A model generated the notes under the pieces. It made no database searches. It worked only from the letters and a program-made list of their open reading frames with translations, and was not told the DNA's origin. The position numbers were made by a program, and so were the translations under genes. Shown piece by piece: positions 1-32,339 of a stretch of 32,339 nt of DNA. This DNA comes from a virus: positions 1 through 32,339 of IMG/VR virus record IMGVR_UViG_3300031857_000830; one strand, 5' to 3'. Positions within the stretch are counted from its first letter, which is position 1; each line of letters begins with the position of its first letter.

Positions 1-71
1 GAATAAACAGCCTCCGACACCTCGGTAATTTGGCAACCTGCAAGTTTTATTAATCCTTGTAAGCAGGCCAT
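1..71 (-). CDS. Truncated ORF downstream of the capsid gene, 5' end only
   Basis: An ATG lies three bases after the major capsid protein stop and opens a frame that runs off the left edge after 23 codons (starts MACLQGLIKLAGC). The tight spacing to the capsid gene fits the packed late operon, so this is probably the next virion gene, perhaps a head-tail connector by position. Nothing in the short fragment identifies a family. If the window is circular the frame continues from base 32339 for more than 40 further codons and overlaps the next gene out of frame. That is unlike the rest of the genome, so the ends may not join exactly. Confidence 0.5.
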   Translation of the reverse strand, partial: MACLQGLIKLAGCQITEVSEAVY

Positions 72-74
72 TCG

Positions 75-1187
75 TTAAACGTTTGTTGCAGTATAACGTA
101 ATGAACCATTGTTGCCAGTTAAGCGATCAGCAGATAAGAATGCATCACTTGGTACTTGCCACAATGCAAAACGTTTGCTCATAATTAATGAGTAACCTGC
201 TCCAAGTGTAGTTTCTGAATATCCAACTGTTGTTTCTTGTGGGCAATCGATTTCTTTTAATTGGAAGTCGATGTTAAGCATACCCAATAAACCATCAGCA
301 CCTGGTAAATCAACAGGTACGGCCATGTTCCAAAACGTTGAAGTTCCTAACTTCTTTGCTCTAAAACCTCTGTATCTGTCTAATTCAACCAAACCAAAAG
401 TACCCGGCATAAATACACCAAATTGATTTGATCCCCATGCTGATGTAGCATAAAGGTCATGATACCAATCAATGTTACCAGCAGCAGCGTTATTGTTTAA
501 TTGTGCATATTGAGTCATAGCACCATTAGCTGCTTGTATCATTGCACTATTAACTAAACCACTACCAATTACAATCGGTCTACCTTGGCCTTCATTTACT
601 GTGTAATCTGACAATACTTTTGTCCATCCTTCAGCAAATGAATTTACTGTGTTGTCATCGTTGAAGTTAACAGTTACCGCAGTATTGTTACCAGTTACGG
701 CATTTGTTCCCCAAGTAATTTGACCTAATAATGTTTGGTCAATCTTACCAACAAAACCATTCATTGCAGCCATTAAGCCTGCTAAATGCTCTTGCATAAA
801 TGGAGTAGGTGCTGAACCAATTTGAACTGAAGCAGAAGCCTCATCGCAATAACGTGCGATTGTAGCATCATCAAAATGCAATCCAAACTTTACAATTGAA
901 GTAGTATCAATTGTCATTTCATCATAAGCCTGAACTAAATCAACATCGCAATTATCGCTTGTTGACATTTGTGCAGGGATGGTACGATTGTAATACTTTA
1001 ATCTCAAGTCTTTAATGTGACCAGCAGTATTACTTAATGATAGCGCATCTTGTACAGGTGTCGCTTGTGCGCCTTTTTCTAAAGTTGCACGTAATAAACC
1101 ACTCGGAGTGATTTTGTGTTCTGGTGCGTTTTGTCCAATCACATATTTCATGTGCATTAACATCGCAGGGCAATATCCTAAAGCCAT
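75..1187 (-). CDS. Major capsid protein (probable)
   Basis: 370 aa. The assignment rests on position (directly after a scaffold-like gene, and after portal and minor head genes in the same operon), on size, and on a composition typical of capsid subunits: soluble, few cysteines, rich in Gly/Ala/Asn/Thr, with alternating hydrophobic beta-type stretches and no membrane segment. The protein starts MALGYCPAML and ends in a Gly/Asn-rich tail. No diagnostic motif is visible, as is usual for HK97-fold proteins. The start follows an A-rich leader, the usual initiation context here. The 27-base gap to the scaffold gene shows no promoter. A major tail protein would be the main alternative, but gene order favours capsid. 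Confidence 0.75.
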   Translation of the reverse strand: MALGYCPAMLMHMKYVIGQNAPEHKITPSGLLRATLEKGAQATPVQDALSLSNTAGHIKDLRLKYYNRTIPAQMSTSDNCDVDLVQAYDEMTIDTTSIVKFGLHFDDATIARYCDEASASVQIGSAPTPFMQEHLAGLMAAMNGFVGKIDQTLLGQITWGTNAVTGNNTAVTVNFNDDNTVNSFAEGWTKVLSDYTVNEGQGRPIVIGSGLVNSAMIQAANGAMTQYAQLNNNAAAGNIDWYHDLYATSAWGSNQFGVFMPGTFGLVELDRYRGFRAKKLGTSTFWNMAVPVDLPGADGLLGMLNIDFQLKEIDCPQETTVGYSETTLGAGYSLIMSKRFALWQVPSDAFLSADRLTGNNGSLRYTATNV

Positions 1188-1214
1188 TTTATTTTGTTTT
1201 TTTGTGCTGCGAAA

Positions 1215-2063
1215 TTAATTAAAGCCTTCAAGTGCTTTATCTAAATCAGCCATTGCGTTATTCGCAGCGTTATTAAGTTTTGGAGGTGTGCCTCCTTGTG
1301 TCGGTTTTGGCGGTGTTGTGCTACCATTACCATTTACTTTAATAAACTTATTGTCGGCCAAAGCCATGTTCGTGAGAGAGTCCAGGTCGAGTTCCTTTCC
1401 GTTGTCAAAGATAAACATTTTTTCATCATCTTTTGCAACTAATTTTAATTTTCCATCAATTCTTTTTATAGATGCATTTTTTTCTGCAAGTTTTTTATTT
1501 AAAAATTCACGTGCAATCTTTCGCTCAACTTCATTATCAAACTGACCAGGCAATGGTTTAGAACTAATAATTGCATCGATTTCTTGTTCCGTAAATCTAT
1601 GCTCATACTCATTTCTTACACTATTTACCGCTTCATCACGTTCGCGAGATTGTTGCGAAAGCATTTGATTTAGCTCATTAATTTTTTGCTTTAGTTCAGC
1701 ATCATTTGTTTTTGTTTGAGGCTTGTTTGCTGCTATCGCAGCGATGGCTTTCTCAATCTTTTCAAATGTATTTTTATTTTCGCTAATAGCTTTTGCTTCA
1801 TCTTCACTTACTCCGTTATCTGTTAACCACGTTTCAACTTTTTTATTGAATGGATCAAGAGCATTGCCGTAGTAATGTGCTTTTAATAATGGGTTATGCT
1901 TTGCTTCATCTATTGTAAGCAATGTTGGTAATGCTTCTCTTACCTTGTCTGGTACTTCAAATGCTACTCCTTTATTTTGTACTATTAAATTGAACTCTTC
2001 AGTACCTTGATGGATGCCGATTTTCGGCAATAATTGTTCTAATATTTCAGCTAATAATGCCAT
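1215..2063 (-). CDS. Probable capsid scaffolding protein
   Basis: 282 aa, highly charged (Lys/Glu/Asp/Asn), with a long predicted coiled-coil region around residues 85-160 and a flexible Pro/Gly/Thr/Asn-rich stretch near residues 245-265, followed by a short helical C-terminus (MADLDKALEGFN). Scaffolds typically have a charged coiled-coil body and a short C-terminal helix that binds the coat protein, and this gene lies immediately upstream of the probable capsid gene. No serine-protease motif is evident, so I do not call a fused prohead protease. It starts with ATG after an A-rich stretch. Function is inferred from position and composition. Confidence 0.6.
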   Translation of the reverse strand: MALLAEILEQLLPKIGIHQGTEEFNLIVQNKGVAFEVPDKVREALPTLLTIDEAKHNPLLKAHYYGNALDPFNKKVETWLTDNGVSEDEAKAISENKNTFEKIEKAIAAIAANKPQTKTNDAELKQKINELNQMLSQQSRERDEAVNSVRNEYEHRFTEQEIDAIISSKPLPGQFDNEVERKIAREFLNKKLAEKNASIKRIDGKLKLVAKDDEKMFIFDNGKELDLDSLTNMALADNKFIKVNGNGSTTPPKPTQGGTPPKLNNAANNAMADLDKALEGFN

Positions 2064-2089
2064 GTTGTTTTTGTTTTAAAAATTAATAA

Positions 2090-2146
2090 TTATCGACTTC
2101 CTCCGCAGCAACCGCCACGTGGTTTTGATGGTCTTGTTTTAGCCAT
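2090..2146 (-). CDS. Micro-ORF, 18 aa, basic with GGCCGG core
   Basis: A short open frame encodes MAKTRPSKPRGGCCGGSR. Its ATG overlaps the stop of the upstream gene by eight bases (ATGGCTAA), the same coupling used elsewhere in this genome, and it fills the gap before the scaffold gene. Its N-terminus is basic and it has a twin-cysteine glycine core. No function is assigned. The overlap geometry supports translation, but the ORF is short enough to be chance. Confidence 0.4.
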   Translation of the reverse strand: MAKTRPSKPRGGCCGGSR

Positions 2147-2501
2147 TTTTTCCTCCTTTTTTAACTGATTCAATAACTGCTAATCGCTCTGCAAGCTCTT
2201 GATTTTGTTTTAGCAACATAGCAACAATGTCATTTGATTGATTTGATTGTTGTTTGCGTTGTACCGGATATAACTCTGAATAGGCTTCGGCAATTCCAAT
2301 TGCTGCTGCTTCTTCAATTGATAAATCAACTTCTTCAATCAAATACTTTTCGCGCTTATCCTTTGTCAATGTTGACTTGTAAGCAATGTAGTAATCTTTG
2401 TTTGCTTTGTTAAATGGCACATGTTTTTGAATGCCTCTTGTGTCAGTAATTAATAATAATTTAAACTTTTTAATTGGTGTTTGTGTCGGATTTGTTTCCA
2501 T
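2139..2501 (-). CDS. Hypothetical head-region protein with C-terminal coiled coil
   Basis: 120 aa. The N-terminal half (KFKLLLITDTRGIQKHVPF) looks like a small beta-rich domain. The C-terminal third is Gln/Asn-rich and then helical, with a heptad-like segment (VAMLLKQNQELAERLAVIE) that probably oligomerises, and a basic Gly-rich end. It sits between the minor head protein and the scaffold in the head operon, so a role in head assembly is plausible, but no family is recognised. It starts five bases after the minor head gene ends. Confidence 0.65.
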   Translation of the reverse strand: METNPTQTPIKKFKLLLITDTRGIQKHVPFNKANKDYYIAYKSTLTKDKREKYLIEEVDLSIEEAAAIGIAEAYSELYPVQRKQQSNQSNDIVAMLLKQNQELAERLAVIESVKKGGKNG

Positions 2502-2505
2502 TTGT

Positions 2506-3420
2506 TTATTTATTTAGTGAATTGATAATGTTCTTTGGTACTAATATTTTTGGTATTGGATATGCCTGATGACCACAATTATAACCACCGCGATAAACTT
2601 GAAAATTACTTGTATTAGTATCTTCAATCATCCCTTGTGGCAAATTAGTACGATCATAAATTTGTCCATTCATTGCTTTAAATTCTTCAAAGTTACCCTT
2701 GATAATTTGAGGCAATTCGCTAATGTGGTAATATTGTTTTTTAGTTAAAGCTTTACAAAATGTGCGTGTTGTTTTAATGTTACTGCCGACATAACGAAAC
2801 CACTCCCACCCCAAATCAGATGCAAGTACACTATTAACTGTTGCCGTGTATTGATTTATTGAATCGGTTGCAATTTGTTTAGTGTACTTGACCAATGCGC
2901 CATCAATCTCTGGTGTTCCGTTAATGTAATTATTCAACTCTTTGGTCATCTTTGAATAACTGCCACCAGTTGTTGTATACGCAGTAATCATTTCGCGTAT
3001 GGGTGTAATTAACTCTGTGTTCAATCCACTCTCGGTCAAGCTATCTACAAGTATCGAAACCGATTGCTTGCGAATAGCATCCATAACTTTTGGTGGCTTA
3101 AACTTTTTTTCAAGTGCCTTAAAATATGAGTAATTTAACGTGTCAACTTTCTCATACAACTTGCCAAGTTTTGTTACACTTTCAAGATAGTCTGTATCGT
3201 TAAGAATAATGTATTCTAAATCACTTTTTAAACTTGATAACAACTGAATATTCTTAACACTATTCGTGATAGTATCTCCTTGAACAATCAGCTCTTTTTG
3301 AAAGCGCAACAACCTGCGATAAATCTGCTCTTGAATAGCAGGTATTGCCTCATTAAAGTCAATCAACCCATTATCAACGGCATTTAATACTTTTTGTATT
3401 TCTTTATTGCCAACGGCCAT
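2506..3420 (-). CDS. Minor head protein (SPP1 gp7 / Mu gpF-like)
   Basis: 304 aa. The C-terminal third has the pattern of phage minor head proteins: RTFCKALTKKQYYHISEL, then a loop, then YRGGYNCGHQAYPI, in which the paired Cys/His residues are typical. The N-terminal two thirds are alpha-helical and charged. It follows the portal gene directly (the ATG shares one base with the portal stop), which is the canonical position for this family. SPP1 gp7-type proteins bind the portal and act in DNA ejection or head assembly. The call rests on the C-terminal motif and on position. Confidence 0.75.
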   Translation of the reverse strand: MAVGNKEIQKVLNAVDNGLIDFNEAIPAIQEQIYRRLLRFQKELIVQGDTITNSVKNIQLLSSLKSDLEYIILNDTDYLESVTKLGKLYEKVDTLNYSYFKALEKKFKPPKVMDAIRKQSVSILVDSLTESGLNTELITPIREMITAYTTTGGSYSKMTKELNNYINGTPEIDGALVKYTKQIATDSINQYTATVNSVLASDLGWEWFRYVGSNIKTTRTFCKALTKKQYYHISELPQIIKGNFEEFKAMNGQIYDRTNLPQGMIEDTNTSNFQVYRGGYNCGHQAYPIPKILVPKNIINSLNK

Positions 3421-5369
3421 TAAGTCAATTGTGTTATTTTATTCAATTGTTCTTCAGATGTTATAATTTTTGGTGTTCCTATTTGTGCTTTTGCCTGCTC
3501 ATAGGTCAATCCAAATCTATCCATAACCATTTGAATTGCTGCTTCTAAATCGTATACACCACTACTTACCGCTTTAACGATTTCGATAATCCCGGTTAAA
3601 CCTCCAACTGTATATTTTAAATCTGCTGGAGATGGTGCATTGCCAGTAGATACTTGTGCATCTGAAATATTAAATATCTTGTTTACAATTGAATCTTTAA
3701 CCTCAATATTCTTTAATTTCTCTGTTGCATATTGTTCCAAAATAGCATACTTCTGCGCCTTGGTTTGATTTATAAAATCCTTATTTTCGGCAATGGCACG
3801 ATCAACAAAATCAAAAATATAAGTGCTTATTATAGCATCTAATTTTGACATCAATCTACTGCTAACTAATAAAGCTTTTTCTTCATCAGTTTTGCCTGAT
3901 GCAGGATCAAGTTCAAATGCATTGCGTAATTTATTTTGCATTTGAATATCATTTGGAAATCGTTTTTTAATAAACTCAAGCTCCATCTCACTTAACACCG
4001 CATCATTCAACGTGCTATCCTTGGCTGCTTTTATCTCTTCTACGATGGTTTGAGAACCTAACACATCAAATGTATTAGGAACGATGCAAATCGGACACAT
4101 ACGTTTTAAATCACTATCATCATATAGGTTACCATATCTCCATTTTGCAACTAAAAAAGATATGCGTTCCATCATCAATGCCAAATTTGTTGCAACGGCA
4201 TAAAATGTGTTATTAGTTTCATCCCGATCGTAAGCCTTTGCAACACCACTTTGAGCAGCAGGTGCGCTTTCTAAAAATTGCATATTTACCGCAGCCAAAG
4301 CACGATAACGCATCTCATTGATACGTTTATCTTGCAACTCGGCTATCTCTGGCTGCTTTTGGATGTAACCCATCGGTGGTGTAGGTGCTGGCACTTCTCC
4401 CATAGATGTCTTCGCAGGTCTAACTCTCAATGTTTCATAAGGAGATAATGGTATCTGACCATTACTGCATCTGCTATTTGTACATGGCACACGTTCGTTT
4501 TCTCGCATTAACCATCCATTACCATTGCAAGTTGGACATTGTTCATCCTGATAAATCCAAACAGTTGAATGTATGTGCTGCGTTATCTCTGCACGTAAGT
4601 CGCTAAACTCGATAGTTGCCACGTTAAGCCATGGCAACATTGCACGAAATACAGATTGATATTCTCGGCCAAGCTCCTCTTCTTCCTCAACAATTCCACC
4701 AATAGTAAAGCCAGGAAATATTCCAAGGTTATGAATTGATTGCTCAATTAACACATACTTGTTTGTTCTGTAATCACGTTTATATTTATTCCAACTATAC
4801 TTATCAACTGAATAATAGACATTGCGGTCATCATCATCTTTGTATACAATTGAGTTGCCTTCATACGAATAAATAATGCGGTCACTATTTATGATGTATG
4901 GTGTAGGTTTAGTATACTCTGTGTCTGATACTTCTTCTTCATTCCATAAGATAATAACGGCATTAACATCTATTACGGCTTGTTTTAAACCAACTTGAAA
5001 AGTCCAGTTAAATAGAGATTTTGATGCAGTAAAATTATAGTTAAGATATACATCTAACTTTTCATCCTTGCTTATTTTAGTAAATTCAGATTGGTCAGGG
5101 AATTTCAACATAAACCCATCTGCACGTTGTATTTTATTTAAAGAATTTAACACTCGGTCAAACACTTCGCTGAATACTGGCTGATATGTTTTCTTGCGAT
5201 ATTCCTTTGCAATGTTATGTTCATTAGGTCTATTTTCATCAATTAATTTATGCGGATATTCATCATCCGAATAAATTAAAAATTGTTCATATTCTTCACT
5301 CTCAATGTGTGGATGTCTAATGATTTCCGTAACAATTCCGGCATCAATAATAGGGAATTTTTTATCCAT
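3420..5369 (-). CDS. Portal protein with an inserted Cys4 motif
   Basis: 649 aa, consistent with a portal: acidic, mixed alpha/beta, upstream of the minor head protein, and with a helical C-terminal half (FLESAPAAQSGVAKAYDRDE, residues about 364-383) of the type that forms the portal stem and crown. At residues 278-301 a cysteine cluster, CPTCNGNG then CTNSRC, gives C278, C281, C296 and C301. This is a probable zinc-binding loop resembling the DnaJ CxxCxGxG repeat, just after the helix TQHIHSTVWIYQDEQ. The motif is not part of the textbook portal fold. The start shares one base with the upstream glycosyltransferase stop. The assignment comes from size, context and helix pattern. Confidence 0.75.
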   Translation of the reverse strand: MDKKFPIIDAGIVTEIIRHPHIESEEYEQFLIYSDDEYPHKLIDENRPNEHNIAKEYRKKTYQPVFSEVFDRVLNSLNKIQRADGFMLKFPDQSEFTKISKDEKLDVYLNYNFTASKSLFNWTFQVGLKQAVIDVNAVIILWNEEEVSDTEYTKPTPYIINSDRIIYSYEGNSIVYKDDDDRNVYYSVDKYSWNKYKRDYRTNKYVLIEQSIHNLGIFPGFTIGGIVEEEEELGREYQSVFRAMLPWLNVATIEFSDLRAEITQHIHSTVWIYQDEQCPTCNGNGWLMRENERVPCTNSRCSNGQIPLSPYETLRVRPAKTSMGEVPAPTPPMGYIQKQPEIAELQDKRINEMRYRALAAVNMQFLESAPAAQSGVAKAYDRDETNNTFYAVATNLALMMERISFLVAKWRYGNLYDDSDLKRMCPICIVPNTFDVLGSQTIVEEIKAAKDSTLNDAVLSEMELEFIKKRFPNDIQMQNKLRNAFELDPASGKTDEEKALLVSSRLMSKLDAIISTYIFDFVDRAIAENKDFINQTKAQKYAILEQYATEKLKNIEVKDSIVNKIFNISDAQVSTGNAPSPADLKYTVGGLTGIIEIVKAVSSGVYDLEAAIQMVMDRFGLTYEQAKAQIGTPKIITSEEQLNKITQLT

Positions 5370-6220
5370 TATAAATGTGTTCTATTTGCAAGCCATTTTC
5401 TTTTTGGTTGCGCTTTAAATGTTTGTCGCAAATTTAAAATCTTTGCATAAATCGTAACTAATACATCGTAGGCTTCGCGTTGTACAGTTGGAATTGCATT
5501 ACCTCCAATGCTTAAACCACAATATCCTTCCTCTTTCATATCCTTAATTCTTTTCTGTTGTCTATTGTTCTGATTAAACCAATAAATGGGATTGTAATTA
5601 TCTATGTGCGGTTTGGTATTCGTTTGTGCCATTGAAATAAACAATGGTAATTCATCGGCAACGCAACCAGCGAAATTAGTTGGTTTAACTTTTAAATTCT
5701 CAAAGTTTTCCGCCCATTTTACCATTGCAGGGTGGCCTTTTTTCCACCATATAAACTCGGAATGTATTTCGTAAACATCTTTATCTTCAAGTTCATAAAC
5801 TTTAACAACCTCATGCATATCCGCCCAGATAGATACAGTTTTATTAAGTCCTTTATTTTTGATTGTAAAGTCAATGTCTTTTAATTTTTCAATCTCTGCA
5901 TTGATAGTGCCATTATTTAACGCAAGCACATCTGCATCTAAAAACAATGTGTAGTCATATGGTGTTAACTCATCCATGTGTGCCTTTGCTTTGATGTAAC
6001 ACTCAACATTGTCATTTAAAGTTATGTGTTTATCATCAATCAAAACAAAGTCGGTAAACAAACTCAAATATTGTTCATCAAGTCGCGTAATTGTGTCCTT
6101 TTGATGCGCTAAACATATTGGCAATGTAACATTATTTGCACGTAATGAAGCTGCCAATGAACCTGCTAATTGTCCATAACCCTTTGCACCTACTGCTATT
6201 ATTAGTATTCCAGTTTTCAT
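5369..6220 (-). CDS. Glycosyltransferase, GT-A fold with DxD motif
   Basis: 283 aa. The N-terminus (MKTGILIIAVGAKGYGQLAG) is a nucleotide-sugar-type Rossmann start, and TLFLDADVLAL places a DxD metal-binding motif at residues 95-97, as in GT8-like retaining enzymes. A later WWKKGHPAMVKW and the acidic CVADELPLF fit the acceptor side. It lies inside the structural operon between a tail gene and the portal, sharing single bases with both neighbours, so it is expressed late. It could glycosylate a virion protein or another phage product. Donor and acceptor cannot be read from the sequence. Confidence 0.75.
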   Translation of the reverse strand: MKTGILIIAVGAKGYGQLAGSLAASLRANNVTLPICLAHQKDTITRLDEQYLSLFTDFVLIDDKHITLNDNVECYIKAKAHMDELTPYDYTLFLDADVLALNNGTINAEIEKLKDIDFTIKNKGLNKTVSIWADMHEVVKVYELEDKDVYEIHSEFIWWKKGHPAMVKWAENFENLKVKPTNFAGCVADELPLFISMAQTNTKPHIDNYNPIYWFNQNNRQQKRIKDMKEEGYCGLSIGGNAIPTVQREAYDVLVTIYAKILNLRQTFKAQPKRKWLANRTHL

Positions 6221-7122
6221 TATAAACAGTTTGAATTGAAATTGTTAAATGGCGTTTCAAAGATACTAAAATCCGCCGACCAAATAGATACGTTCTGCAT
6301 AATTTCTGGAAAATTATTGTTGTATTCATCTTCAAATCTTACCTGAATACCATTTGTTAAGTTTTCTGGTGTCAAAGTTATTTGATCATGATTTAAAGCA
6401 ACAACAATATTTTGATGAGCTTCCTCTGTTACATTGTCAACAAATGCTTTGTATTTTTTTGCTAACCTTGCAGATAACAATTTACGGCTTCCATCACTAC
6501 GGACATAAACATTTTTTGTGCTGCTTATTATTGGTTCTTTTAGATACAATGGTAAGCGAATATAGTTTGTTGTTGGTATTAGCAATGGTGGTGCAGGTGG
6601 TGGATTAATAACAACAACTGCGGTTCTATAGAGAAAACCAAATGCGTTTTCATTATTAAAATATTGTAGTTTAGTTGTCAAACATTTATCGTTAATTTTT
6701 TTAAAGCATTGATTCGATATAAACGTAGGTGTTCTTACATCTGGAACATCAACATCTAATTTTAAAGTAAAACAATCTCCATCGAAAGTATTATCAAGTA
6801 AATTAGATAACACAAAAGAAAAATAAATGTTATAAATCGGCACTCCACTTTGAGTTCCATTACTTACAATGCTTATTATTACATCATTTAAAGTTACACT
6901 TGTTCCATCCGCCATAACTTTAAAAACTGTTATGGAGCTTATAACACCACTCGATACTATTTGAGTTTGAAAAGCCACATCGCCAACCTCATAAATCGGA
7001 TAGCAAAAGTCCTTCTGAATTCCGCAATCTGTATCGGTAATATATTCACTTCGCCCGACATCTGTTCCAAGGTCATAAAATGTTACAAAACTATTTGGGA
7101 TATTTAATATTGATACTGGCAT
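6220..7122 (-). CDS. Tail-associated protein, unknown family
   Basis: 300 aa, mostly beta-strand by composition (long Val/Ile/Thr/Asn alternation), with a proline hinge NPPPAPP near residue 175 separating an N-terminal domain from a C-terminal one rich in basic residues (RKLLSARLAKKYKAF). Cysteine pairs occur in the N-terminal part (CGIQKDFC, CFKKINDKC). It lies directly downstream of the large tail protein and shares single-base junctions with both neighbours. A distal tail or baseplate component is the likeliest role. No recognised motif supports a firmer call. Confidence 0.6.
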   Translation of the reverse strand: MPVSILNIPNSFVTFYDLGTDVGRSEYITDTDCGIQKDFCYPIYEVGDVAFQTQIVSSGVISSITVFKVMADGTSVTLNDVIISIVSNGTQSGVPIYNIYFSFVLSNLLDNTFDGDCFTLKLDVDVPDVRTPTFISNQCFKKINDKCLTTKLQYFNNENAFGFLYRTAVVVINPPPAPPLLIPTTNYIRLPLYLKEPIISSTKNVYVRSDGSRKLLSARLAKKYKAFVDNVTEEAHQNIVVALNHDQITLTPENLTNGIQVRFEDEYNNNFPEIMQNVSIWSADFSIFETPFNNFNSNCL

Positions 7123-9332
7123 TATCTTCTTAATAAAAGTTTAAATGTTGCAAGTCCGGTGTTTGGTTCATGGCTTAATGTTACAATGTTTCCAAGGTAT
7201 AAATCATTCCCACAACGAAATCTAATTGCACCATACACGTTTGTTTTTATCGCTTCAAATTGCACCATTGATAAAGGTGCTTCAAATGTTGCATAAATTG
7301 TTTTCCATATCGGAGTTTCATAATACACATCGCCCATTATTGCGGTGCTTATGGTCACGTTTTCCGCAATAGGTTGATTTTCTATTTGACAAGTCGCAGT
7401 CATTTCACCTTCTGCAATGTAATTACCTGTTCCACTTGTGAATATTTGCGACTCATTAGCAACTGTTGGAGATGCTCCAGCCAATGACTTAAACCACCTC
7501 AACAAGTTTCTTACCGGTGTCAATACGTAATTCATTCGTGTTGATGGTGAATAGATGTTTGCAGCTCCATTATCAATACCTCTTATTGCGTATAAAAAAC
7601 CATCAATCGTTTCTGAATTAATAATAAATATATCATCATCATATCTCCAATCACTTGTGCCAGTTTCGGCTTGGTTTTTTCTACGTGTTACCTCAATCGT
7701 ATAACCGGCACTAATGATGTCGGCCATTAGGTCTAACTCTGATGGATTACTATTTATATTTCTTCGATATTGTCGCTCTGTATTCATCTCATCAAGTCCA
7801 TTATACTCCTCGGCTTCCCACTTGTTATAACCTACGTTAATCGTTCCGTAAATCAAATCTTTAGCATTTGTAAATGTAGCTTTGTTAACCAAGCCAACAT
7901 CAGCAACTATTGTTGATTTATAAAATTCATCAATTCGGCCAATAATTAAATCTGTTTCATTATTATCAAAACCCCATCCAATATTAAATATCTTTCGGCA
8001 GTTTTCAATCATAAATTCAAAACTTGTAAATAGTTGCGGAACACTCGGTTCTGTTACCTGGCGAATAAATGATCCTTTAGTTATTGAATATCTATTAAGA
8101 CAATCACGAAGCTCACTCTCAATTGTTACCGCTGGACATTCATTTGAATAATATGCAGTCGGTAAGAACTCTAACAAGTCAGGCAATGGAACTGATTGCG
8201 TAACAGATGCAGGGTTACTACTATTAGTTTCCATATTAAAATAGTTAACACCACCTGCATCATAATCGACACTTACATCGAATGTATCAACACCTCCAGT
8301 TGTTGTTAATTTTACAATATCTATATTAAAATAATAACTTAATTGTTGTAATACAAATGTTGGGTTTGTGACTGTTCCTGTAAATGATTCATCAAAAGAT
8401 ATAACTAAAGGTGTAAATGCAGTTAATGAACCAGTAGCAATTGTTGTGCTTCCTAAATCTGTCAAAAATGCAAAGTTTGATGCTTTTTCTGCAAAAATAT
8501 AAATTGCAAAGTTTGCGTTATAACTGCAAGTGATTGTCATTGTACCTTTGCATCTCCATGTAACATCTATTGTATTTATAAGATTTTCAGATATTGTAGC
8601 CTCGTAAAATGATAAATTTTGATATCCCAAATATTGAATGGGTAACATTGGCCAAACTATTATATTAGATTGTGCATCATTAATATAAACAAGGGATGGA
8701 GATACATTTGAAATGTTGCTATTGCCAAATTCCATGATTGGATTATTGGGCAAATAAACTGGAAAATAGTAATATCTTTCATCAGGTGATAACCCAACAG
8801 GATCATCATGATGACCACTCCAATTTGCTCCATCGTTATTGTTTGCAGTATTCTGCAAAAATATATCTTGACCCTCAATATTCAATGTAGTATAACTCAT
8901 TGGACTTATCGCATCGCCATCAAAGTTTTGCGTACTTAAAATGTCAACATCTTGACCCATGCGTGATAAAAATATATCTGTGCATTTTGTTGCGCTTACA
9001 TCGCATTTAATAAAGCAATAATCTAAACATTGCCTTTCAAATGTATTGAAATCAAATTTGCCTTGAAAATAAGTAGTATAGCCATCGCCATCTGCACACT
9101 CATATTCAATTAACAACTCCATCGTTCCGTTAGCTCCATTCGTTTGATACTCTGCATACAACAAATCGTAGGCATCATCCACCCATTCAAATGAGTTTGT
9201 AGTTACGTTAGTAAATATGCCGTGATGCATCATATTGCGTGTAAAATTACACGCAATGCCATCCCATCCTATTGGCTCATCAACTATTACGGACATATTG
9301 GTTATGTCTATTAATCTAAATTGCCAAATCAT
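7122..9332 (-). CDS. Large tail-tip / baseplate-type protein
   Basis: 736 aa, encoded right after the tape measure, whose TGA overlaps this ATG (ATGA). In siphophages this position is occupied by distal tail and tail-associated (Dit/Tal) proteins. The sequence is beta-rich, with several Asn/Asp/Gly loops and a cysteine cluster near residues 85-120 (ERQCLDYCFIKCDVSATKC). I see no peptidase or lysozyme motif. The N-terminus (MIWQFRLIDITNMSVIVDEP) resembles the first domain of tail-tube-adaptor proteins only in general composition. Tail role from position, fold unproven. Confidence 0.65.
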   Translation of the reverse strand: MIWQFRLIDITNMSVIVDEPIGWDGIACNFTRNMMHHGIFTNVTTNSFEWVDDAYDLLYAEYQTNGANGTMELLIEYECADGDGYTTYFQGKFDFNTFERQCLDYCFIKCDVSATKCTDIFLSRMGQDVDILSTQNFDGDAISPMSYTTLNIEGQDIFLQNTANNNDGANWSGHHDDPVGLSPDERYYYFPVYLPNNPIMEFGNSNISNVSPSLVYINDAQSNIIVWPMLPIQYLGYQNLSFYEATISENLINTIDVTWRCKGTMTITCSYNANFAIYIFAEKASNFAFLTDLGSTTIATGSLTAFTPLVISFDESFTGTVTNPTFVLQQLSYYFNIDIVKLTTTGGVDTFDVSVDYDAGGVNYFNMETNSSNPASVTQSVPLPDLLEFLPTAYYSNECPAVTIESELRDCLNRYSITKGSFIRQVTEPSVPQLFTSFEFMIENCRKIFNIGWGFDNNETDLIIGRIDEFYKSTIVADVGLVNKATFTNAKDLIYGTINVGYNKWEAEEYNGLDEMNTERQYRRNINSNPSELDLMADIISAGYTIEVTRRKNQAETGTSDWRYDDDIFIINSETIDGFLYAIRGIDNGAANIYSPSTRMNYVLTPVRNLLRWFKSLAGASPTVANESQIFTSGTGNYIAEGEMTATCQIENQPIAENVTISTAIMGDVYYETPIWKTIYATFEAPLSMVQFEAIKTNVYGAIRFRCGNDLYLGNIVTLSHEPNTGLATFKLLLRR

Positions 9333-11701
9333 ACTTTTATGCGAAGTTTAGCGTTTCTAAATTCAGTTTTGCTGCTCATCTTCTCAACATACTTGTTAAA
9401 GCCATTCTCATCAATGTTTATGTTCACGTTGGACTTATTGCGCTCTAACACTTTGCCAAGTTTTTCAATGTCCATTGATGGTTTATTTTGCCCTTGAGAT
9501 TGATGGTATTGTGATGCAAGATTAAATGTACCATCAGCCAATGCAGTTAAGATATTGTTTGCAAATGTAGGCTCAACTTCTCTGTTATGTATTGCTGATA
9601 ATGCCGGAAAGTAATCACTATTTACCGATGCAGGCACAACACGTTCTCCGTGTGATAAATATGCAAGATTATTATCACTTCTACCTGTACCTGCACCAAC
9701 TAAAAATTCAGTTCCATCCGCAAATTTTGGTGGTTTTGTATTAGAAATTATTGCGACTTGTGCTGCCGTTGCTACACCTGCTGCAATAGCTGCTGGTATG
9801 GCTGCTGGTAATCCTAAAGTCCAAGCTCTACTAACTGCAAGCGCACCATTAATAATTGCTTGTGCTAAATCCGCTGATTTTTGTTGCTCCCATGCTTGTC
9901 TCTTTAACTTTGCTGCTTCTTGACTGTAACGTTTTTCAATCTGCAATCGTTGTGCTTCAGTTAAATTCTTGTTATCCAGTTCACGTTCACGGCCTTCATC
10001 AAGTCTTGACATTTGTGCATCAAATTCTGCTTGTCTATTTTGCTCATTTATTGTAAATATAGTATCAGTAATTACACGTGCTTGATCAATTACAAATGCT
10101 GCTTTTTGTTTTTCTAATTCAATTGATTTTTTAGTTGCATCAACTTCTGCCTGATAACGCTTTGCTATCTCCGCATAAATTTGAGCCGATGTTGTAAGCC
10201 TACCTTCTTGTGCAATTTTTTCATATTCAGCATCAACTTCTGCTTGTGTTTTTTTAAACTGAATTTGTATGTCGGTTTGTGCGTAATAATTTTGCTTTAA
10301 TTGTTGATTTGCTGCCATATCAATTTGCGCCCTTTTTATGGCTGCTTGTTCTTCGGCTTCTAATCGTTTTTCAATTTCTGCATAAATTTGCTCTGATGTT
10401 GTAAATCTTCTATCTTGTGAAAGTTCAGCATACATCGCATCAATCTCATCAACGCTTTTAAAATATTCGGTTTGAATTGCTTCTTGCCTAATCATATTTT
10501 GTTGCAGTTGTTGCGTTAAATCTGCTAAAAGTTTAGCACGTGCTTCTGCATCTGCCTCCGCTTTTTTACGTGCTTCCTCTGCTATTTTATCTGCATCTGC
10601 TTTAGCTTTTTCTCTAATCTTTTTTTCATCATCTGCATACTTTTGTCTAATATCTGAAAGGTTTTTTTGATGCACTAATTCTTGATCAGCAAATTTAATT
10701 TTTGCAGTATCATCATCAATTTCTCTATCTCTTAACTGTCTTCTTATTTCAGCACGTGCATTGCTATCGTAATAAGTTTGCAATTCAAGTTCTTTATCTA
10801 AACCATCTTTTTTGGCTTTAATTATATTTTCAACATGGTCTAAACTTGCTTGTTCTAAATTCTTATTTCTATCGGCTTGTGTCGCGGTTATTCTTGCACC
10901 TTCATCTTCTGCATCTTGCATTGATACAACCATTGCAGCAATAGCAGCTATAACTATTGTCAAACCCATAGTAGCTGCTGCCATTGATGTGGTAATAGTC
11001 ACACCTAACACTCTACTGCTTGCCGTAGCAAGCTTCTGTGCGCCATCTAAAAACAATGTCTTTGTTGCATTTTCAGATGTTACTAATGCTGCTATCTCTT
11101 GAACACCTGCTAACAATGCCATTGCTGCTTGTGCCTTTTGAGCTGCCTCGGCCATTTGTTTGTTTTCAGTTCCGAACAAAGCAGTTGCACCTGCTGCTAT
11201 TGATGCTGCTGCTGCTACTCCTTTCATTGCACCAACCATAGCATCTATTCTCTTGGTGTCAGATGATAGAGCTTTAATTTTTTCATTGACATCTCCTAAA
11301 TGGTCAGTTAATTCAGCAGCACGTTTGGTCATTTGAGCCAACTCTTTTCCGGTAAAATTACCAGATGCTATTTGTTGCTTCAGTTCTCTTAACTCTGCCT
11401 TTAATGTTTTAGCACCAGTCATAGCATTAGTGCTATTGGTGGTAAACTCTTCCAAATCAGCAGCAGCCTTGCCGATAACGTTTTGCGACATATTTTTGTT
11501 CAGGTCACTTACTTCATTAGACAATTTGCCCATTTCAGTAGTTGACTTGTTCACATTTTGAATGAACTCTTTTTGCTCTTGATTTATCTGATTAAACTTG
11601 GCTGCATCTTCCTCACTAATTTTTCCTAATAATTGCAACTGTTTAATCGCAGGTTCAAGACCAGATGTGTCGGCAACAAATTTTATTATTACATTTTCCA
11701 C
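9329..11701 (-). CDS. Tail tape measure protein
   Basis: 790 aa. Typical features are present in order: an N-terminal IIKFVADTSGLEPAIKQL start as in many tape measures, long coiled coil to about residue 155, an Ala/Gly-rich hydrophobic region at about residues 155-265 that could insert in membrane, a long charged helical region (about 270-560) with internal repeats, a second Ala-rich hydrophobic segment (about 600-650, AIINGALAVSRAW then AAIPAAIAAGVATAAQVAII), and a polar C-terminus. Its length would specify a moderately long tail. The start is GTG, overlapping the previous small ORF's stop by one base (TAGTG); no suitable in-frame ATG lies nearby. Confidence 0.92.
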   Translation of the reverse strand: MENVIIKFVADTSGLEPAIKQLQLLGKISEEDAAKFNQINQEQKEFIQNVNKSTTEMGKLSNEVSDLNKNMSQNVIGKAAADLEEFTTNSTNAMTGAKTLKAELRELKQQIASGNFTGKELAQMTKRAAELTDHLGDVNEKIKALSSDTKRIDAMVGAMKGVAAAASIAAGATALFGTENKQMAEAAQKAQAAMALLAGVQEIAALVTSENATKTLFLDGAQKLATASSRVLGVTITTSMAAATMGLTIVIAAIAAMVVSMQDAEDEGARITATQADRNKNLEQASLDHVENIIKAKKDGLDKELELQTYYDSNARAEIRRQLRDREIDDDTAKIKFADQELVHQKNLSDIRQKYADDEKKIREKAKADADKIAEEARKKAEADAEARAKLLADLTQQLQQNMIRQEAIQTEYFKSVDEIDAMYAELSQDRRFTTSEQIYAEIEKRLEAEEQAAIKRAQIDMAANQQLKQNYYAQTDIQIQFKKTQAEVDAEYEKIAQEGRLTTSAQIYAEIAKRYQAEVDATKKSIELEKQKAAFVIDQARVITDTIFTINEQNRQAEFDAQMSRLDEGRERELDNKNLTEAQRLQIEKRYSQEAAKLKRQAWEQQKSADLAQAIINGALAVSRAWTLGLPAAIPAAIAAGVATAAQVAIISNTKPPKFADGTEFLVGAGTGRSDNNLAYLSHGERVVPASVNSDYFPALSAIHNREVEPTFANNILTALADGTFNLASQYHQSQGQNKPSMDIEKLGKVLERNKSNVNINIDENGFNKYVEKMSSKTEFRNAKLRIKV
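10156..10451 (-). repeat. Internal tandem duplication in the tape measure gene
   Basis: Two diverged copies of about 90 bp, roughly 205 bp apart, encode EIDAMYAELSQDRRFTTSEQ and EVDAEYEKIAQEGRLTTSAQ, each followed by IYAEI-KR. The unit spacing is about 68 residues in the helical middle of the protein. Change in repeat number is a known way tape measures alter tail length. Confidence 0.75.
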
Positions 11702-11829
11702 TAACGCTTGGTTTGTTGTGGTTTAGGTGGTGTCTTCTTTGCTTCATTAGCAAAGAAAAAGAAATCGTACAAAGATAATAAATTTATTGGATAATTCGCT
11801 GGTAAATATTTTAGCACTGTTATTTTCAA
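11701..11829 (-). CDS. Small ORF between chaperone-like gene and tape measure (TTG start or frameshift product)
   Basis: A 42-codon frame (starts LKITVLKYLPANYPINLL) lies in the -1 frame relative to the upstream 195-aa gene. Its TTG overlaps that gene's TGA, and its own TAG overlaps the tape measure GTG (TAGTG). Start-stop couplings at both ends argue that it is translated. Tail assembly chaperones of siphophages are often made as a short form and a frameshifted long form encoded exactly here, so this could be the extension segment. I did not find a canonical slippery heptamer, and the frame is also open for some distance upstream of the TTG. Confidence 0.5.
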   Translation of the reverse strand: MKITVLKYLPANYPINLLSLYDFFFFANEAKKTPPKPQQTKR

Positions 11830-12413
11830 TCGTTCTCGGCTTGCAATTCCATCTCTAATGTTTGCAATAAAAGAATATCCTGTTGTATCTTCTCTATTTT
11901 TTCCACCACGTTCAAATACATCAGAGAAGTGTGTTCTGATTGTTGCAAAAACGGAATTAATTTCTTTATTGGCATTGACAAAAAAAAACTATCGCCCGCG
12001 TTTTCTTTCCAGTTCTTAATCTTTTTTTCGTTGGCCTTAAAGTCATAACGTGTTAATGGTTCATTCTTATCAACAAATGCAACTGAAGCAACTTTGTAAA
12101 TTATTTCTTTACTAACGATATAGTTGCAACGTTCTTCAAATCGTGATTGCAACTTTATAATTTCGTTGAGGTTGATTTTCTTGGGATCGGATAACAGTTG
12201 ATTCATCTTTGCATTATAAGCCTTGATGTAATCGTTAGTAACTCCATTCTGCATTTCTTGATAAAATGTCAGAGCTTCAAGGCCACGTTCGTAAGGTAAA
12301 TTGTTTTTATCTACAAACTCAAAGTAGTCAACATCGCCACATTTAAACGCAAATTCCAACGCATAATCTGTTTTATAAGTTGGTTTAGATTTCTTGAATA
12401 TCTTTGATAACAT
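11826..12413 (-). CDS. Putative tail assembly chaperone-like protein
   Basis: 195 aa, charged and helical, starting MLSKIFKKSKPTYKTDYALE and ending in a helix (ILLLQTLEMELQAEND). No motif identifies it. It lies upstream of the tape measure gene, the usual site of the tail assembly chaperone, and is followed by a small overlapping ORF in the -1 frame, which is the common layout for that gene pair. The chaperone assignment is positional inference only. A different tail completion protein is equally compatible with the sequence. Confidence 0.55.
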   Translation of the reverse strand: MLSKIFKKSKPTYKTDYALEFAFKCGDVDYFEFVDKNNLPYERGLEALTFYQEMQNGVTNDYIKAYNAKMNQLLSDPKKINLNEIIKLQSRFEERCNYIVSKEIIYKVASVAFVDKNEPLTRYDFKANEKKIKNWKENAGDSFFLSMPIKKLIPFLQQSEHTSLMYLNVVEKIEKIQQDILLLQTLEMELQAEND

Positions 12414-12561
12414 TGTTTATAGTTATTTTTTTCGTTCGTGTATAAAATACTAATTGGTCACTTTCCTTAACATAGTAACGCTTTTTCTCTGCACCTCCAC
12501 AACCACAACTTTCGCGTTTAAAAACCCAACCGGCTGCCGTTATTCGTTCGTGTGTTCCCAT
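12385..12561 (-). CDS. Small hypothetical protein with CGCGG motif
   Basis: 58 aa from an ATG that overlaps the previous gene by about 22 bases (starts MGTHERITAAGWVFKRE). It contains SCGCGGAEKKRYYV, a small cysteine-glycine cluster, followed by a beta-hairpin-like basic C-terminus. A longer frame exists upstream but would lie mostly inside the neighbouring membrane protein gene, so the shorter start is preferred. The 3' end overlaps the chaperone-like gene by 29 bases. Function unknown. Confidence 0.6.
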   Translation of the reverse strand: MGTHERITAAGWVFKRESCGCGGAEKKRYYVKESDQLVFYTRTKKITINNVIKDIQEI

Positions 12562-12833
12562 GTAATGTATAATATCGCTGATAGCAAACCATTGAGTCCG
12601 CATAAGGCAAGTAAATAAATAATTATATTGACATCTGGTGCAAAGTAAAACCAACCAGCAATACCCCACACCGAAGCCATACAAGGTGGGCAGTCATACA
12701 ATGGTTTGCGAATGTATTCATGCCAATCATCATTGACAAAAGGATATAGCAACATACCAACTCTCGTTAATAAATGAACACCAATAATTACAAGGCTATT
12801 CAGGGCAAGTGCATGGAATAATGACATAATCAT
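12540..12833 (-). CDS. Membrane protein with CPPCM motif
   Basis: About 97 aa. One hydrophobic segment lies near the N-terminus (HALALNSLVIIGVHLL) and two lie in the second half (MASVWGIAGWFYF, IIIYLLALCGLNGLLSAILY), separated by KPLYDCPPCMASVWG. The CPxCM-SVxG arrangement recurs in small membrane proteins of Bacteroidota phages that resemble DUF1360. The cysteine pair could bind metal or be redox-active. The start is uncertain: Met at 12833 or 12827 keeps the overlap with the upstream gene below 40 bases. It sits in the late operon among tail genes, and its role there is unknown. Confidence 0.65.
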   Translation of the reverse strand: MIMSLFHALALNSLVIIGVHLLTRVGMLLYPFVNDDWHEYIRKPLYDCPPCMASVWGIAGWFYFAPDVNIIIYLLALCGLNGLLSAILYITWEHTNE

Positions 12834-13155
12834 TTTCTGTTTGAATGTTAATAAAATCAATGTTTATTCCATTGTAGGTAGCATCGCAATGGGTAAACTC
12901 AAATGAAGCACAATTGACCTCATCGTTAAAAAACTCAAACACAACCTCTCCTGTGCCGATGTGCCAATAGTTTTCATTACTAATGGTAAACTCATCAGTA
13001 TATCCATTGAAAATAATTGGTTGTTGTACTGATGCCCCTGATTGAAAAGTAAATCTAACAGTCCAATCGTTAGCAGATGTGATACCAGGTATAGTGAAAT
13101 TAAGGTCACTTACGCAACCACTTACTGACTGCGTGTAATGTGTTGAACAAATCAT
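12796..13155 (-). CDS. Hypothetical beta-rich protein, cysteine-containing
   Basis: 119 aa, strand-rich and acidic (DWTVRFTFQSGASVQQPIIF, EVVFEFFNDEVNC), with six cysteines spread through it and a CTCPE C-terminus. Composition suggests a small beta-sandwich of the kind found as virion decoration or head-tail joining proteins. No family is recognised. Its ATG overlaps the stop of the upstream methyltransferase by four bases. Confidence 0.6.
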   Translation of the reverse strand: MICSTHYTQSVSGCVSDLNFTIPGITSANDWTVRFTFQSGASVQQPIIFNGYTDEFTISNENYWHIGTGEVVFEFFNDEVNCASFEFTHCDATYNGINIDFINIQTENDYVIIPCTCPE

Positions 13156-13679
13156 TTTTTGATGCCATAAAAATATAAGTCTTGAGGAAACGTTGTGCGT
13201 GACTTAAACTTATATTGTGTGAATATCTTATCAATGTCAACCTCTGCGCGAATATCGGCCTCGGTTAGGTTTTTATAGTAATCAGTTGTGTACGGACTAT
13301 CCTTTGGCGATGTACGTTTTGTGCCATGTTCGGGTCTTCCATCGGTGGCGCAAGTAAATATAAATAGACCGCCTTTTTTTAAAAGCTTATTGCAAATATT
13401 TCTCAAAGTTTCGCCATAATTGGCATCGTGTTCAAAACACTCTGTACTTATGACCACATCAAACTTTGTTTTACTCTTATATTCGTGACCACTACATACC
13501 TCATCAACATTCGCACCTTCACCAATGTCAATACCGGTAATGTCGCAATGATAAAATAAGTAACGATTGTTGCCGTTAATGTCTAACGATCCAACATCAA
13601 GAACACTAACTCCAACGAAGTATTCCGGGTGTGCAACCTTAATCAGGTTACACCATTCTATTTGTTCAAAGTGTGCCAT
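13152..13679 (-). CDS. Class I SAM-dependent methyltransferase (type 11-like)
   Basis: 175 aa. SVLDVGSLDINGN (about residues 25-37) is the SAM-binding motif I, HCDITGIDIGEGANVD carries the acidic residue after strand 2, and FDVVISTECFEHD is the motif-IV-like segment, followed by LLKKGGLFIFTC as strand 5. This is the core of small-molecule, sugar or peptide methyltransferases of the type 11 family. No DNA-methylase DPPY or PCQ motif is present. It is coupled with the glycosyltransferase just upstream (overlap 22 bases), which suggests both act on the same substrate, perhaps a glycan on the virion. Confidence 0.8.
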   Translation of the reverse strand: MAHFEQIEWCNLIKVAHPEYFVGVSVLDVGSLDINGNNRYLFYHCDITGIDIGEGANVDEVCSGHEYKSKTKFDVVISTECFEHDANYGETLRNICNKLLKKGGLFIFTCATDGRPEHGTKRTSPKDSPYTTDYYKNLTEADIRAEVDIDKIFTQYKFKSRTTFPQDLYFYGIKK

Positions 13680-14254
13680 ATTTTGCTATCTTCTTCCGCA
13701 ATAGCTATAAACTCTGCCTCGCGTGATGTTGTACTCATTTCGGTCGATACTCTTATGCCATTTATGTTGTATCTATTCATTGCGTTCTTAAATAACCAGT
13801 CATCGCCATAACTTACACGCATGTTACTTGGGACAGGCAAAAAGTCCTCATTCCTCATAAGCATCAAACATCCCCATCCGTGACCTCGTGAATTTATTGG
13901 CGAAACAGTTGGGTAATCAAATTCAAATTCGCAATCATAACAAGATGAACCAATGCCAAAAATATCGCCATAGTCTGGTTCTAATTCAAACATCTTGCTG
14001 GCAGAAAAGTTGATATCATCGTTGCAAATCGCGATAAGTGAATTGGAAGCAACGTGTACTCCCATATTCCAACTTGGATTAACGTAATTGTTTTTTCCAT
14101 TTGATAATATTTTAACCTTACCACCATCAGCAATGTGTCCTTGATTGTTATCAATTATTATAACCTCTCCAACCTTATCGCATTGCACAAGCTCCGATAT
14201 TAATCGTAACGTTCTATTGCTGCGCCAAAGTGTTGGAATTATAACCGAATACAT
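13658..14254 (-). CDS. Family 2-like glycosyltransferase
   Basis: 198 aa. MYSVIIPTLWRSNRTLRLI is the standard GT2 beginning, VIIIDNNQG is the nucleotide-binding acidic segment, and NPSWNMGVHVASNSLIAICN followed by DD supplies the metal-binding acidic pair (NDD, residues 78-80). RGHGWGCLMLMRNEDF is the usual acceptor-side WG motif. It is shorter than average but has the full catalytic core. It lies directly downstream of the large terminase and upstream of the methyltransferase, so it belongs to the late transcript. Substrate unknown. Confidence 0.85.
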   Translation of the reverse strand: MYSVIIPTLWRSNRTLRLISELVQCDKVGEVIIIDNNQGHIADGGKVKILSNGKNNYVNPSWNMGVHVASNSLIAICNDDINFSASKMFELEPDYGDIFGIGSSCYDCEFEFDYPTVSPINSRGHGWGCLMLMRNEDFLPVPSNMRVSYGDDWLFKNAMNRYNINGIRVSTEMSTTSREAEFIAIAEEDSKIWHTLNK

Positions 14255-14277
14255 AATGCAAATGTAATAATATTTGT

Positions 14278-15519
14278 TTAGGTTGTAATAAAATTATTTA
14301 AAAAAACATTGCAAGCATAACGAAACGTATCTAATGCATCCGCTTGTTGGGCAGGATCATTTCGGTCATGCTTTTTCATAGTCCCATCCGCAAGTACCGA
14401 CACATTATCCAAATCGAATTGAAGTGCTTTGGTTTTATTTCGATTTAATCGGACATTGCCTCGGCTTAATAATGAATTGACAAGCACTCTATTCTCCGCA
14501 ATTTTTGGATTAATAGTAGGCACTTGAAATTGTCGCATATTTAAGTTTAGTTGTGTTGATATTATTTTGTAATAGTTGAGGTTATCAGCTACCATTGCGC
14601 TTCCCGATTTGCCTGAAGCATCGCCAGTAACGATAAATAATCTATTGCCATAAACATTTTTAATGTATTCACACATTTGATAAATGTCTGAATTAGGAAT
14701 CTTAATGGTTTCGTAAATATCAATCGAGTTATACCTGTCAGTTTGCACAACCGAACATGTCATTGGGTTTCGGTTAAAATCGAAACTTAAAATAGTTTCT
14801 CGTGCCGGGTTGAGTTCAAAATCAGCAATGTGTTTATTTGAATCGTAGGCATATGCCCATAACATAGACCCAACGCTAACATCTTCGGCCATGTACTCAC
14901 ATAAAAAAAACAATGGATCGGTTGTAAGCTTTGCGCTTTCTATTTCATTTGCATCAATAAATGGATTATCGTAGGTGCTAAATTTCCACGATTGCCATTC
15001 GTGTTCAAACTTATCATTACTCGCACGTGAATGCAATTCTTTAAAATAAGTTTTGCCGAATTGCGGTGTTGATAGAAACCAAGCATCTCCTTTGAAATCG
15101 GTCAACGTTGCTCTTATTGTTCCGTTCCAGGCCGTTTGCAAGTGCGATGCCTTTTCGCACTCATCCACAACAACACGTTTATATTTTCTGCCTCTGCCAG
15201 AATCTGGATCATCCATTGACCACATATCAATCACACCTCCACCAATCAATCTAATTTGTTTTAATTGTTCTGATTTGCTCTTAATGATATCGTGAACAAT
15301 TGATTTAATGACAGTCCAAAACTCTTCCAAATCTTTATAGGTTGGAGCATAATACGCAACCGGAAAACCATCCAATGCTGGGTCAATTATCAATTCTTCC
15401 GCTAAAGATGTTTTGCCAAATCTTCGGCCACACTTTAAAACATTAAATCTTTTAGCAGTAGAAATAATATGCTCTTGATTTGGATGTCTTTTTTTTAAAT
15501 TAATTATAATCTCACTCAC
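14278..15519 (-). CDS. terL: Terminase large subunit
   Basis: 413 aa. The ATPase domain has Walker A CGRRFGKTSLAEE (31-37 core GRRFGKT), Walker B KRVVVDECEKAS (VVVDE 116-120) and the coupling motif FLSTPQFGK. The C-terminal RNase H-like nuclease has acidic positions in ILSFDFNRNPMT (D247), VTGDASGKSG (D300) and a final DPAQQADALDTFRYA. It packages DNA into the prohead through the portal. The start overlaps the small terminase stop by four bases (ATGA). Confidence 0.97.
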   Translation of the reverse strand: MSEIIINLKKRHPNQEHIISTAKRFNVLKCGRRFGKTSLAEELIIDPALDGFPVAYYAPTYKDLEEFWTVIKSIVHDIIKSKSEQLKQIRLIGGGVIDMWSMDDPDSGRGRKYKRVVVDECEKASHLQTAWNGTIRATLTDFKGDAWFLSTPQFGKTYFKELHSRASNDKFEHEWQSWKFSTYDNPFIDANEIESAKLTTDPLFFLCEYMAEDVSVGSMLWAYAYDSNKHIADFELNPARETILSFDFNRNPMTCSVVQTDRYNSIDIYETIKIPNSDIYQMCEYIKNVYGNRLFIVTGDASGKSGSAMVADNLNYYKIISTQLNLNMRQFQVPTINPKIAENRVLVNSLLSRGNVRLNRNKTKALQFDLDNVSVLADGTMKKHDRNDPAQQADALDTFRYACNVFLNNFITT

Positions 15520-15806
15520 GAACGAACAACGCGAATAGTAACATCACTTGAACCACTCTGCTCAACTTTTTGCACAGGTTGTGAATAGGTGTACTTTAGC
15601 AATAGTTCAGCAGCCTTCGCATCTCCTTTAGCTGCCTTAGCTTGTAACGCTGCAAGTATTACTTCAAGAGCATTTCTGCCATTTTTTTCCTCACCTAATA
15701 TATTGGCCATAGCCTCTTTTAAATCAGGCAATTTGGGTCTACCTTTGGGATTGCCAGACTCGCCTTTTTTCCACCTCGGTTGTATTTTTCCTCTACCTCC
15801 AGCCAT
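15516..15806 (-). CDS. Terminase small subunit-like (DUF5681-type)
   Basis: 96 aa. The N-terminus RWKKGESGNPKGRPKLPDL is the basic KGxSGNPxGRP motif characteristic of DUF5681 proteins encoded beside phage terminases. A short helical domain follows (AAKGDAKAAELLLKYTYSQP). The gene is immediately upstream of and translationally coupled to terL. Small terminases recognise packaging sites and regulate TerL. Sequence motif and position agree. Confidence 0.85.
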   Translation of the reverse strand: MAGGRGKIQPRWKKGESGNPKGRPKLPDLKEAMANILGEEKNGRNALEVILAALQAKAAKGDAKAAELLLKYTYSQPVQKVEQSGSSDVTIRVVRS

Positions 15807-15825
15807 ATCGTTGTTTTTTCGTTGT

Positions 15826-15969
15826 TTAACGTTTTTTCGCTGCTTTTTTTGCAGTTTTAGCTACCGACATCGAAATAGCAACCGCTTGTTTGTAGGGTTT
15901 ACCTGCTTTCATTTCGGTTTTAATATTTTTTTCGATGCTTGGCTGCGAATAACCTTTTTTTAGTGGCAT
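15826..15969 (-). CDS. Small basic protein (DUF6496-like)
   Basis: 47 aa: starts MPLKKGYSQPSIEKNIKTEM, continues KAGKPYKQAVAISMSVAKTA and ends KKAAKKR. The KKGYS...I..NIK.E...GKP.KQAVAI pattern matches short phage and bacterial proteins of the DUF6496 type that often sit next to structural or terminase genes. The C-terminus is strongly basic, suggesting nucleic-acid contact. It lies between the DUF6321 gene and the small terminase with short gaps. Function unknown. Confidence 0.7.
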   Translation of the reverse strand: MPLKKGYSQPSIEKNIKTEMKAGKPYKQAVAISMSVAKTAKKAAKKR

Positions 15970-15987
15970 AATATATTGATTTTAAAG

Positions 15988-16227
15988 TTAACAATTCCAA
16001 CGATCACGTGCTGCTTTACCACGCTCACCTGTCCATCCCTCCGAACGTGCGCAAAATGATTTCTTGCGTGCCTTATCACTATCGGTCTTTGGGTTAGGTG
16101 CAGGTGCTTTAAGATTTGAACCTGTTGCTTTATTATAAGCTTTACGGCCTGCTTCTGTCATCCCTGCACCTTGTGCTACTGACAAGAAGTGTTTGCCTTT
16201 ACCAGTTGTAGTTTTCTTTATTGCCAT
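15988..16227 (-). CDS. DUF6321-like phage protein
   Basis: 79 aa. The pattern GMTEAGRKAYNKATGSNLKA, followed by KKSFCARSEGWTGERG and a terminal RWNC, matches a small protein family common in phages of many hosts (G.T..G....K..GSNLKAP ... KSFCAR ... W.C), recalled as DUF6321. Conserved cysteines near the C-terminus could bind metal. It is the first gene after a good late promoter, which overlaps the end of the VRR-NUC gene, and so heads the terminase-structural operon. Biochemical role unknown. Confidence 0.8.
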   Translation of the reverse strand: MAIKKTTTGKGKHFLSVAQGAGMTEAGRKAYNKATGSNLKAPAPNPKTDSDKARKKSFCARSEGWTGERGKAARDRWNC

Positions 16228-16238
16228 TTATATTGATT

Positions 16239-16598
16239 TTAAACGCACTTTGGTACAAAGGTATGTATTATATCCATAAATTCCAAAAGGCTTCTGCAAA
16301 CGTAATATTTAAAGCCGTGTTCGATGACCAATCTCTCCCAATCTTTTTGTTCGGTGTGTTGCTTACCGGTATCTGTTTTCATTTCAATGAATATTGCCTC
16401 ACCTTTATAGTAAAATGTAAAATCACTTCTACCTGGTTGCAAACCCTTGGCCTTGTTTCTCGCGCCATCAATTTTGTTTTTTGAATTGTTGAGGTTATAG
16501 CACAACAAACCACGGTGTTCTGGGTAGGTGTTATGAAACCATACATAACAATCACTCTGTATTTTATCCTCCGATTGTTGCTTCTTTTCGTTTTGCAT
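16239..16598 (-). CDS. VRR-NUC domain nuclease
   Basis: 119 aa, almost entirely a VRR-NUC domain: NKAKGLQPGRSDF (PGRSDF, D59), then IFIEMKTDTGKQ (E72, K74) and the downstream Q84. These are the PD-(D/E)XK catalytic elements as arranged in phage VRR-NUC proteins (GvP/GrsD...vElKt..G.qs..Q). It probably cleaves branched DNA intermediates (Holliday junction resolvase-like role) during replication or before packaging. It follows the SF2 helicase with a 35-base overlap. Confidence 0.9.
   Translation of the reverse strand: MQNEKKQQSEDKIQSDCYVWFHNTYPEHRGLLCYNLNNSKNKIDGARNKAKGLQPGRSDFTFYYKGEAIFIEMKTDTGKQHTEQKDWERLVIEHGFKYYVCRSLLEFMDIIHTFVPKCV
16256..16287 (-). promoter_or_regulatory. Bacteroidota-type promoter for the late operon
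   Basis: Read on the minus strand: TTTTG with its TTG at 16286-16284, 20-base spacer, then TACCTTTG at 16263-16256, matching TTTG-N19-21-TAnnTTTG. Predicted start is near 16249, giving a leader of about 20 bases before the DUF6321 ATG. It is embedded in the VRR-NUC coding region and would let the packaging and virion genes be switched on separately from replication genes. Confidence 0.7.
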
Positions 16599-18057
16599 TC
16601 AACAAATTTACAATAAAATCTTGATGCCACCTATTATTTTGCTTTTCATATTTTTTGCACCAAACAGATAGCTGCTCACCTGCCATTTTTACGGAATGGT
16701 AATGAGTTATTATTGGCGAATGTTTTAACTCATACTGAATAATATGGTCGCAAATCTTGTGCAATACTGCGTATGGTTTCCATTTGCGTTCCTCTGCTAA
16801 TTGAAACAGGTGTTGTGTCGGAATGTTGATAGGTTTTTCTCTGGTTAGTTTTACAAGTTGTTTTATTTGCTCTTCTGCTTCTTGTGCTTTTCTCTCCTCT
16901 TCAAAATCGTGGCCACAACTTTCGCACTTTATTTTTCTTGTATGCTGAAGATGTCCACAATTTGGACACTCCTTAACCGGTGACATTCCAACACTTTTAT
17001 TTTCTTTTTTAGTGCCATTTTTGAAATATGTTTGCCAATCAAAAAAGTCTGTGTATTGGCCATGTCTTGCAGTATTTTTTCCCAAATCAATCACAGTAAA
17101 GTTGTTTTTGTTTTCGCTTAATCTTGATCCTCTACCAATCATTTGGAGGTATAGTGATAAAGATTTAGTTGCCCGATTTAATATTATGGTTTCAATTGTT
17201 GGTTCATCAAATCCAGCAGTCAACACACCCACATTACAAATTATTGCATCAGGTTCTTGCTTAAACTTTTGCAAGATTTCAGCACGTTCTTTTTTTTCAG
17301 TTTCACCTGTTATACTATACACATTTAATCCCTCAAGTAATAATGCAGAATAAACCGCATCGTTATGTTTTAGATTTACATTGAATATTAATGTTTTTTT
17401 ACCTGCTGATAATTTCCAATAGCTTTCAATCACATTGTTAACCATCTTTTCGCTGGAGTAAAATTCCTCCATTTCTTTTTCATCAAATTCACCGCCTTTT
17501 ATTTTAAACTTTTGAGCTGCTACTAAATCAGATGCAAAACCATACGCATCACAGTTTAGTAAATAGTTGTTATCAATTAAATCGGTAATGGTAACTGGTT
17601 GCAATAGTTCAGCATAATAGTTTGCCAATGGGTATTCATTTATTGGTGTTGCAGTAACACCCAATACTTTGCAATGTTCTTGCTCAAAAAATGGCATCTT
17701 CTTAAAATTACCGATGTGGCATTCATCAATAATTACCAATCCAAATTTAGGCAACTTATTTATTCTTCTTGCAACTGTTTCCACCATACCAACATAGTAG
17801 GCATAATCACCTGGTATTGATTTAACACCTGCTTCGATCAAGAAACAACGTTCTCCAAGACTATTCTTGGATTGTTGTAATAGTTCTTGTCTATGCACTA
17901 AAATTAACACACTTGTAATGTTTTCTGCGTAATGCCTTTTAGCGACTTCGCAAAAAGTAAAAGTTTTGCCACTTCCGGTTGGCATTTGTAGAGCAATATT
18001 TTTATTTTGATTGCCCTCAATTAATGTTATTGCTTGTTTTTGGTATTCTCTTAACAT
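16564..18057 (-). CDS. SF2 DEAD/DEAH-type helicase with C-terminal zinc ribbon
   Basis: 497 aa. Motifs in order: MPTGSGKT (residues 25-32), LILVHR (Ia), VIIDECH (DECH 111-114), GVTATP (III), the second RecA domain with VYSITGETE, ICNVGVLTAGFDEP (V) and QMIGRGSR (VI, 305-312). After that a Cys4 ribbon, CPNCGH (C364, C367) and CESCGH (C378, C381), then a helical tail. The layout matches phage RAD25/UvsW-like helicases, which remodel replication forks and recombination intermediates. The VRR-NUC nuclease encoded next is a common partner. Confidence 0.93.
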   Translation of the reverse strand: MLREYQKQAITLIEGNQNKNIALQMPTGSGKTFTFCEVAKRHYAENITSVLILVHRQELLQQSKNSLGERCFLIEAGVKSIPGDYAYYVGMVETVARRINKLPKFGLVIIDECHIGNFKKMPFFEQEHCKVLGVTATPINEYPLANYYAELLQPVTITDLIDNNYLLNCDAYGFASDLVAAQKFKIKGGEFDEKEMEEFYSSEKMVNNVIESYWKLSAGKKTLIFNVNLKHNDAVYSALLLEGLNVYSITGETEKKERAEILQKFKQEPDAIICNVGVLTAGFDEPTIETIILNRATKSLSLYLQMIGRGSRLSENKNNFTVIDLGKNTARHGQYTDFFDWQTYFKNGTKKENKSVGMSPVKECPNCGHLQHTRKIKCESCGHDFEEERKAQEAEEQIKQLVKLTREKPINIPTQHLFQLAEERKWKPYAVLHKICDHIIQYELKHSPIITHYHSVKMAGEQLSVWCKKYEKQNNRWHQDFIVNLLNAKRKEATIGG

Positions 18058-18068
18058 AGTTACACTTT

Positions 18069-18291
18069 TTACAGATGTTTACACTTTTTTTTCAATCTGT
18101 AACTTACTCTTGCAAGGTAGTTACAGATTTACAGATTTATATCATTTATTTAACTTACTATACATTATACACACACGCACACACACGCACACATTATTTT
18201 ATACAGCATAATAGAAATTCGCTTTTTATGTGTAATCTGTAACCTTTAGAACGTATCATTTTGATTTTCAATACTATAAGAGGTTACAGAT
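18069..18291. other. Iteron-like cluster, candidate replication origin
   Basis: Six copies of an 8-mer, TTACAGAT at 18069, 18121, 18129 and 18284 and its complement ATCTGTAA at 18095 and 18235; four are preceded or followed by the extra base that makes GTTACAGAT. The copies at 18121 and 18129 are directly abutting. The copies at 18095 and 18121 are part of an 11-bp perfect inverted repeat, AATCTGTAACT (18094-18104) and AGTTACAGATT (18119-18129), with a 14-base loop. The 188-bp gap between primase and helicase genes is AT-rich and has no ORF. Iterons beside replication genes are a classic origin layout; the function here is inferred. Confidence 0.6.
18169..18194. repeat. Short CA-rich tandem repeat
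   Basis: Two and a half copies of the 10-bp unit acacacgcac lie in the AT-rich gap between primase and helicase genes, inside the iteron cluster. An alternating purine-pyrimidine tract next to iterons could ease strand opening, but simple slippage would also produce it. Confidence 0.7.
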
Positions 18292-20357
18292 CCTTTGATT
18301 TTTATCTCGTAAGCGCGAATTACTTTAGTTCCCACCTTCATAACTTGCTGAAAATAGCCACATTTTTTTAAAGCTTGCCCCATTCTTTTGGTGTTAGTTT
18401 TAAATGTTGGGTGTATTTTTTGCAGTTCAAGGATTACATCGGTGTTTGTCATTTTGCTTGTTGGGTCATAGACAATGTTTTTGTTTATCAATTCCACCTC
18501 GCTCATTACTTCGATGTTTTTTTCGTTGGCTTTGTTCAGGTATTCGATTTCTCTTTTGGTGAGAAACCAAGCCTCTTTATCCGCTTTCCATTCATTGTAA
18601 AGCTCAATAAATAGTTTATCCTTATCAATCTTTATGTAAGCATCAAAATCAAAGCTAATCAGATTTATTGGTATTATTCTTCGGTTTCCGGTTGGGTCAT
18701 TAATTACCTCGGCATCATTTGAAGTTCCACCTAATACTGCCAATCTCATCAGGTCTTCAGAAACTCGGCCGTATGGCATACGAATCGAAAACGTTTGCTG
18801 GCTGCTTAAACGCTTTAATTTTGTGGCATCCTTTTTTGACTTACCTCCAAATTCATCATCCACAATTAACCACTTTTTAGTCATTAAAATTTCTGAATCT
18901 TTGCCTTCATCCAGGTTTGATTCCGCATAAAATTTACGCAATTGTTTTGGCAATAGGTTTCTATAAAATTCAGTTTTTTTGATTCCTTGTTCACCGGTAA
19001 TTACTAAAATCATTAGGGAATATGTGCCATAAGCAGAGCCAATAAGACCTAATAACCATTTTTTTAAGTAGGTATCTAAATAGTCATCAAAAGTGTATAC
19101 ACCATCATTCTCATAAATCAATTGCTCTATCTCAAAACACTTTTTTAGTTTGTCAAATTCATTATTAGTTGTCAAATGTGAATTACGTTCAAACCAATCT
19201 TTAATCGGGTTATACGATGTGCTATTGTCTTTGTTTTGAATCAATGTAAACACTTTATCCTTTGAAATTCCATCATCAATTTTCTGCCAAACTTTGGTGT
19301 AGAAATTTGCAAGAATTCGATCGGTCATTTCTTCGCCATTGAATTCAAAATTTCGTGTAATTTCGTTAAATTTTACATTGTTTAATTTTATCAATTCAAT
19401 GATTTCATCAATCTCTGTATTTTCTTTTTTTAGTTGAGGTTTAAGAAATTCATCTGCATCGGTAATGTTTAACTTTGCAAGCTCCTCTTTTGGATTATCT
19501 GAAAGTTTAACAATACTCTTTATTTTTTCAGTGCGCTCTGATGTGGTGCTGATACCTGCTTGGCGAAAAATGTAGTAGATAGATGCAATGCTAACTCCAG
19601 TTCCACTTCTTTGCAAAGCTACATTATAATCTTTTTCTGCTTGTCTATGCGAATATTTTGGCGATGATTGGCAAAGTGAATGGAAGTAGTTGCGACCACT
19701 TTCACTAAACTCTTGGGTTAACGCAAAAGCCAAACGTATGTAATCCTCATAATTATCGAAAAGATTCATAGGTGCAGCCTTGACTACCATCTCATCAAAA
19801 TCAGTTTTAACAACAACAGGCTTTGCCTTGGGTTTGTCTTTTTTCTTGAGGTAAGTCTTAAATGTTTTTGCTTTTTTGTTGATGTAAATGTCTGGGTCAT
19901 AAGACACGAATCTTAATCTGCTTGTGTCTTTACAAGACTTGTCCAGCACAATTGAAAACTGAACCATAAAGTATTGCTCAAGTGAAAGAAACGCATCTAA
20001 ATGCCTTGTCCCATCAATTTTTATAAAGACTGCATAGCCATTACCACTCAATGAACGATGCACGGAGTAAACATATTCGTTACGTTTTATTCTTTCAATA
20101 TCAACTTCAGCTATTTGGTCTTTCGCATCAATGTCAAGGCAAATGAAACCACTATGTTCAAGTAATTTATTAGCTGCACGTTGCTTAAATGAGCCACTTG
20201 CAGTAACGCAAGTTGTTAACTCTTTTTGTGTGCGCCCGGCACGAAAGTTAAGCACCTCATCTTGCCATCTGCCATTTTTTATGCCATCAAAATATTCATC
20301 AACCTCAATGCTGGCTTCTGATGTGTTACTTTTTGCGCTATTAAATACTGATATCAT
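18246..20357 (-). CDS. Primase-helicase: VirE_N/BT4734-like primase fused to VirE-type SF3-like ATPase
   Basis: 703 aa from the ATG at 20357. A start 15 codons upstream would place codons inside the leader hairpin and is rejected. N-terminal domain: HSGFICLDIDAKD (DID 75-77) and SLSGNGYAVFIKI (about 102-114) are the archaeo-eukaryotic primase-like signature of VirE_N/BT4734-like proteins. A helical linker follows, with PriCT-like repeats around 190-275. The C-terminal VirE-type ATPase has Walker A ITGEQGIKKTEF (455-462), Walker B WLIVDDEFGGKS, sensor GGTSND and the arginine pair GNRRIIP. It probably primes and unwinds phage DNA. Confidence 0.92.
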   Translation of the reverse strand: MISVFNSAKSNTSEASIEVDEYFDGIKNGRWQDEVLNFRAGRTQKELTTCVTASGSFKQRAANKLLEHSGFICLDIDAKDQIAEVDIERIKRNEYVYSVHRSLSGNGYAVFIKIDGTRHLDAFLSLEQYFMVQFSIVLDKSCKDTSRLRFVSYDPDIYINKKAKTFKTYLKKKDKPKAKPVVVKTDFDEMVVKAAPMNLFDNYEDYIRLAFALTQEFSESGRNYFHSLCQSSPKYSHRQAEKDYNVALQRSGTGVSIASIYYIFRQAGISTTSERTEKIKSIVKLSDNPKEELAKLNITDADEFLKPQLKKENTEIDEIIELIKLNNVKFNEITRNFEFNGEEMTDRILANFYTKVWQKIDDGISKDKVFTLIQNKDNSTSYNPIKDWFERNSHLTTNNEFDKLKKCFEIEQLIYENDGVYTFDDYLDTYLKKWLLGLIGSAYGTYSLMILVITGEQGIKKTEFYRNLLPKQLRKFYAESNLDEGKDSEILMTKKWLIVDDEFGGKSKKDATKLKRLSSQQTFSIRMPYGRVSEDLMRLAVLGGTSNDAEVINDPTGNRRIIPINLISFDFDAYIKIDKDKLFIELYNEWKADKEAWFLTKREIEYLNKANEKNIEVMSEVELINKNIVYDPTSKMTNTDVILELQKIHPTFKTNTKRMGQALKKCGYFQQVMKVGTKVIRAYEIKIKGSVTSYSIENQNDTF

Positions 20358-20374
20358 TTTATATGAATTAAAGA

Positions 20375-20454
20375 AACCCCTACTAAAGTGCGCCACCGCC
20401 AAGAGGCCACACTAAAGTAGGGGTTATGTTGTTAAATTTCTTCAAGTTGGCGGT
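20375..20454 (-). ncRNA. Structured leader of the primase gene: terminator-like hairpin with pseudoknot to the 5' end
   Basis: On the minus-strand RNA four arms alternate: A, ACCGCCAA (20454-20447); B, AACCCCTACT (20425-20416); A', TTGGCGGT (20402-20395); B', AGTAGGGGTT (20384-20375). A pairs with A' (8 bp) and B with B' (10 bp, extended by two U-U mismatches and AGTG/CACT). A' sits in the 19-base loop of the B hairpin, so this is an H-type pseudoknot or a pair of alternative folds. B' is followed by TCTTTAATT, so the hairpin could terminate transcription 18 bases before the primase ATG. Arm A would be near the 5' end of the predicted transcript. Confidence 0.6.
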
Positions 20455-20465
20455 TATTTCGTTTA

Positions 20466-20496
20466 CAAAATTAATGAATCTTACCCAAAATAGCAA
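20466..20496 (-). promoter_or_regulatory. Possible promoter for the primase leader
   Basis: On the minus strand, ATTG (TTG at 20496-20494), 20 bases, then TAATTTTG (20473-20466), matching the TAnnTTTG element and spacing of the other promoters, with a weaker -33 box. It overlaps the end of the exonuclease gene. Predicted transcription start near 20459 would put the pseudoknot arm A at the extreme 5' end of the leader. Confidence 0.5.
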
Positions 20497-21094
20497 TCAT
20501 TTTTTTATCATATTCCTCAAGCCATTCTCTGCATTGAATAACACGTTGAATTATTTGCTGCTCAATAGTAACATCGCGCTGCACTTGATAGGCCACCCAT
20601 CTTTCGTTATCAGGTAAGTCATCATACACAACCTCTCCTTCGTAATTAGCTTCCTCTGGTGTGTTCATTAGGCCATGAAAAACTATAAAAGTTGGTCGCT
20701 CATAAAGTGCCATGTAACCTCTGCCTTGCCATTCGTAGTCGCTATTAATTCCCTCAATAGCTTGCTGCTGCAATGTTTTTCTTGACCAAGCAGCCTTAAC
20801 ATCAACGATTAAATGATTAGTGATTACATCGCAAGTGCCAACCATCCATTCATTATGCACAGTTACCTCATTCTTTTCGGCCATACCCAAACCGATTTGC
20901 TCGGCCATAAAATCAATCAGGTCAACCTCAACCAGGTTACCTTTCATAATGTACTTTGAATGAATCTGCTCGCGGTCATTCGCATACCATTCCATTAAGA
21001 ATGTTTTGCAGGTTGCTGAAAGCTCACCTTTAACTTTCGCGTTGCTCATAATCTTCCCGATTTGAGAGCAATGTATTTTAAAAATTTTATCCAT
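20471..21094 (-). CDS. PD-(D/E)XK exonuclease (YqaJ-like)
   Basis: 207 aa. A nuclease core is visible: KGNLVEVDLIDFM (E56), then EWMVGTCDVI (D89), then LIVDVKAAW (D98, K100), the PD-(D/E)XK triad in the order and spacing of YqaJ-type viral recombinases and lambda-exonuclease relatives. The following helix region contains the usual YQ- and W-containing segment (SDYEWQGRGYMALYE). The enzyme would resect double-stranded ends for recombination. It overlaps the preceding gene by eight bases and precedes the primase. An annealing protein is not identified with certainty, but the neighbouring gene may be related to that role. Confidence 0.82.
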   Translation of the reverse strand: MDKIFKIHCSQIGKIMSNAKVKGELSATCKTFLMEWYANDREQIHSKYIMKGNLVEVDLIDFMAEQIGLGMAEKNEVTVHNEWMVGTCDVITNHLIVDVKAAWSRKTLQQQAIEGINSDYEWQGRGYMALYERPTFIVFHGLMNTPEEANYEGEVVYDDLPDNERWVAYQVQRDVTIEQQIIQRVIQCREWLEEYDKKMIAILGKIH

Positions 21095-21551
21095 TTGTCA
21101 ATAGTTTTTCTACCTCGTTAGTAACATTGTATTTTTTCTTAATCGCATCTATTGTAACTGATCCCGCAGCGATGGCTGCTTTGGCTTTTTCAATTGCTTC
21201 ACCGGTCAATGTCGGTTTAACTACTGGCTTGGTTGACACCCTAACCGCATCATGAATCTCACCGAATGCTCTGACCTTTTCGGTTGTTAATACTATTTGT
21301 TTGTTTGTCCAATCCTCAATGAATGGACTGCACAATAGTTTTGAAATGCGCTTTAAGTTGGTAGCATTAGCGACCATCGGTTTGCATTCAGCAAAGTGAA
21401 CGATGCAGCATTCGGATTCGCCACCTTTGCCATCGTGTACCTTTTCTTTGTCAACCTTGGTTATGGTAACTGTTTTGTCTGCATCTGTTAAATCCCAACC
21501 ACCGATGTAGTTGGGGTTTCGTAATTTTTTGAAATGTGTTTTTGTGTTCAT
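21087..21551 (-). CDS. Conserved phage protein of recombination module, OB-fold-like
   Basis: 154 aa. The N-terminal two thirds follow a pattern often seen beside phage recombination nucleases: HFKKLRNPNYIGGWDL, then CIVHFAECKPMVANATNLKR and EDWTNKQIVLTTEKVRAFG, a beta-rich fold. The C-terminus is a separate small helical domain (EAIEKAKAAIAAGSVTIDAI then KKKYNVTNEVEKLL) resembling a ubiquitin-associated or helix-hairpin module. It lies between the DUF3127 protein and the exonuclease, so a single-strand DNA or nuclease-accessory role is plausible. No catalytic residues are evident. Confidence 0.65.
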   Translation of the reverse strand: MNTKTHFKKLRNPNYIGGWDLTDADKTVTITKVDKEKVHDGKGGESECCIVHFAECKPMVANATNLKRISKLLCSPFIEDWTNKQIVLTTEKVRAFGEIHDAVRVSTKPVVKPTLTGEAIEKAKAAIAAGSVTIDAIKKKYNVTNEVEKLLTNG

Positions 21552-21572
21552 GTTAGTTGTTTTTGAATGTTA

Positions 21573-21887
21573 TTAAAATGGGACTTCTTGATCAGGTGCT
21601 GCTTCGGTAAATGGGTTTGAGTCTATTTTCCAGCAGGCAATTGTGTTAAACACCTTAACCTCACCTTGTGGAGATGTCCACTCTCGCCCACGAATGTTAA
21701 TGTGAGCTTCAATGTCCTGACCAACTGAAAGCGAATCCGCAAGTGAGCAGGCTTTCTGCTGCAATTCAATTGATACTATTTGTGGGTACTGGTCTGCGGT
21801 TGTTAGGATTAGTTCTCTCTTTGAGAATTTACCATCACTAACTGTTGTCGTTGCGCCTATGCGCTTGATTGTTCCTTTGATTGTCAT
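21573..21887 (-). CDS. DUF3127-like single-stranded DNA-binding protein
   Basis: 104 aa. A beta-barrel of OB type is suggested by KGTIKRIGATTTVSDGKFSK, RELILTTADQYPQIVSIELQ and GQDIEAHINIRGREW, and the protein ends in DQEVPF, an acidic-hydrophobic tip like that of SSB proteins, which recruits partners. The pattern fits DUF3127, a family largely of Bacteroidota and their phages. It is the first recognisable DNA-metabolism gene of the block and probably coats phage single-stranded DNA. Confidence 0.8.
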   Translation of the reverse strand: MTIKGTIKRIGATTTVSDGKFSKRELILTTADQYPQIVSIELQQKACSLADSLSVGQDIEAHINIRGREWTSPQGEVKVFNTIACWKIDSNPFTEAAPDQEVPF

Positions 21888-21897
21888 AATTGTTTAT

Positions 21898-22188
21898 TTA
21901 TTTGTTTTTGTGTAAAAAATCTGTTAATACCATTGAAAGAAATGAGGTGTGCGGAATGTAATCGTTGAATTGCAAGGTGATTTCGTGCTTATCGTTGCTT
22001 ACTGCCAAGTCACATAGTTGCATTGTCCAGAACGCATCTTTACGGTCAATAGAAGCGGTTATTTCGTTGTCTTTATTCCATACGTAGAATGTTTCGTTAT
22101 CTGATTCGTATTCAATACGCTCTTTAGAATTTTCGATTTGCCACGTTGTAAGTGTTGATACTTTTGTAATCACGTTAATTGGGTTCAT
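21898..22188 (-). CDS. Hypothetical early protein, 96 aa
   Basis: A beta-rich, acidic protein (IEYESDNETFYVWNKDNEIT) ending in a short helix (SFLSMVLTDFLHKNK). It is the second gene after the promoter near 22.47 kb and precedes the DUF3127 gene by ten bases. No motif or family is recognised. Confidence 0.6.
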   Translation of the reverse strand: MNPINVITKVSTLTTWQIENSKERIEYESDNETFYVWNKDNEITASIDRKDAFWTMQLCDLAVSNDKHEITLQFNDYIPHTSFLSMVLTDFLHKNK

Positions 22189-22207
22189 GTTAGTTTGTTT
22201 TTTAAGA

Positions 22208-22426
22208 TTAATATTGATTTTGGTATGATGCTACTATTTTATTGTAGCAATGTTTTTTGGCTTGTTGGTGCATTGCTTTGTTGCTATCATCATTCAACCA
22301 ATCGTAAGCTTCAGAATCGGTTGTGTGCGCTTGAATTTGTTTACCTCTGTAAGTAGCCGATACGATGTATTGTCCGTATCCGTTTCCTCTGCTAATTTCT
22401 AATGTTACTTTTCTAAATGTGTTCAT
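22208..22426 (-). CDS. Hypothetical early protein, 72 aa
   Basis: Starts MNTFRKVTLEISRGNGYGQY and contains IVSATYRGKQIQAHTTDSEA followed by a helical Lys/His/Gln-rich end. The short beta-hairpin plus helix layout resembles small host-interacting phage proteins, but no family is recognised. It is the first gene downstream of the promoter at 22468-22498, with a leader of roughly 35 bases lacking obvious structure. Confidence 0.65.
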   Translation of the reverse strand: MNTFRKVTLEISRGNGYGQYIVSATYRGKQIQAHTTDSEAYDWLNDDSNKAMHQQAKKHCYNKIVASYQNQY

Positions 22427-22467
22427 GTTGTTAGTTTTTAAAATTAGTAATTGTTATTTGTTGAGTG

Positions 22468-22498
22468 CAAATCTACAACTACTTTTTAAACCTACAAA
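22468..22498 (-). promoter_or_regulatory. Bacteroidota-type promoter for the replication block
   Basis: On the minus strand: TTTG (22498-22495), a 19-base spacer, then TAGATTTG (22475-22468). Box sequences and spacing match the group's consensus exactly. Predicted transcription start near 22461, about 35 bases before the first ATG. It separates the small early genes at 22.5-23.5 kb from the replication genes to the left. Confidence 0.8.
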
Positions 22499-22512
22499 TT
22501 TATTTTAACCTT

Positions 22513-22758
22513 TTAACATATTTTAACAAATCGTTTCGCAAGGTTATAGACCTTAAAATGTTGAGGTTTCCAGTTAGCGACACGATTTCGCAGGATATTC
22601 TTCACCTGTTCTTGGGTCATATGGCACTTTTCTCCAATGGTTACGAATGCGCCTTTACCAGCGTTCCGGCCATAGGTTTGCACTCTTTCGAGATTGATGA
22701 CTTTAATGGCATCGTAAGCTTCTTGTAGTTGTTGAGGTGTTGGTTTTGTTTGTTTCAT
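22513..22758 (-). CDS. Small helix-turn-helix-like protein
   Basis: 81 aa. TYGRNAGKGAFVTIGEKCHM followed by TQEQVKNILRNRV has the shape of an HTH (helix, turn, MTQEQVKNIL recognition helix) with basic flanks, suggesting DNA binding. It could regulate the divergent early region, but no family is identified. Its ATG overlaps the upstream stop (ATGA), and the promoter for the next block lies directly downstream. Confidence 0.6.
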   Translation of the reverse strand: MKQTKPTPQQLQEAYDAIKVINLERVQTYGRNAGKGAFVTIGEKCHMTQEQVKNILRNRVANWKPQHFKVYNLAKRFVKIC

Positions 22759-23120
22759 AGTTCTGACATTATTAATATTTGATTTGTATTTTCTTTTTTT
22801 GCTTTCGCTATGGCCATATAAATGTTATTCGCTATTCTTTGTTTAAATTCTATTGCAGCCTGGACAGTTGCGAAATCTTCGCTCCAATCTTCAGCAATTT
22901 TCGATTTGTTTTTTAATCGTTCTACTATGCCCGAAATTATAGTTGTGATTTCGTGTACTTTGATTCCGAACACCATAGCGCATTCAACCGATGTAAGACC
23001 ACTATTGTATTTTAGCCAGACATCCCAATGTTGTTGCGTTATTGTTGCAGGCTTCGGAACGTGAATGTAGCTATCACATATTGCCCTGCCTAATTTGCGT
23101 TTAGTTTTAGTTTTTTGCAT
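22755..23120 (-). CDS. Hypothetical protein with HTH-like segment
   Basis: 121 aa from an ATG (MQKTKTKRKLGRAICDSY) that overlaps the preceding small gene by 14 bases; the frame is open for 17 more codons upstream but those lie inside that gene. YNSGLTSVECAMVFGIKVHE followed by ITTIISGIVERLKN resembles a sigma-region-4 or LuxR-type helix-turn-helix (xLT..E.A...G....I...I). The C-terminus is a charged helix. A transcriptional role is possible. It is the third gene of the leftward early transcript. Confidence 0.6.
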   Translation of the reverse strand: MQKTKTKRKLGRAICDSYIHVPKPATITQQHWDVWLKYNSGLTSVECAMVFGIKVHEITTIISGIVERLKNKSKIAEDWSEDFATVQAAIEFKQRIANNIYMAIAKAKKENTNQILIMSEL

Positions 23121-23268
23121 TTTCCAAATTGAATTTAAGTAAGACAAGCGCAGAATGAATAGCCTCTGCATTATGACCTTTGTATTTTAATATTGAGCCA
23201 CGTTTTGGTTCAATGGCATTCGGGTTTGGTCTATAACCAAAGAGTAATTTTTGAATTAGTGCTTTCAT
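23107..23268 (-). CDS. Small early protein, 53 aa
   Basis: Starts MKALIQKLLFGYRPNPNAIE and ends LKFNLENAKN. The ATG follows the stop of the first early gene by 15 bases with an A-rich leader, and its TAA lies inside the start region of the next gene (ATGCAAAAAACTAA), a coupling that supports translation. Mostly helical, basic, with no recognised motif. It fills what would otherwise be a gap of about 160 bases. Confidence 0.65.
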   Translation of the reverse strand: MKALIQKLLFGYRPNPNAIEPKRGSILKYKGHNAEAIHSALVLLKFNLENAKN

Positions 23269-23283
23269 TTGTTAGTTGTTAGA

Positions 23284-23532
23284 TTAGATATTACCAGTTA
23301 TTGCAATAGCATTCCCATAGTTATAATGTGAATGTGTTTTAGTTCCAGTTTTGAAAAAACTAAAATTTTTGTCATAATAAACCATTACTCCATATCTATC
23401 CCAACATCTTAATGCTCTCACAATAAATTTATTGTGTTCAACATTACATACTACACCAGTTTCAATTATTCCGTTTTCTTCAAATGTTACTGTTTGATTA
23501 ATTTCTACGTTTTCAAATTTTCTTGCTTTCAT
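23284..23532 (-). CDS. First leftward early protein, 82 aa
   Basis: Starts MKARKFENVEINQTVTFEEN, beta-rich and compact, with aromatic and basic residues (ALRCWDRYGVMVYYDKNFSF). No family recognised. The composition would suit a small SH3-like or OB-like domain. It is the first gene after the leftward promoter of the divergent pair, so it is probably among the earliest expressed and a candidate host-takeover protein. Confidence 0.65.
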   Translation of the reverse strand: MKARKFENVEINQTVTFEENGIIETGVVCNVEHNKFIVRALRCWDRYGVMVYYDKNFSFFKTGTKTHSHYNYGNAIAITGNI

Positions 23533-23555
23533 TGTGTTAGTTTTAAAAGTTTCGG

Positions 23556-23586
23556 CAAACCTACTATAAATTTTTAATAAAACAAA
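23556..23586 (-). promoter_or_regulatory. Leftward early promoter (divergent pair)
   Basis: On the minus strand: TTTG (23586-23583), 19 bases, TAGGTTTG (23563-23556), an exact fit to the Bacteroidota consensus and spacing. It starts the early leftward transcript near 23549, about 17 bases before the first ATG. Confidence 0.8.
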
Positions 23587-23587
23587 A

Positions 23588-23618
23588 TTTGTATCTAATT
23601 ATTTTATTTTTATATTTG
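23588..23618 (+). promoter_or_regulatory. Rightward early promoter (divergent pair)
   Basis: TTTG at 23588-23591, 19 bases, TATATTTG at 23611-23618, again an exact fit. Predicted start near 23625. Its -33 box abuts that of the leftward promoter (the two boxes together read CAAAATTTG), so both polymerases would share the central region. A single protein bound there could block or activate both. Confidence 0.85.
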
Positions 23619-23641
23619 CCAAAATTTAAACTAATAACATT

Positions 23642-23809
23642 ATGGAAACAACATTGACATTGCATTGGGAATATGAGGAAACCGACAGAGAAAACAACAT
23701 CACAGGCGGTTGGGTATTAACTGATATTACGAATGGTAATACACCAGTTTATTTAAGCCCAAAATTAGAACAACTTTTAAACGAAGAATTAGATCCTGAA
23801 AACTTTTAA
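23642..23809 (+). CDS. First rightward early protein, 55 aa
   Basis: Starts METTLTLHWEYEETDRENNI and ends in an acidic tail (LLNEELDPENF). Beta-rich N-terminus with a GGWVLTDIT segment. Very acidic overall, which fits small early phage inhibitors or DNA mimics, but no family is recognised. It follows the rightward early promoter with a leader of about 17 bases and is spaced three bases from the next gene. Confidence 0.65.
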   Translation: METTLTLHWEYEETDRENNITGGWVLTDITNGNTPVYLSPKLEQLLNEELDPENF

Positions 23810-23812
23810 ACT

Positions 23813-24004
23813 ATGAAAACAAAAGCATCACTTATCTTATGGGCAGTATCAGCCCTTTTTATGTCATTTTGGGCGGTTAAATTCGCAATGACTGGGGTTT
23901 TCTTTGGAAATTCCGAGTTACTTACCTTTAGCATATCATTTTGCGCCTCGTTAACTAGTGCGGTGTGTGGTGCAGGATTTATGCAACAATGGCTAAAAAA
24001 ATGA
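23813..24004 (+). CDS. Small membrane protein, two transmembrane segments
   Basis: 63 aa. Hydrophobic segments SLILWAVSALFMSFWAVKFA and FSISFCASLTSAVCGAGFM flank a short polar turn, and the C-terminus ends in WLKK. It could be a superinfection-exclusion or holin-type protein. It lies in the first part of the rightward operon and its TGA overlaps the next start (ATGA). Function not determined. Confidence 0.65.
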   Translation: MKTKASLILWAVSALFMSFWAVKFAMTGVFFGNSELLTFSISFCASLTSAVCGAGFMQQWLKK

Positions 24005-24417
24005 AACTGCTCTGGAAACCAACAAAACTAACCTGCGAATTTATTATTTCTGATTTCGCGAAAAGCGAAGGAGTGCAAAAAGTGATAGGATTTTCACGAG
24101 GTTGGCATCATTGGAATAGCATTAGGCTTGGCATTAGAAAAGAAGAAGATTATTGTGTGTTGTATTTCTATGCGTATATCAAAGGGCAACGAATAATTCA
24201 AAGATTAGGTAGATATTCAATTGATGAACTTGTTAAAGTTAGATTGCACTGGGGTCATTATATCGAATGTAAGGCTAACAATGGTTATGCGTTTAGAGTG
24301 GCGCCAAAGTGTTCATTTCCGATTGGGTATCTCTTATATCCATATGCTGAAAAAGATGGTGTAGAGGGTATAGAAGTGCCGATTGATATTGAGATAATTA
24401 ATTTAAAAATAAACTAA
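24001..24417 (+). CDS. Hypothetical protein, 138 aa
   Basis: Starts MKLLWKPTKLTCEFIISDFA from an ATGA overlap with the previous stop; an ATG 12 bases further upstream in the same frame is the alternative. A basic, aromatic-rich alpha/beta protein (GFSRGWHHWNSIRLGI, CVLYFYAYIKGQRIIQRLGR). The length and the short hydrophobic C-terminal part (FPIGYLLYPY) suggest a single globular domain. No catalytic motif seen. No family recognised. Confidence 0.65.
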   Translation: MKLLWKPTKLTCEFIISDFAKSEGVQKVIGFSRGWHHWNSIRLGIRKEEDYCVLYFYAYIKGQRIIQRLGRYSIDELVKVRLHWGHYIECKANNGYAFRVAPKCSFPIGYLLYPYAEKDGVEGIEVPIDIEIINLKIN

Positions 24418-24420
24418 TTT

Positions 24421-24726
24421 ATGAAACCAAATAGTTGTGCGTGTTATGGCTCTAATGACATACACGAATGCTATTGTAATAATCAAAATAATATGAAACA
24501 AACAGCAGTTGAGTGGTTAATGGAACATCTTACGGAAATAAAAAAAGATTGTAGACTTTCAGAGATAAGTTCATTATTTAACCAAGCCAAAGAAATGGAA
24601 AAGGATCAGATAATAGATTCAAACTATAATGGTCAAAGTATTGGTAAAAAATTAATAGATATTGATGTACATCAAATGAAAATAAAAGCAGAACAATACT
24701 ACAATAAAATTTATAAAACAATATGA
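24421..24726 (+). CDS. Small helical phage protein with Cys-rich N-terminus
   Basis: 101 aa. The core, MKQTAVEWLMEHLTEIKKDC then SLFNQAKEMEKDQIIDS and MKIKAEQYYNKIYKTI, matches a widespread short phage protein of unknown role (MKQTAVEWL...QAKEMEK.QI...AEQYYN). In front of it this copy has 24 residues with CACYGSNDIHECYC, a possible metal-binding knuckle, from the first ATG at 24421. The internal ATG at 24493 would give the usual core alone, so either or both starts may be used. Confidence 0.75.
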   Translation: MKPNSCACYGSNDIHECYCNNQNNMKQTAVEWLMEHLTEIKKDCRLSEISSLFNQAKEMEKDQIIDSNYNGQSIGKKLIDIDVHQMKIKAEQYYNKIYKTI

Positions 24727-25145
24727 AACCCAAAGATGAAACCAAGCCCTTTGAAAGTCGTTTATTAGAAGACCTACACCCAACATTAGCTAATGCTTAC
24801 AAGAAAGCAGAAGCGCAATTCAACGCTATCCACAACGATGTTCACGTTATTATTGTATGCACTTATAGAAACAATGCAATGCAAGAAGTTTACTTTCATA
24901 AACGACCAAAGATTACTAATGCCAGAGCAGGGCAGTCACCGCACAACTATTACCCATCAAGGGCATTTGACATTGCCTTTGTGAAAGTTGGTAAACGTGA
25001 ACTTGATTATTCTGCAAAGCATTTCAAAGAGTTTTGGGAGTTGCTGCAAGTGGCATCAAATAAATTAACTTGGGGTGGTAACTTTAAATCGTTCAAGGAT
25101 TTACCCCACGTGGAACTTACTAACTGGAAAATGACCATCATATGA
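24723..25145 (+). CDS. Endolysin: M15 peptidase (L-Ala-D-Glu / D-Ala-D-Ala type)
   Basis: 140 aa. ARAGQSPHNYYPSRAFDIAF carries the M15 SxHxxxxAxD motif (H74, D83), and KDLPHVEL supplies the third zinc ligand (H129); WGGNF is the typical loop before it. The size and layout match phage endolysins of the T5 Lys type that cut the peptide stem of peptidoglycan. No signal peptide is visible, so release depends on a holin. The start overlaps the preceding stop by ATGA. Confidence 0.92.
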   Translation: MKPKDETKPFESRLLEDLHPTLANAYKKAEAQFNAIHNDVHVIIVCTYRNNAMQEVYFHKRPKITNARAGQSPHNYYPSRAFDIAFVKVGKRELDYSAKHFKEFWELLQVASNKLTWGGNFKSFKDLPHVELTNWKMTII

Positions 25146-25327
25146 CAAGAGGAACACGCTACACTAATGGTAAAGAGGTAATTACATTTGTCAAAATAGA
25201 TTTCATTGTCATCGGAGGTCGAAAGATAGACCACGTTTATTTTCGCAGGAAAGATAAACACGATTTGATTATGCCTTTGGTAGAATGGAATTTAAAGGGT
25301 AAATTTGAGTGGGAAATAATTAATTAA
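25142..25327 (+). CDS. Hypothetical protein, 61 aa, after the endolysin
   Basis: Starts MTRGTRYTNGKEVITFVKID and contains FIVIGGRKIDHVYFRRKDKH, a beta-rich, basic small domain with no membrane segment. It overlaps the endolysin stop by ATGA, so it is co-translated with it. No family recognised. It is the last gene before the hairpin and the methyltransferase. Confidence 0.65.
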   Translation: MTRGTRYTNGKEVITFVKIDFIVIGGRKIDHVYFRRKDKHDLIMPLVEWNLKGKFEWEIIN

Positions 25328-25333
25328 AGTTTT

Positions 25334-25413
25334 GCGGCTTTGTGTCTGTTTGCCCCTTGCACAAAGTTTCAAGTTTACCACAAATGTTGATGGGGCAAAT
25401 AGCACAAAACCGC
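25334..25413 (+). repeat. Long imperfect inverted repeat upstream of the DNA methyltransferase
   Basis: Left arm 25334-25356 (GCGG, TTTGTG and TTTGCCCC blocks) pairs with right arm 25392-25413 (GGGGCAAA, CACAAAA, CCGC) with few mismatches, leaving a loop of about 35 bases. A second, weaker option within it pairs CTTTGTG with CACAAAG at 25360-25366. It is followed by CGCTGTTATACGCTGG. The region is about 150 bases without an ORF, in contrast to the overlapping genes on its left. From memory it resembles intergenic hairpins seen in Bacteroidota near gene cassettes, which I cannot verify here. Confidence 0.7.
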
Positions 25414-25478
25414 TGTTATACGCTGGCACGGTTGATTTAGTAGAATGTTTAATTGGAACACGATAAAAAAGAAAATAA

Positions 25479-26267
25479 ATGCGAAGCGAGGGAAAAATAG
25501 AATTGTTTAATGAGGACTGTATGCTAACTATGAAAAGGATAGCATCTGGAACTGTTGATTTAATATTGACTGACCCACCATATAATACTACTCAATGTGA
25601 GTGGGAATACGATATTGATTTAACGGCTTTATGGGCTGAATGGCAAAGGATATTGAAGCCGAATGGAGTAATATGTGTTTTTGCGGATGAACCGTTTACA
25701 AGCCGTTTAATTATGTCAAATTTAGATTGGTTTAAGATTAGAATTACTTGGGATAAAATGACTGGCTCAAACTTTTTGAACGCTAAAAAAATGCCATTAA
25801 AACAAACTGAAGATGTAGTAATTTTTTCAGGCGTGAAAAATGGGCAATACACTTACAACCCGATTTTGACTGATAAACCTAAACACAATATAAGACCTGT
25901 TGGAAATAGAAAGCCAAGTGTAAATAATACTACATACGGACAACACAATGGACAATATTCCACGGATTACGACCCAACAAAAAACTATCCGACAAATTTA
26001 CTTTCAATAATGGCAAAGCAAGATGAATGTAATAGCGTGAACCGATGGCATCCAACTCAAAAACCTACAGAAATTATGCAATGGCTTGTAAAGACATTTA
26101 GCAACCAACACGAAATAGTTTTTGATGGGTATAGTGGAAGCGGAGTAACTGCCATTGCTTGCGAAATTGAAAATAGAAACTTTATAGGAAGTGAACTGAA
26201 TGAGGAATATTATAAAAAAGCATTACAACGAATTAAAGATGAAACGGCACAACTTAAAATCTTTTAA
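25479..26267 (+). CDS. DNA N6-adenine/N4-cytosine methyltransferase (beta class)
   Basis: 262 aa. Catalytic motif IV DLILTDPPYNTT (DPPY 32-35) comes first and the SAM-binding motif I FDGYSGSGVTAIACE (215-222) lies near the C-terminus, the beta-class order; HPTQKP (191-196) is the expected motif X-like segment. The central part (residues 95-185) is the target-recognition region. No restriction endonuclease gene is adjacent, so it is an orphan enzyme, probably protecting phage DNA from host restriction. It sits between endolysin-linked genes and the holin-like gene, with non-coding DNA on both sides. Confidence 0.93.
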   Translation: MRSEGKIELFNEDCMLTMKRIASGTVDLILTDPPYNTTQCEWEYDIDLTALWAEWQRILKPNGVICVFADEPFTSRLIMSNLDWFKIRITWDKMTGSNFLNAKKMPLKQTEDVVIFSGVKNGQYTYNPILTDKPKHNIRPVGNRKPSVNNTTYGQHNGQYSTDYDPTKNYPTNLLSIMAKQDECNSVNRWHPTQKPTEIMQWLVKTFSNQHEIVFDGYSGSGVTAIACEIENRNFIGSELNEEYYKKALQRIKDETAQLKIF

Positions 26268-26355
26268 TGGTTTTGAAAAAACCAACAGAAGCGTGGGGCA
26301 TTTATTTTCTTTTTTACTTCCACAAAAGTTCAATTGGAAAACGGATGTAGTGCTT

Positions 26356-26378
26356 GCGTATAACTACCTTATATACGC
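26356..26378 (+). repeat. Inverted repeat GCGTATA/TATACGC after the methyltransferase
   Basis: GCGTATA (26356-26362) and TATACGC (26372-26378) are separated by nine bases. TATACGCT at 26372-26379 is a direct copy of the sequence at 25417-25424 before the methyltransferase, and GCGTATAAC at 26356-26364 is the inverse of GTTATACGC at 25415-25423. The rest of the gap 26268-26412 holds a short A/T hairpin (TGGTTTT, 3 bases, AAAACCA) just after the stop and no ORF. Confidence 0.6.
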
Positions 26379-26412
26379 TACTAATATCGCATATCCAACA
26401 ACATCAAACACT

Positions 26413-26667
26413 ATGAATCTAAAACAGAAATACCGCAGCCCCGACAACAAGCAACTAAAGAAGATTGCAGACTACTTAATCTATGTTTTGCTGCCATTTA
26501 TTCAAACAAGTTTAGCACTCGCAGAAACGCAAGGTCTAATCACTTTAAAGCAAGCGTTTTGGGGCGGTTTGGCAGCAACATTTTTATTGATTAATACTAA
26601 ATTCTTAACCAAATTCACAACCGAAACACCAACCAGAACTGCGGTTATTGATGGTGATGGGTGCTAA
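26413..26667 (+). CDS. Holin-like small membrane protein
   Basis: 84 aa from ATG 26413. Hydrophobic stretches are IADYLIYVLLPFIQTSLALA and ITLKQAFWGGLAATFLLINT, with a basic N-terminus and a polar C-terminus (TETPTRTAVIDGDGC). The layout resembles small holins or holin regulators. It precedes the spanin-like gene and shares the rightward operon with the M15 endolysin. A longer frame extends upstream into the methyltransferase gene, but this ATG has the A-rich leader and fits the lysis cluster. Confidence 0.7.
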   Translation: MNLKQKYRSPDNKQLKKIADYLIYVLLPFIQTSLALAETQGLITLKQAFWGGLAATFLLINTKFLTKFTTETPTRTAVIDGDGC

Positions 26668-26677
26668 AACAAACAAT

Positions 26678-27244
26678 ATGAAACCACACCACCAACTTAT
26701 AACCTTTGCAGTCTTATGCTTACTGCTAATTATCGGTTTAAATCATTGCGCCAAAGAGAAACCGAAAGTAATCCCATTTGATTACAAAGCAGAAGCCGAA
26801 ATGATGAAAAAACAATTCGGTATAGAACAAGCAATATTGCTCAACCAACTGGAAGCAGCTACCCGAAGACTGCAAGTTGCGAACAATGCAAAAGATTCGA
26901 TTAGAAAGCGTGAAATATCTTTGAGCAACACTAACATAGCTTTGATGAAGAAGTTGCGTAATACGCTGCCAAAAGAGTGCGATACTGTATTTGTTCTATG
27001 TGATGAGATAATCAATGTTAAAGATAGTAGTTATGCAGCCTTGTTTAATGCGTTTCAATTATGTGCTGATGGAAGTAGCATTAAGGATAGTTTGATAACC
27101 ACTTACAAGGCGGAGAATGTTACCGATAGCACGTTGTTGGTAATCAGCAAGCAAGAAACCAAGCAGCAACGCAAAGGTAAAGTAGCAGCGTGGTGTGTTG
27201 CTGGTGCAATGTTTTTAGTTTGGCTTGTTGTGGGATTGAAATAA
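26678..27244 (+). CDS. Spanin-like protein with N- and C-terminal membrane segments
   Basis: 188 aa. An N-terminal hydrophobic anchor (LITFAVLCLLLIIGLNH, then C) is followed by a charged periplasm-type coiled coil (about residues 35-100), a region with a cysteine pair (LPKECDTVFVLCDE), and a second hydrophobic segment at the very C-terminus (VAAWCVAGAMFLVWLVVGL). The N-terminal part resembles i-spanin/Rz proteins. The C-terminal segment is unusual for Rz but would suit a protein linking the two membranes. The N-terminal C is not in a good lipobox. It probably acts in the final step of host lysis. Confidence 0.65.
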   Translation: MKPHHQLITFAVLCLLLIIGLNHCAKEKPKVIPFDYKAEAEMMKKQFGIEQAILLNQLEAATRRLQVANNAKDSIRKREISLSNTNIALMKKLRNTLPKECDTVFVLCDEIINVKDSSYAALFNAFQLCADGSSIKDSLITTYKAENVTDSTLLVISKQETKQQRKGKVAAWCVAGAMFLVWLVVGLK

Positions 27245-27257
27245 ATTAGTATATTTG
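27228..27257 (+). promoter_or_regulatory. Promoter for the C5 methyltransferase leader RNA
   Basis: TTG at 27228-27230 and TATATTTG at 27250-27257 with a 19-base spacer, matching the Bacteroidota consensus. The -33 element lies in the last codons of the spanin-like gene. Predicted start near 27264, immediately before the GTAGGAG arm. Confidence 0.75.
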
Positions 27258-27263
27258 CCACGT

Positions 27264-27343
27264 TGTGTAGGAGCAATATAAAAAAATTTTAACAAAAGCC
27301 TTGACTGGTGCGAACTCCTACTCGCATTAGTTGGGGTTTTTTA
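27264..27343 (+). ncRNA. Structured leader / small RNA before the C5 methyltransferase
   Basis: An 80-base segment from predicted start to U tract, with no ORF. GTAGGAG at 27267-27273, at the 5' end of the predicted RNA, is perfectly complementary to CTCCTAC at 27315-27321, which forms seven of the eight bases in the apical loop of the hairpin at 27299-27336. Pairing would make an H-type pseudoknot across an A/U-rich linker. The hairpin is followed by UUUUUU. The RNA could be an attenuator controlling the downstream methyltransferase or a stand-alone small RNA; sequence cannot separate these. Confidence 0.65.
27294..27342 (+). terminator. Intrinsic terminator/attenuator with 15-bp GC-containing stem
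   Basis: Uninterrupted stem 27299-27313 with 27322-27336 (15 pairs, six of them G-U), extended by one G-U and four A-U pairs into the poly-U tract, loop ACTCCTAC, then TTTTTT at 27337-27342. It lies 14 bases before the methyltransferase ATG, so it would limit that gene's expression unless it is bypassed. Confidence 0.75.
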
Positions 27344-27355
27344 ATTTAAAGAAAT

Positions 27356-28855
27356 ATGAATGTATTAAGTTTATTCGATGGAATGAGTTGTGGGCAACAA
27401 GCTCTTGACCGATTAGGAGTGAAAGTAGACAACTACTTTGCAAGTGAAATTGATAAGTATGCTATTCAGGTAACGATGGCAAATTACCCAAATACGAAAC
27501 AATTAGGCAGCGTTGTTAATGTTGATGGGTATAGTTTACCAAAGATTGATTTACTTATGGGAGGATCGCCTTGTCAAAGTTTTAGTTTTGCAGGTAAACG
27601 CAAAGGAATGTCAACAAAGTGCGAAACCGAAATTCTAACCCTTGAACATTACCTGGAATTGAAAGCGGAGGGTTACGAATTTGAGGGACAATCTTACCTA
27701 TTTTGGGAATACATGCGACTACTTAACGAATGCAAACCTACATACTTTTTGTTGGAGAATGTAGAAATGGGCGAAAAGTGGGAAAAGGTATTATCTAAAG
27801 CCATCGGTGTAAATGGCATACACATTAATTCTGCATTAGTTTCAGCGCAGAATCGTAAGAGAATTTATTGGACTAATATAGGAATGCAGCCAAGCGGTTT
27901 GTTTGGAGATTTGGAATCTATTATAGATCAACCGAAAGATAGAGGGATATTGCTAAAGGATGTTTTAGAAACGGAGGTTGATGAAAAATATTTTTTGAGT
28001 GAGAAAACGATTGCGACAATAACTAGGCACGGAAATAAAATTATTGATGAAAAAGAAAACCCTAAACAAAGTTGCACTATACACGCAAATTATTTTAAGA
28101 TGGGTGGAAGAGACCAACAATACATTGTACACAACACAATGCCACGTTCATCAACAACTGGCAAAGGTGGAACAGGTCATTTAAGTAGAATTGATGGAAA
28201 AACCTATTGCTTGGATACCGGTAATACTAATGCGGTGGAAATAAAAAATAATTACATACAATGGGATAGTTCAGGCAAAGGCAATAATTCACAAGGAGAA
28301 AGAGCATATTTTGAAAATGGTAAAAGTGGAACAATTTCAAGTGGTAGCAAAAATTCGGGTCAAGTTCAACCAAAAGTATTAGTTACTAATGCGATTGAGG
28401 TTAGACAAGTTAAACAAATCAACACCAACAATAAATCTAATGGAGGAACACAACCATACCAACAAGACAGAATTTATGATATTGATGGAATTAGTCCTGC
28501 ATTAAATACTGATGGAAGAAGTCACGCGGTAGAGGTAGTTCTTACAAGCAAAGATAAAAGACTAAAACAAACTATTGATGTAAATAATTTAGTTTATGGC
28601 GAAGTAAAAGCTCTTGATGTTTATAATCAATCAATACACAATAGATATCCAACACTTAAAGACCCTAAACATAATGATAGAGCATTGTTTGATGGTTCAC
28701 GCATCCGCAGACTAACACCAATTGAATGCGAACGCTTACAAACAGTTGCAGATAATTACACCAACCACGTTAGTGATTCACAAAGATATAAGATGTTAGG
28801 AAATGGTTGGACAATAGATGTTATTGCACATATTTTGAAATACGCAAATTTTTAG
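27356..28855 (+). CDS. C5-cytosine DNA methyltransferase
   Basis: 499 aa, complete. Motif I NVLSLFDGMSCG at the N-terminus, motif IV GGSPCQSFSFAG with catalytic C73, motif VI LLENVEM (ENV 134-136), motif VIII QNRKRIYW (165-172), then a long variable region (about 190-440) that includes the target-recognition part and Gly/Ser/Asn-rich stretches, motif IX RRLTPIECERLQ and motif X YKMLGNGWTIDVI. It is longer than typical (about 330-420 aa) because of that variable region. No restriction partner is nearby. It probably modifies phage DNA to evade host restriction. It has its own promoter and attenuator-like leader. Confidence 0.95.
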   Translation: MNVLSLFDGMSCGQQALDRLGVKVDNYFASEIDKYAIQVTMANYPNTKQLGSVVNVDGYSLPKIDLLMGGSPCQSFSFAGKRKGMSTKCETEILTLEHYLELKAEGYEFEGQSYLFWEYMRLLNECKPTYFLLENVEMGEKWEKVLSKAIGVNGIHINSALVSAQNRKRIYWTNIGMQPSGLFGDLESIIDQPKDRGILLKDVLETEVDEKYFLSEKTIATITRHGNKIIDEKENPKQSCTIHANYFKMGGRDQQYIVHNTMPRSSTTGKGGTGHLSRIDGKTYCLDTGNTNAVEIKNNYIQWDSSGKGNNSQGERAYFENGKSGTISSGSKNSGQVQPKVLVTNAIEVRQVKQINTNNKSNGGTQPYQQDRIYDIDGISPALNTDGRSHAVEVVLTSKDKRLKQTIDVNNLVYGEVKALDVYNQSIHNRYPTLKDPKHNDRALFDGSRIRRLTPIECERLQTVADNYTNHVSDSQRYKMLGNGWTIDVIAHILKYANF

Positions 28856-28863
28856 TATATTTG
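28834..28863 (+). promoter_or_regulatory. Promoter with no downstream ORF on its strand
   Basis: TTTG at 28834-28837, 18-base spacer, TATATTTG at 28856-28863, starting inside the last codons of the methyltransferase. The context TTAGTATATTTGCC is identical to that at 27246-27259. The only thing downstream before a hairpin is a short ORF-less segment, so any product would be a small RNA of about 55 nt. Confidence 0.6.
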
Positions 28864-28868
28864 CCCTG

Positions 28869-28926
28869 TTCAATGTTAGTTATTTTTAGGTTGAAGCACT
28901 TGCAGAAATGCAGGTGCTTTGTTATT
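28869..28926 (+). ncRNA. Possible small RNA after the C5 methyltransferase
   Basis: From the predicted start near 28869 to the U-rich end near 28926, with no start codon followed by a useful frame. The 3' half is the hairpin described separately, and the 5' half is unstructured and U-rich (TTAGTTATTTTTAGG). The unit may instead be only a spare promoter plus the operon's terminator. Confidence 0.45.
28894..28926 (+). terminator. Terminator between convergent operons, GAAA tetraloop
   Basis: Stem 28894-28904 with 28909-28919 (11 pairs, one G-U) closed by a GAAA tetraloop at 28905-28908 and followed by TTTGTTATTT on the plus strand. It ends the rightward operon. The minus-strand side lacks a T tract, so leftward termination after the 58-aa gene would be weaker. 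Confidence 0.8.
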
Positions 28927-29098
28927 TATCATCAATGATGCCCAGCGTAACTAACAAGGCTATTACACCGCCCTTAAAAAAGCGACCTACATTCTTTGCG
29001 ATTGCTCTATACTGGTAAAGCATTGAAATAAGGTAAAACAACAAAACAAATAAAACTAATATCAATGGCTTTAATGCTACAATTTCTTGATTAGTCAT
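28922..29098 (-). CDS. Small membrane protein, 58 aa
   Basis: Starts MTNQEIVALKPLILVLFVLL. The hydrophobic segment continues (FYLISMLY), then a basic stretch (RAIAKNVGRFFKGG) and a second hydrophobic segment (VIALLVTLGII). Its ATG overlaps the upstream stop by eight bases (ATGACTAA). Two-helix topology and position after the tail fibre suggest a holin-type or host-interaction protein. It is the last gene before the convergent terminator. Confidence 0.65.
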   Translation of the reverse strand: MTNQEIVALKPLILVLFVLLFYLISMLYQYRAIAKNVGRFFKGGVIALLVTLGIIDDK

Positions 29099-29297
29099 TT
29101 TTGTTTTTCTTTGCTACCCTGTAAGAAGCCCACATTGAAACTAATAATGCACCTAACTTTGCGCCATCGTAAATCGTGTCATAGATGCCGACTAAATTCA
29201 TATTGCCAAACCAGTCCGATGTCCACACACCTGCTTGAATGATTACCGATGTAATGATGACTAATATGCTATTGTCGGGATGTTGCGAATGTATCAT
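29091..29297 (-). CDS. Small membrane protein, 68 aa
   Basis: Starts MIHSQHPDNSILVIITSVII. One hydrophobic segment lies near the N-terminus (ILVIITSVIIQAGVW) and one in the second half (GAKLGALLVSMWASYRVA), ending in a basic tail (KKNKND). Together with the 58-aa gene it forms a pair of small membrane proteins downstream of the tail fibre, a common location for a second holin/antiholin pair. The start overlaps the preceding stop (ATGA). Confidence 0.65.
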   Translation of the reverse strand: MIHSQHPDNSILVIITSVIIQAGVWTSDWFGNMNLVGIYDTIYDGAKLGALLVSMWASYRVAKKNKND

Positions 29298-29605
29298 AAA
29301 GGATAAGTTGGTAAGGTTTCTAAAAATTGTGCAGCAGTTTCTTCATTTGGATTCAAAGCTACATAATTAGCCACTAACTTGCAAGTAGTAATCCACCAAT
29401 CAATAATACTTTGCGCTTCTGCTCCATATTCGGCATCGTTTACCCACATTGATACCTCACCGATTGACAAATAGTTATTATCTGTTAATATTTCTTGCAT
29501 CATATCGTTATGATACTTGTTTGTTGGGCTTTCAGTAATTATTTCGTTGCCATCAATAATCCACGATTTACGACCATCGCCTTGTTGTTTAAATGTTATA
29601 GTCAT
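29294..29605 (-). CDS. Hypothetical protein after the tail fibre
   Basis: 103 aa from ATG at 29605 (MTITFKQQGDGRKSWIIDGN), sharing one base with the tail fibre stop (TAATG); a longer frame overlapping the tail fibre by 36 bases is less likely. Beta-hairpin N-terminus and a helical C-terminal part rich in acidic residues (SIIDWWITTCKLVANYVALN). Genes at this place are often tail fibre assembly chaperones, but I see no motif that shows this. Confidence 0.6.
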   Translation of the reverse strand: MTITFKQQGDGRKSWIIDGNEIITESPTNKYHNDMMQEILTDNNYLSIGEVSMWVNDAEYGAEAQSIIDWWITTCKLVANYVALNPNEETAAQFLETLPTYPL

Positions 29606-31098
29606 TATATTGTCATTTGTAAAGTTAATGAAGGAATCCAATTTGCGGGATTGGTTGCAAACGCTGGTGTTGTAATTTTAATTGTGTAGTCATCAGTTGT
29701 GTTTACCGCTATTGACAGTCCGCTAAATAGTTGTTTAAGCGTTGTACTTGTACCAAAGTTTGATGTAAATGTGCCTATTGATGTATCTGTTGCAGTAGTT
29801 ACGTTTCTTAAATAAATATTTACTGTTTCTCCGCTTCCATTAGTTGTTTGCTCTAATGTAAATGATGCTGCGGTAACTGTGCCTGCGGATGTAAATTTCC
29901 ACGCTCTTCTTGCATCAACAGATCCAGGAGTTGTTGCTATATTTCCCATATGATAACTTACAGAATCACTAATTGTACCAGTAATTACAGTACCAAACAA
30001 TGTCAATGTTTGCGTGTTAGTTTTCAATGCCAACGCATCAAACACCGCATCCTCACTTGGTGCTTTGTCAGTCACACCGTTGGTTATAACTTGTGTAATA
30101 TTGCTATTGGTAAGTAAAGATTGAAGCGCATTGCCATCGTTTTTCCACGCAGGGTTTCCACTATTGTCGGCATAAAGTACACTTTCGCTGCCGCCTGCAG
30201 TTGCTGCTGATGATTGATGTTTAAGGTTTAGATGCCCGTTGCCTGCAGTGCCTTTAATCTTTACAAATTTAGCATCAAGTCCATTATTGCCTAAGTCAAC
30301 ATCGGCAGTTGCGCCAGTGTATGGTACAAGTGCCGACAATGCTACTCCACCATCCTTTATAAGTTTACCCGTTGTGCCATCAAATAAAGTTATGTTGTTG
30401 CTTACTGCCGAAGCAGGGCCGACAACATCACCACTACCACCAGTAATATCACTCAACATCGCAAAGGTTTGCGGGCTTGTTACCTTGTCGGGAATTCTAA
30501 ATTCGGTTGCAGTTGTAAGTGTTGGCGATGTTATTGTTGCAGTACCTAAAGCATTATTAATGTTTATTAAATCGTGCTTAATATCTATGCTTTCTCCTGC
30601 TCCATTGTCAACAGTTACACCTACTGTCGTTGTAGCACCAGCAGTTGTTACTTGTTGTAGGTCGGGTGTGCCACTAACTACTATTGGTATAAACACATCA
30701 GTTGTTATATCATATGTGCCTATTTCGCCCGTTTGAACATCAATAGCAAAGTCATGCAATATAAATGCATTTTCGGCACATACTTGTAATGTTATTGTAC
30801 TGCCAACCGCATCGTTAATTTGATAAAATTTATTTGGCACTAATAATCCAGCCACACTCTTTGTTATAATGTTAGCGCGACTATCATTTTCGTTATAATA
30901 AATGGATAACATTTCATTGTTTGAATCTGTTCCCACATACCCATCAGTTTGGTCTTTATCACTTAATATATTTGGGCTGCTATCAAGTAAGTTTACAAAC
31001 CTATCTTGCGCGTTTTGCCCGGTAATAAAATTGATTACGTTATTAAAGATATTAGTTGTAATATCTATGAGCATTTGCGCTCTATTTTTTTGCGACAT
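29605..31098 (-). CDS. Tail fibre / receptor-binding protein
   Basis: 497 aa. A helical N-terminal part (about residues 1-30) is followed by Ser/Thr/Gly/Asn-rich beta-repeats. Motifs common in Bacteroidota phage fibres are visible: GDVVGPASAVSNNITLFDGT, GKLIKDGG, VPYTGATADVDLGN, and LQSLLTNSNITQ. The C-terminal third (SDSVSYHMGNIATT onward) forms a compact beta domain that could bind the host surface. It is the largest gene of the right-hand block and follows the two paralogous virion-type proteins. Confidence 0.85.
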   Translation of the reverse strand: MSQKNRAQMLIDITTNIFNNVINFITGQNAQDRFVNLLDSSPNILSDKDQTDGYVGTDSNNEMLSIYYNENDSRANIITKSVAGLLVPNKFYQINDAVGSTITLQVCAENAFILHDFAIDVQTGEIGTYDITTDVFIPIVVSGTPDLQQVTTAGATTTVGVTVDNGAGESIDIKHDLININNALGTATITSPTLTTATEFRIPDKVTSPQTFAMLSDITGGSGDVVGPASAVSNNITLFDGTTGKLIKDGGVALSALVPYTGATADVDLGNNGLDAKFVKIKGTAGNGHLNLKHQSSAATAGGSESVLYADNSGNPAWKNDGNALQSLLTNSNITQVITNGVTDKAPSEDAVFDALALKTNTQTLTLFGTVITGTISDSVSYHMGNIATTPGSVDARRAWKFTSAGTVTAASFTLEQTTNGSGETVNIYLRNVTTATDTSIGTFTSNFGTSTTLKQLFSGLSIAVNTTDDYTIKITTPAFATNPANWIPSLTLQMTI

Positions 31099-31100
31099 TA

Positions 31101-31694
31101 TTAAGGATTGTCAAATGAATCATCAAAACTATTGTCAAATGAAGCTCCATAAACATTAGTGCTAATGTTGCATACAAATACATTATCAGGCTTCAAATAT
31201 TGTTGAGGTAATAAATCGTGTGTCCAACGTGCAGTAATAGTGTACAACACATCATCTTTCACACTATTTTTTATAGGTAAATTAACTATTAAATTACAAG
31301 GCCGTTGTGCCAAGTGCAATATAGTTTCAGTTATAAATGCAAGATAATAATTTCTGCTTCCATTTATCGCATTGTAATGCTCTACATTGCCATAAAAATC
31401 GGGATCTTGATAAGTTACAATATGTTTAAATGCTACAAATGTTTCTTCACTATATCCATAACCTCGGCCATTGATTGGTTCGGCAGTATATTCGCCATTT
31501 GTTTCCGGTAATAATACAATCATTCCCAAATTAACACCTGCTTGCCAAACTATGCTATTTTCAGGATCAATTGCTACTTGATTATAAAATGATTTATGTA
31601 TTAACGCAACACCTCTAACGCGACCCATTTCTGCTTCGCAAGTACAAGATTGATGTGTTGGTATTTCATTGCAATTACTTGGGTAGTAAGCCAT
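31101..31694 (-). CDS. Virion-type protein, paralogue 2
   Basis: 197 aa, starting MAYYPSNCNEIPTHQSCTCE. It shares an evident pattern with the next gene to the right: MAYYPS.C, a short cysteine cluster, then MGRVRGVALIHKSFYNQ, a GRGYGYSEE segment, YQDPDFYGNVEHYNAI, NGSRNYYLAFITET, and KPDNVFVC near the end. The Asp/Asn-rich C-terminal tail (SFDNSFDDSFDNP) is absent from the paralogue. It probably encodes a tail or collar component. It ends two bases before the tail fibre start. Confidence 0.7.
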   Translation of the reverse strand: MAYYPSNCNEIPTHQSCTCEAEMGRVRGVALIHKSFYNQVAIDPENSIVWQAGVNLGMIVLLPETNGEYTAEPINGRGYGYSEETFVAFKHIVTYQDPDFYGNVEHYNAINGSRNYYLAFITETILHLAQRPCNLIVNLPIKNSVKDDVLYTITARWTHDLLPQQYLKPDNVFVCNISTNVYGASFDNSFDDSFDNP

Positions 31695-31716
31695 TTTTTT
31701 TTAGTTTAAAATTGAT

Positions 31717-31734
31717 GAAACCTTACGGGGTTTC
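31717..31734 (-). terminator. Weak hairpin between the two paralogues
   Basis: GAAACC (31717-31722) and GGTTTC (31729-31734) form a 6-bp stem with a 6-base loop; on the minus-strand transcript it is followed by ATCAATTTT. It could reduce transcription of, or process the RNA between, the two paralogous genes, changing their protein ratio. Confidence 0.45.
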
Positions 31735-31743
31735 TAAATCAAT

Positions 31744-32286
31744 TTATGGTACGTAACAGGTAAATACGTTGTCTGGTGTAATTGCTTCAGCAGGGAAGTT
31801 TTCCGATGTCCATTTTACCTCAATATCCCATGTACGCTCTAACTTTAAGTCATTAGCAATTGGATTTTTTGGTACAATAGTACAAGGCTCATCACTAATT
31901 GAAATCACAGTTTCACTTCTGAAAGCTACGTGAAAATTACGTGAACCTTTTATTGTGTTAAAATGGTCGCGGTTGCCTACATAGTTAGGATCCTTGTATG
32001 ATAACATGTAAGTGTAGCTATTTAGCTGCTCTTCAGTATCACCATATCCCTGACCCATGTTAGGTGTGCCACCATCAAATTCGCCTTGCACTTCCGGGTA
32101 AATATAAATATTTCCAGATGCAATACCAGCAGCCCATAATGAACTATCTTCAAGGTCAGTTATAAGTGTTGGGTAGTATTGTTTGTTTACGAATGCGACA
32201 GAACGTACGCGCGATAATTCGACTCCGCAAGTTCCGCATACGTGGTCTGCGATGTTTGAGTCGCAACCCGATGGATAATAAGCCAT
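31744..32286 (-). CDS. Virion-type protein, paralogue 1
   Basis: 180 aa from ATG at 32286 (MAYYPSGCDSNIADHVCGTC), the start matching that of the paralogue; a TTG 13 codons upstream is not needed. Homologous blocks: ELSRVRSVAFVNKQYYPTLI, GQGYGDTEEQLNSYTYML, YKDPNYVGNRDHFNTI, KGSRNFHVAFRSETVI and ITPDNVFTC. A beta-rich, single-domain protein with a cysteine cluster near the N-terminus. A tail tube or similarly abundant virion subunit is possible; no family is recognised with certainty. Confidence 0.7.
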   Translation of the reverse strand: MAYYPSGCDSNIADHVCGTCGVELSRVRSVAFVNKQYYPTLITDLEDSSLWAAGIASGNIYIYPEVQGEFDGGTPNMGQGYGDTEEQLNSYTYMLSYKDPNYVGNRDHFNTIKGSRNFHVAFRSETVISISDEPCTIVPKNPIANDLKLERTWDIEVKWTSENFPAEAITPDNVFTCYVP

Positions 32287-32339
32287 TGTTTTTTTTAGTT
32301 TGTGCAGTCGCAGAATGTTTGACAACCTCTGCGATAGCT

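Follow-up and report, generated by a model that had tools for sequence, protein, structure and literature searches.

Why should the loop of a terminator hairpin in front of a DNA methyltransferase gene be perfectly complementary to the 5' end of the very RNA that it would end? The locus that raises this question lies in a 32,339-nucleotide stretch of viral DNA, the whole of which we refer to as the window. An initial annotation had described the complementarity as a pseudoknot in an attenuator-like RNA, and proposed that the RNA could either decide, by sensing how accessible its 5' end is, whether the methyltransferase is transcribed, or act in trans on targets containing GUAGGAG.

All features of the leader lie on the plus strand. 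It follows a gene conserved in relatives (26648 to 27244; 198 aa when counted from its earliest possible start), for which no Pfam or PHROG profile match was found, and stands immediately 5' of the methyltransferase gene (27356 to 28855; phrog_116, E 9e-67), as annotated. No ORF of 60 aa or more is listed between 27244 and 27356, in agreement with the claim of an ORF-free unit. The claimed promoter, TTG-N19-TATATTTG, is present as a Bacteroidota-type match at 27228–27257 (TTG at 27228–27230, TATATTTG at 27250–27257), inside the 3' end of the upstream gene. It is followed by a small 5' hairpin, H1 (27262–27277), in which GUUG (27262–27265) pairs with CAAU (27274–27277) around the loop U-GUAGGAG; its pairs are kept in relatives, many of which have a CGUUG/CAACG stem instead, and in the window it is weak on its own (about -1.9 kcal/mol). 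An A-rich linker (27278–27297) joins H1 to the terminator hairpin H2 (27298–27337), whose 16-bp stem (27298–27313 with 27322–27337) carries the loop ACTCCTAC (27314–27321). The folding z-score of this terminator is -4.9, with equally good folds in 0/200 shuffles. The match between GTAGGAG in the H1 loop (arm 1, 27267–27273) and CTCCTAC in the terminator loop (arm 2, 27315–27321) is indeed perfect over seven bases, and within the 32-kb window each arm is found at the leader only. Between the end of the U tract (27337–27342) and the start codon of the methyltransferase are 13 nt. With a further DNA methyltransferase gene at 25479–26267 (phrog_67), the phage carries two such genes within 3.5 kb.

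Homologues of the upstream gene are present in 65 viral loci, and nearly all relatives of this locus retain TANNTTTG, regardless of what comes after it. The same leader with H1 follows in 21 of the 65, an unrelated plain terminator occupies the site in 36, and two keep the terminator and have lost arm 1. One locus (L134) has neither at the site and carries a window-type leader elsewhere in its contig, at 4112; the remaining loci were too short for classification. Across 19 distinct window-type leaders, both arms are invariant while the terminator stem shows compensatory changes in four pairs; all four H1 pairs are kept, one of them alternating between G-C and G-U. The covariation proposed as a check on the fold is seen in part: the terminator stem compensates in close relatives and the arms covary in other families, but within the window subfamily the arms do not change.

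The alleles also differ in what stands behind them. All 21 kissing leaders are followed by a start codon 11–15 nt beyond the U tract, and the interval contains no promoter match. Behind the 36 plain terminators and the two copies without arm 1, the next gene is preceded by a TANNTTTG of its own, or no plus-strand gene lies nearby; one case (L122) is ambiguous. The difference is significant (Fisher p 4e-15), although the alleles are not independent. The genes behind window-type leaders vary, comprising several methyltransferases and assorted other proteins, and in other families the leader often precedes replication genes; the link to the methyltransferase drawn in the initial annotation thus does not hold as a specific one. 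The 36 loci with a plain terminator (among them L106, L107 and L110) carry an alternative leader in that position, in which GTTCAATGTTAGTTA precedes the terminator (AGCCCTTGCAGAAATGTGAGGGCT); this leader is well conserved and has no loop complementarity. L126 and L143 retain the terminator with the CTCCTAC loop and have TTGTGYAAAAGCACAA in place of the GTAGGAG hairpin; in both, the alternative leader stands further downstream, together with a new promoter match.

Since the arms of the window subfamily never vary, evidence for their covariation comes from other families only. We fetched relatives of the Lin1244_N protein as an arm-blind sample, because selection for arms had to be avoided. Read by eye, every leader in this set whose terminator lies directly before the gene has perfectly matched arms. 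In 27 of these leaders, which are rows picked for having a matched pair, the seven kissing pairs are 100% paired, with 21 double-sided cells vs 6.3 in shuffles (0/500). Compensatory change is found in H1, H2 and the kiss alike, and both sides have changed in 10/11 pairs of the H1 stem. Nine leaders with swapped arm order give a similar picture: eight pairs are 100% paired, five of these eight are altered on both sides, and 16 double-sided cells compare with 4.9 in shuffles (0/500). A third architecture adds three further matched arm pairs, so that arm pairs altered on both sides occur in at least three stem-unrelated architectures. Within the arm-blind sets, one family uses the arms GTAGGAG, GTGAGAG, GTCAGAG, GTCGGAG and GTGGTAG, a second uses CTCACTAC, CTCTCGAC, CTTCTCAC, GTTCTCAC and CTCCTTAC, and a third uses CATCGAC, CATCCAC and CTTCGAC, each with its exact complement. 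Phage contigs are interrelated, and these element counts are hence not counts of independent events. Judged by covariation, the tertiary pairing of the two arms is real. This upholds the core of the pseudoknot claim but not its form: in most relatives a small 5' hairpin presents arm 1 in its loop, so the predicted pairing is loop to loop, a kiss, and not a pseudoknot formed with a single strand.

To see how far the design extends, we scanned 1.4 Mb of loci fetched without regard to arms, using folding to find elements that combine a promoter, two hairpins, loop complementarity of at least 7 nt, a terminator and an ATG after the U tract. This returned 69 elements vs 2 with reversed arms, a control chosen because shuffled arms sometimes recreated real ones. 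A separate arm-pattern scan of viral contigs gave at least 120 stretches vs 57 with scrambled arms, counts that alone do not prove enrichment. When hairpins were required on both arms, 51/85 distinct matches qualified (close relatives included) vs 3/50 scrambled ones. A coding-sequence family matching the arm pattern (GTAGGAGTCGCAAAC...) was excluded, as hairpins were absent, and an Algoriphagus match (L168) was rejected because its arms lie 27 nt apart with no terminator in view, within chance expectation. The same arms occur with different stems at other loci, and many phage contigs with unrelated stems repeat the layout of promoter, 5' hairpin, linker, terminator and start codon. The next gene often encodes a Lin1244_N protein, a DUF6291 protein, a primase-polymerase, a helicase or a methyltransferase; named phages have homologues of Lin1244_N and DUF6291 that carry the annotation replication (initiation) protein.

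Kissing leaders also occur in two cultured Flavobacterium phages, where their terminators contain internal loops. In mumin6-1, which is among the Baltic Sea isolates (PMC7077304), two leaders with different arms, located at 12722 and 11684 of L427, precede an endonuclease gene and a gene that is itself followed by helicase and primase genes. In elemoA_11-9C, one leader (GTGAGATG/CATCTCAC) lies upstream of a replication protein. Two kissing leaders, each with its own matched arms, also occur in the contigs L188 (minus strand, 8220 and 10178), L392 (968 and 3916) and L408 (867 and 3917). Cellulophaga phage phi13:2 (L421) has a 9-nt match, CTCTCACAA/TTGTGAGAG, at about 3906 before a DUF6291 gene, with a poor terminator; this is possibly a divergent copy of the leader. 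A blastn search of the elements against named phages gave no convincing match, and a search of 395 Bacteroidota chromosomes for the GTAGGAG form found no true copy. In two Bacteroidota genomes (L338–L341), we observed a palindromic repeat, GTAGGAGCGACC...GATCGCTCCTACGGAGC, that is unrelated to the leader. The initial annotation knew of no named RNA family with this structure, and Rfam 15 bears this out: the window has no match at gathering score, and across 18 loci the only matches are two tRNAs, none of them at the elements. We found no published description of such a leader in the literature, the list of Weinberg 2017 (10.1093/nar/gkx699) lying outside this comparison.

What, then, might the kiss do? 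In 69/75 elements the promoter has the same placement, with H1 a median of 5 nt after the -7 element, suggesting that the RNA begins with H1. RNA polymerase would start at about 27262 in the window, and H1 would for that reason be the first structure to form. The terminator loop would emerge some 40 nt later and pair with the H1 loop. At the U tract, polymerase would then either stop and release a transcript of about 80 nt or continue into the gene just behind the tract. Complementarity is confined to the loops (7–8 nt), which fits a kiss and not a classical antiterminator. The window kiss has 7 bp and an energy of about -9 kcal/mol; kiss energies span a narrow range, and 16/19 arm pairs have exactly four G/C. 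The terminator appears strong both with and without the kiss, and in some compact leaders the linker is short for a fully folded straight stack. Linker and stem length were negatively correlated, which we attribute to stems running on into the A and U tracts; this result was set aside. The sequence supports both hairpins, the kiss, the promoter match, the terminator and the lack of a second promoter match before the gene, and we infer that the kiss alters how often the terminator acts. We lean towards a kiss that permits readthrough (antitermination), because neither the copies without arm 1 nor the sister loci with plain terminators have a gene that depends on readthrough; the opposite sign, with the kiss strengthening termination, may also apply. 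Overall, the leader is probably a cis-acting transcription terminator gated by the kiss, an attenuator controlling the next gene.

Other explanations fit parts of these data. One is that the leader is made for its own sake: termination would yield a small, compact phage RNA of about 80 nt, closed by the kiss, that works through its structure, either binding a protein such as RNA polymerase or withstanding nucleases, and the next gene would merely profit from incomplete termination. Such an RNA would span the start of H1 to the end of the U tract, the kiss would close both loops, and the covariation does say that the fold matters. However, a start codon lies close behind the U tract in 21/21 window-type loci and in most others, a spacing for which an independent RNA gene would have no need, and we consider this explanation unlikely. 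Kissing loops are frequent in antisense control, and the two loops could equally pair between molecules. The leader might then dimerise or bind a phage or host target RNA, the cis kiss being a closed, inactive state. The arms, however, change fast between close relatives yet always match each other, have no second copy in the window, and are not the same in the two leaders that one phage carries. Action in trans, whether on GUAGGAG targets or others, is accordingly disfavoured, and we regard it as distinctly improbable.

The last alternative is that the hairpin merely terminates the upstream gene and that its loop matches arm 1 by chance. A strong hairpin with a U tract does come after that gene, but the promoter match separates most of the gene from the hairpin, and the covariation, together with the recurrence in arm-blind sets, refutes a chance match. 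Both arms are unchanged in relatives while the stem compensates, and the design recurs elsewhere with compensatory arm changes; we therefore give chance hardly any weight and retain the kissing-gated terminator as the preferred reading.

This reading places the leader beside several known systems without matching any of them. It shares with attenuators and riboswitch leaders a promoter, a short structured leader, an intrinsic terminator before the gene and, as predicted here, transcription by readthrough only; by sequence consensus, the terminator stands between promoter and gene with no other promoter between them. In this leader, however, we see no antiterminator that would compete for strands of the terminator stem and no recognisable ligand domain; it is the apical loop of the terminator itself that makes the tertiary contact. 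Purine and guanidine-II riboswitches likewise join two hairpins of one RNA by their loops, but those contacts are short, conserved and accompanied by a ligand, whereas the kiss described here is a freely covarying 7–8 bp with a terminator as one partner. ColE1 RNAI/RNAII and pT181-type plasmid control also use kissing hairpins, and pT181 does so through attenuation upstream of the gene for a replication initiator, but their partner RNAs come from opposite strands, while here both loops lie in one transcript. The put RNA of phage HK022 likewise places two hairpins close to the 5' end of its transcript and influences termination in cis, but at terminators further downstream; in the present leader, one hairpin is the terminator.

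That many otherwise unrelated phages of Bacteroidota keep this design, with loops that differ but always match, suggests a previously unrecorded on/off gate on viral genes for DNA replication and DNA modification. A more general proposal, of a widespread class of phage gates in which a covarying kiss toggles termination during infection and, where a phage carries several gates, each has a separate loop code, is tentative, and we give it slightly less than an even chance. To our knowledge, little is established about the timing of genes in phages of this kind. The leader is a covariation-supported regulatory RNA outside Rfam, common in phages that resemble those of Bacteroidota and often found in front of genes for DNA modification or for the initiation of DNA replication. 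It offers a testable switch in cultured Flavobacterium phages, as well as a naturally occurring collection of kissing terminators that differ in loop code.
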